DNA from: Rufibacter hautae | GTDB lineage: Bacteria > Bacteroidota > Bacteroidia > Cytophagales > Hymenobacteraceae | Direction: 5' to 3' | Length of the DNA: 64,000 bases | Assembly: GCF_008271695.1 (NCBI RefSeq) | Contig: NZ_VKKY01000001.1 | Location: 2,102,589 to 2,166,588, forward strand | Shown here: in pieces, positions 1 through 64,000 of the stretch | Numbering within the stretch: the first letter of the stretch is position 1 | Layout: each line of letters starts with the position of its first letter | Notes under the pieces: generated by a model | Databases searched by the model: none | What the model was told of the DNA's origin: nothing | What the model saw: the letters and a program-made list of their open reading frames with translations, nothing else | Program-made: the position numbers and the translations under genes

Positions 1-402
1 TAGGGAGCTGGCACCCGGCAACTGCACCAGGTAGTGGCACCGGGCCCGCACTGCGTTGGACAAGCCGTGGTCTTCAGAGCCCAGGAGGTAAATGCAGCGC
101 TCGGGGTGCTGGAACTGCTCTACCGGCACGGCTTTGGGGTCTAGTTCCACGCCTACCAACTGGCAGCTGTAAGGCATATGTTCGTAGAAATCATCGAAGT
201 CTGCGTAGTGGAACAGCGGAATATCCTTCCAGCTTTTGCCCGTGTCTGTAGATTGTTTCTTGTAGCGCCGGCCGATGGTGAACAGGAAACTGGCACCCAT
301 GATGGACGCCGATCGCCAGAGCGTGCCCACGTTGGTCTCGGTTTTAGGTTCCATAATGCCAATCCCGAAGTAGCCCTCAAACGGTGCCTTGTTTCTTGCC
401 AT
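1..402 (-). CDS. SpoU/TrmH-family RNA 2'-O-methyltransferase (partial)
   Basis: Reading the minus strand from the ATG at 402 gives 134 open codons that run off the left edge. The product starts MARNKAPFEGYFGIG and shows the family's three SAM-binding motifs in order: NVGTLWRSASIMGA (motif 1, with the conserved N and R), LLGSEDHGLS (motif 2) and QLPGASSL (start of motif 3, cut by the window edge). SpoU enzymes methylate ribose 2'-OH groups in tRNA or rRNA as knotted dimers; the substrate of this one cannot be told. There is no N-terminal substrate-binding extension, so it is a short, TrmL/TrmH-like form. It is divergent from the efflux operon. Family assignment is firm; exact substrate is unknown. 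Confidence 0.85.
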   Translation of the reverse strand, partial: MARNKAPFEGYFGIGIMEPKTETNVGTLWRSASIMGASFLFTIGRRYKKQSTDTGKSWKDIPLFHYADFDDFYEHMPYSCQLVGVELDPKAVPVEQFQHPERCIYLLGSEDHGLSNAVRARCHYLVQLPGASSL

Positions 403-468
403 GTTGCGCTGCCCCGATGATGGTAAAGCTCCCCGGGACTGCGGCAAAGATAGCAGGACCACTCTCCC

Positions 469-505
469 TTTTTCAGCCTCTTTTCAGAAAAGAAGGTCCA
501 AAACA
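469..505. repeat. Dispersed palindromic repeat R1 (degenerate copy)
   Basis: The core reads GCCTCTTTTCAGAAAAGAAGG inside TTTT...CCAAAAC flanks, so it fits the family GGCTGTTTTC-nn-GAAAACAGSC with several changes. It lies between divergent genes, about 67 bp before the methyltransferase start. Confidence 0.5.
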
Positions 506-551
506 AACTTTTTCTAACTCCATTCAGCCCGGCGGGAAAAACCTGCCCACA

Positions 552-580
552 ACTGGAATCAGTGTCCAGAACTGGACAGT
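552..580. promoter_or_regulatory. Palindrome cluster, candidate activator-binding site
   Basis: A perfect two-arm palindrome, TGTCCAG-AA-CTGGACA (563-578), is flanked and overlapped by ACTGGAATCAGT (552-563) and ACTGGACAGT (571-580), all built from ACTG/CAGT half-sites. It lies about 55 bp upstream of the -24 element of the sigma-54-like promoter at 632-647. That is the usual place for the enhancer site of an NtrC-type activator, and one such activator is encoded at the end of this operon (7022-8404). Binding is inferred, not shown. Confidence 0.5.
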
Positions 581-631
581 TTTGGTTTGGAGTATTGAAT
601 GTAATTAATTGATAATCAATAATATATACAA

Positions 632-647
632 TGGCATAGTGCTTGGA
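632..647 (+). promoter_or_regulatory. Candidate sigma-54 promoter of the efflux operon
   Basis: TGGCATAGTGCTTGGA matches the -24/-12 pattern TGGCAC-G-n4-TTGCW with exact spacing: TGGCA at -24 and TTG at -12. The C of the -12 GC is G here. Transcription would start near 658, leaving a leader of about 18 nt before the ATG at 676. The box also overlaps the alternative TTG start at 643, which argues against that start. Confidence 0.5.
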
Positions 648-675
648 TAAGGGATGGTGTCAAACCTTTAAGAAA

Positions 676-1926
676 ATGGACAGAGAACTATCCCAAGCCG
701 TAGTACAACAAGCCAACCGCCGCCGCATGTGGCAGATCAGCGCGGTGGTAGTGGCGGTGCTACTAGGGGTCTTGGCTTTCAGGTCCGTCCTGGAAACGGA
801 AGTCCCAAAATCAGAGCTTCGCTTTGCCACGGTAGAAGTTGGCGCCGTAGAGGCCTCGCTCACCGCCTCCGGGGTGGTGGTGCCCGAGGTAGAGGAAATC
901 ATCGCCAGTCCTATCCAGGCCAAGATTGAGCGCGTGCTGCATACCCCCGGTGATCATGTGGCCGCCGGCGAGCCGCTCCTGCTCCTGGACAAACAGACTT
1001 CCCAGACCGCCTTTGAAAAGCTCAGGGATGAACAACAGCTGAAACAAAATAAGAACGCCGAGCTGGAAAACACCCTCCAGAAAAACGTGAACCAGCTCCG
1101 CTCCCGCTACGCCGTGCAGGAAGTGCGCGTGAAAAGCCTGCAGGCGGCGCTGGACGATGAGAAATACCTGCTCTCCATTGGCGGCGGCACCCAGGAAAAC
1201 GTGAAGAAAGCCGAGATGGACCTGAAAGTAGCCTCTCTGGAACTAGCCCAGCTTCAGCGCCAAATCAGAGATGAGCAGGCCACCGCCCAAATAGGCATGA
1301 GGGGCGTGGGCTACGAACTGGAAATCCAGCGCCGGGATATAGGCCAACTGCAGCGCCAACTGGAGCAAGCCGATATCAAAGCCGTGCGCAAGGGTGTGGT
1401 GACCTGGGTGAACGAGGAAGTAGGCGCCAACGTGAACGCCGGGGAGCCCCTGGCCCGTGTGGCCGACCTGAGCAGCTTCAAGATCAAAGCCACCATCTCT
1501 GATAACTACGCCGAGAAAGTGAAAGTAGGCGGCCCCGTGACGGTGCGCGTGAACGAGACCGATCTGCGTGGCGAAATTGCCAATGTGCAGCCCAAAGTAG
1601 AGAACGGCATCATCACCTTCTACGTGCGGCTGGAAGAGAAAAACCACCAGTTGCTGCGCTCCAACCTGCGGGTAGAAGTCTTCGTGCTCACCGATTTCCG
1701 GCCGAACGTGCTGCGCGTGAAAAACGGACCTTTCTTCACCGGATTGCCGCAGCAGGAAGTGTTTGTGGTGCAGGGCGACAAAGCCGTGCGGCGCACCCTG
1801 CACAGCGGCGCCAGCAACCTGGACTTCGTGGAACTGCAGGGCGACATCGCCGCCGGCGAGCAGATTATTCTCTCCAACACCAAGGAGTACGTGCACCTGA
1901 AGCAAATCCAACTTTCTGATGACTAA
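676..1926 (+). CDS. HlyD/MacA-type periplasmic adaptor subunit
   Basis: This is the membrane-fusion subunit of a tripartite efflux pump, bridging the ABC permeases encoded downstream and the TolC-like channel. The 416-residue product has a short cytoplasmic tail, one membrane helix at about residues 18-35, a split lipoyl/barrel-sandwich domain (first half around IASPIQAKIERVLHTPGDHV), a long alpha-helical hairpin at about 100-220 rich in Q, E, K and L, then beta-barrel and membrane-proximal domains. The ATG at 676 is preferred over the TTG at 643, which lies inside the putative sigma-54 promoter. It is the first gene of the operon, and the next gene starts 13 bp after its stop. The cargo is unknown; MacA-like systems export macrolides, peptides or lipid-like molecules. 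Confidence 0.88.
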   Translation: MDRELSQAVVQQANRRRMWQISAVVVAVLLGVLAFRSVLETEVPKSELRFATVEVGAVEASLTASGVVVPEVEEIIASPIQAKIERVLHTPGDHVAAGEPLLLLDKQTSQTAFEKLRDEQQLKQNKNAELENTLQKNVNQLRSRYAVQEVRVKSLQAALDDEKYLLSIGGGTQENVKKAEMDLKVASLELAQLQRQIRDEQATAQIGMRGVGYELEIQRRDIGQLQRQLEQADIKAVRKGVVTWVNEEVGANVNAGEPLARVADLSSFKIKATISDNYAEKVKVGGPVTVRVNETDLRGEIANVQPKVENGIITFYVRLEEKNHQLLRSNLRVEVFVLTDFRPNVLRVKNGPFFTGLPQQEVFVVQGDKAVRRTLHSGASNLDFVELQGDIAAGEQIILSNTKEYVHLKQIQLSDD

Positions 1927-1939
1927 GCCAGGTCTTGCC

Positions 1940-3415
1940 ATGAAAACGACTCTATTATATATAGTGCTGGTAAGTTTCTTCGCCATGCCCCTGGCGCAGG
2001 CACAACAGACCGGCCTGGAACCGGCCCGCCGCCTTACCCTGCAGGAGACCATAGACCTGGCGCTATCCTCCTCCATCGCGGCCAAACAGGCTTCCACCAA
2101 CAAGACCAGCAGCTACTGGCAGTACCGCACCTTTAAGGCTGATTACCGGCCCCAACTAGCGCTCAGCGGCACGTTGCCTGATTTCTCCAGGAGCATTGTG
2201 CCGGTGATTCAGCCAGACGGTACCACCGATTTCAAGGCCGTTTCCATCAGCAATTCAGACGTGGGGTTGTCTATGCGGCAGGCGGTGGGCTTCACCGGTG
2301 GTGAGATCTTCGTTTCTTCGCAGAGCCAGCGGTTCGATGACTTCAACCAGGGCCTGCGCCGCTACAACTCCTTTCCGGCGGTGATCGGGTTCAAGCAGCC
2401 GCTGTTCGGGTTCAATGAGTTGGCCTGGGCGAAGAAAGTAGAGCCATTGCGGTTCCAAGAATCTGAGCGGCAGTACCTGGAAGACCGCGAGACCGTGGCC
2501 ACTACCGCTACCCAGCGGTTCTTTGAGGTGCTGCTGCAGCAGGTGAACTATGACATCGCCTCCAAAAACGTGGAGAACAACCAGGCGCTGTTCAAGATTG
2601 CGGAAGAAAAATATCGGCTGGGCCGATTGTCCAGGAACGAACTCCTGCAGCTGCAACTCAGCCTCATGAACGCGCAACTGGCCCAAGCGCAAGCCTCCAC
2701 CGAGCTTAAAACCGTGACGATGCAGTTTGCCGCTTACGTAGGCCTGCCGCAGGGCGAAAGAATGGTGGTGCAGGCTCCTCAAGAGGTACCTACCTTGGAA
2801 GTAAACGAACAAGCGGCGCTGGAACAAGCCCGCCAGAACCGCAAAGAGCGTTTCCAGAACGAGCGTAAAGTACTGCAAGCACAACAGCAAGTAGCCGAGG
2901 CCCGCGGCAAGGGCGGTTTCAACGCCGATCTGTACGCCACCTTCGGGCTTACCAAAAACGCCAACAACTTCTCTGAAAGCTTTGCCAGTCCCGAGAACCA
3001 GCAGCAGGTCATCCTGGGGTTCAACGTTCCCATTGTGGACTGGGGACGCCAGAAAGCCCGCGTGAAAACTGCCGAGGCCAAGCTGCAACTCACCCAGTAC
3101 ACCGTGGAGCAGGAACAGACCGCCTTTGAGCAAAGCGTGTTCACCCAGGTCAACCAGATTGAGCTCCTTAAGGAAAGGCTCCGCATCACGGCCTCGGCCG
3201 ATTCCATTGGGCAGGAGCGCTACAACATCACCAAGGCCACGTTCTTGGTAGGCCGCATCAGCATCACCGATCTGAACATCGCGCTGCAGGAGAAAGACCA
3301 GGCCCGCCGCGCCCACATTGCCGCCCTCCAGGATTTCTGGGTCGCCTATTACCGCCTGCGTGCCCTCACCTTGTATGACTTTGAACGCGGCATGCCTTTA
3401 TTAGCAGAAAAATAG
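1940..3415 (+). CDS. TolC-family outer-membrane efflux protein
   Basis: The 491-residue product begins with a typical signal peptide (MKTTLLYIVLVSFFAMPLAQAQ), followed by two long coiled-coil-rich OEP repeats. The repeats carry heptad patterns such as NNQALFKIAEEKYRLGRLSR and the matching second repeat ERYNITKATFLVGRISITDL. This layout is that of the trimeric outer-membrane channel of tripartite pumps. An in-frame ATG at 1919 would overlap the adaptor gene by 8 nt, but the ATG at 1940 places the signal peptide correctly at the N terminus. It follows the adaptor directly and shares its direction. Palindrome R2 starts about 8 nt after the stop codon. Confidence 0.9.
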   Translation: MKTTLLYIVLVSFFAMPLAQAQQTGLEPARRLTLQETIDLALSSSIAAKQASTNKTSSYWQYRTFKADYRPQLALSGTLPDFSRSIVPVIQPDGTTDFKAVSISNSDVGLSMRQAVGFTGGEIFVSSQSQRFDDFNQGLRRYNSFPAVIGFKQPLFGFNELAWAKKVEPLRFQESERQYLEDRETVATTATQRFFEVLLQQVNYDIASKNVENNQALFKIAEEKYRLGRLSRNELLQLQLSLMNAQLAQAQASTELKTVTMQFAAYVGLPQGERMVVQAPQEVPTLEVNEQAALEQARQNRKERFQNERKVLQAQQQVAEARGKGGFNADLYATFGLTKNANNFSESFASPENQQQVILGFNVPIVDWGRQKARVKTAEAKLQLTQYTVEQEQTAFEQSVFTQVNQIELLKERLRITASADSIGQERYNITKATFLVGRISITDLNIALQEKDQARRAHIAALQDFWVAYYRLRALTLYDFERGMPLLAEK

Positions 3416-3422
3416 CAAACCA

Positions 3423-3462
3423 CTGTTTAGCGCCTGTTTTCCGGAAAACGTGCTCTAAACGG
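3423..3462. repeat. Dispersed palindromic repeat R2
   Basis: GTTTAG-CGCCTGTTTTCC is followed by GGAAAACGTGCTCTAAACGG. The centre TGTTTTCCGGAAAAC is nearly perfect; the outer arms GTTTAG and CTAAAC pair. It begins 8 nt after the TolC-like stop codon. Confidence 0.75.
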
Positions 3463-3482
3463 GAAATGACAAGCACGCATAT

Positions 3483-3625
3483 CGTCCCCCTTTGAAGGGG
3501 GGTAGGGGGATGACAAAGGCGGAAGAAGAACCTGAGAAGGTTGCTAGAAGTGTTTCAAAATGAACCTCGGGAATGCCATGAACAGCAAAAGTGAATCATC
3601 CCCCTACCCCCTTCAAAGGGGGACG
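3483..3625. repeat. Inverted-repeat element with about 30-bp arms
   Basis: The left arm 3483-3513 (CGTCCCCCTTTGAAGGG...) and right arm 3596-3625 (TCATCCCCCTACCCCC...) are reverse complements except for one extra G. Each arm also contains its own small palindrome CCCCCTTTGAAGGGGG. The 82-bp interior has no coding potential. It lies inside the efflux operon between the channel and ATPase genes and resembles a small non-autonomous insertion or a mobile palindromic repeat. Confidence 0.75.
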
Positions 3626-3700
3626 AAGAAGTACCAATGAAATGAAGAATAGCACATCAGCACATTCACTAATTAGCACATTAGAAAACGCATTATAACT

Positions 3701-4393
3701 ATGATACAGTTAACAGACATCGAAAAAGTCTACCGCACCAAGACCATTGAAACGGTAGCCCTCAACCGTGTGAACCTGCAGATAGAGCGCGGCGAATTCG
3801 TCTCTATCATGGGGCCGTCCGGTTGCGGAAAATCCACGCTGCTCAACATCATGGGCCTGCTGGATGAGCCTACCTCTGGCTTCGTGGCCATTGACGGCCA
3901 ACCGGTGAAAACCCATTCAGACAGCAAGCTGGCCAAGCTGCGCAACGAGAAAATCGGGTTCGTGTTCCAGAGCTACCATTTGATTCATGACCTGAGCGTG
4001 GTAGACAATGTGGAGCTGCCGCTGCTGTACCGCAGCGTCTCGGCGAGTGACCGGCGCAAGCGGGCGCTGGAGGCACTGGAGAAAGTAGGCCTGAGCGCCC
4101 GTACCAAACACTTCCCCAATCAACTATCGGGTGGGCAGCGGCAGCGGGTGGCGATTGCCAGAGCCTTAGCCGGAAACCCGGAGATAATCTTGGCAGATGA
4201 GCCTACCGGGAACCTGGACAGCGTGATGGGCGAGGAGATCATGGACATTCTGCTGCGCCTGAACCAGGAAGAAGGCACCACCATTGTGATGGTGACCCAC
4301 GACGAGAACATGGCCCTGAAAACCAACCGCCTCATCCGGTTCTTTGACGGGCAGCAGGTGGCAGATTCCATGGTGATAGAAGCCCAGATTTAA
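3701..4393 (+). CDS. ABC transporter ATP-binding protein (MacB/LolD type)
   Basis: This is the nucleotide-binding subunit that powers the two permeases encoded next. The 230-residue product is a single ABC domain with Walker A GPSGCGKST (38-46), Q-loop VFQSYHL, signature LSGGQRQRVAIARAL (about 142-156), Walker B IILADEPTGNLDS (about 162-174) and H-loop MVTHDE. The PTGNLDS form is characteristic of the LolD/MacB/FtsE subfamily. The gene lies 10 bp before the first permease gene. It is 285 bp from the channel gene, with R2 and an inverted-repeat element between them, so a second promoter for this half of the operon is possible. Confidence 0.93.
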   Translation: MIQLTDIEKVYRTKTIETVALNRVNLQIERGEFVSIMGPSGCGKSTLLNIMGLLDEPTSGFVAIDGQPVKTHSDSKLAKLRNEKIGFVFQSYHLIHDLSVVDNVELPLLYRSVSASDRRKRALEALEKVGLSARTKHFPNQLSGGQRQRVAIARALAGNPEIILADEPTGNLDSVMGEEIMDILLRLNQEEGTTIVMVTHDENMALKTNRLIRFFDGQQVADSMVIEAQI

Positions 4394-4403
4394 CGGTACG
4401 GCC

Positions 4404-5645
4404 ATGATACGGAACTATATAAAAATTGCCTGGGCGGTGTTGCAGCGCCGCAAGTTCTTCACTTTCATCAGCCTCTTCGGGATCAGTTTCACCTTGATGG
4501 TTTTGATGGTGGTGACCTCGTTCTATGACCATGCCTTCGGGCCGCAGATGCCGGAGCGGGAATCTGACAAATTGCTTTTTGTGAACAATATGCGGGAGCA
4601 GGTCAAAGAAGGCTATACCAACAGTGGCCCACCCAGCTACTATTTCCTGAACCGCTACGTGCGTCCGCTGAAAACCCCGGAGAACGTCTCTATCAACTCC
4701 CTCTTTATGCCGGTGAACAGCTACGTGAACAACAAAAAGCTGGCTCTGGACCAAAAACATACCGATGCCGCGTTCTGGGATATCTTGGACTTCAATTTCG
4801 TGGAAGGCAGGCCGTTCAGTGTGCAGGAAGTAGCCAATGCCACCCGCGTGGCGGTCATCAACCAAAACACCCGCAAAAACTACTTCGGGGAAAAAGAGGC
4901 CATAGGCCAAACCATTGAGGTGGACCAGGTGAAATACAAAGTGGTGGGCGTAGTGGAAAATGTGCCGGTGCTGCGCCTGCATTCCTACGCCGATGTCTGG
5001 GTGCCCATCACCCTCAAAAGCCAGGATTTCAAACGTACCGGCCTGAGGGGGACTTACTTTGCTACCATCAAGGCCAAAAAAGCGAGCGACGTACCCAAAA
5101 TTCAGGAAGAGTTCGCTACTATGATGCTGCAGGTGAACAAGAACAAGTCCAAGGATATTAAGGAAGCGTTTGCTTACGCCGATGATATCTTCGGGACGTT
5201 TGCCCGCACCCTACTGGGAGGCGGTAAAACAGATAAATCAGGTTTACTGTACGCCATTCTGGCTTTTGCAGCCTTCCTGTTCATGCTGCTGCCCACCATC
5301 AACCTGGTAAACATCAACATCAGCCGCATCATGGAACGGTCTTCTGAGATTGGGGTCCGGAAAGCGTTTGGGGCTTCTTCGGCTACCATCATCGGGCAGT
5401 TCATTGTGGAGAATATCTTCCTCACGCTGCTGGGCGGCCTGTTAGGGTTCCTGATTTCGGCGGGCGTGCTGGAAATGATCAATGACAGTGGTATCCTGGC
5501 TTACGCAAATCTGGGCCTGAACCTGCGGGTGTTTGCCTGGGGATTGCTGCTTTGCCTGGTTTTCGGGTTGGTTTCGGGGGTGTACCCCGCTTTTAAAATG
5601 TCACGCTTAAACGCCGTTGAGGCACTGAAAGGAGGCTCCAAATGA
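4404..5645 (+). CDS. ABC transporter permease (MacB_PCD-FtsX), first
   Basis: The 413-residue product has an N-terminal membrane helix (about 20-42), a periplasmic MacB_PCD domain (about 50-270), then three C-terminal helices of the FtsX domain. The FtsX signature is seen in SSEIGVRKAFGASSATIIGQ, and the product ends AVEALKGG, typical of the family. As in MacB, force is passed to the periplasmic domain rather than moving cargo through a channel. Its stop overlaps the next gene's start in an ATGA junction, so the two permeases are probably made in equal amounts and form a heterodimer. Confidence 0.92.
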   Translation: MIRNYIKIAWAVLQRRKFFTFISLFGISFTLMVLMVVTSFYDHAFGPQMPERESDKLLFVNNMREQVKEGYTNSGPPSYYFLNRYVRPLKTPENVSINSLFMPVNSYVNNKKLALDQKHTDAAFWDILDFNFVEGRPFSVQEVANATRVAVINQNTRKNYFGEKEAIGQTIEVDQVKYKVVGVVENVPVLRLHSYADVWVPITLKSQDFKRTGLRGTYFATIKAKKASDVPKIQEEFATMMLQVNKNKSKDIKEAFAYADDIFGTFARTLLGGGKTDKSGLLYAILAFAAFLFMLLPTINLVNINISRIMERSSEIGVRKAFGASSATIIGQFIVENIFLTLLGGLLGFLISAGVLEMINDSGILAYANLGLNLRVFAWGLLLCLVFGLVSGVYPAFKMSRLNAVEALKGGSK

Positions 5646-6823
5646 TACGCCATCTGTTTAAACTGATCTGGAATCAGAAGAAAAGCAACTTTCTGCTGAT
5701 CACCGAAATCTTCTTCTCTTTTCTGGTGCTCTTTGCGGTGCTCAGTTTTATCCTCTACAACTACCACAACTATACCCAGCCGCTGGGCTTCAAATACGAT
5801 AAAGTGTGGCAACTGTGGCTGAGCCCCAACACTGACTCGGCAGCGCACAACATTGCCGTTCAACAGCAGATGATTCAGCGGGTACGCAGCTTCCCCGAGG
5901 TGGAGCACGCCTCATTCTCTAATTCCAATACCCCTTTTGCCTTTAGCCAAATGAATGCTGGCATGTCTTATAAAAGTAAAAAGGATGTGTTCTCTGAGGT
6001 ATTTGATGTGCAGGACGACTACAAAAATGTAATGGGCATAGAGGTGAGCCGGGGCCGGTGGTTCGGGCCGCAGGATAATGGCAGTTTGCACGACCCTATC
6101 GTGATCAACAAAAAGCTGCAGGAAGAACTGTTTGGCGACGAAGACCCCATCGGAAAACTTATTCCCATCGATGACTCCACCCAGTACGCGGTCATAGGCG
6201 TGGTTGACCATTACCGGTCTTACAGTGAGTTTGACCCGGAAAAAGCGGCGTATTTCCACCGCATTAACCTGGAGAAAGACAAGAACTCCATCTGGAACGG
6301 ACTGGTCATCAAAGTGAAACCCGGCGCCGGCGTGGCCTTTGAGGAGAAAATGGTGCGCGAGCTGTCCCGCATTTCCAAAGACTGGACCATTGAAGTGACT
6401 ACCCAGGAGAAAATGCGGCAAAGCAAAGCCAAAGTGACCACGGTACCTATGATCGCGATGAGTCTGGTATGCGGGTTCCTGATCATCAACGTGGCCCTGG
6501 GCTTGTTTGGGGTATTATGGTACAACATCAACCGCCGGTACGCCGAGATTGGGTTGCGCCGCGCCATCGGGGCTTCTTCCAAGCAGATCAGGAATCAGTT
6601 TGTGGGCGAAGTGCTGGTCATTGCCACCTTCGGGTTGCTGCTGGGCTTGCTGCTGGCCGCGCAGTTCCCGCTCCTGAACGTGTTCCAGTTGTCTTCCGTC
6701 ATCTATTGGGAAAGCATCGGCGCCGCCGCCTTCCTCATCTTTTTGCTGGCCATTGTCTGCGCCATTTACCCCAGCCGGCAGGCCTCCAAGATTTTCCCGG
6801 CCGTGGCCTTGCATGAAGAATAG
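5642..6823 (+). CDS. ABC transporter permease (MacB_PCD-FtsX), second
   Basis: The 393-residue partner permease has the same plan: an N-terminal helix (about 17-40), a periplasmic domain with the MacB_PCD pattern DPIVINKKLQEELFGDEDPI, and three C-terminal helices with YAEIGLRRAIGASSKQIRNQ. It overlaps the first permease by 4 nt and ends the structural part of the pump. Two unlike permeases with one ATPase suggest a heterodimeric MacB-like inner-membrane complex. Palindrome R3 follows 26 nt after the stop. Confidence 0.92.
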   Translation: MIRHLFKLIWNQKKSNFLLITEIFFSFLVLFAVLSFILYNYHNYTQPLGFKYDKVWQLWLSPNTDSAAHNIAVQQQMIQRVRSFPEVEHASFSNSNTPFAFSQMNAGMSYKSKKDVFSEVFDVQDDYKNVMGIEVSRGRWFGPQDNGSLHDPIVINKKLQEELFGDEDPIGKLIPIDDSTQYAVIGVVDHYRSYSEFDPEKAAYFHRINLEKDKNSIWNGLVIKVKPGAGVAFEEKMVRELSRISKDWTIEVTTQEKMRQSKAKVTTVPMIAMSLVCGFLIINVALGLFGVLWYNINRRYAEIGLRRAIGASSKQIRNQFVGEVLVIATFGLLLGLLLAAQFPLLNVFQLSSVIYWESIGAAAFLIFLLAIVCAIYPSRQASKIFPAVALHEE

Positions 6824-6849
6824 CCTGATGTAAGTTGGAAATTGCGATT

Positions 6850-6889
6850 GCGTTTAGGGCCTGTTTTAGAGAAAGCAGGCGCTAAACGC
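6850..6889. repeat. Dispersed palindromic repeat R3
   Basis: GCGTTTAGGGCCTG and CAGGCGCTAAACGC form a 14-bp stem with one mismatch around the loop TTTTAGAGAAAG. It is one of the cleanest copies and lies between the pump genes and the regulator gene. Confidence 0.8.
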
Positions 6890-7021
6890 AGCGGCATTCC
6901 AAGACGCTGAAACCGGCAGCTCTCCCAGACAAACCCGCATGCAAAAATCAACCATCAAAAGCGCCTTCTTTTTCAAAAACAGCCTAAAAACGTTACCTTC
7001 ACTTACCCGTTTCCAGAACCC

Positions 7022-8404
7022 ATGATCCTGATAGTTGACGACGATGTAGCCGTACGGGCCTCTTTAAGTTTGTTGCTGAAACAAGCCGGTTTTGCCACGG
7101 TCCAGGCCGATGGACCCGAGGAGGCGCTGCAAGCATTGGCCCGGCAGGTGCCCCAATTGGTGCTCATGGACATGAACTTCTCCATGGAAACCACCGGCGA
7201 GGATGGCTTGCAGTTACTGGGCCAGATAAAGCAACGGTGCCCGGCGGTTCCGGTGATCCTGATCACGGGCTGGGGTTCCATCAACCTAGCCGTGGAGGGC
7301 CTCAAAGGCGGCGCCGCCGATTTCATCACCAAGCCATGGAACAACGAGCACCTGCTGCAATCGGTGAAGACGGCTTTGGAATTGGCCAAGCCTACCGGAG
7401 AACCTTCCTCTGAAAAACTGACCCGCAAGCAACTAGACGACCAATACGATTTCTCCATGATTGTGGGCGAAGACCCGGGTCTGTTGCAGGTGCTGCGCAA
7501 CATCGGGCAGATCAGCGCCACCGATGCCTCCGTTTTGATTGAGGGGGACAGCGGCACGGGGAAAGAGCTCATCGCTGAGGCCATCCATAAGAACAGCCAC
7601 CGCAAGAAAGCCCCGTTTGTGAAAGTGAACCTGGGCGGAATCTCAGGTAGTCTGTTTGAGAGTGAGATGTTCGGACACCGCCGCGGCGCCTTCACCGATG
7701 CCAAAGCCGACCGCGTGGGCCGTTTTGAGATGGCCAACAAAGGCACCATTTTCTTGGACGAGATTGGCGAACTGGACATGGGCAGCCAGGTGAAACTCCT
7801 TCGCGTGCTCCAAGACCGTACCTATGAAGTCCTGGGCGACAGCCGCTCCAGAAACCTGGACATACGGGTGATCTGCGCCACTAACCGCAACCTGCAGGAA
7901 ATGGTGGCTGAAGGCCGCTTCCGCGAGGACCTGTATTACCGCATCAACCTGATTACGGTGAAATTACCGGCTTTGCGCGAGCGGGCACAGGATATTCCCA
8001 AACTGGTGCAGCATTTCGTGAACAACCTCAAAGTCACGTACCACAAACAGGAGTTGCAAGTGAGCAACAAAGCCTTGAAATGGCTGCGCGAGCTGCCGCT
8101 GCCGGGCAACATCCGGGAGTTGAAGAACCTGGTGGAGCGGACGGTGCTGGTCTCAGGCAAGAGTCTGCTGGAGGTGGAAGACTTTCAGAACCAGTTGCAA
8201 GGCAGTTCCCGCAAACTGGACGAGAAACTGCTGCCTTCGGTGGGTGCCATGACCCTGGACGAGTTGGAAGCCAACATGATCAAGAAATCCATGGCGTATT
8301 ACAGCAACAACGTGAGCAAAGTGGCCAAAGCCTTGGGCGTGAGCCGCGGGTCTTTGTACCGCCGGCTGGAGAAGTTCAATATTCCGTATGACGCTGCGGA
8401 GTAA
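7022..8404 (+). CDS. Sigma-54-dependent response regulator (NtrC type)
   Basis: The product has three domains in 460 residues. The receiver (1-120) has acidic pocket D6-D8, phosphoacceptor D50 in LVLMDMN and K104 in ITKPW. The AAA+ domain (about 145-375) has Walker A GDSGTGKEL, the sigma-54-contacting loop GAFTDA (one change from GAFTGA), Walker B GTIFLDEIGEL and an R-finger region. The C-terminal Fis-type helix-turn-helix reads VSKVAKALGVSRGSLYRRL. The kinase gene overlaps its 3' end by 17 nt, so the two form a two-component pair. By position, its likely target is the sigma-54-like promoter at 632-647. Confidence 0.93.
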   Translation: MILIVDDDVAVRASLSLLLKQAGFATVQADGPEEALQALARQVPQLVLMDMNFSMETTGEDGLQLLGQIKQRCPAVPVILITGWGSINLAVEGLKGGAADFITKPWNNEHLLQSVKTALELAKPTGEPSSEKLTRKQLDDQYDFSMIVGEDPGLLQVLRNIGQISATDASVLIEGDSGTGKELIAEAIHKNSHRKKAPFVKVNLGGISGSLFESEMFGHRRGAFTDAKADRVGRFEMANKGTIFLDEIGELDMGSQVKLLRVLQDRTYEVLGDSRSRNLDIRVICATNRNLQEMVAEGRFREDLYYRINLITVKLPALRERAQDIPKLVQHFVNNLKVTYHKQELQVSNKALKWLRELPLPGNIRELKNLVERTVLVSGKSLLEVEDFQNQLQGSSRKLDEKLLPSVGAMTLDELEANMIKKSMAYYSNNVSKVAKALGVSRGSLYRRLEKFNIPYDAAE

Positions 8405-9716
8405 ATTCATCTTAACCACCATTCTGCTGTACTCCGCCATGGGAGTACTGGCCTGGCAGTTGCTTACGTACAACAAGTGGCTTTTTGTGGCTTCTGAGGT
8501 CCTGATTCTGGTCAGTCTCATCTTCACGGCCAGCTTGTACGCCTCCTTTGTGCGTCCGCTTAACCTCATCGCCGCCGGCGTGGAGTCTATCCGCGACCGC
8601 GATTTTTCCATTAAATTCATGGAAACGGGCCAAAAAGAGGTAGACCAGCTCATTCACGTGTACAACCAGATGATGGACGAGCTGCGGGAGCAACGGGTCA
8701 CCCAAACCGAGAAGCATTTCCTGCTGGAGCGTTTGATTGAAGCCTCGCCCTCGGGCATTATTCTCCTGGACACCTATGACCGGGTGGCGGGCGTGAACCC
8801 GGCGGCGGCGCTGCTGCTGCAGGCCTCGGGGAAAGAAGTAGTGGGCAAACCATTGGACGAACTTCCCAGCCATTGGGGCGCCTCTCTGGGCAAACTGCCC
8901 AAGGACGAGCAGCGCGTGATCAGGCCCAACGGCATTGAGACGTACCGCTGCCGCAAAATCAGGTTTCTGGACCGAGGCTATCACCGCTACTTTATTTTGG
9001 TGGAGGAACTCACCCAGGAGCTGCTGGAGAAAGAGCGCAATGCCTACGAGAAACTCATCCGGATGATGTCGCATGAGATCAACAACTCCATTGGCGCCGT
9101 CAACTCAATCCTGCATTCTTTCTCCTATTTCTCGCCGCAACTGAACGGAGACACCCGCCCAGATTTTGACGAGGCGCTGCAGGTCTGTATCACGCGCAAC
9201 CAGAACCTGGCGGGTTTTATGGCCAATTTCGCGAATGTAGTGCGTATTCCGCCGCCCGTGAAACAGCCCACCGATTTGCACCAGTTGCTGCACAGCATCC
9301 ACCGGCTCATGTTGCCTTCCTTTGAGCGCAAGCAGGTGCAGTGGGAGTGGGATTTGGCCGAACAGGTGCCTGCAGTCTGTATGGATGTGCAACAGATGGA
9401 GCAGGTCTTGATCAACGTGGTGAAAAACGCGCTGGAAGCCACGGACACCGGAGGCTGGGTAAAGGTGCGAACCAGCGCCTCGCCGCCGCAGCTTGATATC
9501 GAGGACAACGGCAAGCCCATCTCCCCCGAAGTGCAGGAAAAGCTGTTCTCCCCTTTCTTCAGCACCAAAACCAACGGCCAAGGCATAGGGCTTACCATGA
9601 TCAGGGAAATCCTTTTGCACCACCACTTCCCGTTCTCCCTGCAATCCGGCACAGACGGCCTCACCACCTTCCACATTGCTTTCACTGAATCCACCACGGT
9701 AGCCGCGCTTCATTAG
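8388..9716 (+). CDS. Sensor histidine kinase (NtrB/NtrY-like)
   Basis: The 442-residue membrane kinase has two helices at about 7-25 and 30-50 with almost no periplasmic loop between them. These are followed by a HAMP segment (PLNLIAAGVESIRDRDF), a PAS domain (about 120-210), the H-box MMSHEINNSIGAVNS with H229, and an HATPase domain with N-box VLINVVKNALEAT, G1 DIEDNGKP, F-box and G2 GQGIGLTM. The lack of a sensory periplasmic domain suggests that it senses a membrane or cytoplasmic signal, perhaps envelope stress or pump substrate. It overlaps the regulator gene and ends the module. Confidence 0.92.
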   Translation: MTLRSKFILTTILLYSAMGVLAWQLLTYNKWLFVASEVLILVSLIFTASLYASFVRPLNLIAAGVESIRDRDFSIKFMETGQKEVDQLIHVYNQMMDELREQRVTQTEKHFLLERLIEASPSGIILLDTYDRVAGVNPAAALLLQASGKEVVGKPLDELPSHWGASLGKLPKDEQRVIRPNGIETYRCRKIRFLDRGYHRYFILVEELTQELLEKERNAYEKLIRMMSHEINNSIGAVNSILHSFSYFSPQLNGDTRPDFDEALQVCITRNQNLAGFMANFANVVRIPPPVKQPTDLHQLLHSIHRLMLPSFERKQVQWEWDLAEQVPAVCMDVQQMEQVLINVVKNALEATDTGGWVKVRTSASPPQLDIEDNGKPISPEVQEKLFSPFFSTKTNGQGIGLTMIREILLHHHFPFSLQSGTDGLTTFHIAFTESTTVAALH

Positions 9717-9740
9717 AAGATTGAGAAAGTACAGGCTCCT

Positions 9741-9778
9741 CCTTTTGGGGCTGTTTTCTGAAAAACAGGCTTAGAACA
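9741..9778. repeat. Dispersed palindromic repeat R4
   Basis: CTTTTGGGGCTGTTTTCTG is followed by AAAAACAGGCTTAGAACA. The inner stem CTGTTTTC/AAAAACAG is strong and the outer arms are weaker. It begins 25 nt after the kinase stop codon. Confidence 0.7.
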
Positions 9779-9801
9779 GTATAGCTTAATTTGGAATGCG
9801 T

Positions 9802-9863
9802 ACGACGTTACAGGGTAACGTCGCTAAGGGCAGATATGTAGCGACGTTACCCTGTAACGTCGT
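9802..9863. repeat. Perfect 25-bp inverted repeat with nested palindromes
   Basis: Arms 9802-9826 and 9839-9863 are exact reverse complements around a 12-nt loop. Within each arm, CGACGTTAC-AGG-GTAACGTCG is itself a palindrome, so the element could fold as one long hairpin or as two side-by-side hairpins. It shares no sequence with the R family. It lies between the convergent kinase and metallopeptidase genes and looks like a small mobile palindromic element. Confidence 0.8.
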
Positions 9864-9919
9864 CATCCGGCAGGATGAACTGGGCCAGGCCTTCCTTAAA
9901 CAAGGCTAATGTGGTCAAA

Positions 9920-9967
9920 AAAAGCCTTCTATGGCGCGGAAATACATCTGCGCCATAGAAGGCTTTT
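9920..9967. terminator. Bidirectional intrinsic terminator
   Basis: AAAAGCCTTCTATGGCGC (9920-9937) and its exact complement (9950-9967) form an 18-bp stem with a 12-nt loop and A/T tracts on both sides. It separates the plus-strand kinase gene from the minus-strand metallopeptidase gene and can serve both. Confidence 0.85.
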
Positions 9968-9990
9968 CCCTGATAACTAACAACTGCCAA

Positions 9991-11523
9991 CTACATGAAC
10001 TTATCGGCGTAGCCGCTTTGCTCGAAGAAGGCGCGGGCGTCTTTGATTTCCAAGATGTCTTTGATGGCCTGTTTCTTGTCGGTGGCTTTGTTGTAGTAGG
10101 CCTCGCAGATTTTGTAGCCCATGTAGTAGCCTAGATCCGCGGGGCGGTCTGGGCGTTCCTGGCTGCCATTGCCGATCCAGTTGTAGGAGCGGTTGAGGTA
10201 CATCTCTTGTTTAAACTCCTCCCAAATCTGCTTCTCCCTTGGGTTGGCAAAGTCATGGACCCGTTTGTTCGTGTTCACTCCCGAGATGAGTTCGCCAATG
10301 AAATCGGCCATGCCTTCTGCCAGGGCATTGGAAAGCAAGGTGGTGTCAGAACTTCTATCGGTCTGGATGAAGTGGATGAGTTCATGCGCGATGAGGGGCG
10401 GCACGTTTTTCACATAGTCATAGTTGTTGCGCTCCCAAAGGTTCATTTCGTGCATGGGAACATCCTCAGAGCGGGAGTACTGGTCAATGCCAATCAGGAG
10501 GCCGTTTTCAGAGGCGGTGCCCGCCGAGTTGTAGCGCCCGATCACAAAGTACACATTGGGGAACGTGGCCGCCGGATACAGTTCCTTCATCTTCTGAAAG
10601 CTCTTGTAGATCTCGGGCTTCATGTTGTCTATTTCCAGCGTGTTTTTGCGAATAGCGGTGAAAAACGCAGGTTTGTTGTTGAGGTTGTTCAGGAATTGCT
10701 CCATGGAAAGGATCTTGTTCGCATAGTAGTCCTGGAGCCCTAAAGAAGCCTTCCCGAAGTACTCTTTCTCAAAGATTTCCTGCTGGCGCGCCGGGTCTTT
10801 GAGGGCCAGGTCATACGCTTTCCAGAAGTTGTGTACATCCGTAGTCACCAGTTGTGATTTATAAGGATCACCTAGTTGGGCGTTTTGCTTCTCCAGGCGG
10901 GTAACCAGCTGCAGATAGGTTTTTTCCTGCCGGAGCAGGTCCAGATCGGTGTCTTTCTTCAGGTGCGCCACGTTCTTGTACCCGGCATCCACGGCTTGCT
11001 GCAAGGCTTTCAAAGCAGGAGCTTTCTGGCCCATCAGGGCATAGCAGCAGGCGATGTTGTAATACGTGGAGCGTACATGCGATCCTTTGGGCATGGCCGC
11101 CAGGGCTTTTTGGTACAGGTTGATGGCTTCCGGGTAGTTCTTCTTCGTGTACTGTTCGGTGCCTTGCTTGTTCAGGTCTTCGTGCGGAGGCGGCGTGAAG
11201 TAGGAGAACACCAGTTGCGCCGTGTCTTTGCCGTTGGTGATCTTGAACTTCTCGTGGGGATTATTCTGGTACTGCACCGCCAGGCTGTCTTTGCCCGTGA
11301 GCACCCACATCTTGTTTGCCCTTGACTTGGGGCCGAGGCGCACCAGCTTTACCTTGCCGGCTTCGCTTACTTTAAAGGTGTAGTTGATCTTGGTCTCTTT
11401 CATGACCAAGGTGATATTGTCTTGCGGCGCATGTAAAGGCACGTTGCTTTGGGCAGCCAGGACGGAGGGCGAGAGCAGCGCTACCATGAGGCAGCTTTTC
11501 TGGAAAAGGGCTTTAAGAGACAT
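9991..11523 (-). CDS. Exported TPR-containing HExxH metallopeptidase (DUF2268-like)
   Basis: The 510-residue product has a signal peptide (MSLKALFQKSCLMVALLSPS...AAQ), a beta-rich N-terminal segment to about residue 120, TPR-like helices at about 125-210 (AINLYQKALAAMP, YYNIACCYALMGQ) and a C-terminal gluzincin-like protease domain. H380-E381-H384 in LIAHELIHFIQ supply two zinc ligands and the catalytic acid; the downstream EGMADFIGE probably supplies the third ligand. The domain resembles predicted Zn-dependent proteases of the DUF2268 group. It is probably periplasmic. It stands alone with its own terminator, and its substrate is unknown. Confidence 0.75.
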   Translation of the reverse strand: MSLKALFQKSCLMVALLSPSVLAAQSNVPLHAPQDNITLVMKETKINYTFKVSEAGKVKLVRLGPKSRANKMWVLTGKDSLAVQYQNNPHEKFKITNGKDTAQLVFSYFTPPPHEDLNKQGTEQYTKKNYPEAINLYQKALAAMPKGSHVRSTYYNIACCYALMGQKAPALKALQQAVDAGYKNVAHLKKDTDLDLLRQEKTYLQLVTRLEKQNAQLGDPYKSQLVTTDVHNFWKAYDLALKDPARQQEIFEKEYFGKASLGLQDYYANKILSMEQFLNNLNNKPAFFTAIRKNTLEIDNMKPEIYKSFQKMKELYPAATFPNVYFVIGRYNSAGTASENGLLIGIDQYSRSEDVPMHEMNLWERNNYDYVKNVPPLIAHELIHFIQTDRSSDTTLLSNALAEGMADFIGELISGVNTNKRVHDFANPREKQIWEEFKQEMYLNRSYNWIGNGSQERPDRPADLGYYMGYKICEAYYNKATDKKQAIKDILEIKDARAFFEQSGYADKFM

Positions 11524-11642
11524 CTTGCGTTAGGGCTTGGGTGGAACAAGTAAGTAAGGCGATAGATGCAAGTTGCCAGGTGGGGGTTGCCTGTGAAATC
11601 TATTCTATGTTATGCAATACAGCTTAAAAGTGCAAGCACAAG

Positions 11643-12551
11643 TTAGAAAAGCTGCCCCTGGATAAACTGCTGCACCTTCTGCGGTCTTTGCAAGTGAAAA
11701 CCAGTGCGTTTCTCCAGTTGGTCAATAAGGTGTACCAAGGCCGGCGGCGCGTCCAGCACTTCTTTCTGGTGCATGAAGAAATAGATGGTCTGTAAGCCTT
11801 GTTCCAACCACTGGTGCAGCCGATCGGCCCAGGCGTCTAGGCGACTATAGTCTGAGGGCACCAGGCCGTGGCCGTTGAACCTGATCATGGCCGTGGGGGT
11901 GGTGAGGCGCATGTGCAGCGCATCACGGCGGCCCGCCACATCGGTGATAATGGTGGTGATCTGCCGTTCTTCCAGCGTCTGGAAAGCCCGCTGCGTGATT
12001 CTGGACTCTTTGAACCAGTTCTCATGGCGGAACTCCACCGCCAGCGGTACCTCAGCCGGGAAATTCATCAGGAACTGCTCTAGCAATGGCCACTCGTCCG
12101 GCCCGAAGAATGGCGGCAACTGCAGAAAGGCCATACCTAAGGTGAAGCCTAGACCCAGAATAGCATCGCAGAACTGTTTGGTGGGTTCGCCTACGTTCTG
12201 CAGCAACTGGTCATGGCTGATGATCTGCGGCAACTTGGGGCAGAAAACAAAACCAGGGGGCACCGCCTGTTTCCAGCGGTGAATGGCGCTGGCGTCTGGG
12301 ATGCGGTAGTGGGTGGTGTTCATCTCCAGGGTGTTGAACTGACGGGCGTACCAGTACAGCAGTTGGGCATCCTGAGCCCCGGTAGGGTAATAAGTCCCGA
12401 CCCAGGGTTTGTTAGACCAGGTAGGGCAGCCCAGGTAAATAGTGGGGCGCGTAGGCCGGGCATTTCTGGCCAAGACCTGCTGGGTGGCAGGGTGGTCTTG
12501 GGGTAGGCTGAAGTCTACGTTTCTGATGTCTGGCAAACGGCCGAAATCCAT
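11643..12551 (-). CDS. DUF72 (YecE-like) protein
   Basis: The 302-residue cytoplasmic protein has a TIM-barrel fold by family. Characteristic DUF72 segments are YLGCPTWSNKPWVGTYYP near the N terminus, FNTLEMNTTHYRIPDASAI, FCPKLPQIISHD, LAVEFRHENWF and the C-terminal YFFMHQKEVLDAPP. The biochemical role of the family is unsettled. It has its own transcription unit. Its start is the ATG at 12551, and the AT-rich divergent region upstream also carries the rlpA promoter. Confidence 0.85.
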   Translation of the reverse strand: MDFGRLPDIRNVDFSLPQDHPATQQVLARNARPTRPTIYLGCPTWSNKPWVGTYYPTGAQDAQLLYWYARQFNTLEMNTTHYRIPDASAIHRWKQAVPPGFVFCPKLPQIISHDQLLQNVGEPTKQFCDAILGLGFTLGMAFLQLPPFFGPDEWPLLEQFLMNFPAEVPLAVEFRHENWFKESRITQRAFQTLEERQITTIITDVAGRRDALHMRLTTPTAMIRFNGHGLVPSDYSRLDAWADRLHQWLEQGLQTIYFFMHQKEVLDAPPALVHLIDQLEKRTGFHLQRPQKVQQFIQGQLF

Positions 12552-12971
12552 ACGCCTAAATATTAAGTTTTGTCTATGTGTCTGCTAATTTGGTCAGTAT
12601 TTCTCCCGTTTTTTTAGGCCGGCGCTAAATTTTTAAGAAAAAATCTGTTTTTATTTTTGGCTTTCTATTTTTCTAAGGATTTAAGAAAACAGATGTTAGG
12701 TCACTTTAATCCTATTTAGGTTGAAAAAATCGCCTCTATCGCTTTTATACGCATAAAATTAGTTTTGCGAGATATTAAAATCTGGCATACCACGATTTAT
12801 GAATTTTGTCATATCGCTAAAATAATAATTTGTATAATAAAATAAAAACATGTTACTTTATTTAGTTTGTGAAAGCTGCGAAGTACGCAGTTGACCCTCG
12901 GTGACTTGTTAGGAAGAATTTTACTCCTAATTTTGTGGCTCGAAATTGATGTTCCACCAACAAAACCTAAA
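12552..12971. other. AT-rich divergent intergenic region
   Basis: These 420 bp separate DUF72 and rlpA. They are much richer in A and T than the flanking genes and contain the rlpA promoter (12906-12935). A short loopless palindrome, TTTAGGCCGGCGCTAAA (12613-12629), resembles the joined outer arms of the R repeats. No convincing gene is present. Confidence 0.55.
12906..12935 (+). promoter_or_regulatory. Bacteroidota-type promoter of rlpA
   Basis: TTG (12906-12908), 19 bases, then TAATTTTG (12928-12935) fits the -33/-7 pattern TTG-n19-TAnnTTTG. Transcription would begin near 12942, which supports the ATG at 12972 over an upstream in-frame start at 12891. Confidence 0.55.
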
Positions 12972-13850
12972 ATGGGGATACAGAAAATTTACTATGCGCT
13001 TACCGTTCTTTTTATCTTTTTCTTCAGCTTTGCGCCAACTGCCTCAGGGCAAGAGATAGGCGATAAGCAAAACGGCCTGGCCTCCTGGTATGGAGCGAAA
13101 TACCATGGTCGCCGCACTTCCAGCGGCGAGATTTATAACCGCCACAAGCTCACGGCCGCTCACAATGAACTTCCTTTAGGCAGCAAAGTAAGAGTTACCA
13201 ATGAAGCCACCGGCGAAAGCGTGGTGGTGAAAATCAATGACCGCGGTCCGTTCAGAGGTGCTCGCATCATTGACCTTTCTGAGGCCGCGGCCCGCAAGAT
13301 CAATTACCACAAAGACGGCTTGGCCGAGGTATCTGTGGAGGTGCTGGAGCTTCCGGAGTACTTCTTGGCCAGCAGGGCTAAACTGAAAGAGGTTGAGCCC
13401 AAGCTAGAAGAAGCGGCCGCGCCGGCTGTTTTAGCCAAAGCACCGGCTACCCCGGCAGCCCAGAAGGCAGTTCCCACTGCAGAGCAGACTGCTATAGCCA
13501 AAGGCCCCGTAGCCGTTCCCGCCCAGACTTCCGCCGTTTCGCCTACAACCCCCATGGTTCCTACCCTGGCCAAAGAGCAGGTGTTCGTGATCCAGGCGGG
13601 TGCTTTTGGGAGCTTGAGCAACGCAGAAGCCCAAGCCGACAAGATGCGGAGACTGTACCAGAAGATGCCTATCTCCCTGGTGGAGGAAACCGTGAACGGG
13701 AAAAAGGTGCACCGTATTCTGGCTGGTAGGTATGTCACCAAGGCAACTGCCGAGCAGGCCCGCCAAGATTTGGTCAAGAAAGGATTCCATGGATTGGTCA
13801 AGTCCGTGGCGGAACCCGCCGCGTTGGCCAGCAGCACGCCGGTCCTCTAA
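12972..13850 (+). CDS. rlpA: RlpA-like septal ring lytic transglycosylase with SPOR domain
   Basis: From the ATG at 12972 the product is 292 residues. It has a signal peptide (MGIQKIYYALTVLFIFFFSFAPTASG) and a double-psi beta-barrel domain (about 30-120) with the RlpA hallmarks GLASWYG, HGRRTSSGE, LTAAHNELPLG and VVKINDRGPF. A low-complexity Ala/Pro/Thr linker of about 70 residues follows, then a C-terminal SPOR domain (about 205-280, FVIQAGAFGSLSNAEAQ). RlpA cleaves peptidoglycan strands lacking stem peptides, and SPOR binds such denuded glycans at the division site. The catalytic Asp of the family is in INDRGPF. It has its own promoter. Confidence 0.88.
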   Translation: MGIQKIYYALTVLFIFFFSFAPTASGQEIGDKQNGLASWYGAKYHGRRTSSGEIYNRHKLTAAHNELPLGSKVRVTNEATGESVVVKINDRGPFRGARIIDLSEAAARKINYHKDGLAEVSVEVLELPEYFLASRAKLKEVEPKLEEAAAPAVLAKAPATPAAQKAVPTAEQTAIAKGPVAVPAQTSAVSPTTPMVPTLAKEQVFVIQAGAFGSLSNAEAQADKMRRLYQKMPISLVEETVNGKKVHRILAGRYVTKATAEQARQDLVKKGFHGLVKSVAEPAALASSTPVL

Positions 13851-13900
13851 GATTCCATTGTTTCGCTTACGCTTACCGCCAGGCCTGTCGCAACGGGTCT

Positions 13901-13948
13901 GGTTTTCTGGGCTTCTGACTTGTTTTGGGAAAATCGGGCTGAAAACAG
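13901..13948. repeat. Dispersed palindromic repeat R5 (degenerate)
   Basis: GACTTGTTTTGGGAAAATCGGGC lies within GTTTTCTGGGCTTCT and GAAAACAG flanks. The family core is recognisable with mismatches. It lies about 50 nt after the rlpA stop. Confidence 0.55.
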
Positions 13949-14086
13949 ATCTTGCTGAATTTTATTTGCCGTGATTTGTTCTTCTGGTTCACAGCAACAC
14001 CGGCACAGGTGTTTCCCGTATGGGGCTGTATACCATTTACAGGTCATAGGCGTTATATTCAAAAGTTCAGAAAGTAGAAGTCTGCT

Positions 14087-15004
14087 ATGGGTGAGAAGAA
14101 AGTTTGGGCAAAGGTGCTGCTGTTGAGTCTGCTGGCAGTCTGGGGGCTGCACCAGCAAACGCAGGCCCAGATCATAGCCAAGGAAAAGAAAAAGCTTCTT
14201 TTCTGGAAGAAAGCCAAAGAAGTGGAGGTGCTGAGCCCCGTGGACACGGCCATCCTGAACGATTCCCTGGCTAAGCCTTCTCTTGCCACCGCCACGCCAG
14301 ATAGTGTCAAAGACAAAGACGTCAAGGCTAAAAAGGGCAAGAAGAAAGACGATAAGAAAAAGATCTACTTCGGGTATAGGGTGAAGAAGGGCTTTGCGCG
14401 CCAAGGCAAGGGCAAGAACCAGATTGTGGAGACCTTCTACTACCTGCGCGAGTACAAAGAGCCCAATCCGTACGTGCGTGACAAGCACTACTTTGACGTG
14501 AAGAAGCGGAAAATCTTCCGGTCGCCTACCCTGGACCCTTCCAAAACCCAGATGCTCATCCTGCACGGGCCTTATACCAAAATGCGGGGCGATGTGCTCA
14601 TTGAGCAAGGGTACTTTTTCGTGGGCACCAAGCACCTGCGCTGGGAGACCTTCAAAACCGACAGTACGCTGTCACAGCGGCAGCACTTTGAGAAAGGCTT
14701 CCTGCGCGATGCCGTGATCTCGTACTATGATGCCGCTAAAACCAAGATCAAAGAGGTGATTCCCTACCAGTATGGCCAGGTACAGGGCGACTACTACAAG
14801 TTCTATGAAAACGGACAGTTAGAGTGGCTAGGCACCTATGACAAAGGCCGCAAAGTGGGCACCTGGATCAATTTCTACGATTTCAGGGGCCGGCGGCAGT
14901 TTGAGTTTCAGTACGCCGAGAGCGCCTTTGACAAACCCATTGAACCCGTCCTGGTGAAGCAGTATGACCGGCACGGATCCCTGGTGTTCGAAAAAAAAGA
15001 CTGA
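14087..15004 (+). CDS. Exported MORN-repeat-like protein (YwqK-like)
   Basis: The 305-residue product has a signal peptide ending QQTQAQ, a Lys-rich charged region (about 30-100, KAKKGKKKDDKKKI) and a beta-rich C-terminal half. That half contains MORN-like units such as GDYYKFYENGQLEWLGTYDK and GTWINFYDFRG, as in YwqK-family proteins of Bacteroidota. Such repeats form extended beta-hairpin sheets and often bind partners at membranes. No catalytic motif is seen and function is unknown. It is probably periplasmic or surface-associated. The strong hairpin R6 follows 30 nt after the stop. Confidence 0.6.
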   Translation: MGEKKVWAKVLLLSLLAVWGLHQQTQAQIIAKEKKKLLFWKKAKEVEVLSPVDTAILNDSLAKPSLATATPDSVKDKDVKAKKGKKKDDKKKIYFGYRVKKGFARQGKGKNQIVETFYYLREYKEPNPYVRDKHYFDVKKRKIFRSPTLDPSKTQMLILHGPYTKMRGDVLIEQGYFFVGTKHLRWETFKTDSTLSQRQHFEKGFLRDAVISYYDAAKTKIKEVIPYQYGQVQGDYYKFYENGQLEWLGTYDKGRKVGTWINFYDFRGRRQFEFQYAESAFDKPIEPVLVKQYDRHGSLVFEKKD

Positions 15005-15034
15005 TCACGGTTAGAAGACATCACAAATAATAAG

Positions 15035-15080
15035 AACCCGTTTCGGGGCTGTTTCTGTAAAAACAGCCCCGAAACGGGTT
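15035..15080. repeat. Dispersed palindromic repeat R6, also a likely terminator
   Basis: AACCCGTTTCGGGGCTGTTT pairs perfectly over 20 bp with the right arm around a 6-nt loop and is followed by TTTTCTGCTTTT. It keeps the family core GGCTGTTT...AAACAGCC. It lies between convergent genes and has all the features of an intrinsic terminator. Confidence 0.85.
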
Positions 15081-15249
15081 TTCTGCTTTTCTGGCTCGGT
15101 AGCGACTCTTCTATATGTATCTGTTTTAAGGTCAATTTTCAAATATCAGCTTTAAAACATAAGGCACCCGAATATATAAGAGCGGTAAAGGATTTATTCA
15201 GAGCCTTCTTTCTCATTCACGCTGTACTTTAAGGTATTTGCATTAGGCC

Positions 15250-15603
15250 TTAATGGAAGGCATCTTCTATGTGCAGGATCTCAGGCCTACCCTGTTTCCA
15301 CAGAATAGAGACTACATCGAACCGGACATCGTGGGGCCATTGGTGCTGCTCTATATAATAGTCGGCGGCTAACTGGAGCATGGCCTCTTTCCTGGAGGAG
15401 ACGGCCTCCTCGGGGAAGCCGTATTGGTGGGTGCTCCTGGTCTTTACCTCCACTAACACCAGCGTCTTTTCTTTTACCAGAATCAGGTCTACCTCGGCGC
15501 GTTTATAGCGGTAATTTCTCTCTATAACCTGGTAGCCCAACGCCGTCAAGTGCGCCTCGGCGGCCTGTTCGCCAAGCTTCCCCAAATTAGTATTATGCGC
15601 CAT
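15250..15603 (-). CDS. yraN: YraN family (UPF0102) endonuclease-fold protein
   Basis: The 117-residue product begins MAHNTNLGKLGEQAAEAHL. The open frame extends upstream to 15654, but the ATG at 15603 matches the usual family start. It has the restriction-endonuclease-like core of YraN: GEQAAE, then the PD-(D/E)xK-type residues in RAEVDLILVKEKTLVLVEVK. The family is conserved and thought to act on DNA, but its role is not settled. It is divergent from lipB and convergent with the MORN-like gene. Confidence 0.88.
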   Translation of the reverse strand: MAHNTNLGKLGEQAAEAHLTALGYQVIERNYRYKRAEVDLILVKEKTLVLVEVKTRSTHQYGFPEEAVSSRKEAMLQLAADYYIEQHQWPHDVRFDVVSILWKQGRPEILHIEDAFH

Positions 15604-15757
15604 TTTTGGTAGGTGCTGGTTTAATGAGTAATTTGCACAGTTTTCCGTTCGCAAAGCCTTCTATACGTGAAGAGTAGGTTTCTGTATAGGACAGGACGGA
15701 GGCCGCGCTGCCACGCAGAGTAACATTATATATAGAGAAAGGTAAGCCCGCAGGACC

Positions 15758-16492
15758 ATGAAGCAGAACAGAGAGATTGTTTTTGAGAGGATGGGGTTGG
15801 TAGATTACCAACAGGCCTGGGATTATCAGGAGCAGCTCCTGAAAGCGACCGTGGACATCAAGACGCAGAACAGATCTCTGCCCGAGGATGGGAAACTGAC
15901 GACGCCTAACTACCTGCTGCTTTGCCAGCATCCGCATGTGTATACGTTGGGCAAAAGCGGCCACGAGGAGCATCTGCTTTTAAATGAACAGGGCCTGGCC
16001 GAGAAGCAGGCTACTTTCTATAAGATAAACCGGGGCGGTGATATTACGTACCATGGTCCCGGGCAGTTGGTGGCTTATCCTATCCTGGACATGGAGAATT
16101 TCTTCACCGATATTCACCAGTACTTGCGGTTGCTGGAAGAGGCAGTGATCCAGACCTTGGCTGAGTATGGGTTGAAGACAGGCCGAATTGCTGGCCTGAC
16201 TGGCGTGTGGCTGGACTTTGAAGAGCAGCACAACCCTAGGAAGATCTGCGCCATGGGCGTGAAGTGCAGCCGCTGGGTGACCATGCACGGGCTGGCCCTG
16301 AACGTGAATACAGATTTGGGCTACTTTGGCAACATTGTGCCGTGTGGCATCTCAGATAAGGCGGTGACGTCTCTGGAGAAAGAAATCGGGCGGGCGGTGC
16401 CCCTGGAAGAGGTGGAAGAGAAGCTGCTTCGCCATTTTGAAAAACTATTTGAAGCCAAGATGTTGGCGCATCAGTATGAAGAAAGACATTGA
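15758..16492 (+). CDS. lipB: Lipoyl(octanoyl) transferase LipB
   Basis: LipB moves octanoate from acyl carrier protein to lipoyl domains of 2-oxoacid dehydrogenases and the glycine cleavage H protein, the first step of lipoate assembly. The 244-residue product has the family signatures HPHVYTLGKSG, RGGDITYHGPGQLVAYPI and KICAMGVKCSRWVTMHGLAL. The Lys in GVKCSRW and the Cys in IVPCGI are the expected catalytic pair. It is the first gene of the long plus-strand run and overlaps the next small gene by 17 nt. LipA is not in the window. Confidence 0.95.
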   Translation: MKQNREIVFERMGLVDYQQAWDYQEQLLKATVDIKTQNRSLPEDGKLTTPNYLLLCQHPHVYTLGKSGHEEHLLLNEQGLAEKQATFYKINRGGDITYHGPGQLVAYPILDMENFFTDIHQYLRLLEEAVIQTLAEYGLKTGRIAGLTGVWLDFEEQHNPRKICAMGVKCSRWVTMHGLALNVNTDLGYFGNIVPCGISDKAVTSLEKEIGRAVPLEEVEEKLLRHFEKLFEAKMLAHQYEERH

Positions 16493-16880
16493 TTTTCATC
16501 AGGTAGAAGGCGTGGCCGTGGCCATTGCGCGGGAGGTGAATGAATTGGGCCAGGACGAGTGGAATGTTTACTTCATCAACAACAATGACTTTTACCTGGA
16601 GAATGTGCTCATTTCCTCTAAAGGATACGGCGAGCACGAGGGGCAGGAAGTGAAGACGTCGGTGCTTCGGCACATGTTTGACCAAATGGGGCCTAAAACG
16701 GCTTTGCAGGTAGAGCCCATTGATCCGGCTTTGTTCCATATCACCAATGAGTTCTGGGTAAGCTATTACATTGGCCGCAACATCCATGACAAACGGTTCC
16801 TGTTTGTGCCGGGCAGTATTTCAGAAGATCACCTTATCCATATCTCCATTCTGGAAAAAGAGGGCATCCTCCATTCCTGA
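16476..16880 (+). CDS. Conserved hypothetical protein overlapping lipB
   Basis: I do not recognise this 134-residue protein as a named family, although its layout looks like a conserved Bacteroidota hypothetical. It has no signal peptide or membrane helix. It is acidic and aromatic-rich, with segments VAVAIAREVNELGQDEWNVY, FYLENVLISSKGYGEHEGQ and HDKRFLFVPGSISEDHLIHI. The ATG at 16476 lies inside lipB, giving a 17-nt overlap and suggesting translational coupling. An upstream in-frame start (16437) would overlap lipB more deeply. A role linked to lipoate metabolism is only a guess from position. Confidence 0.7.
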   Translation: MKKDIDFHQVEGVAVAIAREVNELGQDEWNVYFINNNDFYLENVLISSKGYGEHEGQEVKTSVLRHMFDQMGPKTALQVEPIDPALFHITNEFWVSYYIGRNIHDKRFLFVPGSISEDHLIHISILEKEGILHS

Positions 16881-16938
16881 TAAAATACCCTTGAATCTCT
16901 GCCGGACGAGAGAATAGCCTGGCCCCCACGTATATTTT

Positions 16939-16946
16939 TACCTTTG
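16939..16946 (+). promoter_or_regulatory. Candidate -7 box before the WecA-like gene
   Basis: TACCTTTG fits the Bacteroidota -7 consensus TAnnTTTG. No clear TTG lies at the -33 position. The start codon is at 16954, so the transcript would be nearly leaderless. Confidence 0.3.
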
Positions 16947-16953
16947 ACATGGC

Positions 16954-17988
16954 ATGAAATTTTTTACATACCTACTTTCCTTTAGCTGGTCTTTCTTTAT
17001 TACCCTGTTTGCTATCCCATCCATTGTGTATGTGGCGCATTTGAAAAATATTCTGGACCAGCCTAACAAGCGGACGGTGCACGTGTCTCTTACGCCCAGG
17101 TTGGGTGGCTTGGGGGTGTTTGCCGGTTTCATGTCGGCGCTGACCATCTTCGGGGATCTGTCTAACGGGGTGCAGCAGGTGCTGGCCGGTTGTATTATTC
17201 TCTTCTTCGGAGGACTGAAAGACGACCTGGTCTCCATCTCGGCCTTTAAAAAGTTCTTTATGCAGGTATTGGCCACTGGAGTGGTCATGTTCATTGCTAA
17301 TATCCGGATTACCAGTTTCCAGGGCATTTTCAACATCCATGAACTGCCCGAGGGGCTGAGCTACGGGTTCACCTTCTTCACCATTGTGGGGATTACCAAC
17401 GCCATTAACCTGATTGATGGCTTGGACGGTCTGGCCGGAACCATTGTGACCATTGTGGTTTCCACTTTTGGGTTCTTTTTCTGGTACGCGCACATAGACA
17501 CATATTCCAACTATGCTGGGGTGGCAGTTTGCCTGATTGGGGGTTTGTTGGGCTTCTTGCGGTATAACTTCTACAAGGCCCGTATTTTCATGGGTGACAC
17601 GGGTTCGCTGCTCTGTGGATTTGTGGTGTCCATCATGGCTATTCAGTTCATTGAGATGCGGGCGGTGCCTTCTGCCCCTACGGTGGCTTTGGGCGTACTC
17701 TTTGTGCCTTTGTTTGATACCGTTAGGGTTTCCCTTATCAGGATTCTGAAAGGCGTATCTCCTTTTGCGCCTGACAAAAACCACATTCACCACCGTATTC
17801 TAGCCATGGGATTCAGCCAGGTTTCTACCGTGCTGATTCTGGCGCTCCTGAACGTGCTGGTGATTCTATTTGACTTCAACTTCTCTCATTGGGGTAACCT
17901 GATCCTGTTGCTTTGCCTGCTGGGTTTCTCCTTGGTGTTGAGTCTTGTTTTAGGGCAGTATTCTACAAAAAGAACGTCAAGCGTCTGA
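16954..17988 (+). CDS. WecA/TagO-like undecaprenyl-phosphate sugar-1-phosphate transferase
   Basis: The 344-residue polytopic protein (about 10-11 helices) belongs to the MraY/WecA glycosyltransferase-4 family. Its members transfer GlcNAc-1-P or a similar group from a UDP-sugar to undecaprenyl phosphate, starting O-antigen, capsule or wall-polymer synthesis. Seen motifs are RLGGLGVFAGF, the Asp pair in GGLKDDLVSI, the catalytic NAINLIDGLDGLAGT, FMGDTGSL and the C-terminal PDKNHIHHRIL, where His residues define the WecA-like branch. It lies 4 bp before the DUF4271 gene. It more likely serves surface polysaccharide than peptidoglycan. Confidence 0.9.
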   Translation: MKFFTYLLSFSWSFFITLFAIPSIVYVAHLKNILDQPNKRTVHVSLTPRLGGLGVFAGFMSALTIFGDLSNGVQQVLAGCIILFFGGLKDDLVSISAFKKFFMQVLATGVVMFIANIRITSFQGIFNIHELPEGLSYGFTFFTIVGITNAINLIDGLDGLAGTIVTIVVSTFGFFFWYAHIDTYSNYAGVAVCLIGGLLGFLRYNFYKARIFMGDTGSLLCGFVVSIMAIQFIEMRAVPSAPTVALGVLFVPLFDTVRVSLIRILKGVSPFAPDKNHIHHRILAMGFSQVSTVLILALLNVLVILFDFNFSHWGNLILLLCLLGFSLVLSLVLGQYSTKRTSSV

Positions 17989-17991
17989 CAC

Positions 17992-19119
17992 ATGCGATTT
18001 TGGGGGGCGGTTCTTGGGCTTTGTTTATGGTGTGGGGTTGCCTGGGGGCAATCTGAGACCTTAAAGCCCCTGTTGTCCTCGGATTGGCTTATTTTCAAAG
18101 CCAAGCAGAATAAATTGGTGCCCTATCTGCCTGAGTTCCATGAGGAGCGACAGGCGCTGTACCAATGGGTCACGCTGGATAAGTTCACCAACCCCAAGAT
18201 TGAATTTGCCGCCCGGCAGGAACTATGCCTTTTTTTGGACAACCGGCTGGTTTTTGTGGCAGACTCCACTGCCCGCTATACCATAGACCTATCGCCGTTT
18301 ATGAAGCCCGGCAAGAAATACCTGTTGTCTGTTTGGCACCCAGACCAACAGCCCAATTACCCTTCATTTAAGGTGCCCCAGCAGTCCGTAACGTCTATCA
18401 ACTCCAAGGCAGTGGCAGCGTTTAGGCCCATTCCCAAACAGCCAGATTCTCACCGCAGTGCCCTGATTTTCTTTATGGTGGTGGTGGGGCTTATATACGG
18501 GGCCTTGCGGATGACCTTCTATTCAGACTTCGCCAGTATTTTCAGGTGGAGCAGTTTTACCAAACTTTCCACCCTGGAAGAAGGACTCTTAGCCAAGCCC
18601 ATCGGGAACTGGTCCAGTATCTTGTTTGTGCTGGCCTTTGCGCTGTCCTTTGCGTTGCTGATCGTGGCCATTCATACCAACTTGGAAGATTTAGCCCTGT
18701 TGAACCAACTATTCACCGCCACGCAGGCAGATCTTATCTCCAAGATTCTGCTGTATTCGCTCATGATTTTTCTGTTTGTGCTGTTCAAATACCTGTTTCT
18801 GCGGCTCATGGGTTTTATCTTCGGGGTGGGCGAGATGGTGTTATCACAGTACCGCGAATTCTTGAGAACTTTGTTAGGAATGGGGCTGTTCTTGCCCTTT
18901 GTCTTGCTCCTTTATCTGGGGCTTTGGTCCTCCACACCGCAGGTGGTTTACTGGATTGCGAATGTGAGCATTACAGCGCTTCTGGTATTTACCGTAGTAA
19001 GGACTTTTCAAACGGTGAGTAAAAAATATTCCCTTAAAAATCTACATTTATTTTCCTACCTTTGCGCCACTGAGGTGATTCCACTGATGATTTTGCTAAA
19101 ACTCATTGTTTTCGTGTAA
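17992..19119 (+). CDS. DUF4271 integral membrane protein
   Basis: The 375-residue product has a signal-like N terminus (MRFWGAVLGLCLWCGVAWGQ) and a periplasmic segment to about residue 150. Around six membrane helices then spread over the C-terminal two-thirds, with the DUF4271 pattern LFKYLFLRLMGFIFG. DUF4271 occurs almost only in Bacteroidota and is typically found just before hemD, as here. Function is unknown. The gap to the WecA-like gene is 3 bp, so these two are co-transcribed. Confidence 0.8.
   Translation: MRFWGAVLGLCLWCGVAWGQSETLKPLLSSDWLIFKAKQNKLVPYLPEFHEERQALYQWVTLDKFTNPKIEFAARQELCLFLDNRLVFVADSTARYTIDLSPFMKPGKKYLLSVWHPDQQPNYPSFKVPQQSVTSINSKAVAAFRPIPKQPDSHRSALIFFMVVVGLIYGALRMTFYSDFASIFRWSSFTKLSTLEEGLLAKPIGNWSSILFVLAFALSFALLIVAIHTNLEDLALLNQLFTATQADLISKILLYSLMIFLFVLFKYLFLRLMGFIFGVGEMVLSQYREFLRTLLGMGLFLPFVLLLYLGLWSSTPQVVYWIANVSITALLVFTVVRTFQTVSKKYSLKNLHLFSYLCATEVIPLMILLKLIVFV
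19057..19064 (+). promoter_or_regulatory. Candidate -7 box before hemD
   Basis: TACCTTTG lies within the last codons of the DUF4271 gene, 119 nt ahead of the hemD ATG. It could start an internal transcript covering hemD. No good -33 TTG is visible. Confidence 0.3.
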
Positions 19120-19182
19120 ATTTCTGACAAACTGGGATTATTGTAGATTTTAGATAAAAAGTTGTTAAACTACCTTCTAAAC

Positions 19183-19974
19183 ATGGCTGACGGTAAAGAA
19201 GAGCTGGGTGCTGATAGACATTCAAAGAAAATTTCTAGTATTCTGGTCACACAGCCAAAGCCGGCAAATGATAATTCTCCGTATTTGAGCATTGCCGAAA
19301 AATACGGGATCAAGGTTGATTTTAGGGCCTTTATTGAAATTGAGCCTGTTTCCTACAAGGACTTCAGGAAAGATAAAGTCTCTATACTAGATCATACTGC
19401 GGTTATTTTCACCAGCCGGAATGCAGTGGACCACTTCTTCAGAATCTGTGCTGAAGGGAAGATAGAGGTGCCAGCAGAGATGAAGTATTTCTGCATCTCT
19501 GACCAGACTGCGTATTATCTGCAGAAATACATCGTTTTACGTAAGCGTAAGTTGTTTATCGGGGGCAAGACTGCTTCTGACCTGTTTGATGTCCTGAAAA
19601 AGCATAAGGGCGAGAAGTTCTTGTATCCTTGTTCCAATATCAGGAAGGAAGACATTCCGGAGTTCATGCGTGCCAACGGGTTCATCTTTACCGAAGCAAC
19701 CATGTACAAGACCGTGGCCTCAGACTTGTCTGACCTGGCCGAAGTGAAATACGACTGCATCGCTTTCTTCAGCCCCTCAGGCGTACACTCCTTGTTTACC
19801 AACTTCCCAGACTTTGTGCAGGATGGTACACGTATTGCCGCCTTTGGTCCTACAACTGCCCAGGCGGTAAGAGATGCCGGTCTTGAGTTGGATATTGAAG
19901 CCCCAATGCCAAATGCACCTTCTATGACGGGTGCCATTGAGGTTTATATCCAACAACATTCTAAGAAAAAGTAA
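19183..19974 (+). CDS. hemD: Uroporphyrinogen-III synthase
   Basis: HemD closes hydroxymethylbilane with inversion of ring D to give uroporphyrinogen III for haem. The product from the ATG at 19183 is 263 residues; a TTG at 19162 is a weaker option. It shows the bilobal HemD layout: ISSILVTQPKP at the start, VIFTSRNAVDHFF, the hinge IGGKTASDLFDVL, CIAFFSPSGVHSLF and AAFGPTTAQAVRDAG, the last two typical of the second lobe. A charged N-terminal tail of about 25 residues is extra. It lies between DUF4271 and the T9SS genes, a common arrangement in this phylum. Confidence 0.88.
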   Translation: MADGKEELGADRHSKKISSILVTQPKPANDNSPYLSIAEKYGIKVDFRAFIEIEPVSYKDFRKDKVSILDHTAVIFTSRNAVDHFFRICAEGKIEVPAEMKYFCISDQTAYYLQKYIVLRKRKLFIGGKTASDLFDVLKKHKGEKFLYPCSNIRKEDIPEFMRANGFIFTEATMYKTVASDLSDLAEVKYDCIAFFSPSGVHSLFTNFPDFVQDGTRIAAFGPTTAQAVRDAGLELDIEAPMPNAPSMTGAIEVYIQQHSKKK

Positions 19975-20102
19975 ATCCCCTGTTACTTTTCTTTGATTTG
20001 TGCGTAGCATGGCTAGAGCTTCAAAATTAAGATTAACTTTGGTAGTTAATATATAATTTGGTAGCTTTTGCCAACCGACTCTTGGTGCCCGAGGGTATTT
20101 CA

Positions 20103-21080
20103 ATGCTTTACATGATGCGCAAATCTGGTTTTCTGATTTTTCTGGTAGGACTCCTGTCTTCTTTTCTGGTGCAGGCTCAACAGTTGCCGCAGTTTAGCCA
20201 TTATGGCTTTAACGGGCAGTTCATAAGCCCAGGGTACGCAGGGGTGAAAGGCCAGACAGAATTGAATGTGCTGTACAGGTATCAGTGGTTAGGTTACAAC
20301 GGCTCCTTTGATGCCGGCGGCTCTCCAAAAACCGCTTTGTTCACCGTCTCTGCGCCGCTTACTTCTTTGAAAAGCGGGGTTGGGTTGGTAGTAATGAAGG
20401 ATGAAATTGGGGCGGTGGATATTTTCCATGCTCAGCTAGCTTATTCGTATCACCTGTCTCTAGGCGGAGGTGTGTTGGGTATAGGCGTGCAGGGAGGTCT
20501 TACCAATATGAGCAAAGGAGGTTACCGAGCCAACGATCTGGGCGATGTGCGGGTGCCTTATAATAGTTCTGACCGGAAATTTGATATGGGCGCTGGTTTG
20601 TGGTTTCAGCATGAGAACTGGTACGCCGGAGGCGGTATTACTAACCTTTTGGGAGCAGAATATCAGTTTGAGAATCAGGCGGGAGATGGAAATTTTGGTT
20701 CTGTAACGGGTGAGAAACACCTTATGGTTACCGGTGGCTACGAATTGGAACTTTCAAGCGCTATAGACGTTACACCTACAGTCTTGCTTAAGCGGGATAT
20801 GAATGCCGGCATTAACTCTCTGGAGGCTGGTGCAAGAGCAACTTTCAATGATAAATTCTGGGGTGGCGCAGGCTACAGATTTGGTGAAGCCATCACCGGA
20901 ATGTTAGGGGTTTATCTGTTAAAGGACAACGCGCTTAGCTTTGGATATGCTTTTGATTATACCGCCGTAGGTACAGACGCGAAGAGTGCCACCTCGCATG
21001 AGGTAATGCTGGGGTACAAACTTCCAAAGCCTAAGAATAATACAAAGCCCCCTATTAGAACCCCCCGCTACTTCTTTTAA
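20103..21080 (+). CDS. porP: PorP/SprF-family type IX secretion outer-membrane protein
   Basis: The 325-residue beta-barrel protein has a signal peptide (MRKSGFLIFLVGLLSSFLVQAQ) and the family opening LPQFSHYGFNGQFISPGYAG. It continues with alternating strands (YRYQWLGYNG, AQLAYSYHLSLGGGVLGIGV) to a C-terminal FGYAFDYTA/HEVMLGYKL pattern. ATGs at 20103, 20112 and 20115 are all possible starts. PorP/SprF proteins help the type IX machinery export or anchor C-terminal-domain proteins such as adhesins. Position directly before gldKLMN matches the porP-porK-L-M-N order of Porphyromonas, which supports the core PorP rather than a satellite SprF. Confidence 0.82.
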   Translation: MLYMMRKSGFLIFLVGLLSSFLVQAQQLPQFSHYGFNGQFISPGYAGVKGQTELNVLYRYQWLGYNGSFDAGGSPKTALFTVSAPLTSLKSGVGLVVMKDEIGAVDIFHAQLAYSYHLSLGGGVLGIGVQGGLTNMSKGGYRANDLGDVRVPYNSSDRKFDMGAGLWFQHENWYAGGGITNLLGAEYQFENQAGDGNFGSVTGEKHLMVTGGYELELSSAIDVTPTVLLKRDMNAGINSLEAGARATFNDKFWGGAGYRFGEAITGMLGVYLLKDNALSFGYAFDYTAVGTDAKSATSHEVMLGYKLPKPKNNTKPPIRTPRYFF

Positions 21081-21168
21081 ATACCTACTTTTAGGTAATG
21101 GGTATATCGCTAACGATAAGGGAATTGTTAACGGAATAAAATATTATTTTCTTTGCCTCGTTAGCTTA

Positions 21169-21197
21169 TTGATCTTCAAGAAAAAACACTAGTTTTG
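21169..21197 (+). promoter_or_regulatory. Bacteroidota-type promoter of gldKLMN
   Basis: TTG (21169-21171), 18 bases, then TAGTTTTG (21190-21197) matches TTG-n19-TAnnTTTG. It predicts a leader of about 75 nt before the gldK ATG. A weaker pair (TTG at 21125, TTTCTTTG at 21148) lies upstream. Confidence 0.5.
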
Positions 21198-21279
21198 TTT
21201 TTTAAATCAGGACATATAGTTGCTATCTTAAAAATTATAACTGCTTAGCGGAAACGCTTCTTTTTTCAAGTCCAAGAAT

Positions 21280-22302
21280 ATGATTAAGTTTTTACAGTTT
21301 TCTGCCATTGCTCTGAGCGTAGTCTTGATGGCAGGTTGTGGTATGGGTAGAGATTCACAGGGAGATGTGATCGGGGCTGAAGATCGCCCTGAGTTTAATC
21401 CTCAGGAGATTCCTTACGGAATGATTGCCTGCCCGGGTGGTACTTTTCATATGGGACAGACCGACCAAGACATTGCTGCCAGTATGTCTAACATGAACAA
21501 GCAGGTAACTATTGGTGGTTTCTACATGGATGAGACCGAGATTACCAATAACGAGTACCGTCAGTTCGTGGATGCTATTCGCCAGGACTCATTGGACATT
21601 TTGGGCGAAGAGTTTGTGATGACCCAGCTTTATCCAGATACTACGGTTTGGGTGAAGGACTTTACTTACCACATGGGTGATCCATTGATGGAGTATTACT
21701 TCTCTCACCCAGCATTTGATGATTTCCCGGTAGTAGGGGTAGACTGGTTTGCCGCCAAGTACTTCAACAACTGGAGAACCAAGCACAAAAACAATTATAA
21801 CGTAGAGAGCGGCATGGCGCCAATGCCTAGCTTCCGTTTGCCATCAGAGGCTGAGTGGGAGTACGCTGCCCGCGGTGGCCGTGATCTGGCAACTTATCCT
21901 TGGGGTGGACCTTACCTGCGTAACGCCAAAGGCTGTATGCTGGCTAACTTCAAACCAGGCCGTGGTGACTACTACAGCGATGGCTTTACATATACTGCGC
22001 CAGTAGGACAATATTATCCTAACGATTTTGGTTTATATGATATGTCAGGTAACGTGGCTGAGTGGTGCGAAGATGCTTACTCTGAGGCTACTGTGCCAGT
22101 GGTTTGGGACTTGAACCCAACGTACTATGATGACAATGAGCCACGCAAAATTGTACGTGGTGGTTCTTGGAAAGACATCGCGCACTTCCTGGAGACAGGC
22201 GTTCGTAACTTTGAATACCAAGATTCAGCCCGTTCTTTCATCGGGTTCCGCAGTGCGATGATCTACATCGGCCGTTCCTCAGATTTCGATCTGGGAAGGT
22301 AG
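21280..22302 (+). CDS. gldK: Type IX secretion/gliding lipoprotein GldK
   Basis: GldK (PorK) is an outer-membrane lipoprotein that forms, with GldN, the large periplasmic ring of the type IX secretion system. The 340-residue product has a lipoprotein signal with lipobox LMAGC (Cys20) and a formylglycine-generating-enzyme-like (SUMF1) domain from about residue 45. Domain motifs are CPGGTFHMGQTD, MDETEITNNEYRQFV, RLPSEAEWEYAARGG, MSGNVAEWCED and VRGGSWKD. The catalytic Cys pair of true FGE is not expected to be functional in GldK. It is the first gene of the gldKLMN operon, with a promoter at 21169. Confidence 0.95.
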   Translation: MIKFLQFSAIALSVVLMAGCGMGRDSQGDVIGAEDRPEFNPQEIPYGMIACPGGTFHMGQTDQDIAASMSNMNKQVTIGGFYMDETEITNNEYRQFVDAIRQDSLDILGEEFVMTQLYPDTTVWVKDFTYHMGDPLMEYYFSHPAFDDFPVVGVDWFAAKYFNNWRTKHKNNYNVESGMAPMPSFRLPSEAEWEYAARGGRDLATYPWGGPYLRNAKGCMLANFKPGRGDYYSDGFTYTAPVGQYYPNDFGLYDMSGNVAEWCEDAYSEATVPVVWDLNPTYYDDNEPRKIVRGGSWKDIAHFLETGVRNFEYQDSARSFIGFRSAMIYIGRSSDFDLGR

Positions 22303-22380
22303 TCTTCAGGAACTATCTATTAAGTGCTATATTTTATAATTTTTGAACCCAAATACGTTACAATCTAAATCCTTCAAAAA

Positions 22381-23178
22381 ATGAGTAAAGCTAGAGGCAA
22401 CTTCTTCTTCGATAAGGTGATGCCAAAAATCTATGGTATTGGTGCAGCAGTAGTAATTGTTGGAGCATTATTCAAAATCCTCCACTTAGATGGAGCGAAT
22501 GAAATGCTTATAGTTGGTTTGGGTACCGAAGCCATCATTTTCTTTCTGAGTGCCTTTCAACCAAACCCACCGCATGAGCCAGAGTGGGAGCGTGTATATC
22601 CTCAGTTGCGCGATGACTATGATGGTCCGCTTCCAACTGTGCCAACTGCTGCTGCTGGTCCGTCAATCACCGGTGATTTAGATAAAATGCTGCGTGATGC
22701 CAATGTAACACCAGCTACTATCAGTTCTTTAGGCCAAGGCCTGAACCGTTTAAGCGAAACCACTGCTCAAATTTCTGACATGACAGACGCTACGGTGGCT
22801 ACGAAAGAGTATGCTGCCCGCGTGAGAACAGCTACCGGTTCATTAGACAAAATCAACGAAGCTTACGGTACTACCTTGCAAGTGGTGTCTCAAATGGCAA
22901 CTGCTACCGCTGATACCCAAGCTTACCATGCGCAGGTTCAGCAGGTGACTAAAAACTTGGGTGCCTTGAACGCTGTGTATGAAATGGAGCTTCAGGATGC
23001 CAACAACCACCTGAAATCTATCAACAAGTTCTACGGCAGCATTACTAATGCTATGGAGAACCTGACTCAGGCTAGCCGTGAGACAGAGCAATTTAAAGAT
23101 GAGGTAACCAACTTGACCAAAAACCTGCATTCTTTGAACAACGTGTATGGCAACATGCTAAATGCCATGAGAGGATAA
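22381..23178 (+). CDS. gldL: Type IX secretion motor subunit GldL
   Basis: GldL is the inner-membrane proton-channel part of the GldLM rotary motor. The 265-residue product has two membrane helices (about 17-34 and 42-58). E50 in LIVGLGTEAIIFF sits in the second helix, at the position of the Glu needed for proton use in Flavobacterium GldL. The pair FKILHL ends helix 1. The C-terminal half (about 95-260) is a cytoplasmic coiled-coil-like region with repeated units such as VTKNLGALNAVYEMELQDA and LTKNLHSLNNVYGNML, suggesting internal duplication. It follows gldK by 78 bp and precedes gldM by 59 bp. Confidence 0.95.
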   Translation: MSKARGNFFFDKVMPKIYGIGAAVVIVGALFKILHLDGANEMLIVGLGTEAIIFFLSAFQPNPPHEPEWERVYPQLRDDYDGPLPTVPTAAAGPSITGDLDKMLRDANVTPATISSLGQGLNRLSETTAQISDMTDATVATKEYAARVRTATGSLDKINEAYGTTLQVVSQMATATADTQAYHAQVQQVTKNLGALNAVYEMELQDANNHLKSINKFYGSITNAMENLTQASRETEQFKDEVTNLTKNLHSLNNVYGNMLNAMRG

Positions 23179-23237
23179 TCTCTGCCATTCCTCTATAAAT
23201 TATAAGATTATATAAAAGGTAAACACTACAGGATACT

Positions 23238-24827
23238 ATGGCTGGAGGAAAAGAGACGCCACGGCAAAAGATGATCGGGATGATGTATCTCGTTTTGACG
23301 GCGCTGTTGGCATTGAACGTTAGCTCTGCAATACTTTTAAAGTTCCAATTCATTGATGCCAGTTTGATGGAAGTGAACCGTAAGACGGTGAGCGACAACA
23401 AAGGTGCCGTAAAGGGTATCCAGGCAGCAGTGGCTGAAGGAGCTAGTACAGCAAAAGACAAGCAGGTAGTGGAGCAAGCCCAAGAAGTAAGCACGAAGAG
23501 CGCTGAAATGGTAGCTTATATCCGCAGTCTGCGTGACCAATTAGAAAAAGAAACCGGGGGGAAAGATGCAGAAGGAAACTACATCAATCCAGAAGCCAAT
23601 GAGGTGGTGAATGAAGTGATGATTGGCGGTTTGAAAAAAGGAAGAGGATATGAACTGGAGCAGCAGCTGAACAATTATGCAGCTTTCCTGCGCAAGTACA
23701 ATCCAGGCGTTCCAGCCAAGCTTGCCATGAACGGTTCAGAAGATCCACGGGTAGCCCAAAACAAAGACCAGCGTAAGAAGAACTTTGCGCAGTTGAATTT
23801 TGAAGAAACCCCAATGGTAGCTGCGTTGGCTACCCTCGCTCAGAAAGAATCTGAGGTTCTGAAATACGAAGCAGAAACCTTGTCTAAACTTGCCCAACAG
23901 GTAGGTGCAGACATCATCAAGTTTGAGAACATCTTTGCAATGGCCAGTGCTGAGTCTAAGACAGTAGCGGCTGGTACCAAATACAAAGCCGAAATGTTCT
24001 TGGCAGCTTCTTCAGATGCCGTAACTCCAACTATGTCTGTTGACGGAAGATCTATTCCGGTACAAGGCGGAAAAGGTAAAATTGAATTCACCGCTACCGC
24101 TGGTAACTACGATGCGGAAGGTAATGCCAAAAAGCAATGGAGAGGCCAAGTGCGTTTCCGTCAGGCCAGCGGACGTGATACCACGTTCACTGTAACCCAG
24201 GACTACGTAGTGGCTAAGCCGGTAATGCAAATCCAGTCAGCCTCTATCAACTCATTGTACTTCAACTGCGGAAACGAACTGAGTGTACAGGTACCTGCTT
24301 TGGGTGCTACGTATGATCCTTCTTTCTCTGCTTCTGGAGCTACGGTGGTAAGAGGTGCTAAGAAAGGATTCTTGACCATTATCCCAACCTCAAGACAAGT
24401 GAAACTGAACGTGAGCAGCGGTGGAAACGCCATCGGTTCACAGGACTTCACCGTGAAACTGGTACCAAGACCTAGAGTTGTTGCTTCAGCCAACGGCCGT
24501 CCGGTTGACCCAGTAAGAGGTATGCCAGCTCCGGGACCACGTACTTTATCAGTACAGGCTATTCCAGATGAAAGCTTCAAGAACCAGTTACCTAAAGACG
24601 CTCGTTACAGAGTAACCCAATACACCGTTTATCTGGTGCGTGGTAGCCGTCCGGTTGGTCAGGTACAAGGAAATGGCCCAACTGTAAGCTTGGGTAACCT
24701 GGCTGCGCAGGCCCGTCCGGGTGACCGTATCGCCATCGACGTAAAAGAAATCCGTCGAATGAACTATCGTGATCAGCAGGAAGTTGTTCCTTCTGATAAC
24801 TCAAGTATCACCTTTCAGCTTAACTAG
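23238..24827 (+). CDS. gldM: Type IX secretion motor subunit GldM
   Basis: GldM has one N-terminal membrane helix (about 14-34, MIGMMYLVLTALLALNVSS) that inserts in the GldL pentamer. Its long periplasmic part reaches the GldK/GldN ring and transmits motor torque. The 529-residue length is normal. The periplasmic region has a helical first domain (about 40-215) and three beta-rich domains, with the family segments AGTKYKAEMFLAA, GGKGKIEFTATAG and VKLVPRPRVVAS. A conserved Arg near the N terminus (TPRQKMIGMM) lies where the Flavobacterium protein contacts the GldL glutamate. It ends 17 bp before gldN. Confidence 0.95.
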   Translation: MAGGKETPRQKMIGMMYLVLTALLALNVSSAILLKFQFIDASLMEVNRKTVSDNKGAVKGIQAAVAEGASTAKDKQVVEQAQEVSTKSAEMVAYIRSLRDQLEKETGGKDAEGNYINPEANEVVNEVMIGGLKKGRGYELEQQLNNYAAFLRKYNPGVPAKLAMNGSEDPRVAQNKDQRKKNFAQLNFEETPMVAALATLAQKESEVLKYEAETLSKLAQQVGADIIKFENIFAMASAESKTVAAGTKYKAEMFLAASSDAVTPTMSVDGRSIPVQGGKGKIEFTATAGNYDAEGNAKKQWRGQVRFRQASGRDTTFTVTQDYVVAKPVMQIQSASINSLYFNCGNELSVQVPALGATYDPSFSASGATVVRGAKKGFLTIIPTSRQVKLNVSSGGNAIGSQDFTVKLVPRPRVVASANGRPVDPVRGMPAPGPRTLSVQAIPDESFKNQLPKDARYRVTQYTVYLVRGSRPVGQVQGNGPTVSLGNLAAQARPGDRIAIDVKEIRRMNYRDQQEVVPSDNSSITFQLN

Positions 24828-24844
24828 TAGTTAATTTAAGTACC

Positions 24845-25891
24845 ATGAAGAAGTTAATTGTGTTGGGTTTAGCGGGTTTGCTTAGCATGCCGGTTGTTAG
24901 TATGGCGCAAAAGCGTACTACTAAGAAGTCAACTACTTCTGCGCAGAGAGCCCAGCAAAATGCAGCCGCTGCGGCTGCGGCTGAGAAGGCGCGTCAGGAA
25001 GACTTAGCTCGCCAGCAGGAGATGCAAAAGCAAGCGGAGATGATGCAGGCCAGAATGGACAGCTCTTTGGCTGCTCCTGCCTCGGCCAGGCCAATTCCTC
25101 CGTCTGATGTAATGTTCAAGAAAACGGTTTGGAGAGCGGTTGACTTACGCGAGAAGCAAAACAACCCAATGTTCTCCAACGGCAAACAGATCACCAAACT
25201 GATCATGGAAGCCGTTAAAAGAGGTGAGTTACAGGCTTACCGCTCAGACACCTTGAACACCCCCATCGCGGCTCAGGAAATGTTTACCAACATGACTCCT
25301 ACAGAAACCTCCGGAGGTTTGACCGAAGCTGAAAAAGCGGCTGGTTTTGATGCTCCGACTGCTGCAGAGGATGATGGTTGGGGAACGCCTGCTCCTGCTA
25401 AAAAGAAAACTACTACTCCTGCCAAGGGGAAAGCCGGTGCTACGCCAGCGCCAGCGGTTGCCGTAACTACTGGTAATGAGCTACTTCCGAATGAGCTTTA
25501 CAAACTGGAGATCAAGGAAGACGTGATATTTGATAAAAAGCGTTCAAGACTTTATCATGATATCCAGGCCATCACTTTGGTGATGCCAGCCAAATACAAC
25601 AGCCTTGGCTTTGAGAAACCAATTGCTTCTTTCAAGTACAGTGACCTGGCAAGAGTGTTCAGAGCGCACCCAGACGAAGCCCTCTGGTTCAACGCCCAGA
25701 ACGATGCCCAGCATAAGAACCTGGCCGATGCCTTTGACTTATGGCTGTTCAGCTCTTACATCACCAAGGTATCTAACGTAAACGATGCCCGTTTGGAAGA
25801 GCAATACGGAGCTGGTAAGAAAGGTTTATTAGCCGCCCAACAAGCCATGGAAGAACTCATTGAGTTTGAATACAGTTTGTGGAGCTACTAA
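24845..25891 (+). CDS. gldN: Type IX secretion ring subunit GldN
   Basis: GldN (PorN) pairs with GldK in the periplasmic ring below the outer membrane. The 348-residue product has a signal peptide (MKKLIVLGLAGLLSMPVVSMAQ), an Ala/Gln-rich coiled-coil segment (about 30-75) and the family core VMFKKTVWRAVDLREKQN. A low-complexity Ala/Pro/Lys/Thr insert follows (about 175-215). The C-terminal domain contains YKLEIKEDVIFDKKRSRLYH and ends LIEFEYSLWSY. The long insert is more extended than I would expect for the family. A terminator follows directly, closing the gldKLMN operon. Confidence 0.95.
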   Translation: MKKLIVLGLAGLLSMPVVSMAQKRTTKKSTTSAQRAQQNAAAAAAAEKARQEDLARQQEMQKQAEMMQARMDSSLAAPASARPIPPSDVMFKKTVWRAVDLREKQNNPMFSNGKQITKLIMEAVKRGELQAYRSDTLNTPIAAQEMFTNMTPTETSGGLTEAEKAAGFDAPTAAEDDGWGTPAPAKKKTTTPAKGKAGATPAPAVAVTTGNELLPNELYKLEIKEDVIFDKKRSRLYHDIQAITLVMPAKYNSLGFEKPIASFKYSDLARVFRAHPDEALWFNAQNDAQHKNLADAFDLWLFSSYITKVSNVNDARLEEQYGAGKKGLLAAQQAMEELIEFEYSLWSY

Positions 25892-25900
25892 TCGCTTTAA

Positions 25901-25945
25901 GCATAAAATAAAAAAGGAGGCCCTAAATGGTCTCCTTTTTTATGC
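25901..25945. terminator. Intrinsic terminator of the gldKLMN operon
   Basis: AAAAAAGGAGGCC and GGTCTCCTTTTTT pair around CTAAAT with one mismatch, with outer GCATAA/TTATGC arms and a U-tract. It lies about 10-20 nt after the gldN stop. Confidence 0.85.
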
Positions 25946-26328
25946 CCTTTAATTGATAAGCTGTGTTGAAATACAAACAGAGGCTATTACAATCAATTCA
26001 AAATAGAGCCTTGAGTTCCAACCATACAGATCCATTACATAGGACAACTCTAGATAATTAACTTCTCCAAAGTCTTCGTTTTATTGCACCATGAAGAGGC
26101 GCATTCCCTTGATTCTTGCCTATTAGTTTTGGTTACCATAGAGAAGTTCCTGCAATTCTTATGAAAGGTGGACGAAGTACTTCGGTAAGATTTACAGCTT
26201 TGGGAGGCATTTAGTAAAAGTAGCCTCAAAACATAATGGAGTTAGGGAGGCTTCGGTTAACTCAGAAGCAACAGGTGCATAAGTTGTCTGTTTAGAAGCC
26301 ATTTTCAGGAAAACACCTCCTAAACGAC
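25946..26328. other. Intergenic region between convergent gldN and uvrC
   Basis: Beyond the gldN terminator, about 380 bp carry no convincing gene. Palindrome R7 lies at its right end, touching the uvrC stop codon. The rest is AT-rich with no structure I can support. Confidence 0.5.
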
Positions 26329-26330
26329 TT
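26281..26330. repeat. Dispersed palindromic repeat R7
   Basis: GTTTAGAAGCCATTTTCAGG is followed by AAAACACCTCCTAAACGACTT. The outer arms AAGT and ACTT also pair. It overlaps the first bases of the uvrC stop codon, so it would be in the 3' end of that mRNA. Confidence 0.65.
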
Positions 26331-28131
26331 ACTTGTTCTGGGTCTGTGCGAAGTAATCGAGTAAGAGGCGGGCTTTGCTTTTGCCCACTTCACTTTCCAA
26401 TTCCTGTTGCGAGAGCTCGGCAATCTTCTTTACAGATTTGAACTTAGTCAGCAATTTTTCAGCAGTAGCAGGGCCTAAGCCTTTGATCTTGGTAAGCTCG
26501 GTCTGTAAGGTGCCGGCATCGCGTAGCGAGCGGTGAAAAGTGATCCCGAAGCGGTGGGCCTCGTTCCGGAGGCGCTGGATAAGCTTGAGTGTCTCAGATT
26601 TCTTATCAATGTACAACGGCAATGTGTCTCCCGGATAGAAAATCTCCTCCAGCCGCTTCGCAATACTCACAATGGCCACCTGGCCGTAGATACCAAGATC
26701 TTTCAAGGCTTTCACGGCCATGCCAAGTTGCCCCTTGCCTCCGTCAATGATGATGAGTTGCGGCAGGGAGGTACCTTCATCTATCAAGCGGCGGTAACGA
26801 CGGGTCACTACCTCGTACATAGAGGCGAAATCGTCTGGGCCTACTACAGTCTTGATGTGGAAGTGGCGGTAGTCTTTCTTAGATGGCTTCGCGTTCCGGA
26901 AGCAGACCATGGAAGCCACCGGGTTATCGCCCTGGAAGTTGGAGTTATCGAAACACTCAATGTGCTTGGGCAACTCGGTTAGGCGCAGGTCACGTTTCAT
27001 AGTTTCCATGATGCGGACCTCGTTGCTGTCTTTGGACTTGTCCTGCATGCTTTCTTTTTCCTTGCGCAGGTACAAAGCATTTTTCAAGGATAGGTTCAGC
27101 AATTTCCGCTTATCGCCAATCTGGGGAACGTTCACGGAGATACCTTCCAAAGGCAAGACCAAATCTTCAATGTTGACCAGAATCTCCTTGGAGGTACTTT
27201 CAAAATCAGAACGCAACTGCATGATCATGGAAGCCAGGATATCCTGATCGGTTTCCTCCAGTTTCTTCTGCAATTCCAAGGATTGGGTACCAATGATAGA
27301 GCCGTTCATCACCCTCAGGTAATTGATGAACGCGCATTTCTCATTGGAGGTAATGGTAAAGACATCTATGTTGGAGAGGGTGTGGCTTACCACCGTGGAT
27401 TTGGCTTGGAAATCATCCAGCATGTCCAGCTTCTGTTTGTACTGATGAGCCAGCTCGTACTGGTAGTCGGCGGCGGCGGCAGACATGGCTTCCTTGAAGT
27501 AGTTCTTGGCTACCGTAAGGTTCCCCGAGAGAATGTTCCTGATCTGCTGAATGTGCTGGTTGTACTCCTCTTCTCCGTACAGGCCTTCACAGGGACCTTT
27601 GCAGTTGCCGATGTGGTACTCCAGACACACCTTGAACTTGCCGGCTTCAATGTTAGCAGGGCTTAGGTTATAGCTGCAGGTGCGCAGGGGGTACAAGGTC
27701 CTGATGAGCTCCAGTACCACGTACATGCTCGTTACGCTAGGGTACGGGCCAAAGTAGCGTGAACCATCGTTCAGCTTGTTACGGGTGCTCAGAACCCTGG
27801 GAAATCGCTCATTGGTGATGCAGAGATACGGGTAAGACTTGCCGTCTTTGAGCAGGATGTTGTATTTAGGCTGATGCTGCTTGATGAGGTTGTTCTCCAG
27901 CAAAAAAGCATCGGCCTCACTGTCTACAATGGTGAACTCAATCCGCTTGATCTGCGAAATGAGCTTAAGGGTTTTCTTGTTGTGCTGGGTAGACCGATTA
28001 AAATAAGAACTTACCCGCTTGCGGATATCTATCGCCTTGCCCACATAAATTATGCCCTTGTCATCATAATACTTGTAGATGCCCGGGCGATGCGGCAAGT
28101 GTTTTAGTTGCTCTTTTAATGATTCCTCCAC
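26329..28131 (-). CDS. uvrC: Excinuclease ABC subunit C
   Basis: UvrC makes both incisions around a DNA lesion during nucleotide excision repair. The 600-residue product has the complete layout: N-terminal GIY-YIG nuclease (PGIYKYYDDKGIIYVGKAID, residues about 15-35), a Cys-rich region (about 145-180), UVR motif (about 200-240), an RNase H-like second nuclease (HIECFDNSNFQGDNPVASM and IIDGGKGQL) and C-terminal HhH repeats (IKGLGPATAEKLLTKF). It starts 19 bp downstream of the PBP stop codon and probably belongs to that minus-strand unit. Confidence 0.97.
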   Translation of the reverse strand: MEESLKEQLKHLPHRPGIYKYYDDKGIIYVGKAIDIRKRVSSYFNRSTQHNKKTLKLISQIKRIEFTIVDSEADAFLLENNLIKQHQPKYNILLKDGKSYPYLCITNERFPRVLSTRNKLNDGSRYFGPYPSVTSMYVVLELIRTLYPLRTCSYNLSPANIEAGKFKVCLEYHIGNCKGPCEGLYGEEEYNQHIQQIRNILSGNLTVAKNYFKEAMSAAAADYQYELAHQYKQKLDMLDDFQAKSTVVSHTLSNIDVFTITSNEKCAFINYLRVMNGSIIGTQSLELQKKLEETDQDILASMIMQLRSDFESTSKEILVNIEDLVLPLEGISVNVPQIGDKRKLLNLSLKNALYLRKEKESMQDKSKDSNEVRIMETMKRDLRLTELPKHIECFDNSNFQGDNPVASMVCFRNAKPSKKDYRHFHIKTVVGPDDFASMYEVVTRRYRRLIDEGTSLPQLIIIDGGKGQLGMAVKALKDLGIYGQVAIVSIAKRLEEIFYPGDTLPLYIDKKSETLKLIQRLRNEAHRFGITFHRSLRDAGTLQTELTKIKGLGPATAEKLLTKFKSVKKIAELSQQELESEVGKSKARLLLDYFAQTQNK

Positions 28132-28150
28132 AGTCCTTCTGGTCTAAAAC

Positions 28151-30448
28151 TTAAAACCTATCCTCCTCTACCTTCTGCGGCAAAGTGAGGGTTTGCTCTT
28201 GTTTTACGGAATCTTGCACAACAGGTACAAAAGTGCTGCCACCACAGTTGATATTGGTGGAAAGTGGCTGCGCTGGCTTAGGGAAAGCACCTTTAGAGAC
28301 ATTCAAGGATTTATCGGCGTACACTTTCTGCATGAAGAGGGCATAGATTGGCATGGCCAATTTATTTCCCTGCCCGTAAGCGGCACTCCGGAAGTGAATA
28401 CTGCGGTCTTCGCCGCCTACCCAAACTCCGGCAGCCAGGTCTGGGGTAATTCCCATAAACCAGGCATCTGAGTAGTTGGAGGTTGTTCCGGTTTTAGCCC
28501 CGATTTCATTTTTAAGCCCATAACGGTGACGTAAGCCATAGTAAGCCGTACCGCCACGGGTCTCAGTGGAGCCTTTCAGCATATGCACCATGAGATAGGC
28601 CGTTTCCTCGCTAAGCGCTTCCAGGGTCTTTGGCGCAAATTCGTGCAAAACCGTTCCGTTCTTGTCTTCAATGCGCACCAAGTACTGAGGCTGGGTCCAA
28701 GTGCCTTTGTTCACAAAGGTACCGTATGCGCCTACCATGTCATACAAGGTGACATCACTTGAGCCGAGGGCCAGGGAAGGTACCGGGTCAAGCGACGTGG
28801 TGATGCCCAGACGCTTCGCAGTAGACACAACTTCCTCCGGACCTATTTTCTTCATGAGGTACGTAGTGATACTGTTCACAGAAAGAGCCAGCGCCGTACG
28901 CAAGGTCATACTGCGACCAGAGTACGTGCCCTCACTATTTTTAGGCGTCCAGGGCTTGCCATCGGGGTTAATGATGGTCACAGGGGCATCTACTACGGTA
29001 TAGCACGGCGAGTAGCCTCTCTCTAAAGCGGTGGTGTACACAAAAGGCTTGAAGGTGGAGCCTGGCTGGCGGGCGCCTTGTTTTACGTGGTCGTATTTGA
29101 AGTACTTGAAGTTGGTTCCTCCAACCCAGGCTTTCACTTTACCAGTAAGTGGGTCCATGGCCATAAATCCGGCCTGCAGGTAGTGCTTGTAGTAACGCAG
29201 CGAGTCCATTGGGCTCATGATGGTGTCCCGTTCCCCTTTCCAGGAAAAGATGCGCATCGGGATCTTGTGGTTCAGGTGGTATTTGATGGAGTCCTCATTA
29301 CTGCCATACTGTTCCACCAGGCTCTTGTATCGAGCGGTACCCTTCATCCGCTCCATCAGGAAGCCTTTGATTTCTTTCCCTTGATCATTCACCCACGGAT
29401 TACGGCCTTTCCATTGCTGGAAAAATTCCCGCTGCATGGTTTTCATGTGCTGCTCTAGGGCCGCCTCGGCGTGCTTCTGCATGCGCGAGTCAATGGTGGT
29501 GTAAATCTTCAAGCCGTCTGAATACAGGTCATAGCCATTGTCGCGGCACCATTGGGCCAGCCACTTCCCTATCTCCGTCCGGAAGTACGGTGCCAGGCCT
29601 TTGTTCTGGTTCTCCACGTTGAAGTCCAGCTTGATAGGTTTGGCAGTAGTCTTAGCGTAGGTAGGCTCGTCAATGTAGTTGTACTTGAGCATCTGGTCCA
29701 GCACCGTATTACGACGGCTAAGAGAGCGCTCAGGACGCAGAACAGGGCTGTAGAAGGACGGCCCTTTCAAAACGCCCACCAAGGTGGCGCTTTCCTCTAG
29801 GGTAAGCTGCTGTGGGTCTTTGTTGAAGAAAGTCTTGGCGGCTACCTTAATTCCGTACGCGTTGCTCCCGAAGTCAACGGTGTTCAGGTACATCATCAAG
29901 ATCTCTTTCTTGGTGTAAGAGCGCTCCAGTTTGATGGACATGATCCATTCCTTGGTTTTAATGATGAGCATGCGCAGGCCGGGCACATCAGAAAGCAAAC
30001 CGTTGTTCAGGTCATCGCGGGTACGGAAGAGGTTACGGGCTAGCTGCTGCGTGAGCGTACTGGAGCCACGGTCCTGTTTGCCGGTGAGTTTGTAGTAAGG
30101 AACGGCCAGCGTGCCTTTGAAATCTATGCCGGAGTGTTCCTCAAACCGGATGTCCTCTGTGGCTACCAAGGCGTCTACCAGGGTTTTAGGCAGTTGCTCA
30201 TAGGTAACAGGAGAGCGGTTCTCGCGGAAATACTTGCCTAGAAGCTGGCCGTCCTCTGAGTAGACTTCAGAAGCCAGTTCGCTTTTGGGGTTTTCCAGGG
30301 TTTTCAGGTCTGGTAAATCGCCAAAGAGATTCAGGAAATTGATGCTAACGGCAAAAACGTACAGCAGGAAGAACACAAATCCTCCGGCAAAAAACAGCCA
30401 AAGCGCCGAAATGGTTTTCCGGTACTTCTTATCAGGCGTTGACGACAT
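28151..30448 (-). CDS. Class A penicillin-binding protein (PBP1A-like)
   Basis: This bifunctional enzyme polymerises lipid II and cross-links peptidoglycan. From the ATG at 30448 it has 765 residues; an upstream TTG at 30469 would overlap the previous gene. It has one N-terminal membrane helix (about 15-40), a GT51 transglycosylase domain (catalytic Glu in ATEDIRFEEHSGID, then RGSSTLTQQLARNL) and a transpeptidase domain with STFK in ARQPGSTFKPF, the SxN motif in LALSVNSITT and KTG in GAKTGTTSNYSDAW. It starts one base after the porW stop, so the two are co-transcribed. Confidence 0.95.
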   Translation of the reverse strand: MSSTPDKKYRKTISALWLFFAGGFVFFLLYVFAVSINFLNLFGDLPDLKTLENPKSELASEVYSEDGQLLGKYFRENRSPVTYEQLPKTLVDALVATEDIRFEEHSGIDFKGTLAVPYYKLTGKQDRGSSTLTQQLARNLFRTRDDLNNGLLSDVPGLRMLIIKTKEWIMSIKLERSYTKKEILMMYLNTVDFGSNAYGIKVAAKTFFNKDPQQLTLEESATLVGVLKGPSFYSPVLRPERSLSRRNTVLDQMLKYNYIDEPTYAKTTAKPIKLDFNVENQNKGLAPYFRTEIGKWLAQWCRDNGYDLYSDGLKIYTTIDSRMQKHAEAALEQHMKTMQREFFQQWKGRNPWVNDQGKEIKGFLMERMKGTARYKSLVEQYGSNEDSIKYHLNHKIPMRIFSWKGERDTIMSPMDSLRYYKHYLQAGFMAMDPLTGKVKAWVGGTNFKYFKYDHVKQGARQPGSTFKPFVYTTALERGYSPCYTVVDAPVTIINPDGKPWTPKNSEGTYSGRSMTLRTALALSVNSITTYLMKKIGPEEVVSTAKRLGITTSLDPVPSLALGSSDVTLYDMVGAYGTFVNKGTWTQPQYLVRIEDKNGTVLHEFAPKTLEALSEETAYLMVHMLKGSTETRGGTAYYGLRHRYGLKNEIGAKTGTTSNYSDAWFMGITPDLAAGVWVGGEDRSIHFRSAAYGQGNKLAMPIYALFMQKVYADKSLNVSKGAFPKPAQPLSTNINCGGSTFVPVVQDSVKQEQTLTLPQKVEEDRF

Positions 30449-30449
30449 T

Positions 30450-33041
30450 TTATTGGTAATTTTTTTCAAAGAAAGCTACATACTCCGCGATATTCCCCAA
30501 CTCTCTCAGTAAGGCTAGGTTCTCTTCGGTTATCACAAAGGTAGCAAATTTCGAGCCTTTTAAGTTGGCTAACGGAGAATTGCGTGTGGCCTGCAATTTA
30601 GAGTACTGCTGGGCGGCTTTAAAGTCAGGCAGGGTCCGGATAACGAGTAGCGTGGTGCTGTCGCTAAAGGGCACAGGCTCCACTTGGAGTTGCTTTTTAG
30701 GGTGAAAACGAGAGTTGTAAGTATCGTACGCTTTCATGAGCTGGCGCACGGCTGTAGTATCTACACCGGTATGCACTATCACGAAGGAATGCGGCAGGCT
30801 ACGCTCTGTTTTGTAAGTGGGCGCTTCCTCTTTGGGCACTACCGGGGTGTTAACGACCGGAGCCTTGGCCAACTCACCGGTCTCATAGCGCAGGTAGAGG
30901 TTCATGAAGTCACGGGCCTTCGCCTGTAATGCACTCTCGGGGTACTTAATAATGAACTGCTCCATGGCCGCCCGGAAGGTAGCGGCTGGCTGCGTACGGC
31001 CTGCTACCAAAGCCTGCAGAAACGCGCTTTGGTCCTGTACATCGTTTTGAGGGTATTTCTGCGAAAGGGAGGCTAAAACGGCCAAGGACTGCGGGTACTT
31101 CTCTTTCTCGTACAGCGCGTAAGCAGAGTCATACAGGGCGTGCGCGGCCAAGTTCTCAGCAGAATAAGTCCTGAGAAAATCAGGCTGGTCAATGAGCTTG
31201 CTGTATTTGGAGTTAGGGAAACGGTCTTTTAGGGTCTTCGCGTATCCGGCGGCTTTATCAGGTTGCTGTTGGCCCTGCGCAATCACGTAGAGGCTGTAGT
31301 AGACCTCGGCGCCATGGTTAGAGGCTGGGTAGCGCTCCAGCAATTTCTGAAACGTTTGGGCAGCTTTCTCCGGCTCTCTTAGACGCTGCTGGTAGATGTT
31401 GCCCAAGGTGAACAAAGCCTCTTCCACGCGCTTGTCGGCGGCTTGGCGCTGCTCTGCTGTCACCGGGATGGCAGCCAAATAAGTTTCCTGTTTCTGAGCA
31501 GCCGCGGCTGCCAGTGCGGCACTATCCACGGCAATGCCGGTGGTTATCCCAGCCGTAATAGGAGTGGCACCTGAAATAGCGGTGATACGGCGCCAGTTGT
31601 CTTGCAAAGGCCGGTCTCCCCAGGTCCGCAAGAAATCATTACGCGCGCTACCGCGGGCCACCGGGTTGTCAAAGTACCAGGTACTGCCCTGCGTTCCGGC
31701 TCCGCCGATGGGCAAGGTAGCCGTTTGCTGGGTTGGGCCGGGGGTGGTGGCGTTTGCGGCGGCTAAAGAGGCGGCTGCCTCCTGGTCACGTTCACGGGTG
31801 ATCTGCTCGGCTACCCTCTGGGCCCGCTCCGTCGCATTCAGTTGGCCTAGGGCTAATAGACTGTCATTGCTCCTGATAATCTCCAACTGTTGGGTGAAGG
31901 CGGTGAGCACGGTTTTCCTGTCGGAGAGTTCTTCGTAGCCCATGGTAGTGGGCGGCAGAAGCTGAAGGGTACTGTCATAGTACGCTTGGGCCAGACCGTA
32001 CTGCTGCAGGTTCTCATAATAGATCTGCCCGGCTAAGAGGTAAGAGTATGCTTTCTGTACTTTGTTTGTGGTGGAAGCCGCCGTAGACTGCTGCAGCAGT
32101 TTCAAAGCATCTGGGTACTGTTTCTGCCGAAGCTCCAGCTTGGCCAGGTCGTAGTAGATTTTATCGGTGTACTCTTTGTTCTTCTGGTCATCAGCGAGTT
32201 TGCGCAAGAAGTTTTTTACTTTATCCTGATCAGAGTTGTCCTTCAGTTCCGTTACTTGAGCTAGGCCCAGATTGGCGTAGAAGCCCAATTCATAAGGAGG
32301 ACGTTTCTTCAGGACCTTCGCAAACTGCTCGTAAGCTTTGGCGTCCTGGGCAGTAGCTTGGTACAACTGGCCGAGGATAAATCTCAAGCGCGCTTCCTGA
32401 TCTCTTTTGTGCGCCAGCGGAATAGCCAGTTCCATGTTCTCAATGACCTGCGGCAGGTTGTTCTGGATGCTGGCCAACTGGGCTCTGGTTAAAAGCAACT
32501 CACGGCCGTTGTTCTCGTTCATGCGCTCTTTGCGGAACTGCTCAGAGATAGAGAAGGCCTGGTCATAATCTTTCTGCCGCATGGCCAGCCGCATCATCCA
32601 GATCAAGGCCTCGTGGCGCGCGTGCCGGTCTGGGCTGGTGGTTTGCACAAACCGAAAGGTTTTGAGGGCCTCGGCATCCTCGCCCTGGTAAAAACGGGCC
32701 TTCCCAATGAGCACATAGCAATCATCTATCCACCGACTTTTGGGGTGGCGCGCAATAGGGAACGAGGCTCGCTTGATCACCTCATCCAGATCGGGCGCCA
32801 GGGTTTTCAGGATAGTGGTGTCGGCCGGCGGCAGGATGTCTAGGATGCGGTTATAGTCATTTACGTGGGCAGCCGCGAGTTTGGCTTCCACGGCTTCCAT
32901 CTTCTGGAGGGCAAGGAAGTATCCATTGAAACGGGCGTTTATGTTTCGGTAGAGCCGGCCCAAAGGCTTATCAGAAGAGCAGCCGGCGGCAACTCCCAAT
33001 AAAAGGAATAGTAGAAGAAAACGTGTCAGTTTCAACGTCAA
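30450..33041 (-). CDS. porW: Type IX secretion lipoprotein PorW/SprE
   Basis: PorW (SprE) is an outer-membrane TPR lipoprotein thought to link the trans-envelope motor (PorN/GldN) with the outer-membrane translocon. The 863-residue product has a lipoprotein signal (lipobox VAAGC, Cys21), the family N-terminal segment LYRNINARFNGYFLALQKM and about ten TPR-like helical pairs in two blocks (about 100-400 and 530-680). A Gln/Ala/Thr-rich linker separates the blocks, and the C-terminal domain contains HSFVIVHTGVDTTAVRQLM. Its length matches SprE. It lies 4.6 kb from gldKLMN and together they supply most of the structural T9SS core. Confidence 0.9.
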   Translation of the reverse strand: MTLKLTRFLLLFLLLGVAAGCSSDKPLGRLYRNINARFNGYFLALQKMEAVEAKLAAAHVNDYNRILDILPPADTTILKTLAPDLDEVIKRASFPIARHPKSRWIDDCYVLIGKARFYQGEDAEALKTFRFVQTTSPDRHARHEALIWMMRLAMRQKDYDQAFSISEQFRKERMNENNGRELLLTRAQLASIQNNLPQVIENMELAIPLAHKRDQEARLRFILGQLYQATAQDAKAYEQFAKVLKKRPPYELGFYANLGLAQVTELKDNSDQDKVKNFLRKLADDQKNKEYTDKIYYDLAKLELRQKQYPDALKLLQQSTAASTTNKVQKAYSYLLAGQIYYENLQQYGLAQAYYDSTLQLLPPTTMGYEELSDRKTVLTAFTQQLEIIRSNDSLLALGQLNATERAQRVAEQITRERDQEAAASLAAANATTPGPTQQTATLPIGGAGTQGSTWYFDNPVARGSARNDFLRTWGDRPLQDNWRRITAISGATPITAGITTGIAVDSAALAAAAAQKQETYLAAIPVTAEQRQAADKRVEEALFTLGNIYQQRLREPEKAAQTFQKLLERYPASNHGAEVYYSLYVIAQGQQQPDKAAGYAKTLKDRFPNSKYSKLIDQPDFLRTYSAENLAAHALYDSAYALYEKEKYPQSLAVLASLSQKYPQNDVQDQSAFLQALVAGRTQPAATFRAAMEQFIIKYPESALQAKARDFMNLYLRYETGELAKAPVVNTPVVPKEEAPTYKTERSLPHSFVIVHTGVDTTAVRQLMKAYDTYNSRFHPKKQLQVEPVPFSDSTTLLVIRTLPDFKAAQQYSKLQATRNSPLANLKGSKFATFVITEENLALLRELGNIAEYVAFFEKNYQ

Positions 33042-33258
33042 GTCAAGGGTTGGAATACTAGTAGAACTGCGCAGAGCCTTTTTTATTTTATATCTGATTA
33101 AGCTAAAACGGACCAGAAACGTACTTGTACTTAGTTAGTAAGGTAGCCTTAAAATAGGGTCAAAAGCAAATTTACACTTTTTAGGCTCTTGTTACGCTAC
33201 TACGCAAAAGCCGTCACCCGCGGTGAACGCATGAAAAGCAAATTTGGCTGAACGGGAA

Positions 33259-33298
33259 CTGTTTTAAGCTTGTTTTCTTTAAAAGATGGCCAAAACAG
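33259..33298. repeat. Dispersed palindromic repeat R8
   Basis: CTGTTTTAAGCTTGTTTTC is followed by TTTAAAAGATGGCCAAAACAG. The outer arms CTGTTTT and AAAACAG pair perfectly; the inner core is imperfect. It lies about 37 bp upstream of the atp -7 box. Confidence 0.65.
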
Positions 33299-33334
33299 CG
33301 AAAATCTTTTCTGCCCCAGTGAGCCAGGGATTAG

Positions 33335-33342
33335 TACCTTTG
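33335..33342 (+). promoter_or_regulatory. Candidate -7 box of the ATP synthase operon
   Basis: TACCTTTG matches TAnnTTTG exactly and would give a leader of about 15 nt before the ATG at 33364. A -33 TTG is not evident. Confidence 0.4.
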
Positions 33343-33363
33343 TGCAAATAGGACCCAACACGC

Positions 33364-33600
33364 ATGGAACCAACCCAACACCCGTCTAACCCCAAAGAAA
33401 AACAAGGGGTGAAGCCTTACCTGAAGTACTCGGGTCTGGCTTTCCAGATGATTGTGGTGATGTCTGTTGCCGCTATCGGGGGGCGTAAGCTGGATGCCTA
33501 TTTTCACAACAATACCCCCTGGTGGACACTGGGGCTGTTAATAGTAGCGGTGTTTGCTACCGTTTATTCTGTCATTGTATCACTTACCCGTAAGAACTAA
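33364..33600 (+). CDS. AtpZ/AtpI-family protein (F0F1 ATPase gene 1)
   Basis: The 78-residue membrane protein has two helices (about 21-40 and 50-70) joined by a short loop with GGRKLDAYFHNNTPWWTLGLL. This matches the small AtpZ proteins encoded at the head of F-ATPase operons, proposed to help c-ring assembly or Mg uptake. It is the first gene of the operon and lies 6 bp before the next. Confidence 0.8.
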   Translation: MEPTQHPSNPKEKQGVKPYLKYSGLAFQMIVVMSVAAIGGRKLDAYFHNNTPWWTLGLLIVAVFATVYSVIVSLTRKN

Positions 33601-33606
33601 TCGCCT

Positions 33607-33990
33607 GTGAGTTTTATAAGAGGAATGATTTTGCTCACCGGTTTGCTGGTACTCCTGATTACGGTACTGCTGCTGTTCACCGGAGATGCCGTGATTCATT
33701 CCTATATATGGTACATGCTGTGCTTCTTTGTGTTTGTGACTGGGTTTGCCCATTATGTGGCTTTCCTGGGGCTAAAACACGATTCCAGTAACCTGCACGC
33801 CTATTACTTTGCCGCCATGGGCGTGCGCATGGTCTTCTCTATAATAGCAGTTTTTGTATATAGATATTTCCATGCAGAAGGGTTAGTGCAATTTGTGGCA
33901 AACTTTTTCGCCCTTTATTTTATCTATACCGGATTTGAAATCTACGCATTGTTGAGTAACTTGCGCCAAAATTCAAAAAAGCATGCATAG
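33607..33990 (+). CDS. AtpI-like membrane protein of the ATP synthase operon
   Basis: The 127-residue protein has four predicted helices and few polar residues. The GTG at 33607 gives MSFIRGMILLTG, 6 bp after the previous stop; the ATG at 33625 is the alternative and sits right after AAGAGGA. Sequence similarity to AtpI is not obvious by eye, but length, topology and position between atpZ and atpB fit ATP synthase subunit I, which aids assembly of the c ring. Confidence 0.6.
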   Translation: MSFIRGMILLTGLLVLLITVLLLFTGDAVIHSYIWYMLCFFVFVTGFAHYVAFLGLKHDSSNLHAYYFAAMGVRMVFSIIAVFVYRYFHAEGLVQFVANFFALYFIYTGFEIYALLSNLRQNSKKHA

Positions 33991-34034
33991 GGCAGTGCGG
34001 TTACGTAAAATCCATTGCTTTTAATTAGCTCTTA

Positions 34035-35111
34035 ATGAAGAAGATACTCGTTTTCCTGCTTACTGTTCTTACTTTTTCAGCCCAGGCGGCAGAATCTGCC
34101 GAAGGTGGAGAATTTAACCCCGGGGAGATGATCTCCCATCACATTGGCGATGACTATACCTGGCACTTTGCCGACGGTGTGGTGCTGCCTTTGCCGGTTA
34201 TATTATATGGGGAAAATGGCCTGGATGTGTTCTTGGCCTCTAAGTTCTACAACGAGCATCATGAAGTACAGCCTTATAATGGCTACGTGATGGAGCACGG
34301 GCATATCTACTATGCCAACGAAGAAGGCGAGCCCCGCACCAAAGTGAATGAGAAAGGCGAAGTGGAGCCTGTTGGTCCAATGGATTTCTCCATCACCAAA
34401 AACGTGGCGTCGCTTTTCCTTAGTGTGCTTCTGTTGTTCCTGGTGTTCTTCTCAATTGCCGGTGCTTACAGCAAAAACCGCGGCAAAGCCCCGCGTGGCA
34501 TGCAGTCTTTCTTTGAGCCCATCATCGTTTTCATCCGCGACGATATTGCCAAGACCAACATCGGTCCTAAGTACGAGCGCTTTATGCCGTATCTGCTTAC
34601 CGTGTTTTTCTTTATCTGGTTCAACAACCTGCTGGGCTTGCTGCCAGGCGGCGCTAACTTAACCGGTAATATTGCCGTTACCCTTGTGCTGGCACTCCTT
34701 ACTTTGCTCCTGACGGTTTTCAATGGGAATAAATCTTACTGGGGGCACATTTTTGCCACGCCGGGTGTTCCCAAGTGGTTGGCTCCTATTATGATCCCGG
34801 TTGAGGTGATTGGTATTTTTACCAAGCCTTTCTCCTTGATGGTTCGGCTTTTTGCCAACATCACCGCAGGTCACATTATCATCCTGAGCTTGTTCAGTTT
34901 GATCTTTATTTTCCAGAGTATTGCCATTGGTCCGTTGAGCGTAGCGTTTGCCACCTTCATGAACTTCCTGGAGTTGTTCGTGGCACTGTTGCAGGCTTAT
35001 ATCTTCACGCTGTTGTCTGCCATGTACTTTGGCGGTGCGGTAGAAGAGCATGACCACCACGATGACATGGGCTTTGGCGATGGCCCACATGCTGCGCAAG
35101 CACACCATTAA
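34035..35111 (+). CDS. atpB: ATP synthase F0 subunit a
   Basis: Subunit a forms the two proton half-channels beside the c ring. The 358-residue product is longer than the E. coli form because it has a cleavable signal-like N terminus (MKKILVFLLTVLTFSAQAAE) and a periplasmic extension of about 110 residues, a common feature in Bacteroidota. The conserved helix with the essential Arg is seen in FSLMVRLFANITAGHIII. A His-rich tail (EEHDHHDDMGFGDGPHAAQA) ends the protein and may be a metal- or pH-sensitive feature or merely a linker. Confidence 0.95.
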   Translation: MKKILVFLLTVLTFSAQAAESAEGGEFNPGEMISHHIGDDYTWHFADGVVLPLPVILYGENGLDVFLASKFYNEHHEVQPYNGYVMEHGHIYYANEEGEPRTKVNEKGEVEPVGPMDFSITKNVASLFLSVLLLFLVFFSIAGAYSKNRGKAPRGMQSFFEPIIVFIRDDIAKTNIGPKYERFMPYLLTVFFFIWFNNLLGLLPGGANLTGNIAVTLVLALLTLLLTVFNGNKSYWGHIFATPGVPKWLAPIMIPVEVIGIFTKPFSLMVRLFANITAGHIIILSLFSLIFIFQSIAIGPLSVAFATFMNFLELFVALLQAYIFTLLSAMYFGGAVEEHDHHDDMGFGDGPHAAQAHH

Positions 35112-35128
35112 TCTGAATTCTTTTTTAA

Positions 35129-35401
<273 letters not shown>

Positions 35402-35412
35402 GAATGCATTTG

Positions 35413-35456
35413 TTGCGTTTCCCTTCCTGACGATTGGTCAGGACAGGGAGGCGCAA
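35413..35456 (+). other. Hairpin between atpE and atpF
   Basis: TCCTGAC-GATTG-GTCAGGA forms the top of the stem, extended by CCCT/AGGG and TTGCG/CGCAA across a 3x3 internal loop and one bulge. No U-tract follows, so it is unlikely to be a simple terminator. It may protect the 3' end of a processed atpE message, as c subunits are needed in many copies. Confidence 0.55.
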
Positions 35457-35522
35457 TAACAGTAGTAGAGTTTGTAGTTTTGAGAGAAGGAGAATCCTTC
35501 AGTCCCTAATAAAAGAAATACA

Positions 35523-36017
35523 ATGCAATTAGTAACTCCTGGTATCGGATTGCTTTTCTGGCAGACCATCACCTTCTTGGTGGTTCTTTTCTTGTTGTCT
35601 AAGTTCGCCTGGAAGCCTATCATGAAGGCCCTGCGTGAGCGCGAAGACAACATTGACGCTGCCCTCACCATGGCTGAGAAAGCCAAATTGGAAATGCAGG
35701 CACTGAAAGCAGACAACGAGCGTCTTTTGACCGAAGCCCGTGCTGAGCGTGACCGCATTTTGAAAGATGCTACTGACGCCGCTACCACCCTAGTGGAAGG
35801 TGCCCGTACCAAAGCCAACGAAGAAGGCCAGCGCATGATTGAGCAAGCCCGTGTGTCTATCCAGAACGAGAAAAAGGCAGCCCTTACCGAGGTGAAGAAC
35901 CTGGCGGCTACTTTGTCTATTGACATCGCGGAGAAATTGCTCAGACGCGAGCTGCAGGACGAGCAGGCCCAGCGTGCCCTGGTACAGAGCTACCTGCAAG
36001 ACACGCACCTTAGCTAA
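35523..36017 (+). CDS. atpF: ATP synthase F0 subunit b
   Basis: The 164-residue stator subunit has one N-terminal membrane helix (about 8-28, LLFWQTITFLVVLFLLSKFA) followed by the family segment WKPIMKALREREDNI and a long charged helix of about 120 residues that dimerises as the peripheral stalk. The length is normal. It is preceded by the atpE hairpin and followed by atpH after 68 bp. Confidence 0.95.
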   Translation: MQLVTPGIGLLFWQTITFLVVLFLLSKFAWKPIMKALREREDNIDAALTMAEKAKLEMQALKADNERLLTEARAERDRILKDATDAATTLVEGARTKANEEGQRMIEQARVSIQNEKKAALTEVKNLAATLSIDIAEKLLRRELQDEQAQRALVQSYLQDTHLS

Positions 36018-36085
36018 GAACGGACGGCGAGCGGCTTCCCGCCCTAGAAAAGGAAGCGAATCGTTTTAAACACGCAAGAGAAATA

Positions 36086-36646
36086 ATGTCAGACGAAAGA
36101 GTTGCCTCCCGGTACGCCAAGTCTCTGCTAGAGCTGTCTCAAGAGCAAGGATCACTGGAGAAAGTATACGCCGATATGCTTTCCTTCACCAAGACCTTGA
36201 ACGGAAGCCGTGACCTTAGCCTTGTACTGCGCAACCCGATTATAAAGCATGATAAGAAACTCGCCATTCTGAACTCCGTTTTCGGGGGCAGCATGACCGA
36301 GTTGACCATGGCCTTTTTCCGGATCATCACCCAAAAAAACCGTGAGGCCATTTTGGAGTCAGTGGCTACTGAGTTTGTAAAACAGTACAACCTGATCAGC
36401 GGAATCCAGAAAGCAACGGTGACTACAGCCGTGCCGCTTACCCCAGAGCTACGGGCCACTTTCCAGCAAATGGTGGTGGAACGCACCGGAGGCATGAAGG
36501 TGGAGCTGCAAGAAGTGGTGAACCCAGCCGTAGTGGGCGGGTACGTACTGCGCATTGGCGATCAGCAGATTGATAACACGGTGAGAACCAGCGTGCAGAA
36601 ATTGAAAAACAAGTTTAAAGAAAATCCATACATTACTAAACTATAA
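36086..36646 (+). CDS. atpH: ATP synthase F1 subunit delta
   Basis: The 186-residue subunit caps F1 and joins it to the b stalk. It opens with the family pattern [15 protein letters not shown], has the helical N-terminal domain (about 1-105) and ends with the C-terminal motif [20 protein letters not shown]. It lies 2 bp before atpA. Confidence 0.95.
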
Positions 36647-36648
36647 TC

Positions 36649-38229
36649 ATGGCAGAAGTTAGACCTGATGAAGTATCAGCGATTTTAAGAGAACAGCTGT
36701 CAAACTTCAGAACAGAAGCTGAACTAGAAGAAGTTGGTACGGTTCTGCAAGTTGGTGACGGTGTTGCTCGTATCTACGGCTTATCCAAGGCACAGTCTGG
36801 TGAGTTGTTAGAGTTCGAAAACGGTCTGCAAGCCCTTGTTCTTAACCTTGAAGAGGACAACGTGGGTGCGGTATTGTTGGGTGACTGGAGCGACGTTAAA
36901 GAAGGCGATACAGTTAAGAAAACAAATAAAATTGCCTCCGTTCGCGTAGGTGATGGCATGGTAGGCCGTGTGGTGAACACCCTTGGTCAGCCAATTGACG
37001 GCATGGGCCCATTGGTGGGTGAACTGTACGAAATGCCAATTGAAAGAAAAGCACCAGGCGTTATCTACCGTCAGCCGGTAAATGAGCCGATGCAAACTGG
37101 TATCAAAGCGATAGATTCCATGATTCCGATTGGCCGTGGCCAGCGGGAGTTGATCATCGGTGACCGTCAGACAGGTAAAACTGCCGTAGCTATTGATACC
37201 ATCATCAACCAGGGTGAGTTCTTTGACCGTGGTGAGCCTGTATTCTGTATCTACGTAGCTATTGGCCAGAAAGCCTCTACCGTTGCGCAGATCGTGAACG
37301 CTCTGCAGGCTGGTGGCGCGATGCGTTACACCGTAGTTGTGGCTGCTCCTGCTGCTGACCCTGCTCCAATGCAATTCTACGCGCCGTTTACCGGTGCGGC
37401 TATCGGGGAGTTCTTCCGTGATACCGGACGTCCTGCCCTGGTAGTGTATGATGACTTGTCTAAGCAAGCGGTAGCTTACCGCGAGGTGTCTCTGCTGCTG
37501 CGTCGTCCTCCAGGACGTGAGGCGTATCCAGGTGACGTATTTTATCTGCACTCCCGTTTGTTGGAGCGTGCAGCTAAGATCAACGCTTCTGATAGCATCG
37601 CGCAAGACATGAACGACTTGCCAGAGTCTATCCGTCACTTAGTGAAAGGTGGTGGTTCTTTGACCGCTCTTCCAATCATTGAGACGCAGGCTGGAGACGT
37701 TTCTGCGTATATCCCAACCAACGTGATCTCTATCACCGATGGTCAGATCTTCTTGGAGACCAACTTGTTCAACTCTGGTATTCGTCCGGCGATCAACGTA
37801 GGTATCTCGGTATCTCGCGTGGGTGGTTCTGCCCAGATCAAGTCCATGAAGAAAGTGGCTGGTACCTTGAAACTGGACCAAGCGCAGTTCCGTGAATTGG
37901 AAGCCTTCGCTAAATTCGGTTCTGACCTGGATGCCGCTACTAAATTGACCATTGAGCGTGGCCGTAGAAACTTGGAAGTATTGAAGCAGCCTCAGTTTTC
38001 TCCGGTAGCGGTAGAAGACCAGGTAGCCATGATCTACTGCTGTACCAATGGTCTGATTGATGACGTGCCAGTAAACGAGGTGCGTGCCTTCGAGAAAGAC
38101 TTTACCAGAACCTTGAATGCCCAGCACCGTCCGGTACTGGATTCTTTGAGAGCCGGTAAGATTGATGATAATGTGACCGATACGCTGAAGCAAGTAGCGC
38201 GTGACCTCACAGCCAGATATCGTAAATAA
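36649..38229 (+). CDS. atpA: ATP synthase F1 subunit alpha
   Basis: The 526-residue regulatory subunit alternates with beta in the F1 head. It has the N-terminal beta-barrel (about 25-95), the P-loop GDRQTGKT (about 173-180), the region [18 protein letters not shown], the family signature [17 protein letters not shown] and a helical C-terminal domain. The length is slightly over the usual 510. Its codon choice (many GGT, CGT and GTT codons) differs from the surrounding genes and fits high expression. A terminator-like hairpin separates it from atpG. Confidence 0.97.
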
Positions 38230-38243
38230 TTAATCAACAGAAG

Positions 38244-38276
38244 AAGAGCATAGCGGTTACACGCGTGCTCTTTTTT
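38244..38276 (+). terminator. Terminator-like hairpin between atpA and atpG
   Basis: AAGAGCA (38244-38250) pairs with TGCTCTT (38266-38272) and is followed by a T-run (TTTTTTCTCT). The loop is about 15 nt. It is an ordinary but modest terminator lying inside the atp operon, so it may reduce atpG expression relative to atpA. Confidence 0.5.
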
Positions 38277-38301
38277 CTCTGTTTATACGTGACGCAACTT
38301 A

Positions 38302-39192
38302 ATGGCAAGTTTAAAAGAAGTACGTAACCGCATTGTATCTGTAGGATCTACGCAGCAAATCACCAAAGCCATGAAAATGGTGGCGGCGGCCAAACTGCGC
38401 CGGGCTCAGGATAACATCATTCGTATGCGCCCTTACGCGCAGCGTCTAAACAACATCTTGAGCAATCTTTCCAGTGTACAAGGAGAGGCTGGGCAGAATG
38501 TGTATGCGCAGAAGCGTGATGTGCAGCGGGTGTTGATTATTGCCGTTACCTCAGACCGCGGTTTGTGCGGTGCTTTCAACTCTAACGTGATGAAAGCGGT
38601 GAACAACCTGGTGAATGAGCGGTACAGCGCCCAGGCCGCGGCCGGTAATATTGAAGTGATGGCCATTGGGAAGAAAGGCCACGAGTACTTCAACAAGCGC
38701 AATATGCCCATGGCCGGTGATTTCACAGGCGTGTTCGGCAATCTGTCTTTTGAAACCGTACGCGTAGCCGCTGAGCAAGCCATGGAAGGTTTCCGGGCTG
38801 GTCGTTACGATCAGGTGGACATTGTGTACAACGAGTTCAAAAACGTGGCTACGCAAATCATCCGCACGGAGCAGTTCCTGCCTATCCAGGAGAACACCAC
38901 TGAGCAGGCCAGCGCCAATGCTAACCTGGACTACATCTTTGAGCCCTCCAAAGAGGAGATCATTGAGCAATTGATTCCTAAATCTTTGAAGATTCAGGTG
39001 TACAAAGCGGTATTGGAATCTAATGCTTCTGAGCACGGTGCCCGGATGACGGCCATGGACAAAGCCACTGAAAACGCCGGTGAATTGCTGAAGCAATTGA
39101 AACTGACCTATAACCGGACTCGTCAGGCGGCCATCACTACCGAAATCCTGGAGATTGTAGGTGGTGCCGAAGCGCTTGCAGCCAGTAGATAG
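38302..39192 (+). CDS. atpG: ATP synthase F1 subunit gamma
   Basis: The 296-residue central shaft has the N-terminal helix MASLKEVRNRIVSVGSTQQI with the following TKAMKMVAAAKLRRAQ and the C-terminal helix ending YNRTRQAAITTEILEIVGGA, the two paired helices that rotate inside F1. It is the last gene of this operon. The beta and epsilon genes are absent from the window, as is usual for Bacteroidota, where atpD and atpC lie elsewhere. Confidence 0.96.
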   Translation: MASLKEVRNRIVSVGSTQQITKAMKMVAAAKLRRAQDNIIRMRPYAQRLNNILSNLSSVQGEAGQNVYAQKRDVQRVLIIAVTSDRGLCGAFNSNVMKAVNNLVNERYSAQAAAGNIEVMAIGKKGHEYFNKRNMPMAGDFTGVFGNLSFETVRVAAEQAMEGFRAGRYDQVDIVYNEFKNVATQIIRTEQFLPIQENTTEQASANANLDYIFEPSKEEIIEQLIPKSLKIQVYKAVLESNASEHGARMTAMDKATENAGELLKQLKLTYNRTRQAAITTEILEIVGGAEALAASR

Positions 39193-39215
39193 TTTTAACC
39201 GACCTTTATTTGCAG

Positions 39216-39239
39216 CGCCCATTGAAAAATGGGCGTTTT
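39216..39239 (+). terminator. Intrinsic terminator of the atp operon
   Basis: CGCCCATT-GAAA-AATGGGCG followed by TTTTGCTTTTT lies 24 nt after the atpG stop. Confidence 0.85.
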
Positions 39240-39326
39240 GCTTTTTAAGGGGGTTTGTTACCGCTAGATTAAATTTTCTCTGGCTTTGATGAATAGGATA
39301 TGGAAAGTATCTTGGCTTGTATTTTT

Positions 39327-39366
39327 ACGTTTTGAAGCCGTTTCTCAGGAAAGGGCGTAAAAACGG
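39327..39366. repeat. Dispersed palindromic repeat R9
   Basis: ACGTTTTGAAGCCGTTTCTC is followed by AGGAAAGGGCGTAAAAACGG. The outer arms CGTTTT and AAAACG pair and the core is imperfect. It lies 15 nt before the phosphatase start codon. Confidence 0.6.
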
Positions 39367-39381
39367 GTTTAGATTTTGAGA

Positions 39382-41049
39382 ATGAACAAAAGCGTAAGTA
39401 GACTTGGCACCTTGCTGTTGGTAGTATTTATAGGGATTTCCCCGGCAATGGCGCAACGGAACAAGTCCAAAGTAAAAGGACCAGAGAAACCAAAACTGGT
39501 GATTGGGATAGTGGTAGACCAGATGCGCTACGATTACCTTTACCGTTATTGGGACAAATATTCAAAAGATGGCTTTAAACGGTTGATGGGCGAAGGCTTC
39601 AACTTCCGGAACAACCATTACAACTACGTTCCTACCTATACTGGACCGGGTCACGCCTCTATCTACACGGGCACCACGCCGGCCATGCACGGGATTGTGG
39701 GCAATGACTGGTACAACCGCGCCACAGGGCGCAACATTTACTGTGCTGAGGACAAGTCCGTGCAGACGGTGGGCAGCACCACAGCCGCAGGGCAGATGTC
39801 GCCGGTGAACATGATTTCCTCCACCATCACCGATGAGCTGAAACTGGCCACAAACCAGAAAAGCAAAGTCATTGGCCTGAGTCTGAAAGACCGCGGTTCT
39901 ATCTTACCGGCCGGGCACGCCGCCAACGCCGCCTATTGGTTTGATGGCTCCAACGGCAACATGATCTCCAGCACCTATTACATGCAGGAACTGCCGGCCT
40001 GGGTGCAGGCCTTCAACAACCGGAAACTGCCTGAGCAGTACACAAGCCAACCCTGGACCACGCTGCTCCCCGTTGCGCAGTACACCGAGAGCACCTCTGA
40101 TGACCAAGCCTTTGAGGGCACTTTCACCGGAGAGGAGAAACCGGTGTTCCCGCACAACATCCCCGCGCTTAGAGGCAAAACGTTTGATATCCTGCGCTCC
40201 ATTCCGGCCGGCAATACCTTCACCAAAGAATTTGCGATAGAAGCCATCAAAGCCGAGAACCTGGGCAAGAACACCGTTCCAGATTTCCTGGCCATGAGCT
40301 TCTCCACACCGGACTACGTAGGTCACCAGTTCGGGCCTAATTCCATTGAGGTAGAAGACACGTACCTGCGCCTAGACCAGGATCTGGCAGATTTCCTTAA
40401 GTTCCTGGACAAGCAGTTAGGCAAGGAAAATGTGCTTATCTTCCTGACTGCTGACCACGGTGCCGCCCATAACCCAACTTATATGCAGCAACTGCGTATT
40501 CCGGCGGGGAACACCAACAACGGTTTAATGGCCGATTCCCTGAAAAAGCACCTGAACCGTACCTTCGGGGCTGCAGACTGGGTAAGCGCTTTTGTAAACC
40601 AGCAGGTGTATTTCAACCATGCGGTGGTGGAAAGCAAGAAAGCCAACCTGGTAGCTTTGCAGGAAGAGACGGTCCGTTTCATGCAGCGTTTCCCAGGGGT
40701 GTTGCGCTCTTTCTCCGCCGATGCCCTGATGAAATCACATTGGAGCAAGGGCGTAGGCATGCTGGTGGAGAACGGGTATATGCCCTACCGGTCAGGTGAC
40801 GTGATGGTGGCGTTCCAGCCAGGTTGGTATGAGAACTACGGGCGGGGCTTGCCCAAAGGCACCACGCATGGCAGTCCCTGGGCCTACGACACGCACATCC
40901 CGCTGTTGTGGTACGGCTGGCAGATTCCGGCCGGAGAGTCAACCGTGCACACAGAGATCATTGACATTGCGCCCAGTATTGCGGCGTGGCTGCGTATTCA
41001 GGAACCAAACGGATCCACAGGACGCGCTTTATTAGAGTACGTGCGGTAG
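39382..41049 (+). CDS. PafA-like alkaline phosphatase/phosphodiesterase superfamily protein
   Basis: The 555-residue exported enzyme starts at the ATG at 39382 (a TTG at 39376 is unlikely) with signal peptide MNKSVSRLGTLLLVVFIGISPAMA. It has metal-binding Asp in IGIVVDQMRYDYLYRY, the nucleophile Thr in YVPTYTGPGHASIYTG, and later metal ligands in SFSTPDYVGHQFGPNS, FLTADHGAAHNP and GTTHGSPWAYDTHIPL. This pattern, with Thr as nucleophile, is that of PafA, a phosphate-irrepressible periplasmic phosphatase of Bacteroidota that releases phosphate from organic esters. The adjacent pyrophosphatase gene gives a phosphate-release theme. Confidence 0.88.
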   Translation: MNKSVSRLGTLLLVVFIGISPAMAQRNKSKVKGPEKPKLVIGIVVDQMRYDYLYRYWDKYSKDGFKRLMGEGFNFRNNHYNYVPTYTGPGHASIYTGTTPAMHGIVGNDWYNRATGRNIYCAEDKSVQTVGSTTAAGQMSPVNMISSTITDELKLATNQKSKVIGLSLKDRGSILPAGHAANAAYWFDGSNGNMISSTYYMQELPAWVQAFNNRKLPEQYTSQPWTTLLPVAQYTESTSDDQAFEGTFTGEEKPVFPHNIPALRGKTFDILRSIPAGNTFTKEFAIEAIKAENLGKNTVPDFLAMSFSTPDYVGHQFGPNSIEVEDTYLRLDQDLADFLKFLDKQLGKENVLIFLTADHGAAHNPTYMQQLRIPAGNTNNGLMADSLKKHLNRTFGAADWVSAFVNQQVYFNHAVVESKKANLVALQEETVRFMQRFPGVLRSFSADALMKSHWSKGVGMLVENGYMPYRSGDVMVAFQPGWYENYGRGLPKGTTHGSPWAYDTHIPLLWYGWQIPAGESTVHTEIIDIAPSIAAWLRIQEPNGSTGRALLEYVR

Positions 41050-41085
41050 AAGCCGCTGAGAGATAAAATTGTTACAGAAATCAAG

Positions 41086-41646
41086 ATGTTAGAAACTACG
41101 AAAAACGCCAGCAATCCTTGGCACGATGTAAACTTCGGCGAAGACGCCCCCAAAGTAGTAACCGGAATCATTGAGATCCCCAAAGGGTCTAAAGCGAAAT
41201 ATGAACTAGACAAGGACAGCGGTTTGCTTAAACTGGACCGCGTTCTCTTCTCAGCGGTGCATTACCCGGCCAACTACGGTTTCATTCCGCAGACGTACTG
41301 CGATGACAAAGACCCATTGGACATCCTGGTGCTTTGCTCTATTGACGTGGCTCCTATGTGCCTCATTGATGCCAAGGTAATTGGCGTGATGCAGATGATT
41401 GACAACAACGAGGAAGATGATAAGATCATTGCCGTGGCTGCCAACGATATGTCTGTAAAGCACATCAATGACATTTCTGAGTTGCCGCCGCACACCTTGC
41501 TGGAGATCCAGCGGTTCTTTGAAGACTATAAGAAACTGGAGAACAAAGAAGTGGTGGTAGAGAACTTCCTGGGCCGCGAAGATGCCTACAGAATCATTGA
41601 GCAAAGCATTGAGTTGTACAACACCACGTTCAGAACCAACAGCTAA
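41086..41646 (+). CDS. ppa: Inorganic pyrophosphatase (family I)
   Basis: This cytoplasmic enzyme hydrolyses pyrophosphate. The 186-residue product has the family motif [10 protein letters not shown] with metal-binding aspartates, [15 protein letters not shown] upstream of it and the acidic segment [11 protein letters not shown]. The C-terminal part ends [15 protein letters not shown]. It lies 36 bp after the phosphatase gene and is followed by a terminator, so the two could share a transcript. Confidence 0.95.
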
Positions 41647-41669
41647 GCCGTTTAAAAATCATTTAGTAC

Positions 41670-41706
41670 AAAAGCGCCGCTTTCCGTATAGGAGAGCGGC
41701 GCTTTT
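41670..41706. terminator. Intrinsic terminator after ppa
   Basis: AAAAGCGCCGCT and AGCGGCGCTTTT form a 12-bp perfect stem, 24 nt after the ppa stop, with T and A tracts on both sides. Confidence 0.88.
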
Positions 41707-41824
41707 GTTTTCCACTCCGGGTTTTAAGCCCGCCCAGAAACCGAAGAATAGTGTTGCACCTATGTTCTCCTCGGGCGTACTTTGCCGGAGATATGGTGAG
41801 ACCAGCCATTGACTTAAAAGTAGC

Positions 41825-42673
41825 ATGAACATCCCCCGCAAGATCCTGGATTTTATTCTGTACAGCAACATGTTCATCTCCCTGTGTGCCGCAGCGCTGG
41901 TCTGGGAAACCTATTTGCTGAGCGGAATTCCCATTTCCCTGCGCTTAAGCGGGATGGTGTTCTTCGCTACCCTCTTCGTCTACAATGCAGACGGACTGGT
42001 GCCGTATAAATTCAACCAGAACGTACCCCTGAGCACCCGCACCAAATGGGTCCGGAAGAACCGGCTGGAGCTCATCTTTATCTCGGTGGCCAGTGCCTTG
42101 TGCGTTGTTTACCTTTACTGGACGGCTATTTTCGAGCTGAATTTCTGGTTTATGCTGCATTTGTTTGTGGTGGCTGGCCTATATTCTGTACCGGTGGTTC
42201 CCGAAGGCGATGGGTATATTCCGCTCCGCGACATTCCTTTCCTCAAGGTTTTCCTGATTGCCTATGTCTGGTCCGCGATTACGGTGCAGTTGCCTTTAAT
42301 GGAGATGGGCCGCGATCTTTTCTCTGGCAACAGCTTCATTCTTTTCCTGCGGCGTTTCCTGTTCCTTTTCTCCCTTACCCTGGTGTTTGACATCAGGGAT
42401 GTGCACAAAGACAAACTCACCCAGACCGTTACCTTTCCTACCAAATGGGGCGTGCAGAACACCAAGAAGCTGGCGCTGTTCATGCTGCTGCTTTTCGCGG
42501 TATTGGTGCCGGCCGGAACTGCCCCTTTCATGCGGGTGGCTCTGGGGTTGGCGGGCGTGGGTGCCGGCCTGGTGGTATGGTACGCGCACGAGTACCGTTC
42601 ACAGTATTATTTTATGGTCTTAGCCGATGGCATGATGCTGGTGCAGTTCCTGCTGGTGTGGCTCCTGGCCTGA
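41825..42673 (+). CDS. UbiA-like prenyltransferase family membrane protein
   Basis: The 282-residue polytopic protein has about eight or nine helices. UbiA-family enzymes carry two Asp-rich motifs that bind prenyl diphosphate through magnesium. Here the second is clear in FDIRDVHKDKLTQ, but the first position reads VYNADGLVPYK in place of NDxxD, so only one Asp is kept. It may still be a prenyltransferase of a divergent Bacteroidota branch, or may have lost activity. It is alone, convergent with the NAD(P)HX repair gene, with R10 between them. Confidence 0.65.
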   Translation: MNIPRKILDFILYSNMFISLCAAALVWETYLLSGIPISLRLSGMVFFATLFVYNADGLVPYKFNQNVPLSTRTKWVRKNRLELIFISVASALCVVYLYWTAIFELNFWFMLHLFVVAGLYSVPVVPEGDGYIPLRDIPFLKVFLIAYVWSAITVQLPLMEMGRDLFSGNSFILFLRRFLFLFSLTLVFDIRDVHKDKLTQTVTFPTKWGVQNTKKLALFMLLLFAVLVPAGTAPFMRVALGLAGVGAGLVVWYAHEYRSQYYFMVLADGMMLVQFLLVWLLA

Positions 42674-42720
42674 CGGTAGGTTTCTAATTAATTGGCACCC
42701 TATTGATCTCAATATATCAC

Positions 42721-42762
42721 GCTGCTTTAAGCCTGTTTTTAGCAAACTAGCCCTAAACGGAC
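42721..42762. repeat. Dispersed palindromic repeat R10
   Basis: CTTTAAGCCTGTTTTTAGC is followed by AAACTAGCCCTAAACGGAC. It is a moderately conserved copy between convergent stop codons. Confidence 0.65.
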
Positions 42763-42779
42763 AAGGACAGATTTTCTCG

Positions 42780-44291
42780 TTAACGCGAGGATAGGCGCTG
42801 GAAAGCGGCTCCCAGGTATTTGTAGAGATCAGACGCGATGAGCGAGGTTTCGCCCTCTGCTTCAGCGGCGATGTCACCCGCCAAGCCGTGGAGGTAAACG
42901 CCCAGGAAACAGGTCTCCAAAGCTGGACAGCCCTGGGCACGTAGGCTGGTCAAGATACCGGTGAGGACATCGCCGGTGCCGCCGGTGGCCATGCCGGGGT
43001 TACCAGTCGTGTTGAAATAGAACTCCCCACTTGGTGTGCCGATGCAGGTGTGGGCTCCCTTCAAAATGACGTAGCAGGCGTGTTCAGCGCAGAAGCTTTG
43101 CAGCAGTTGCAACCGGTGGAAATCATCTATGGCGGGACCGGTGAGCCGTTCAAATTCCTTGGGATGCGGGGTGAGGATGGTGTCTGGGGGCAACTGCTGG
43201 CGCAGCAATCGGTCAGAAGCCAACAGGTTCAAGGCATCGGCGTCCAGCACCAGGGGCGGCAACTTCTGCCGGAACAAACTTTCCAAAGCCAACCGGGAAT
43301 CCTCGGCCTGCCCCAAGCCCGGGCCAATCCCGATGCATTGGTATTTGTTGAGCTCATCAGGGAACTGGGACAAGTGCAGGTCGTGGTCATCAGTGAGCAC
43401 CATCGCCTCGGGCACCGCAGTCTGTAGAATATTGTACCCTGTTTTCGGCACCTGTACTGTTAGCAGCCCTACGCCGGCCCGTAAGGCCGCATGCGCGCTC
43501 ATGGTAATAGCACCCATTTTTCCATAACTTCCGCCTACCAGTAGAGCATGGCCAAAGGTGCCTTTGTGGGAAAACTTGCTACGCTTCCGTAGAAGGGTTT
43601 TCACGGTGTCTAGCAAAATAACCTGGTAGGGAGACTCCACCTGCGCCAAAAATTCCGGGTGCAAGCCAATGGGCAGCACGTGCCACACGCCCACGTACTT
43701 GCCCGAGGCGGGCAGCAGAAATGCCAACTTAGGCCGTTCAAAGGTGAGCGTGACATCGGCTTGGACAACGGCACTTTCTGAGGGCGTAGGCGCATCGGCG
43801 TATAAACCCGAGGGAATGTCAATGGCAATCACGGTGGCCTCCTGTTGGTTCAGGTAAGTGACCACCTCGGCATACAGACCTTCCAACGCCCGCGAAATCC
43901 CCGAGCCGAATAGTCCGTCTAGGATTACTGCCTGCACGGGAAGAGCAGACAGTAAATCGGCAGAGGTCTGGATTCTAGTCACGGGTATTGCCTGCGGCAA
44001 ACGGTCCAAGTTCTGGGTGAAATCTGCGGAGGGATTCTGGGAGACCTCTGGTAGGAAGACCTGAACGTTATAGCCATCGTTATGGAGCAGGCGGGCCGCC
44101 GCCAATCCATCGCCCCCGTTGTTGCCGGGCCCGCAAAAGATGTAAAGCGGAGTCTCCGGCGTGTACTTTTGCTTTAGCCACTGCACCAGGGCACCGGCGG
44201 CCCGTTCCATCAAATCCAGGGAAGAGATAGGTTCCTGCGCAATGGTATATGCATCGGCAGCACGGGTCTGGGCGGCGGTGAGTATCTTCAT
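42780..44291 (-). CDS. nnrD: Bifunctional NAD(P)H-hydrate epimerase / ADP-dependent dehydratase
   Basis: This enzyme repairs hydrated NADH and NADPH. The 503-residue fusion has an N-terminal YjeF_N epimerase domain (1-215; LMERAAGALVQW, FCGPGNNGGDGLAAARLL, VIAIDIPSGLYAD) and a C-terminal ribokinase-like dehydratase domain (about 230-500; LVGGSYGKMGAITMSAHAAL, ILTPHPKEFERLTG, NPGMATGGTGDVLTGIL). Both active-site regions are intact. It lies 117 bp downstream of the PAP2 gene on the same strand. Confidence 0.95.
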   Translation of the reverse strand: MKILTAAQTRAADAYTIAQEPISSLDLMERAAGALVQWLKQKYTPETPLYIFCGPGNNGGDGLAAARLLHNDGYNVQVFLPEVSQNPSADFTQNLDRLPQAIPVTRIQTSADLLSALPVQAVILDGLFGSGISRALEGLYAEVVTYLNQQEATVIAIDIPSGLYADAPTPSESAVVQADVTLTFERPKLAFLLPASGKYVGVWHVLPIGLHPEFLAQVESPYQVILLDTVKTLLRKRSKFSHKGTFGHALLVGGSYGKMGAITMSAHAALRAGVGLLTVQVPKTGYNILQTAVPEAMVLTDDHDLHLSQFPDELNKYQCIGIGPGLGQAEDSRLALESLFRQKLPPLVLDADALNLLASDRLLRQQLPPDTILTPHPKEFERLTGPAIDDFHRLQLLQSFCAEHACYVILKGAHTCIGTPSGEFYFNTTGNPGMATGGTGDVLTGILTSLRAQGCPALETCFLGVYLHGLAGDIAAEAEGETSLIASDLYKYLGAAFQRLSSR

Positions 44292-44293
44292 GG

Positions 44294-44403
44294 GTTGATT
44301 GTTAATTGTTCATTGCTGGTTGTTCCCAAATTAGATGAAAGTGTACTCCTTCTTTTAATACGCTGTTTTCACGTTGTTTTATCAAAAACAATTAACAATC
44401 AAC
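44294..44403. repeat. 17-bp inverted repeat flanking the nnrD upstream region
   Basis: GTTGATTGTTAATTGTT (44294-44310) and its exact complement (44387-44403) flank 76 bp that include an R-like but very degenerate palindrome (CGCTGTTTTCACGTTG...CAAAAACA, 44361-44390). It fills almost the whole gap between nnrD and the PAP2 gene. Confidence 0.6.
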
Positions 44404-44408
44404 AATCC

Positions 44409-45188
44409 TTAAAACTGCAAGCCCATGCCCAAGCCAAGTTGCCCGTTGGGTAAGACGGTTGGCATCACCGAGGCATTCAGGCCCTTGTTACGCATGATGC
44501 GATCATGCACAAAGTATACGGTGTTCACCGACAGAATGCCAATACCGGCCCCGGCCAGGACATCGGCCATCCAGTGTTCATTGTTGAGGACCCGCATCAC
44601 GCCCGTAGCCGTGGCAATGGTGTAACTCCCGATGCTGATCCATTTGCTTTTGCCCCTGAACTCTTTGTCCACGATGGTGGCGATGGTGAAGGCGTAGGCG
44701 GTGTGCCCCGAGGGAAAGGCGCGTGGCAAGCCATTGGGGCGCTCCTGTCCGGTCCAGATCTTGGTAGGGTAGACCACCAGGGTGGTCAATGCCCCAGAGG
44801 CCAGCAGCAAGCCTGTTTGCCTTCTGATATCATGCTTGTTCTCTTCAGAGAACGCCGTGAACCCGTACAAGCCCACAATAGGCACAAAGAAGAGGTAGTC
44901 ATCAATCTTGGTACTGAAGTGGGGAAAAGCCCGGCGCGCATCTCTGCTGGCGTCATAGCTGCTGTAAAAGCCATTGTCTTTGATGGTGGAGATGCCGGCC
45001 GCAATCAAAACCACGGAGGGAAGTACCGCCCGGGTCAGGTACTGTTTGGTTTTGGGCTTTTCATGAGCGGGTGCTTGCTGCAGTGACGCAGTTGCCGCGG
45101 TGGTATCAGGGACTTGCGTCTGGGCTACAACTCCAACGGACAGGGAAATCCACAGGAGGGAGGTGGTCAGGAAATGTTTGAGGTTCAA
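44409..45188 (-). CDS. PAP2-family membrane phosphatase
   Basis: The 259-residue product has an apparent signal peptide (MNLKHFLTTSLLWISLSVGVVAQ) and the three PAP2 motifs: KIWTGQERPNGLPRAFPSGHT (motifs 1 and 2, with K, R, P and the SGH triad) and RVLNNEHWMADVLAGAG (motif 3, R...H...D). Membrane helices surround them. The family dephosphorylates lipid phosphates such as undecaprenyl pyrophosphate or phosphatidate at the periplasmic face. Which substrate applies here cannot be told. Confidence 0.9.
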   Translation of the reverse strand: MNLKHFLTTSLLWISLSVGVVAQTQVPDTTAATASLQQAPAHEKPKTKQYLTRAVLPSVVLIAAGISTIKDNGFYSSYDASRDARRAFPHFSTKIDDYLFFVPIVGLYGFTAFSEENKHDIRRQTGLLLASGALTTLVVYPTKIWTGQERPNGLPRAFPSGHTAYAFTIATIVDKEFRGKSKWISIGSYTIATATGVMRVLNNEHWMADVLAGAGIGILSVNTVYFVHDRIMRNKGLNASVMPTVLPNGQLGLGMGLQF

Positions 45189-45274
45189 GTGGCGTAGAGT
45201 TAGGTTATAGAAAGCAGGTTAAGATGGTACATGCGGTAAAAGCCTTCAGGAGCAGACCTGTTCAAGCGCAATGG

Positions 45275-45316
45275 TCTGTTTCAAGGCTGTTTTGGAGAAA
45301 CTAGGATAAAAACGGA
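45275..45316. repeat. Dispersed palindromic repeat R11
   Basis: CTGTTTCAAGGCTGTTTTGG is followed by AGAAACTAGGATAAAAACGGA. The left half keeps GGCTGTTTT; the right half is degenerate. It lies between two minus-strand genes. Confidence 0.6.
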
Positions 45317-45386
45317 AGTTCCGCGGAGAGGTTATGCCCAACAACGCGGCAGATTGCCTTGTCTAAGTGCAACGCAGATGAAGCGG

Positions 45387-45851
45387 CTACTCACCTGTTG
45401 GGTTTATCTGCACCACTTGCACCAGATCGTCTTTGGTGTGAAGTTGCCGGTCTCTGCCGCCGGAACGGATCTTAAAAGTCCTTCTGGCCTGATTAGGCCC
45501 ATAAAGGATGGGCAAACCCCAACTATCCCGCGTCAAATCTCGGAGTAAGGGGTTGTTCATGGTTACTTCGTGCAAGCTGCCAGGTAGCCGCCCGTGGGCT
45601 TGTTCATGCTTCACGATGACAACCGCCAGCTGATCTAGTTTCTTTTGGGTGTTCTTTTCCTTGAAGTAGGAGTCGGTGAGCAGGCTAATCAAAATGAACA
45701 AGGCGGTGCCGCAGACCAGAAGGAGCAGCGCCCACTTGAAGGGAACTATCAAAACCTTCAGCCAGCGCAAGGGCCGCCGCTGAGACCCTTCGGTATTATT
45801 CGCCGTCCGGATACCGAATAGGAGAGCCAGAAAATCTACTACTTTGTTCAT
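45387..45851 (-). CDS. Membrane-anchored GspG-like (pseudopilin C-terminal fold) protein
   Basis: From the ATG at 45851 the product is 154 residues (an ATG at 45872 adds 7). A membrane helix spans about 40-62 (FKWALLLLVCGTALFILISL). The C-terminal part reads LRDLTRDSWGLPILYG, FKIRSGGRDRQLHTKDDLV. This follows the calcium-site pattern of type II secretion major pseudopilins (DPWGxPYxY...SxGxDGxxGTxDD). The N terminus lacks a prepilin-peptidase site with Gly before a Phe and Glu+5, so it would stay as a membrane anchor instead of being assembled as a pilin. Function unknown. Confidence 0.6.
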   Translation of the reverse strand: MNKVVDFLALLFGIRTANNTEGSQRRPLRWLKVLIVPFKWALLLLVCGTALFILISLLTDSYFKEKNTQKKLDQLAVVIVKHEQAHGRLPGSLHEVTMNNPLLRDLTRDSWGLPILYGPNQARRTFKIRSGGRDRQLHTKDDLVQVVQINPTGE

Positions 45852-46065
45852 GTAAGGGCTTTGCCGCTGCATGTTTAAAATTGTTTTATTTTCTGCCAGA
45901 CCGTCCTTGTTGGAGGTTACAACCTCGCCGCAAAAGTACAGCTTACGGCTGGTGAATTGTGTGGCTGGCAGATAAAGGTACTATAATTAGAAACATCCAC
46001 TGTAAAGCATAAAGCAGATGCGGGAAGCCGGAAGTCTGGCTGGCAAATTTGTTGGAAGTGGATGG

Positions 46066-46106
46066 TTCTGCTTTACACCTTGTTTGGAGAAAATGAGCCG
46101 AAAACT
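46066..46106. repeat. Dispersed palindromic repeat R12 (degenerate)
   Basis: TCTGCTTTACACCTTGTTTGG is followed by AGAAAATGAGCCGAAAAC. Family core is recognisable with several mismatches. Confidence 0.5.
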
Positions 46107-46450
46107 ATCAGGTAAAAATCAAGTGTGAAGAGAGCAAAGCCTGATGTATGAATAGGAACAGAGGGTTCGTCATATGTTATTGGGCACAAACGAATACAGC
46201 GGTGTTAAGAACTGCGCAGAAAGAATAGAGGTTTATTGAGTTTTTGGTAAGTATTCAACTATATGCCTTTGAAAATGAGAAAGATATATGGAGGTTGAGG
46301 TTGTTTTCTTCATTTTGTTTGCCTAAACTTATTCAGCAAATTACTTCTCCCCGCTCCTGCTTTGTTCTCAAGGCATGGGCTGCAAGAATGAGTTACAGGC
46401 TTTCCAACAGCTCTCCTCGTGCGGTTCTCAGCAAATAAATTCCAGAGAAA

Positions 46451-46490
46451 CGGTTCTCCCCTGATTTTTGAAAACCAACCCTAAAACGAC
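46451..46490. repeat. Dispersed palindromic repeat R13 (degenerate)
   Basis: CGGTTCTCCCCTGATTTTTG is followed by AAAACCAACCCTAAAACGAC. The right half is well kept and the left half decayed. Confidence 0.5.
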
Positions 46491-46824
46491 GGCATCACCA
46501 AGCAAGGAATTCACACCATGATGGGTCAGTCACCTCTTTTAAATGGCAAAAACGGCTTCCCGCCCCGTGTCTGGCGAGACCGCAGCGGGTGGTTCTCCAC
46601 TCCGGTTGTTTTCCACAAACAATCCCTGAGCACAACACCGTGCCTAAACTGCTTCTCCCCGTTCTACCGTTTCTATGGTTTGTTTCTGCCTTTTACCTTC
46701 AGGCCTAAACCAACCATGGGCCACTCCGTCTGGCGGAATAACAGAAAGCAGAACCTGTCCAGGTAAATAGAAATCATTCGTTCGTACAGATCAAAGTCTT
46801 GGGGCCTGAGCCTCAGGACTTTCT

Positions 46825-46862
46825 CGTTTAAGGGGCATATTTATGAAAACAGGCGCTAAACA
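46825..46862. repeat. Dispersed palindromic repeat R14
   Basis: CGTTTAAGGGGCATATTTAT is followed by GAAAACAGGCGCTAAACA. The right arm is identical in part to that of R3 (AGGCGCTAAAC). Confidence 0.6.
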
Positions 46863-47153
46863 TCCTTCGTAGACGCTTCTCTTATAAGCCCCTCAGCCTT
46901 GAACCGCCTCTGATTTGGCATAGAAACCGGTAAAGAAAAGAGTTGTGCTCTTTGCGCAGCGTCAAAATATTTTCTGATGCAATGTTCTATTTATAGTCGT
47001 TGGTAATCAGTGGTTTGGGTTATAGAACGTATATAAAAGGGGCGCTTTCCTGTACTATCTAAAGTAAACTGAATCAATAAAAATATAGGAAAAGTAATTT
47101 TCATACAAAGTTAAATCCTATATTACCTTAGTGTTATACCAAAATAAACGCCT

Positions 47154-48587
47154 ATGCTCACCGGACGTGTCAACGCACCAGAGATAAACACCCGCCACGG
47201 TTGGCTGAACACTAACCGCTCCTACACCCTCCGTGATTTCCGAGGAAAGATTGTTCTTCTGGATTTCTGGACCTTCGGGTGTATCAACTGTCAGCACATC
47301 CTGCCAGACCTGAAACGGCTGGAAAAGGAATACGCCAATGAACTGGTGGTCATTGGCGTGCACTCCGCTAAGTTCGATGCCGAGAAGCGGCAGAACGCCA
47401 TCCGGCAGGCCATTCTCAAGTTCGGGATTGAGCACCCTGTGGTGAACGATGCCGATTTTGAGGTCTGGAAACAATACGCTGTGAATGCCTGGCCTACGGT
47501 GGCCCTCATTGACCCAGACGGCAAGGTGGTGGGTCAACGGTCCGGAGAAGGCATCTATGACATCATCAAACCGCACCTAGACGACCTGATAGAGACGTTC
47601 TCTGACCGCCTGAACCGCGAGCCTTACGTGTTCAAGCCCGAGGTGTTGGAGCCGTCTTCCCTGAAGTTTCCTTCCAAGTTGATCGCGGATGAGGAAGGCC
47701 ACCTGTACCTGTCAGACAGCGGCAACAACCGCATCCTGAAACTGGATACCACCGGCAAGGTGCTGGAGATCATCGGCAGCGGCCAGGAAGGCTTCACCGA
47801 TGGCTCCTCTGAAGAAGCCTCTTTCCATGAGCCCCACGGTTTGGCCCTGCACGGCCAGTTTCTTTATGTTGCCGATGCCAGGAACAATGCCCTCCGGAAA
47901 GTGGATCTCGTCCACCGGCAGGTGAAAACCATCGCCGGAACGGGGGAACTGAGCTACTACTTTTTCCATGAAGACCAGGGCGTGCCCGTCAACCCTAACA
48001 GCCCTTGGGACCTAGCCATTGACGGAAACCATCTCTACATTGCCAGTGCCGGAAACCACCAGATCCTGCGCATGGATCTGCCATCAGAGCAGGTGCACCG
48101 CTTCGCCGGTACCGGTCGTGAAGCCCTCGCCGACGGGAACATTCATGAGGCAGCCTTCAACCAGCCCAGTGGCCTGACCCTGCAAGGGCGCATGCTCTAC
48201 GTCGCCGACCCCGAGGCCAGCGCAGTACGCGTCGTGAACCTAGACAAAGGCTCCGTGAAGACGCTCATCGGCCGTGGGCTCTTTGAGTTCGGGGATGAGG
48301 ACGGCGACTTTGATGAGGCCTATCTGCAGCACTGCATGGGCATCACCGCCCACAACAGAACCCTTTACCTGGCGGATAGCTATAACGGAAAAGTCAAAGA
48401 AATTGACCTGGATAAAGCGCGCATCAAGACAATTGTAGCGGGCCTGGAAGAACCCAACGATGTGCTCTTCCACCAAGGCTTCCTCTGGATTACCAACACC
48501 AACGCCCACGAGCTCTGGAAAGTGAACCTGAGTACCGGTGAACGGGAGATTGTGCTGGTAAACGGCTATCTTCCAGTAGAGAGATAA
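47154..48587 (+). CDS. Thioredoxin-like/NHL-repeat protein (NHLRC2-like)
   Basis: The 477-residue protein joins an N-terminal thioredoxin-like domain (about 1-145) to an NHL beta-propeller (about 160-470). The redox motif is WTFGCINCQHILPDLKRLE (CxxC), followed by GIEHPVVNDADFEVWKQYAV and the cis-Pro segment NAWPTVALIDPDG. Propeller blades show LYLSDSGNNRILKLD, LYVADARNNALRKVD, LYIASAGNHQILRMD and LYLADSYNGKVKEID. The same architecture occurs in animal NHLRC2. No signal peptide is seen, so it is cytoplasmic. It stands alone after the gene-free region. Its physiological role is unknown. Confidence 0.88.
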   Translation: MLTGRVNAPEINTRHGWLNTNRSYTLRDFRGKIVLLDFWTFGCINCQHILPDLKRLEKEYANELVVIGVHSAKFDAEKRQNAIRQAILKFGIEHPVVNDADFEVWKQYAVNAWPTVALIDPDGKVVGQRSGEGIYDIIKPHLDDLIETFSDRLNREPYVFKPEVLEPSSLKFPSKLIADEEGHLYLSDSGNNRILKLDTTGKVLEIIGSGQEGFTDGSSEEASFHEPHGLALHGQFLYVADARNNALRKVDLVHRQVKTIAGTGELSYYFFHEDQGVPVNPNSPWDLAIDGNHLYIASAGNHQILRMDLPSEQVHRFAGTGREALADGNIHEAAFNQPSGLTLQGRMLYVADPEASAVRVVNLDKGSVKTLIGRGLFEFGDEDGDFDEAYLQHCMGITAHNRTLYLADSYNGKVKEIDLDKARIKTIVAGLEEPNDVLFHQGFLWITNTNAHELWKVNLSTGEREIVLVNGYLPVER

Positions 48588-48625
48588 ACGTTAGCCCTGG
48601 CCAACATCAGCAGTCAGGCACCCAC

Positions 48626-49195
48626 TCAAACCACCAAACTGAGCGGTTGAAGCGACGGCGCTTGTACGCGCTGGGCCTGTTGGATGTGGCGTTGCTGGTG
48701 CAAAATCAGAAACTCAAAGGCTTCACCCAAACGCATCTTGAGCAATTTGAAGAACTCCACCGGAATGGCTTTCCGGTTCAGGTCGGCTTTGTGGGCGGCA
48801 GACAACAGGTGCAGCAACTTTTCCTGATGCTGTAAAAACTCCGTCAGGACCGCTGTGGTGAGCTGGCTGTTGTGCGGGTTCATGTGCTTCAGGGTCTTGT
48901 GCTTCTTCGCATTGACGGGGTTCACCAGGTCCAGTGACTTCTTCCCCATCCAAGAGTAACGCACGGGCTGTGGGGGTACCGGCGTAGCAGTAGCGGTGAG
49001 GGCACGTTCCAGGTGCGGCAAATAGAAGCGGCTGTAGCGGTTCAGATGCTCCAGGCACTCCAGAATGCTCCAACCCGTGGCATGCGGCTTGAAGTTGAGG
49101 GTAGCGTCATCTAAAGGCAGGAACTCAGACTGAAGAATGGTCTTCTGGGCTTGGGCCTGCTGTTGCAAGGTTGAGAGGAAAGTGGCTGTGTCCAT
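48626..49195 (-). CDS. DinB-family metal-binding protein
   Basis: The 189-residue product is a four-helix DinB/YfiT-like protein. The expected metal-binding His are visible in SILECLEHLNRYSRFYLPHL (first two) and FLILHQQRHIQQAQRV (C-terminal). Such proteins are putative metal-dependent thiol transferases or hydrolases. It lies 69 bp downstream of the Crp-like gene on the same strand and may be under its control. Confidence 0.82.
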   Translation of the reverse strand: MDTATFLSTLQQQAQAQKTILQSEFLPLDDATLNFKPHATGWSILECLEHLNRYSRFYLPHLERALTATATPVPPQPVRYSWMGKKSLDLVNPVNAKKHKTLKHMNPHNSQLTTAVLTEFLQHQEKLLHLLSAAHKADLNRKAIPVEFFKLLKMRLGEAFEFLILHQQRHIQQAQRVQAPSLQPLSLVV

Positions 49196-49264
49196 GGTCT
49201 TTGTCTTTTGGTTTACTCAAAGGTAGAAGCCGCTTCCCCGCCAAACCTTGATTCAAATCAAGAA

Positions 49265-49816
49265 TTACATAATGCGGCTCAAAGTCTCTGGGGTCATGCG
49301 CAAATAAGAGGCAATGTACTTCTTGGGCACCAGCTGGAAGATATGCGGGCTTCGGCGCAGCAGCCGCTCCAAGCGCTGGGCGGGGTCGGGGAGCTGCAGG
49401 TCCACCTCGCGCTCAATCTTGCCCACCAACGCCTTCTCCAACTCCATCCGCCAGAACTTCCCAAATACCGGCCGTTTTTCCTGAATCAGGTCAAAATCGG
49501 TTTTGCTGATCGCCAGCAACTCACTCCGGCGCAGGGCCTGAATGCAGTACAAAGAAGGCGTCTGCGTCACCAAAGAGGGAAAGGAGGTAATCAGGGTGTT
49601 GGGGTACGCGAAACCCACGCAGATGTCCTCGTCTGGGGTAGGCAGGTACAGCCGTAGCGCCCCGCTCTCCACAAAATACAGGTGTTGCTCCACCTGCCCT
49701 TCCCGGATAAGGAAATCGCCGCGGTTTACGGTGTAGCGCTTCTTCCAGAGGGGCAGAAACGCCTCTACGTCATCGGGGGTGAAAAGCGGAACCTGGTTGA
49801 GCAGAGAAGCCAGCAT
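49265..49816 (-). CDS. Crp/Fnr-family transcriptional regulator
   Basis: The 183-residue protein has an N-terminal cyclic-nucleotide-binding-like beta roll (about 15-125; RYTVNRGDFLIREGQVEQHLY, then YFVESGALRLYLP) and a short C-terminal winged helix (KKYIASYLRMTPETLSRIM). The C terminus ends directly after the recognition helix. This short form is common in Bacteroidota. No Cys cluster for an iron-sulfur site is present, and the cAMP-binding Arg pattern is not clear, so the ligand is unknown. R15 lies 8 nt upstream of its start codon. Confidence 0.88.
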   Translation of the reverse strand: MLASLLNQVPLFTPDDVEAFLPLWKKRYTVNRGDFLIREGQVEQHLYFVESGALRLYLPTPDEDICVGFAYPNTLITSFPSLVTQTPSLYCIQALRRSELLAISKTDFDLIQEKRPVFGKFWRMELEKALVGKIEREVDLQLPDPAQRLERLLRRSPHIFQLVPKKYIASYLRMTPETLSRIM

Positions 49817-49823
49817 GGGCAGC

Positions 49824-49861
49824 GGGTTTTAGGGCTGTTTTCTTAAAAACAAGCGAAAAAG
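49824..49861. repeat. Dispersed palindromic repeat R15
   Basis: GGGTTTTAGGGCTGTTTTCTT is followed by AAAAACAAGCGAAAAAGG. It lies 8 nt upstream of the Crp-like start codon, so it would be in the 5' leader or the promoter. Confidence 0.65.
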
Positions 49862-50039
49862 GTACAGGAACTAATGTTAGGTTTTTTTAGCTTGCCTAGT
49901 AGGGAAGATACGTATTATCTGTATTCTTTCACGTAATTTTAAAGGCTCAACCTTCTGGAAAAAGCCCTTGGCCCGGAGAAAACAAGAACTCTCACGCGGC
50001 AGGTTAGCTCATTTTCAGACCAGATGATATAGATAAGCT

Positions 50040-50945
50040 ATGGCGTTACTTTTTAATGATTTCGCGAGTTGGGGACAGCATTGCCAGACCACGGGAGAAC
50101 CGTTGTACAAGGCAGTGTTGGCCTATGAGATAGAGCAGAAGGGCCGCACCGAGGAACAGATCTGGGACGGGCTGCAGCGGGCGTACGATGTCATGAAAGA
50201 TGCCGTGAAAACCGGATTGACCCAAGACATGACCTCCCGCTCGGGCATGGTGAACAACGGGGCCAAGAAAGTGGCCGCCGCACCCGTAACGGTGTTGTCG
50301 CCGGAGTTTCAGCAGCTCATTAGTCGGGCGCTGGGCGCCAAGGAAGTGAACTCGTGCATGGGTCGGGTAGTGGCGGCGCCTACTGCCGGGGCTTCGGGCA
50401 TCTTACCGGGCATCCTGACTACCATCCAGGACCTGCACGGACTGGATGACCGTAAAATCCACGAAGGTTTGCTGGTGGCCGCCGGTATTGCGCTTATTAT
50501 AGAAACGAATGCCTCTTTGGCCGGGGCCGTAGGCGGTTGCCAGGCCGAGACCGGAAGCGCCGCGGCCATGGGCGCCGGCGCCATCGTGTATTGCCTGGGC
50601 GGCACCGTAGAGCAGGCCTTCGCGGCCGTGGCCATTACCATCCAGTGCATGCTGGGTTTGATCTGTGACCCCGTCGCTGGCCTGGTGGAGGTGCCTTGCA
50701 TTGTGCGCAACGCTAGTGCGGCCGCCATCGCGTTTTCCAGTGCTCAGATTGCTATTGCCGGTGTGAACCCGGTCATCCCTGTAGACCAGTGCGTCATGGC
50801 CTTGGGCGAGGTAGGCCAGAGCATGGAAACCAAGTACAAGGAAACCGCCCTGGGCGGATTAGCCAACACCCCCAAAGGCCGAGAGATTGAAAACCTGGTG
50901 CTGGTGCAAGACGTGGAAATCCTGCCGGATGAAGACAGCGTGTAA
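50040..50945 (+). CDS. sdaAA: L-serine ammonia-lyase (iron-sulfur dependent), alpha subunit
   Basis: This enzyme deaminates L-serine to pyruvate using a [4Fe-4S] cluster. The 301-residue product matches the alpha subunit or domain: MTSRSGMVNNGAKKV, the Cys-containing NSCMGRVVAAPTAGASGILP, GGCQAETGSAAAMGAGA and LGLICDPVAGLVEVPC. These three Cys are the cluster ligands of the family. The beta part is neither fused nor adjacent and must lie elsewhere. It is the degradative counterpart to the serine-synthesis genes at 58-61 kb. R16, which looks like a terminator, follows. Confidence 0.93.
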   Translation: MALLFNDFASWGQHCQTTGEPLYKAVLAYEIEQKGRTEEQIWDGLQRAYDVMKDAVKTGLTQDMTSRSGMVNNGAKKVAAAPVTVLSPEFQQLISRALGAKEVNSCMGRVVAAPTAGASGILPGILTTIQDLHGLDDRKIHEGLLVAAGIALIIETNASLAGAVGGCQAETGSAAAMGAGAIVYCLGGTVEQAFAAVAITIQCMLGLICDPVAGLVEVPCIVRNASAAAIAFSSAQIAIAGVNPVIPVDQCVMALGEVGQSMETKYKETALGGLANTPKGREIENLVLVQDVEILPDEDSV

Positions 50946-50964
50946 TTGATTGATTGATTGACCG

Positions 50965-51012
50965 ATCCCCGTTTATGGCAGGTTTTCTGAAAAACAAGCC
51001 TAAAACGGGGAT
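50965..51012. repeat. Dispersed palindromic repeat R16, also a likely terminator
   Basis: ATCCCCGTTTATGGCAGG pairs with the right arm CAAGCCTAAAACGGGGAT around TTTTCTGAAAAA and is followed by TTTTTG. It starts 20 nt after the sdaAA stop. Confidence 0.75.
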
Positions 51013-51026
51013 TTTTTGTTTTTGCC

Positions 51027-51106
51027 TTGTAGGGGCAATCCCTTGTGGTTGCCCTTTTGCCATTGTGAGCAAAGTTTAGGGCAACCACAAGGGATTGCCC
51101 CTACAA
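51027..51106. repeat. Perfect 28-bp inverted repeat
   Basis: Arms 51027-51054 (TTGTAGGGGCAATCCC...) and 51079-51106 are exact reverse complements separated by 24 nt. The sequence is unrelated to the R family. It lies directly after R16, and its right arm ends 2 bp before the stop codon of the next, minus-strand gene. Similar GTAGGGGC...GTTGCCC elements are familiar in bacterial intergenic DNA as small mobile palindromes (from memory, not checked). Confidence 0.85.
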
Positions 51107-51107
51107 T

Positions 51108-51650
51108 TTATAATTGGGCCTCCTGCACGGTCACGATGTTCAGGAACTGCTCATTCTCATCCCAGCTAAGGCGGTAGAGGCTGATCTTATCCTGCGTCAT
51201 GACATCAATTTTGATGATCCTTTTGACATCGGCCAGAAACCGGCTCCGGTTGAGGGGCTGTTTGTTCAGGAGGATACGCAGATGGCGCTGTTCCTGCGGC
51301 ACCTGGAAGTAGTCCAGCACATCCTCCAGTTTCAGGAGCGTTTTCTTATTTTTAAGCTTGATCAGGTACACCCCGCTGCTGGCCGCCGGACCCATGGATG
51401 CCAGAATGGCTGAGTCACGGTACGCCTTCACAATGACAATCTCCTTGGGGTCTACCACCAAAGAAGCATAGTCGGTTTCCTGGGAGCCCAGCAGCAACAG
51501 TGGTTCATGCATCTGCACCGATGCCAGTCTGGGCATCGGCCTTGCCGGAATAGGCTCTAAAGAAGGCAATGCCTGGGCATAAAGAGACTGGCCCCACCCA
51601 CCAGCGGAGAAAATAACCCCAAACAAGAGAATGGCCAGTGTTTTTCCCAT
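51108..51650 (-). CDS. Exported protein with a TonB-plug-like segment
   Basis: The 180-residue product has a signal peptide (MGKTLAILLFGVIFSAGGWGQSLYAQ). The middle reads VVDPKEIVIVKAYRDSAILA and ASSGVYLIKLKNKKTL. This resembles the plug-domain core of SusC/TonB-dependent receptors (NPxDIESIEVLKDAS...GVILITTK), but no beta-barrel follows. The C-terminal part (YFQVPQEQRHLRILLNKQPL) is unrecognised. It is probably periplasmic. It may be a free-standing plug-like domain; this rests only on visual similarity. Confidence 0.55.
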   Translation of the reverse strand: MGKTLAILLFGVIFSAGGWGQSLYAQALPSLEPIPARPMPRLASVQMHEPLLLLGSQETDYASLVVDPKEIVIVKAYRDSAILASMGPAASSGVYLIKLKNKKTLLKLEDVLDYFQVPQEQRHLRILLNKQPLNRSRFLADVKRIIKIDVMTQDKISLYRLSWDENEQFLNIVTVQEAQL

Positions 51651-51729
51651 GAGGCTAAGCTACAGCTTTTTATGAAAGAACGACAGCGGCTGGCCCTTTC
51701 GTCTGCGCAAAGCGCAGCAATTAAGATCC

Positions 51730-52926
51730 TTAATAGTTGGGGATGTTGCTCACGCTGTTTCTGGTCAGCAGCAAGCCCAGCATCATAAGCAGGCTGGAGA
51801 GCAACACCACGAAGAACAGCACACTTTCGTTCATGCCCACAATGTCATACTGCGCGGGAATGCTGAAGAAAAGCAGGATGGTAATCAGGCCGCGGGGCGC
51901 GATGAAAAGCTCCGGAATAAGCGGCACCCGCGCAATGTACTGCAGGTAGGCAAAGCGCACCAACAGGATGATGGAGAAAATGGTGAAGCCCATGACCCAG
52001 ACATCCAGTTGGAAGAGTTCCTGCAGGTTAATGGAAAACCCGAAGAGCAGGAAAAAGAAGGTCCTGATCACGAAGGCACTCTCCCCGTTAATCTGTTTGA
52101 GCTGAATGATCTCGGCTTGCAGCGACGTCAGGCTGATGTACTTGCCCAGGCGGTCTTTGATAAAAAGCGCGGCATTGTTCAGCATCAGGCCAAAGCACAG
52201 CACCATGAGCAGCGAAGACAGGTGAAATTTCTTTCCGATGGAGTACAGCAGAATCAGGATGGCAATGATCAAAAAGAACTTGATATGGCTTTTGATCTTG
52301 TCCACGAAGAACAGCAGAAGAAGACAGCACACCACGGAAATCAGCAGGATGCTGCCCAGGTCCACGGCCAGGGAAACAAAGGAACCTACCCCCACCTGCT
52401 CGTTCTGGATGGCAAAATTGAAGGCCACAATCCCGATGATGTCTGAAAAGGTAGCCTCATACACGATAAACTCTTTTTTCTGGGCGGTGAGGTTGCTCAC
52501 GCTGGGGATGGCAATCGCGCTGCTGATTACCGCCAGCGGAATGGCGTTGACAATGGCCACCTGGTAGGGTACTTCTAGCCAGAAATTGATAAACCAGGCA
52601 ATAAGCGCCGCCGTGATGAGCAGAGTAAGGGTAGCCGTGAGCAAGGTTTTCCGGATGAGGGGAAGCTTGTCGCGGCTTAGCTCCAGGTCCAACGCGCCTT
52701 CCAGCACAATGAGAATCAAGCCAATAATGCCAAACAACTCCAGAATGTTGCGCAGACCCGGTAGAGTGACGTTGAAAGAAGAGGCAAGTACCTGAAGGAG
52801 AATGCCGGTGAAGAGCAGCAGAATAACGGAGGGTATCTTAGATCTTTTCGCCAGCAGGTCAAAGACATAGGATAGAATGATGAGGCTGCTAAGGATGATC
52901 AGAAAGGTATAGGCGTCTAATGTCAT
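51730..52926 (-). CDS. Cation:proton antiporter (CPA family)
   Basis: The 398-residue protein has about 12 membrane helices starting MTLDAYTFLIILSSLIILSY. CPA-type features are RSKIPSVILLLFTGILL in helices 1-2, IGLILIVLEGALDLEL, and a mid-protein stretch IPLAVISSAIAIPSVSNLTA followed by YEATFSDIIGIVAFNF, where an Asp in the transport helix is expected. It lacks a cytoplasmic TrkA-type tail. The exchanged ion (Na+ or K+) cannot be predicted. It has no operon partner. Confidence 0.85.
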   Translation of the reverse strand: MTLDAYTFLIILSSLIILSYVFDLLAKRSKIPSVILLLFTGILLQVLASSFNVTLPGLRNILELFGIIGLILIVLEGALDLELSRDKLPLIRKTLLTATLTLLITAALIAWFINFWLEVPYQVAIVNAIPLAVISSAIAIPSVSNLTAQKKEFIVYEATFSDIIGIVAFNFAIQNEQVGVGSFVSLAVDLGSILLISVVCCLLLLFFVDKIKSHIKFFLIIAILILLYSIGKKFHLSSLLMVLCFGLMLNNAALFIKDRLGKYISLTSLQAEIIQLKQINGESAFVIRTFFFLLFGFSINLQELFQLDVWVMGFTIFSIILLVRFAYLQYIARVPLIPELFIAPRGLITILLFFSIPAQYDIVGMNESVLFFVVLLSSLLMMLGLLLTRNSVSNIPNY

Positions 52927-53181
52927 GCCGTCTGATTAAGTGGAAAAATAATACGAAGGCCTGCTTCTACAGAAGGCAAAACGCACCCAGTATTTGAAAA
53001 GTATTGAAATAAGTAAGCCGCCCGTAGGGGTAAATGTTTCCTGGGCGGTCTTCTTTGGGCTACTAAGGGACACAACCCTTCTTACGGGAAAGCTTATTTT
53101 CTGGCGAAGGTTTGGTTTTATAGCTAGGGTAGCGCTTCATTGATCTTCTCCATTCACGTGAATAAAGTTTTATCTGATTCT

Positions 53182-53928
53182 ATGAAATTGACGGTTGACT
53201 CCAAAAAACTTTTCCTCTCCGCGGCAGCCTGCGTTCTGCTGGGCTTCTCCAGTTGCTCTGTCCCTGATATGAAAGTAAGCGAGAGCTTTCAGCAGGAGGC
53301 CACGGCCATGCCTGTGGAGGGGCGCTCTCCTTTCAGGGTGTCACTGGGCAAAGAGAAGGGGTTTGGGTTTGGCGCGTACCGCCTGGAGGACATCACCCGC
53401 GGTTGGACCCGCCGCACAGATCTGGGCAACCTCATCCAGGTAACGGAGGGCTACCAGAAGTACAGTTTCGGGCTGCGCGATACGGTGCAGGGGAAAACGG
53501 TGGAGGTGCAGGCCGCGGCCATGCTTAACGCCGTCACTGCCCAGGCCAGCGGCTGGTCTGCAGACCTGAACAAGCAGCGCGAGTTCCTGCAGGTGGCCTT
53601 CCGGTCTGCGGAGAGCGGCGACTGGCGCCTGGCCCTGGCAGACCCCGGGAACTACATGGAGCGGCGCAATTTCACCGGCAAGCTCACCAACGGCACCTAT
53701 GAGATAGAAGTCCTGCCGCTGTACAAATGGGAGGGGAAATCCTTGCCCTCCGGCACAGCCCTGGGATACGAGTTCTCCCGCGACGGGCACGTGCTGGCCA
53801 GTGTACAGACGGTGAACAGCGGCAAAGTATGGTTTCGGAACACCCTCAGCCCAGATCTGCGGCTGGTGCTGGCCAGTGCCTGCGGCTCGCTGCTCCTCTA
53901 CAACAACCTTGACGAAAACAATCAATAA
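53182..53928 (+). CDS. Putative lipoprotein of unknown function
   Basis: From the ATG at 53182 the product is 248 residues with a lipoprotein signal (lipobox GFSSC, Cys25); an upstream TTG at 53140 is less likely. The mature part is beta-rich with no motif I recognise: SPFRVSLGKEKGFGFGAYRL, TEGYQKYSFGLRDTVQGKTV and a C-terminal SPDLRLVLASACGSLLLYNN. It is probably attached to the outer or inner membrane on the periplasmic side. It stands alone with its own terminator. Confidence 0.7.
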   Translation: MKLTVDSKKLFLSAAACVLLGFSSCSVPDMKVSESFQQEATAMPVEGRSPFRVSLGKEKGFGFGAYRLEDITRGWTRRTDLGNLIQVTEGYQKYSFGLRDTVQGKTVEVQAAAMLNAVTAQASGWSADLNKQREFLQVAFRSAESGDWRLALADPGNYMERRNFTGKLTNGTYEIEVLPLYKWEGKSLPSGTALGYEFSRDGHVLASVQTVNSGKVWFRNTLSPDLRLVLASACGSLLLYNNLDENNQ

Positions 53929-53960
53929 GGCCCCGGAACCAATCTAAGGCCCAGGAAGTT

Positions 53961-54005
53961 ACCGCCACAGATGCGTTTTAGAAGCACCTGTGGCGGTTTT
54001 TGCTT
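53961..54005. terminator. Intrinsic terminator after the lipoprotein gene
   Basis: ACCGCCACAG and CTGTGGCGGT pair perfectly, with GC/GC pairs inside the loop, followed by TTTTTGCTTTTT. It starts 33 nt after the stop. Confidence 0.88.
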
Positions 54006-54109
54006 TTTCATGATTTATTTAGACCCCGCAGTATCAAAAATCCTTTCGCATCTTCGTTTAACAGTTATCCAATTCTAACCTGAGGGGCACTTCCGTGCTT
54101 CTATCTTAT

Positions 54110-55252
54110 ATGAGAGATTTCTTTTGGTGGTGTGCCGGGGCCGATGACCACATTCTGTCCCAATGCCCTAAGTCTGAGCACATCAAATTCGGGAGCATAG
54201 GCGCTACGGTCTTGTTCACCGGCATTTTGGCGGCCCTCTCGGGTGGCTATGCGCTCTACACGGTCTTTGACTCCGTGGTGGCTGCGGCGGCTTTCGGATT
54301 GCTGTGGGGCGCCGTGATCTTCAACCTGGACCGTTTCATTGTCTCCACCATCCGGAAGGAAGGCAAGTTTGGCAAGGAGTTCCTGCAGATTCTGCCGCGT
54401 CTGGTGTTGGCCTTGGTGCTGGCCATCGTGATCTCCAAGCCGCTGGAGCTGCGTATTTTCCAGAAAGAAATTGACAGCGTGCTGGAGGAGAAGAAAGCCC
54501 AGTTGGCTCTGGAGCACCAGAAACTGATCAACCAGCAGTTCACCGAGGCCGATTCTGTGCGCAAGGACATTGACCGCATTAAAGCCGAGATAGGAACCAA
54601 GTCTGCCCAGCGCGACACGCTCTACACGCAGATGAGCTCCGAAAGCGACGGAACCGGCGGTACGAAGAAAATAGGTCGGGGACCCATCTTTCAGGAGAAA
54701 AAGGCCCAGTATGACAAAATAGACACTGAACTGAAAGTGCTGCAGGAGCAGGCTTCCTTGTTAATAGCCCAGCGCCAGAAACGCATTGACACTCTTGCTG
54801 CCCAGCGCGACAAAGCCATTGCCCAGGGGAAAGCCCGCTTTGAGGACTACGGCGGCATCATGGCCCGTATGGAGGCCCTGGACAAACTGCCGTTCATGCC
54901 CAGCTTCTTCATCATGCTGCTGTTCATCTGCCTAGAGACCGCGCCTATCTTTACCAAGCTCATCTCCAAACGCGGCCCCTATGACGATCTGCTGCGCGAT
55001 GTAGAGTCAACCACTGAGTTAGACAGCCTGGAGAAACTGGAGCACCGCCGCCGCGAGTACGACACCCGCAAAGTCATTGATGAGGCCGGCAAAGAATCCC
55101 GCATGGAGCACTACAGCCATAACCGCCGCGAGACCGTGAAAGCAGACGCCGACACTGATCTGGAACTGGCCCGCACCAACGCCCACGCCCGCCTCAAAAC
55201 CGGCAAAGAGAAAATCCGCCGCGAAACCGATAGCTACATGGACGCTCTCTAG
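54110..55252 (+). CDS. DUF4407 membrane protein
   Basis: The 380-residue product (ATG at 54110; a GTG at 54095 is possible) has three N-terminal helices (about 30-115; AALSGGYALYTVFDSVVAAAAF, FNLDRFIVSTIRK, LPRLVLALVLAIVIS), a long coiled-coil region (about 125-255, rich in E, K, Q, R), a fourth helix (FMPSFFIMLLFICLETAPIF) and a charged helical tail. This is the DUF4407 pattern found across Bacteroidota and actinobacteria. Function is unknown. The coiled coil lies outside the membrane and suggests a scaffolding or sensing role. Confidence 0.85.
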   Translation: MRDFFWWCAGADDHILSQCPKSEHIKFGSIGATVLFTGILAALSGGYALYTVFDSVVAAAAFGLLWGAVIFNLDRFIVSTIRKEGKFGKEFLQILPRLVLALVLAIVISKPLELRIFQKEIDSVLEEKKAQLALEHQKLINQQFTEADSVRKDIDRIKAEIGTKSAQRDTLYTQMSSESDGTGGTKKIGRGPIFQEKKAQYDKIDTELKVLQEQASLLIAQRQKRIDTLAAQRDKAIAQGKARFEDYGGIMARMEALDKLPFMPSFFIMLLFICLETAPIFTKLISKRGPYDDLLRDVESTTELDSLEKLEHRRREYDTRKVIDEAGKESRMEHYSHNRRETVKADADTDLELARTNAHARLKTGKEKIRRETDSYMDAL

Positions 55253-55290
55253 CCCTGCCTAAACCCCAAGATACAGTTCAAATAAAACAT

Positions 55291-55322
55291 CAGCGCCGCT
55301 CCTAGAAATAGAAGCGGCGCTG
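55291..55322. terminator. Intrinsic terminator between convergent genes
   Basis: CAGCGCCGCT and AGCGGCGCTG form a stem extended by CTA/TAG around the loop. It lies 39 nt after the DUF4407 stop and just before R17. Confidence 0.8.
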
Positions 55323-55323
55323 C

Positions 55324-55361
55324 TGTTTTAGGGGTGTTTTTAGAAAATCGGTTCTAAAAGG
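55324..55361. repeat. Dispersed palindromic repeat R17
   Basis: TGTTTTAGGGGTGTTTTTAG is followed by AAAATCGGTTCTAAAAGG. The outer arms TTTTAG and CTAAAA pair; the core is imperfect. It is 16 bp from R18. Confidence 0.65.
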
Positions 55362-55376
55362 TCATTAACTGAAAAA

Positions 55377-55415
55377 GTGTTTAAGGCTCGTTTTAACAAA
55401 AAAAGGCTAAAAACG
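55377..55415. repeat. Dispersed palindromic repeat R18
   Basis: GTGTTTAAGGCTCGTTTTAAC is followed by AAAAAAAGGCTAAAAACGG. It lies directly after the GDPD stop codon (minus strand). R17 and R18 form a tandem pair, one next to each convergent gene. Confidence 0.55.
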
Positions 55416-55417
55416 GC

Positions 55418-56299
55418 TTACTGTCTTTTGATCAGCTCCGGGTGGTTTGTCATCACGCCATCAGCGCCCATCTGGAAAAGCTTCTGGATGTTTTTGGGGT
55501 CGTCCTCGGTCCAGATAAAGGTTTTGAAGCCCTGGTTGTGGAGCGAAGTGATAAACGCCTTGGAGGCGAAATGGCGGTGCACGTTAATGGCCGTGGCTTC
55601 TGAGTAGCGGTCAAACCCCCCGAACTTGAGCTCATGGTCAATGAAGACGGGCAGGAACGGAATTTTGCCGACGATTAGCTTCTGCGTGGGAATCACGAAA
55701 TCGGCTTTCCAGATGCGGTCCAGGATGGGGTCATAGAAAGACTGCAGCACGCACCACTCCTCGGCACGGTTCTCCCGGATAAGCTGAATGGTCTTTTCCT
55801 CCAGGCCGGGGTAATAGTCCTCCTCGCCCTTCTTCAGTTCAATGAGCAGTTTCTTTTTGCCTTTCACCGCGCGCAGAACCTGTGCCAGGGTAGGAATGCG
55901 CTCGCCCGCAAAGGCAGAGTCCAGCTTAATGCCGGCATCCAGTTTCTTCAGCTCCGCCAGGGTAAGGTCGGCCACGCGGCCGGTACCGTTGGTGGTGCGG
56001 TCCACGGTGGGGTCATGAATCACCACAACCTCGCCGTCTTTGCTTTGGTGCACGTCTATCTCTATGAAATCGGCTTGGGTTTCCAGGCCTTTCTTCACGG
56101 CAGCCAGGGTGTTCTCGGGCGCCAGGCCGGCCGCACCACGGTGCGCGATCACCTGTACCCGGCGGGCATTTTTCTTCAGTGTGATGCCCGGTTCAGCGTT
56201 GCCAGAATCGCCGCAGGCCCCGAGGAAAAACAGCAGGAAAGGCAGGATTGCCTGCCTTTTCCACCATTGTCTCTTACGGGTACGGGATCTTTCGCTCAT
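55418..56299 (-). CDS. Glycerophosphodiester phosphodiesterase lipoprotein
   Basis: The 293-residue product has an unusually long basic N terminus (MSERSRTRKRQWWKRQ) before a lipoprotein signal with lipobox FLGAC (Cys29). The TIM-barrel GDPD domain follows: VIAHRGAAGLAPENTLAAV with catalytic His, FIEIDVHQSKDGEVVVIHDP with metal-binding Glu, Asp and second His, LLIELKKG, and the C-terminal GVMTNHPEL. GDPD enzymes cleave glycerophosphodiesters to glycerol-3-phosphate and an alcohol. It acts in the envelope. Confidence 0.92.
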   Translation of the reverse strand: MSERSRTRKRQWWKRQAILPFLLFFLGACGDSGNAEPGITLKKNARRVQVIAHRGAAGLAPENTLAAVKKGLETQADFIEIDVHQSKDGEVVVIHDPTVDRTTNGTGRVADLTLAELKKLDAGIKLDSAFAGERIPTLAQVLRAVKGKKKLLIELKKGEEDYYPGLEEKTIQLIRENRAEEWCVLQSFYDPILDRIWKADFVIPTQKLIVGKIPFLPVFIDHELKFGGFDRYSEATAINVHRHFASKAFITSLHNQGFKTFIWTEDDPKNIQKLFQMGADGVMTNHPELIKRQ

Positions 56300-56387
56300 A
56301 GAAGCGCTGGCCTATCTGTAGACTTCAGCGTTGAAAGATAATACAGTTTTCCAATTCAGCCAACGGCCGCAAAAAGCAATTGCCTAA

Positions 56388-56852
56388 TTACAGGATGTCT
56401 ACCTGGCGGGTGATGCTTTCTTCCAAAGAAATGAAAGTTTCGGTGCGTTCCACGCCTTCAATAGCCTGTATTTTCTCGTTCAACACCTCGCGCAGGTGCA
56501 GGGTGTCACGGCAAATGATTTTGGCAAACATGCTCCACTGGCCAGTGGTGTAGTGCATCTCAACAATCTCGGGTACTTGCCGCATAGAGGTAACCGCCGT
56601 CTGGTACGCTGAGCCTTTCTCCAGGTAGATACCAATAAAGGCGCAGATGTCATAACCTACCGCGTTGGGGTTGATGAAGAGGTGCGATCCTTTGATCACC
56701 CCTAAATCCTCCAACTTCTTCATGCGCACGTGTACGGTACCCCCAGAAACTTGTAATTCTTTGGCAATGTCTGTGTAGGCTCTGGTAGCATCTAGCATCA
56801 GCATGGAAAGAATTCTTCTGTCAAGATTGTCAATTTCTGAAACTTGGGCCAT
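56388..56852 (-). CDS. Lrp/AsnC-family transcriptional regulator
   Basis: The 154-residue protein has the AsnC-type HTH (LDRRILSMLMLDATRAYTDI, AKELQVSGGTVHVRMKKLED) and the C-terminal RAM/ACT-like effector domain (ICAFIGIYLEKGS, MHYTTGQWSMFAKII, IQAIEGVERTETFISLEE). It is divergent, by 161 bp, from the asparagine synthetase-like gene. By the classic E. coli precedent AsnC-asnA, and by position, it probably controls that gene in response to an amino acid. The shared AT-rich gap has a candidate operator. Confidence 0.9.
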   Translation of the reverse strand: MAQVSEIDNLDRRILSMLMLDATRAYTDIAKELQVSGGTVHVRMKKLEDLGVIKGSHLFINPNAVGYDICAFIGIYLEKGSAYQTAVTSMRQVPEIVEMHYTTGQWSMFAKIICRDTLHLREVLNEKIQAIEGVERTETFISLEESITRQVDIL

Positions 56853-56937
56853 TTTATAGATCTATTTTTAACAATTCTACAACGAACAATAATCCTTTTT
56901 AGGGATGTGCTAAGATACGAAAAATAGTTTTACGGAT

Positions 56938-56969
56938 TTATCAATTTAATCAATAAAATCATATATTTG
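56938..56969 (+). promoter_or_regulatory. Candidate promoter and Lrp-type operator of the asparagine synthetase-like gene
   Basis: TATATTTG (56962-56969) fits the -7 consensus TAnnTTTG. Just upstream, TTATCAATTTAATCAATAA (56938-56956) is a partial palindrome (7 of 9 pairs) of the AT-rich kind that AsnC/Lrp proteins bind, and it covers the -33 region. The assignment is by position and composition only. Confidence 0.35.
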
Positions 56970-57013
56970 TTTTAATGAAATAAAAGAAAGTTTAACATAT
57001 TTATAAATTTTCT

Positions 57014-57967
57014 ATGGAAGGTGATTTGATTGAAGAGCTAGATGTGAGCCTGGAGGCAACTTTGGCCCAATTGCGAGGCGAAGCTACCATTGATGTGCTC
57101 AAAGTCCAGCAGGCCATCATTAGGGCTACGCACCAGTTCATGTTTGAGCGTGGCTTGGTGCAGGTCATGCCCCTCATGCTCTCGCCTATCACAGACCCCT
57201 TGAACCATGGGGTGGTAGATGCGGCCATCTCCTATGCCGGATGCCGCTGGAGCCTCACCAAGTCCATGATTTTTCATAAACAGTTGGCGCTCTTGAACCC
57301 AGACCTGGAGGCTTTGTATATTGTGTCACCTAATGTTCGTTTGGAGTTTGCCGACCGTGCGTTTACGGGCCGTCACCTGTTTGAGTTCACCCAAGTGGAC
57401 TTTGAGTTCCGTGACAAAGAAGGGGCCTTTGTGCGTTCGTTCATGGAAGACCTGCTCCGCTACCTGTTTGCGGCCGTGCAGCGCGACCTACCCGAGGTGC
57501 TGGCCAAATACCGCCCCCAAGGGCTGTGCCAGATAGGCGAACTAGAGATTTTCCGCACCGAGGACCTGGAGGCGCAGTACGGCCCGGAGTATGAGCATGT
57601 CAAGTCCAAGGAAGCTTTGCTGCCTTTCTGGCTCCTGAACCACCGCCGCGAGTTCTATGACAAAGAAGACCCCACCAAGCCGGGCACGTACCTGAACTAT
57701 GACCTCATCTGGCCCGAGGGGTTCGGGGAGGGGTTGTCCGGGGCCGAGCGCGAGAACGAGTACCACCAGATCCGGAAACGGATGGAGGAGACCGGCGCGA
57801 ATCAGGAGGCGTTCAAGCATTACTTGGAAGTGGCTAAAAAAGGATTGCCGCATTCCGCCGGGGCGGGCTTTGGCGTAGAGCGCATGGCCCGGTTCATTTG
57901 CCGCGTCAAAGACATCAATGACGTGGCTTTGTTTCAGCGTAGGCCCGGAATGCCAGCACTTTTCTAA
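57014..57967 (+). CDS. Archaeal-type asparagine synthetase A (class II aaRS-like catalytic core)
   Basis: The 317-residue protein is the catalytic core of aspartyl/asparaginyl-tRNA synthetase without the anticodon-binding domain. Class II motif 2 reads FTGRHLFEFTQVDFEFRDK and motif 3 GAGFGVERMARFIC, with the ATP-binding Arg. Loss of the tRNA-binding domain fits the archaeal asparagine synthetase AS-AR, which makes asparagine from aspartate and ammonia with ATP. An unrelated aminoacylation role cannot be excluded. It is divergent from an AsnC-type regulator, which supports the amino-acid-synthesis reading. Confidence 0.7.
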   Translation: MEGDLIEELDVSLEATLAQLRGEATIDVLKVQQAIIRATHQFMFERGLVQVMPLMLSPITDPLNHGVVDAAISYAGCRWSLTKSMIFHKQLALLNPDLEALYIVSPNVRLEFADRAFTGRHLFEFTQVDFEFRDKEGAFVRSFMEDLLRYLFAAVQRDLPEVLAKYRPQGLCQIGELEIFRTEDLEAQYGPEYEHVKSKEALLPFWLLNHRREFYDKEDPTKPGTYLNYDLIWPEGFGEGLSGAERENEYHQIRKRMEETGANQEAFKHYLEVAKKGLPHSAGAGFGVERMARFICRVKDINDVALFQRRPGMPALF

Positions 57968-57995
57968 CAAAATCAGGTAATTGCTAGTAAAAAGC

Positions 57996-58037
57996 AGCGT
58001 TTTTAGGCGGTTTTTTAGAAAACTCCCTAAAAACGCT
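57996..58037. repeat. Dispersed palindromic repeat R19, terminator-like
   Basis: AGCGTTTTTAGGCGG is followed by TTTTTTAGAAAACT and CCCTAAAAACGCT. The outer stem AGCGTTTTTAGG/CCTAAAAACGCT is perfect over 12 bp, and TTTCATTT follows. It starts 29 nt after the previous stop. Confidence 0.8.
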
Positions 58038-58153
58038 TTTCATTTCACCGTAACCTCTCCGATATTGGGGCGCCATTCCTGTTGGGGCGGCAGTACGGAA
58101 ACCAGAGGCATAAGCCATCATCCAATGAGCTTTCCCTCGTTAACTCCATCTCC

Positions 58154-60046
58154 ATGAGTACGCACAAGCATTTCATCATTGACTTTGACAGTACCTTCAC
58201 CAAGGTAGAGGCCCTGGACGAACTTTGCGCCATCTGCATCCCAGACCCGGCCCGCCGGCAGAAAGTACTCACCGAGATCCAGCGCATCACCGATCTGGGC
58301 ATGGAAGGCGAGATTCCCCTAGTGGACTCCCTGGACCAGCGCCTGGCCCTGCTCAGCGCCAACCGTGACCACCTAGACACCCTCATTGAGCACCTGCGCG
58401 GCCAAATCTCTGAGTCGTTTAAGCATAACAAGGCCTTTTTTGAGGCGTTCAAAGACGATATCTACATCATCTCCAATGGGTTCAGGGAATTTATTGTGCC
58501 CATTGTGCGGGAGTTGGGCGTGAAGCCCGAGAACGTGTTCGCCAACAGCTTCACGTATGACGAGAACGGCAACATCACCGGGTTTGACCGCGACAACGTG
58601 CTCACCCAGAACCAGGGCAAAGCCAAACAGATCAAGAGCCTGAACCTGCCCGGCGAGGTCTACGTCATCGGGGACGGATACACTGACTACGAGATCAAAG
58701 AAGCCGGCATCGCCGATAAATTCTACGCGTTCACCGAGAACGTGAGCCGCGACAGCGTAGTAGGCAAAGCCGACCACGTGACACCCAGCCTGGACGAGTT
58801 CCTGTACGTGAACAAACTGCCCAGCGCACTTTCCTACCCTAAGAACCGCATCAAAGTGCTGGTGTTGGAGGGCATCCATGAGCGAGCCATCAACATGTTC
58901 CGGCAGGAAGGGTACCAGGTGGAGATAATCGCAGGGGCGCTGGAAGAAGACGAATTGTGCGAGCAACTGCACGATGTATCCATCCTCTGTATCCGGTCCA
59001 AGACGCAATTAACCGCCAAAGCCCTGGCGCACGCGCCGCGTCTGATGGCGGTAGGCGCCTTCTGCATCGGGACAAACCAGATAGATCTGCAGACCTGCAC
59101 CGATCGCGGCATCATCGTGTTTAACGCGCCTTATAGCAATACCCGCAGCGTAGTGGAGATGGCCATCGGGGAGATCATCATGCTTTCCCGCGGACTGGTG
59201 GAGAAAAGCAACCGCCTGCACGAGGGTGAATGGGATAAATCGGCCAAAGGCTCTAACGAGATTCGGGGCAAGAAACTGGGCATCATCGGGTACGGCAATA
59301 TCGGGTCGCAGCTTTCGGTCTTGGCCGAGAGCCTGGGCATGGAGGTTTACTTCTATGACGTGGTAGACAAGCTAGCCTTGGGCAATGCCAAAGTCTGCCA
59401 TTCCCTGGCCGAACTGTTGGCCCTGGCGGATATTGTGACGCTGCACGTAGACGGCCGTGCCGCCAACAAGAACATCATCGGGACGAAGGAGTTTGAGCTT
59501 ATGAAGCCGGGTGTGCTGTTCCTGAACCTGGCCCGTGGCCACGTGGTGGACATCGAGGCCTTGGCCGAGAACATCAAAAGCGGCAAGATCAGGGGCTGTG
59601 CTGTGGATGTGTTCCCGTATGAGCCCAAGAACAACCAGGAACGCTTTGCATCGGCGCTCCGCGGCTTGCCCAATACGCTGTTGTCGCCGCACGTGGGCGG
59701 CAGCACCGAGGAAGCCCAGGAAAACATCGCGCAGTACGTGCCGTCCAAGATGATCGATTACATCAACACCGGCGGTTCTTACAACAGCGTGAACTTCCCT
59801 AACCTGCAGTTGCCGGCGCTGCGTAACGCGCACCGCCTCATCCATATTCACCGCAACGTACCGGGTATCCTGGCCAAGATCAACAACGCTCTAGCCGATA
59901 ACCAGATCAACATCCTGGGTCAGTACCTGAAAACGAACGAGACCATCGGATACGTGATCACAGACGTGGACACCAAGTATGACCGCTCCGTGATTCAACA
60001 GCTGAAGCAAATCCCGGATACCATCAAGTCCCGGACGCTCTACTAA
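58154..60046 (+). CDS. serA: Fused phosphoserine phosphatase-phosphoglycerate dehydrogenase
   Basis: The 630-residue protein (ATG at 58154; the frame stays open further upstream) joins two enzymes. The N-terminal HAD phosphatase (1-225) has DFDST with D10 and D12, motif II IISNGF, motif III Lys in NQGKAKQIK and GDGYTDYE with D174 and D178, as in SerB. The C-terminal D-3-phosphoglycerate dehydrogenase (about 230-550) has GYGNIG (379-384), LNLARGHVVD and the catalytic His513 in SPHVGGST. A final ACT domain (about 555-630, NVPGILAKINNALADNQINI) is a likely serine sensor. One chain thus holds steps 1 and 3 of serine synthesis, with step 2 (SerC-like) next door. Confidence 0.92.
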   Translation: MSTHKHFIIDFDSTFTKVEALDELCAICIPDPARRQKVLTEIQRITDLGMEGEIPLVDSLDQRLALLSANRDHLDTLIEHLRGQISESFKHNKAFFEAFKDDIYIISNGFREFIVPIVRELGVKPENVFANSFTYDENGNITGFDRDNVLTQNQGKAKQIKSLNLPGEVYVIGDGYTDYEIKEAGIADKFYAFTENVSRDSVVGKADHVTPSLDEFLYVNKLPSALSYPKNRIKVLVLEGIHERAINMFRQEGYQVEIIAGALEEDELCEQLHDVSILCIRSKTQLTAKALAHAPRLMAVGAFCIGTNQIDLQTCTDRGIIVFNAPYSNTRSVVEMAIGEIIMLSRGLVEKSNRLHEGEWDKSAKGSNEIRGKKLGIIGYGNIGSQLSVLAESLGMEVYFYDVVDKLALGNAKVCHSLAELLALADIVTLHVDGRAANKNIIGTKEFELMKPGVLFLNLARGHVVDIEALAENIKSGKIRGCAVDVFPYEPKNNQERFASALRGLPNTLLSPHVGGSTEEAQENIAQYVPSKMIDYINTGGSYNSVNFPNLQLPALRNAHRLIHIHRNVPGILAKINNALADNQINILGQYLKTNETIGYVITDVDTKYDRSVIQQLKQIPDTIKSRTLY

Positions 60047-60061
60047 GGAGTAGCAAGGTTC

Positions 60062-60109
60062 TCTGGTGTTTTGGGGCTGTTTTCATGAAAGTAGACTCAA
60101 AGCGTCAGA
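60062..60109. repeat. Dispersed palindromic repeat R20
   Basis: TCTGGTGTTTTGGGGCTG is followed by TTTTCATGAAAGTAG and ACTCAAAGCGTCAGA. Outer arms TCTG and CAGA pair. It lies 16 nt after the serA stop and 9 bp before R21. Confidence 0.6.
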
Positions 60110-60118
60110 GGAAAAATT

Positions 60119-60180
60119 AAAAGCAAGAGCCGTTTTAAGGCTGTTTTCCAGGAAACGGCGGCAAAACGGCTCTTGCTTTT
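60119..60180. repeat. Dispersed palindromic repeat R21 with an 18-bp outer stem
   Basis: AAAAGCAAGAGCCGTTTT (60119-60136) pairs exactly with 60163-60180 around the family core AGGCTGTTTTCC/AGGAAACGGCGG. It is followed by T-rich sequence and can work as a terminator for serA, making the serC-like gene partly independent. Confidence 0.82.
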
Positions 60181-60257
60181 AAGCCTTTCTTCCTGCTTTA
60201 AGCTACATTTCCTTTTCATTCACTCAATCTCTCCACCATCCATACACTCATTCAAAA

Positions 60258-61334
60258 ATGGCTTCTGTTTATTTCACTCCCGGCCCGGCGCAACTGTACC
60301 CCACGGTGGCAGGGCATTTGCAAAACGCTTTGGACCAGCAGGTGTTCTCCCAATCGCACCGCAGCCAAGCGTTCAAAGACCTGTACCGCCGCGCCGACGA
60401 AGGCTTGCGGGCGCTGTTCGGGTTGCCCCAGGATTATGCCATCTATTTCACCGGATCGGCCACCGAAATCTGGGAACGCAGCCTGCAGAGTCTGACTTCT
60501 GAGCGCACCTATCACCTGGTGAACGGCTCCTTTTCCAAAAAATACCTGGACCACGCCAAGTGGCTGGGTCGCGATGCGCAGGTTTTGCAGGTTCCGTTTG
60601 GGCAGGGGTTTGCCATTGACCAGGTGCAGGTGCCCGCCGGGACCGAGTTGCTGGCCATCACGCAGAACGAGACCAGCTCCGGCGTCTGTGTACCCGTAGC
60701 CGACATCCACCTGCTGCGGGAAAGAAATCCTGAGCCATTGATCTCCGTGGACATTGTGTCTGGGGCACCCTATGCACCGCTGGATTTCTCCCAAATAGAC
60801 ATGGCTTTCCTGTCGGTGCAGAAGGGGTTTGGCTTGCCGGCCGGTTTGGGGGTTTGGTTTGTGAACGAGCGCTGCCGCACCAAAGCTGCCCAACTGGAAG
60901 GGAAGCAGTATACTGGCGGTCACCACAGCATCGCCTCTCTGCAGGACCAGTACCAGGGCTTCCAGACGCCCAGCACGCCCAACGTACTGGATATTTACCT
61001 GCTGGCCCACGTGGTGGAAGACATGCTGGCCAAAGGCCTGGACGTAATCAGGCAAGAAACCGAAGCCAAGGCCCAGCAGCTCTATGGTTTTCTGGAAGAG
61101 AGCGCCTTGTTCTCTCCCTTCGTGCAGGAGAAAGCGCACCGCTCCCCCACGGTGATAGTCGCCGATGTGCTGGAAAGGCCAGCCGCCGAAATTATTTCTA
61201 TATTAAAAAAACAAGGGAATATAGTAGGAAGCGGATATGGAGCATTCAAAGACAAACAGATCAGAATAGCCAATTTTCCGGCTATTTCAGGGCAGGAAGT
61301 AGAGGGTTTAATCCAACTGCTGAAACGGCTATAA
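60258..61334 (+). CDS. serC: Class V aminotransferase, phosphoserine aminotransferase (SerC-like)
   Basis: The 358-residue PLP enzyme starts ASVYFTPGPAQLYPT, a SerC-like opening. It has the phosphate-binding segment FTGSATEIWERSL, the Asp-containing strand SVDIVSGAPYAPLDFSQID, the PLP-binding Lys189 in AFLSVQKGFGLPAGLG and the C-terminal QIRIANFPAI. It would convert 3-phosphohydroxypyruvate and glutamate to phosphoserine. Sequence is divergent from E. coli SerC, but the position directly after the serB-serA fusion supports this role. R20 and R21 lie between the two genes. Confidence 0.85.
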   Translation: MASVYFTPGPAQLYPTVAGHLQNALDQQVFSQSHRSQAFKDLYRRADEGLRALFGLPQDYAIYFTGSATEIWERSLQSLTSERTYHLVNGSFSKKYLDHAKWLGRDAQVLQVPFGQGFAIDQVQVPAGTELLAITQNETSSGVCVPVADIHLLRERNPEPLISVDIVSGAPYAPLDFSQIDMAFLSVQKGFGLPAGLGVWFVNERCRTKAAQLEGKQYTGGHHSIASLQDQYQGFQTPSTPNVLDIYLLAHVVEDMLAKGLDVIRQETEAKAQQLYGFLEESALFSPFVQEKAHRSPTVIVADVLERPAAEIISILKKQGNIVGSGYGAFKDKQIRIANFPAISGQEVEGLIQLLKRL

Positions 61335-61376
61335 TTGTATGTAAAAAGGAATATGTTGTTTTGAGTATATTTATAC

Positions 61377-61407
61377 TTGGTATAATGAAACTTTACTTCT
61401 AGTTTTG
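61377..61407 (+). promoter_or_regulatory. Bacteroidota-type promoter of the small basic exported protein
   Basis: TTG (61377-61379), 20 bases, then TAGTTTTG (61400-61407) matches the phylum consensus. Predicted leader is about 36 nt. Confidence 0.55.
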
Positions 61408-61449
61408 GGTATATGAAGTATTAAATATAACTAAAACAACACCATAACG

Positions 61450-61686
61450 ATGAAGAAATTTTTACTTACGCTTTTGGTTTTCGCTTTCGCAGTTTCTGTT
61501 TCTCCATTGGCCAATGCGGCCGCTGATGCTACTCTGGCAACAGAGTCACTTCCTTTCTTCGGGAAGAAAAAAGGTTCTATGGCAAGATATAAGCAGATCA
61601 AGCGCAGCAACGGCAGCTACGTGAAAAAACGCACGAGCGCGAACCGCAAAAAGAAATCTTTCTTCCAGCAAATCGCCTCCCGCTAA
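61450..61686 (+). CDS. Small, highly basic exported protein
   Basis: The 78-residue product has a clear signal peptide (MKKFLLTLLVFAFAVSVSPLANA) and a mature part of about 54 residues rich in Lys, Arg and Ser: FFGKKKGSMARYKQIKRS, NGSYVKKRTSANRKKKSF. It has a well-formed promoter and a strong terminator, so it is probably a real, separately expressed gene. No family is recognised. Its strongly positive charge could mean binding to lipopolysaccharide, polysaccharide or nucleic acid; this is a guess. Confidence 0.7.
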   Translation: MKKFLLTLLVFAFAVSVSPLANAAADATLATESLPFFGKKKGSMARYKQIKRSNGSYVKKRTSANRKKKSFFQQIASR

Positions 61687-61749
61687 TAGCCGGCCGTTTG
61701 CCTAATACTTCAGAAAAGGCGGGAAACCTGCTCGTCTTTGAAGAAATGA

Positions 61750-61780
61750 AAAATGCCTTCTGGTTCTCAGAAGGCATTTT
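61750..61780. terminator. Bidirectional intrinsic terminator
   Basis: AAAATGCCTTCT and AGAAGGCATTTT form a perfect 12-bp stem with a 7-nt loop between the small exported protein (plus) and lutB (minus). Confidence 0.88.
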
Positions 61781-61785
61781 CTTGT

Positions 61786-63168
61786 TTAGAGGTTTTTGCG
61801 TTGTTTTCGCCACATCTCATTGAAAGAAAGCGGAGCGGCCACCAGCGGTTCGCGCCGTTTGCTCCAGGTTTCTTTCTGCACGTGGCCCAGCACAAAGTTC
61901 TTCACTGAGGCCGGGGCCAAATTCAGGAGCCGGCGGCTCTGCATGCCCTTCGCCCAGAAACGGAACGCCAGCTTCTCGTTCTTGTCCACCAGTCCTTCGT
62001 CTACGCTTTGTTTGCGGTTGAGCAGCAGAAGGTTGTGCAGGTTGATCTTTACCGGGCACACGCTGGTGCAGGCGCCGCACAAAGAACTGGCGTAGCTCAG
62101 GTGCTTGTGCTCCTCCATGCCCGCCAGGTGCGGCGTGATCACTGAGCCAATAGGGCCGCTGTACGTGGTCTCGTAGGTATGGCCCCCGATGTTCTTGTAT
62201 ACCGGGCACACGTTGAGGCAAGCTCCGCACCGGATGCAGTTTAAGGCCTCGCGCTGGTCTGGCTGGGCCAAGAGGTTCGTGCGGCCATTGTCCAGCAGCA
62301 CCACGTACATCTCCTCAGGTCCGTCTTTCTCGGTGGGTTGGCGCGGTCCGGTGAGAATGGTGTTGTAGATGGTAATGTTCTGCCCCGTGCCGCTGGTGCT
62401 GAGCAAAGGCCAGAACAGGTCCAAATCCAGCATGGACGGAATCAGCTTCTCAATGCCCACAATGGCGATGTGCGTCTTCGGGAAGGTGGTAGAAAGGCGG
62501 GCGTTGCCTTCGTTCTCGGTCACGGCAATGCCGCCTATGTCCGCGATCAGGAAATTGGCCCCACTGATACCTACCTCAGCCTGGGTGTATTTTTCGCGCA
62601 GCAGTTTGCGGGCCGTGAGGACCAGCTGCTGGGCGTCATCGGTGGGTGGAATGCCCAGTTTCTTGGTGAACAGCTGCGAGATGTCTTTCTTAGACATGTG
62701 CATGGCTGGCGTCACAATGTGATACGGGCGCTGCCCGGCCAACTGCACAATGTATTCGCCCAGGTCGGTCTCCACGGTCTCCACACCGTTCTTCTCCAGG
62801 AAATCGTTCAGGTGGATTTCCTCGGTGCTCATGGACTTGGACTTCACCACCGATTTGGCGCGCTTGCGCTTCATGATAGCCCCAATCTCGCGCAGAGCTT
62901 CCTCGGCGTTCTGGGCCCAGATCACTTTCCCGCCCCGTTTGGTGAAATTGTTCTCAAACTCCACCAGGTACTTGTCCAGGTTGTTGATGGTCTGGGTTTT
63001 GAGGAAGGATGCCCGTTCGCGCGCCAGCTCATGGTGCTCGTAGGCCATCATGCCGTTCTGCACAGCGGCGTTGTACTTACCTATGTTGAAGCGGATCTTC
63101 TGCCGATGCTCCAGGTCAAACGCCTTGTTCTCTGAATCCTGCAGAAACTGCTTTAATTTTATGCTCAA
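61786..63168 (-). CDS. lutB: LutB-type iron-sulfur protein of L-lactate oxidation
   Basis: LutB is the [4Fe-4S] subunit of the LutABC L-lactate dehydrogenase complex. The 460-residue product has an N-terminal LUD domain (about 60-300; VKSKSMSTEEIHLNDFLEKN, GISGANFLIADIGGIAVTE) and two ferredoxin-type clusters: CIRCGACLNVCP with C311, C314, C317 and C321, and SSLCGACTSVCPVKI. LutA and LutC are not adjacent in the visible sequence: the next gene upstream on this strand is an M28 peptidase. LutA and LutC must therefore lie elsewhere, or the protein works with another oxidoreductase. Confidence 0.92.
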   Translation of the reverse strand: MSIKLKQFLQDSENKAFDLEHRQKIRFNIGKYNAAVQNGMMAYEHHELARERASFLKTQTINNLDKYLVEFENNFTKRGGKVIWAQNAEEALREIGAIMKRKRAKSVVKSKSMSTEEIHLNDFLEKNGVETVETDLGEYIVQLAGQRPYHIVTPAMHMSKKDISQLFTKKLGIPPTDDAQQLVLTARKLLREKYTQAEVGISGANFLIADIGGIAVTENEGNARLSTTFPKTHIAIVGIEKLIPSMLDLDLFWPLLSTSGTGQNITIYNTILTGPRQPTEKDGPEEMYVVLLDNGRTNLLAQPDQREALNCIRCGACLNVCPVYKNIGGHTYETTYSGPIGSVITPHLAGMEEHKHLSYASSLCGACTSVCPVKINLHNLLLLNRKQSVDEGLVDKNEKLAFRFWAKGMQSRRLLNLAPASVKNFVLGHVQKETWSKRREPLVAAPLSFNEMWRKQRKNL

Positions 63169-63235
63169 GTTATTTTCTCCTGTAATTACTTTTCGGCGCC
63201 AGCGTCTGCCGGGGCTATCATCAACTATACTTCTC

Positions 63236-63275
63236 CATTTTAAGCCTGGTTTTTAGAAAACAGGCCCAAAGCAGG
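63236..63275. repeat. Dispersed palindromic repeat R22
   Basis: CATTTTAAGCCTGGTTTTTAG is followed by AAAACAGGCCCAAAGCAGG. The right half GAAAACAGGCC keeps the consensus. It lies about 68 bp upstream of the lutB start. Confidence 0.7.
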
Positions 63276-63348
63276 GCACTCATTGCTGCAATGTCCTGTA
63301 AAAGAAGGGGTCAAGCTACAAAAATAACGGCGAAAGGGCCAATAAGAT

Positions 63349-63400
63349 ATATGTAAACAGAAAAAGGAGGGCAGTTGCCCTCCTTTTTCTGTTTACATAT
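63349..63400. terminator. Very long perfect hairpin terminator
   Basis: ATATGTAAACAG-AAAAAGGAGGGCA pairs over 25 bp with the following sequence around a minimal loop. It lies about 86 bp past the stop of the minus-strand M28 peptidase and ends that transcript; the A/T tracts inside the stem let it work both ways. The left boundary may be off by one or two bases. Confidence 0.8.
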
Positions 63401-63472
63401 GAGTTCTGAGTCTTGAGTTCTGAGTTCAGAGTCATTTTCAACTCAGGACTCAGAACTCAGAACTCAGGACTG
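63401..63472. repeat. Short direct and inverted repeats of AGTTCTGAGT type
   Basis: GAGTTCTGAGT occurs twice on the left (63401-63430), and ACTCAGAACTCAG with ACTCAGGACT occurs on the right (63440-63472), giving tandem and inverted copies of one 10-11-nt unit. No coding potential is seen. Confidence 0.6.
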
Positions 63473-63485
63473 AAATAAGCTCCGC

Positions 63486-64000
63486 TTATTTCTTATTGCT
63501 GTCCACTTTGATGCGCTCGGTGCGGTTGGCCAAGTCCCAGGCGGTGTAAAACACCAGGCGGGCTACTTTCTCGGCGGACTGGAAGTTGATCTTGTCCACG
63601 TCATCAGTTGGCTGGTGGTAATCTTCGTGCACCCCGTTAAAGTAGAAGGCAATCGGAATGTTGTGCTTCGCGAAGTTGTAGTGGTCTGAACGGTAGTAGA
63701 ACCGGTTTGGGTCGTTCGGGTCGTTGAAGGTATAGTCCAGATCGATGTTGGAATACGTTTTATTGGCGTTTTCTGAAATCGCGTGCAATTCTGAGGAAAG
63801 CTTGTCTGAGCCGATCACGTAGATGTAATCGCCTTTGCCTTCGTGCTCTTTATCGGTGCGCCCGATCATGTCGATGTTCAGGTCCGCCACGGTGTTTTCC
63901 AGCGGGAACACGGGATGGTCGGTGTAGTACTCAGAACCCAGCAGACCTTTCTCCTCGGCGGTTACGGTCAGGAACAGGATGCTGCGGCGTGGACCATGGC
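63486..64000 (-). CDS. M28-family zinc aminopeptidase (C-terminal part)
   Basis: The frame runs off the right edge, leaving about 171 codons of the C-terminal half. It begins HGPRRSILFLTVTAEEKGLL with the catalytic Glu and metal-binding Glu (AEE), then GSEYYTDHPVFPLENTVA, NIDMIGRTD with the metal-binding Asp, and RSDHYNFAKHNIPIAFYFNG, DYHQPTDDVDKINF with the His ligand. This is the M28 peptidase pattern, a co-catalytic two-zinc site. Such proteins are usually exported in Bacteroidota, but the N terminus is outside the window. Internal GTG or ATG codons are not the true start. Confidence 0.92.
   Translation of the reverse strand, partial: HGPRRSILFLTVTAEEKGLLGSEYYTDHPVFPLENTVADLNIDMIGRTDKEHEGKGDYIYVIGSDKLSSELHAISENANKTYSNIDLDYTFNDPNDPNRFYYRSDHYNFAKHNIPIAFYFNGVHEDYHQPTDDVDKINFQSAEKVARLVFYTAWDLANRTERIKVDSNKK

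Follow-up and report, generated by a model that had tools for sequence, protein, structure and literature searches.

When phosphatase and dehydrogenase of serine synthesis lie on one chain, can a single serine-sensing domain act on both? The question is raised by a gene of Rufibacter hautae in the 64,000 nucleotides of contig NZ_VKKY01000001.1 analysed here (the window). Its single uninterrupted frame (58154-60046, plus strand) encodes a 630-residue chain, in which an N-terminal HAD-IB phosphatase of the phosphoserine-phosphatase type (residues 1-222) precedes a type II phosphoglycerate dehydrogenase that is complete and carries an ACT domain (residues 227-630). We consider it likely that the chain is a bifunctional enzyme for the first and third steps of the phosphorylated pathway to serine, with serine control through the ACT domain reaching both halves.

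Results

The chain and its active sites

The gene is divided as follows.

58154..60046, plus strand: fusion gene, HAD-IB phosphatase and type II phosphoglycerate dehydrogenase with ACT, 630 residues (open reading frame, family matches, relatives)
58154..58819, plus strand: HAD-IB phosphatase domain, residues 1-222, with D10, D12, E19, M50, R63, S107, K156, D174 and D178 (family and PDB matches, alignment)
58793..58831, plus strand: junction, residues 214-226 (a length of 13 shared by all 54 fused or shortened sequences in the alignment)
58832..59149, plus strand: SerA substrate-binding domain, first half (residues 227-332), including R281-S282-K283, the counterparts of E. coli R60-S61-R62 (alignment)
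59150..59728, plus strand: NAD-binding domain, residues 333-525, with R461, E490 and H513 (E. coli R240, E269, H292), absent from shortened relatives (Pfam, alignment)
59729..59827, plus strand: substrate-binding domain, second half (residues 526-558; alignment of relatives)
59828..60043, plus strand: ACT domain, residues 559-630, with H566, N568 and N586 (E. coli serine ligands H344, N346, N364; Pfam, alignment)

The initial annotation described an HAD phosphatase fused ahead of the dehydrogenase, with a C-terminal ACT domain, and the single frame and the Pfam and NCBIfam matches bear this out. Pfam places Hydrolase and HAD within residues 5-180 (each above cut-off), 2-Hacid_dh at 235-547, 2-Hacid_dh_C at 340-515 and ACT_AHAS_ss at 562-625. 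An in-frame TTG at 58082 would lengthen the frame by 24 codons, but relatives begin at about the ATG. The structure model of the fusion has a pLDDT of 87.5 and a pTM of 0.73.

The dehydrogenase half matched NCBIfam PRK11790 (NF008759), phosphoglycerate dehydrogenase, with 637.7 bits over residues 225-630 (cut-off 404), which is the only equivalog-level family match of the gene. By hand mapping, we take R461, E490, H513 and R281 to be the counterparts of the catalytic R240, E269 and H292 and the substrate-binding R60 of E. coli SerA. These four residues are present in all 30 fusions of a 31-row alignment (30 fusions and one shortened relative), and the serine ligands H566, N568 and N586 in all 31 rows; dehydrogenase and ACT sites are likewise intact in 42 of 42 fusions of a wider set. 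In the phosphatase half, D10, D12, E19, R63, S107, K156, D174 and D178 are kept in 31/31 rows and M50 in 30/31. Position 108, beside the motif residue S107, is variable (N in 4 of 17 rows, the window protein among them, and G in 9). The motif residues checked are all in place in both halves, as had been claimed, and both enzyme activities are predicted. We found no report of activity for any member of the fusion family in the literature consulted.

The neighbouring aminotransferase

Downstream of the fusion lie two further features.

60117..60182, no strand assigned: long terminator-like hairpin between the fusion and aminotransferase genes (folding of the 211-nt intergene)
60258..61334, plus strand: SerC-like class-V aminotransferase, 358 residues (PF00266, SerC profiles)

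The locus had been read as serine synthesis in two genes, with SerC next to the fusion. The aminotransferase itself is real (PF00266) and SerC-like, but it scored below the cut-offs of serC_1, serC_2, serC_3 and PRK05355 (at best 133.7 bits against 401.65, and 94.4 against 253). Nor is it the sole SerC candidate: a paralogue, 38% identical, lies at C1:327128-328156. The predicted folding energy of the intergene is -71.3 kcal/mol (z = -6.1). Scanning for consensus terminators gave four sites where 5.0 are expected by chance, none of them in this intergene, and a promoter scan found none where 2.6 are expected by chance. Given the sub-cut-off scores, the paralogue and the strong hairpin between the genes, SerC is a putative assignment for the neighbour and the two-gene operon a tentative one. 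The SerC-type step is probably carried out by this aminotransferase or by its paralogue.

Proposed serine control and the shortened relatives

How might one ACT domain reach both enzymes? In the mechanism we propose, the C-terminal type II dehydrogenase would oxidise 3-phosphoglycerate, and the resulting 3-phosphohydroxypyruvate would leave the chain to be aminated by a SerC-type aminotransferase, with phosphoserine coming back to the N-terminal HAD phosphatase. Serine bound at the ACT-ACT interface (H566, N568 and N586'), as in E. coli SerA, would turn the substrate-binding/ACT unit and so lower dehydrogenase turnover. Since a junction that does not vary in length ties the HAD domain to this unit, the same movement could be passed on to the phosphatase. 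Serine inhibition of the dehydrogenase is predicted by analogy with E. coli SerA; serine control of the phosphatase is the least certain of the predictions. ACT domains of phosphoglycerate dehydrogenases are sometimes non-functional, according to the accessible portion of PMC6300728.

Relatives that have lost the dehydrogenase bear on this point. A shortened form, found in 11 of 395 genomes, lacks the NAD domain and the substrate arginine of the dehydrogenase but keeps the phosphatase residues and the three serine-binding residues of the ACT domain. Ten of the 11 genomes are from a single family, apparently Sphingobacteriaceae. The Mucilaginibacter protein of this form, without a dehydrogenase, is about 430 residues long. 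The 12 shortened sequences form one clade (SH-aLRT 100), and the structure model of the form has a pLDDT of 89.6 and a pTM of 0.83. Mean identity between shortened and fusion sequences is 53% for the HAD domain, 60% for ACT, and 30% and 40% for the first and second halves of the substrate-binding domain; between fusions the corresponding values are 56%, 66%, 69% and 62%. Four rows of this set, which also served for the site counts (two fusions and two shortened forms), miss their first residues through ATG-only ORF calls, and one of them, L061, shows its HAD domain once reading starts further upstream.

In all eight shortened-form genomes examined, a separate SerA adjoins serC. In seven of the eight, this SerA is not long enough to include an ACT domain.

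Because the junction is shared and the substrate-binding domain is split, we infer that the shortened forms derive from fusions. The program flagged long branches in both trees, at the attachment of the shortened clade or of its neighbours, and the trees do not settle whether the clade nests within the fusions; the second tree also places one of ten SerA outgroup rows on the wrong side. Since the dehydrogenase parts are lost while the HAD and ACT residues persist, and a separate SerA is present, the comparison indicates that evolution retained the phosphatase and the serine sensor after the dehydrogenase was discarded. A relative reduced to phosphatase and ACT suggests that the ACT domain controls the phosphatase.

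A different reading is that both enzymes are active and the ACT domain serves the dehydrogenase alone, with ACT and the substrate-binding remnant surviving in the shortened forms only as a scaffold on which the phosphatase dimerises; the ACT domain there could be retained for oligomerisation only. In E. coli SerA, as described in the part of PMC6300728 available to us, serine inhibits through movement against the NAD domain, and the ACT domain is also a subunit interface; the shortened form has no NAD domain left. However, a scaffold would not need the ligand residues, and all 12 shortened proteins keep H566, N568 and N586, whereas none of the 12 retains R281, S282 or K283. We therefore regard this reading as unlikely, though it is a serious competitor, and prefer control of both halves. 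A more specific proposal, which we hold tentatively and would not lean on, is that in Sphingobacteriaceae and their kin the fusion may have turned into a novel type of phosphatase under serine regulation, its emptied dehydrogenase acting solely as a transmitter between the serine-sensing ACT domain and the phosphatase, with step 1 left to the separate SerA. Feedback would then have shifted from step 1 to step 3 of the pathway, with the full fusion of R. hautae representing the ancestral, doubly controlled state.

Substrate of the phosphatase and the search for a separate SerB

The phosphatase half scored above the cut-off of TIGR01488 (HAD-IB; 58.7 bits against 45) and below that of the serB equivalog TIGR00338 (59.6 against 144.15). 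Because of the latter score, we say that it probably works like a SerB and do not name it a TIGR00338 SerB. That score could also mean that this is a HAD-IB phosphatase for another substrate, such as histidinol phosphate, which the portion of PMC5764234 available assigns to SerB-like proteins of four bacteria. An unrecognised enzyme would then perform the last serine step, and the fusion would give co-expression only. Several observations make this quite improbable: the closest PDB matches of the HAD half are 3kd3 and human phosphoserine phosphatase (1nnl), the domain is retained with a serine-type ACT even after loss of the dehydrogenase, and TIGR00338 SerB was found above cut-off in 0/43 genomes carrying this HAD, compared to 108/352 others (Fisher p = 7e-7, a value that ignores kinship). 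The remaining 244 of the 352 genomes without this HAD likewise have no TIGR00338 match above cut-off.

The initial annotation had called for a genome-wide search for a separate serB. In the serB profile search of the R. hautae genome, the fusion itself came top at 60.7 bits, and the next match, at 27.5 bits, was nowhere near the cut-off of 144. The sole other PF12710 match above cut-off, at C1:45095, was rejected as a second SerB, having the look of a phosphoglycolate phosphatase as judged from sequence. One fusion genome, G190, has an additional TIGR00338 match in a separate frame, under cut-off at 101.7 bits. Five of the 20 fusion genomes (G130, G134, G182, G234 and G271) also have a short SerA next to a SerC match, so the fused dehydrogenase may be redundant there.

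Distribution of the fusion

Judged by frame length, 26 of 395 Bacteroidota genomes carry the fusion; alignment recovered the full-length chain in 20 of 296. Named carriers include Rufibacter, Pontibacter, Hymenobacter, Spirosoma, Echinicola and Salegentibacter. Some relatives have HAD and SerA as separate genes (L065-L068, L047-L056), but the idea that faulty annotation or assembly joined two adjacent genes can be practically discounted, since the frame is single at 74 of 80 named loci and the junction is constant in length in all 54 aligned sequences. Chance run-on or assembly error was rejected on the recurrence of the same full-length chain across many genomes. The other six loci comprise four at contig ends, one split in two frames and one shortened form. 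In five of the 74, the ATG-only ORF call starts at residue 50 and the HAD match extends further upstream. A 1044-residue frame at L075 was rejected as a triple fusion, its front part lying opposite a 1166-residue frame on the other strand. L099 and L113, stand-alone HADs in the first tree, proved to be fusions cut by contig ends and were left out of the second.

Discussion

The fusion shares features with several known systems. It resembles E. coli SerA (type II; 1psd, 1yba) in the order of substrate-binding, NAD and ACT domains and in its catalytic and serine-binding residues, but E. coli SerA has no phosphatase domain. Its HAD half has the catalytic motifs and fold of HAD-IB phosphoserine phosphatases (human PSPH, 1nnl; 3kd3), which stand alone, whereas the window's HAD precedes SerA in one chain. 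The ACT-bearing SerB of mycobacteria, serine-inhibited according to the available part of PMC10564941, also carries phosphoserine phosphatase and ACT on one chain; there, however, the ACT domain is N-terminal and outside any SerA body, while in the fusion it is C-terminal and linked to the phosphatase via SerA. The TIGR00338 SerB frames of other Bacteroidota, usually of 400-500 residues, may be of this mycobacterial kind. The PGDH-PSAT fusion of oomycetes and brown algae, as described in the portions of PMC5715807 and PMC2705460 available, likewise joins two serine-pathway enzymes, but couples the neighbouring steps 1 and 2 rather than 1 and 3. The algal PSP-GPDH for glycerol (Dunaliella, 6iuy; PMC7468427 in part) places an N-terminal PSP-type HAD, matching that of the fusion, on an NAD dehydrogenase. 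The dehydrogenase is a different one, the steps are consecutive, and the available text of PMC7468427 does not mention ACT. Among the matches listed in a search of the open-access literature, which covered few subscription journals, we found no paper on the SerB-SerA fusion or the shortened form.

Textbook feedback acts on the first committed enzyme. One serine sensor tied to both the first and last enzymes of a pathway would contrast with this arrangement, and the natural series of separate genes, fusion, fusion with a spare SerA, and emptied fusion would make it testable how an allosteric domain comes to switch its client. A bifunctional chain would also explain why the gene matches only 'phosphoglycerate dehydrogenase' at equivalog level, and the apparent SerB gap in the fusion-bearing Cytophagales searched.

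A phosphatase and a dehydrogenase in one chain

The window lies at G000:C1:2102589-2166588 (genome and contig) of a 5.84 Mb genome, from a bacterium that we take to belong to the Hymenobacteraceae. The initial annotation had placed a HAD phosphatase ahead of SerA, with a C-terminal ACT domain, in one chain. This was borne out by a single frame of 630 residues (58154-60046, + strand; hereafter the fusion) and by its Pfam and NCBIfam domains:

Residues ~5-180: HAD-IB phosphatase
Residues 225-630: complete 2-hydroxyacid dehydrogenase, PRK11790 (E. coli SerA) type
Residues 562-625: ACT domain

Among the matches listed, Rufibacter immobilis was the closest named relative at this locus, with 96% in the HAD part, which points to a Rufibacter-like bacterium.

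The catalytic residues claimed for both halves were present wherever checked, and were conserved across an alignment of 31 rows (30 fusions and one shortened form). In the HAD domain these are D10, D12, E19, M50, R63, S107, K156, D174 and D178; all were kept in 31/31 rows except M50 (30/31). The dehydrogenase has catalytic R461, E490 and H513 and substrate residues R281-S282-K283, mapped on E. coli SerA, where R60, R240, E269 and H292 have the matching roles; they were kept in 30/30 fusions. The ACT residues H566, N568 and N586, mapped in the same way, were kept in 31/31 rows and correspond to serine ligands of E. coli SerA given in PMC6300728.

The HAD half as a probable phosphoserine phosphatase

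In the PDB, the HAD half was nearest to 3kd3 (a phosphoserine phosphohydrolase-like protein) and human phosphoserine phosphatase. It scored 59.6 bits against the serB equivalog model TIGR00338, below the cut-off of 144.15. A separate serB, which the initial annotation proposed to look for, was sought in the window's genome; the top serB match was the fusion itself (60.7 bits) and the second reached only 27.5 bits.

Across 395 Bacteroidota genomes, this HAD family was found in 43 (E ≤ 1e-20) and a SerB above the TIGR00338 cut-off in 108, with no genome having both (Fisher's p = 7e-7, ignoring kinship; 244 of the 352 other genomes have neither). At E ≤ 1e-22, TIGR00338 matched in three of the 43: in G271 and G304 the match is the fusion, and in G190 it is another frame, at 101.7 bits and under the cut-off. 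No match at this threshold occurred in the 11 genomes with a shortened form. From these sequence comparisons, the phosphatase half is a HAD-IB phosphatase predicted to work like SerB, without being assigned to the TIGR00338 family.

The neighbouring aminotransferase

The surroundings of the fusion contain:

56388-56852, − strand: AsnC/Lrp-type regulator, divergent from the following gene
57014-57967, + strand: gene just upstream of the fusion, resembling AsnA (named by reading the sequence; Pfam gives tRNA-synt_2 only)
60117-60182: long hairpin between the fusion and P0002 (intergene −71.3 kcal/mol, z −6.1)
60258-61334, + strand: P0002, class-V aminotransferase, next gene after the fusion

The step 2 aminotransferase had also been placed next door. 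A SerC-like class-V gene does follow, but its identity as SerC is less secure: its top SerC score is 133.7 bits (serC_3; cut-off 401.65), and it has a paralogue. These two genes, 38% identical, are the only PRK05355 matches in the genome (paralogue at C1:327128-328156, L190:2126-3187), and no gene of the genome passed the PRK05355 cut-off. Six other fusion genomes (G072, G166, G273, G076, G111 and G194) have a single SerC-like match, 34-39% identical to P0002, on a contig other than that of the fusion. Of the 70 named loci with 1 kb or more of downstream sequence, 24 have a P0002-like gene no further than 700 bases after the fusion; for a limit of 4 kb, the count is 31 of the 65 loci with 4.5 kb or more. 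The linkage is therefore real but loose.

The hairpin was not among the sites of a consensus terminator scan. Its tip, GGCTGTTTTCNNGAAA (60075-60154), had 45 exact matches in G000 (four pairs being two strands of one site) compared to 0 for a reversed control, and 6 matches in the window with at most one mismatch (0.04 expected). One instance, at L204, is a long hairpin with perfect pairing that runs into T; other instances are less complete.

For Echinicola vietnamensis, the accessible text of the GapMind paper (PMC7311316) describes a SerC candidate that is diverged and apparently essential and, in the mentions counted, no SerB gap. This fits the window's lineage; that text makes no mention of the fusion.

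Distribution and junction

By open-frame length, the 43 HAD genomes comprise 26 fusions (627-687 residues), 11 shortened forms (432-501) and 6 stand-alone HADs (221-261); alignment confirmed 20, 11 and 4 of these, respectively, the others being classed by length alone. Among named loci (the best 80 of at least 581 relatives), 74 are one-frame fusions, four are cut by contig ends, one is split (L071) and one is shortened (L146, Mucilaginibacter aquariorum). The split, in Rufibacter ruber (L071:6001-7892), falls within the NAD domain and divides the fusion into frames of 449 and 181 residues; it is either a sequencing error or a real change.

Among the matches listed, fusions occur in Cytophagales (Rufibacter, Pontibacter, Hymenobacter, Spirosoma, Echinicola, Chryseolinea and others) and in some Flavobacteriaceae (Salegentibacter, Gillisia, Gramella, Salinimicrobium). 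In 54/54 aligned fused or shortened sequences the junction is 13 residues long, and SYPK is invariant (31/31). A stand-alone SerA (L050) begins with the same SYPK, which argues that the HAD domain was joined directly to the start of SerA.

One fusion (L115:432-2339) comes from a Latescibacterota MAG, where its contig measures 3.9 kb; in the tree it falls among Bacteroidota fusions, indicating misbinning or transfer. Two stand-alone HADs of 221 residues (L065:4520-5185 in G286; L066:4523-5188 in G227) form a long branch among Spirosoma-type fusions, and were perhaps freed from a fusion; these genomes also carry 2-hydroxyacid dehydrogenase frames of 536 and 532 residues.

A shortened form that retains the serine site

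The shortened form (~430 residues) consists of the HAD domain, residues 225-332 and residues 526-630 (fusion numbering), and lacks the NAD-binding domain. It occurs in 10 genomes of one family, apparently Sphingobacteriaceae since Mucilaginibacter groups with them in the tree, and in G269 of another family. In all 12 sequences (11 genomes plus Mucilaginibacter) R281, S282 and K283 are each substituted, while H566, N568 and N586 are retained, as are the checked HAD residues in all rows covering them. Mean identity to fusions is 53% for HAD, 60% for ACT, and 30% and 40% for the substrate-binding halves, compared to 56, 66, 69 and 62% between fusions. Both trees, which carry long-branch warnings, group the 12 sequences in a single clade. 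A good AlphaFold2 model (pLDDT 89.6, pTM 0.83), with PDB matches to phosphoserine phosphatases and to SerA, suggests that the product is a folded protein rather than the remnant of a dying gene.

In 8/8 shortened-form genomes examined, a SerA-like gene directly adjoins a SerC-like gene. Seven of these SerAs have 315-320 residues and their alignments stop at fusion residue 526-539, short of ACT; the one profile-scanned (L179) had no ACT match, and the gene beside it exceeds SerC cut-offs. The eighth (G269) has 384 residues and a weak ACT match under cut-off. Type III PGDHs, which have no ACT domain, lack serine regulation, according to PMC6300728. The simplest reading of these sequences is that the fused dehydrogenase became redundant and was lost, while the phosphatase and serine sensor stayed joined.

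In 5 of the 20 confirmed fusion genomes (G130, G134, G182, G234 and G271; INTERMEDIATES), a short SerA is also found about 1 kb or less from a SerC match. Read by position, none was beside a SerC match in the 12 fusion genomes of the window's order or in G088; no SerC match was found in G029 and G202. The five genomes make plausible a path from fusion, through gain of a second SerA, to loss of the first, and mean that the fusion is not the sole possible SerA everywhere.

Proposed mechanism

Serine inhibits E. coli SerA from the ACT interface, by turning the unit formed by the substrate-binding and ACT domains against the NAD domain (PMC6300728). As the HAD domain of the fusion is attached to this unit through a junction of constant length (54 sequences aligned), a single movement driven by serine could be passed to both active sites. 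Channelling between them is not implied, because step 2 is located elsewhere. In the shortened form, ACT and the remnant could possibly be pure scaffold; judged from its sequence, however, a protein that lost the dehydrogenase's moving partner and kept the serine site is hard to explain unless the signal is used at the phosphatase. Phosphatases of this kind can be inhibited by serine, by action thought to be at ACT domains, as mycobacterial SerB proteins show (PMC10564941).

Relation to known enzymes

The nearest known enzymes are the fusion of PGDH and PSAT in oomycetes and brown algae (PMC5715807, PMC2705460), the PSP-GPDH enzyme of algae (PMC7468427) and ACT-SerB. Among the open-access papers listed, we found no report of a SerB-SerA fusion or of the shortened form. 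Public genomes commonly contain the fusion, and annotators have probably noticed it already; what we regard as new is the form with an emptied dehydrogenase, and the connection of that form to a SerA that lacks ACT.
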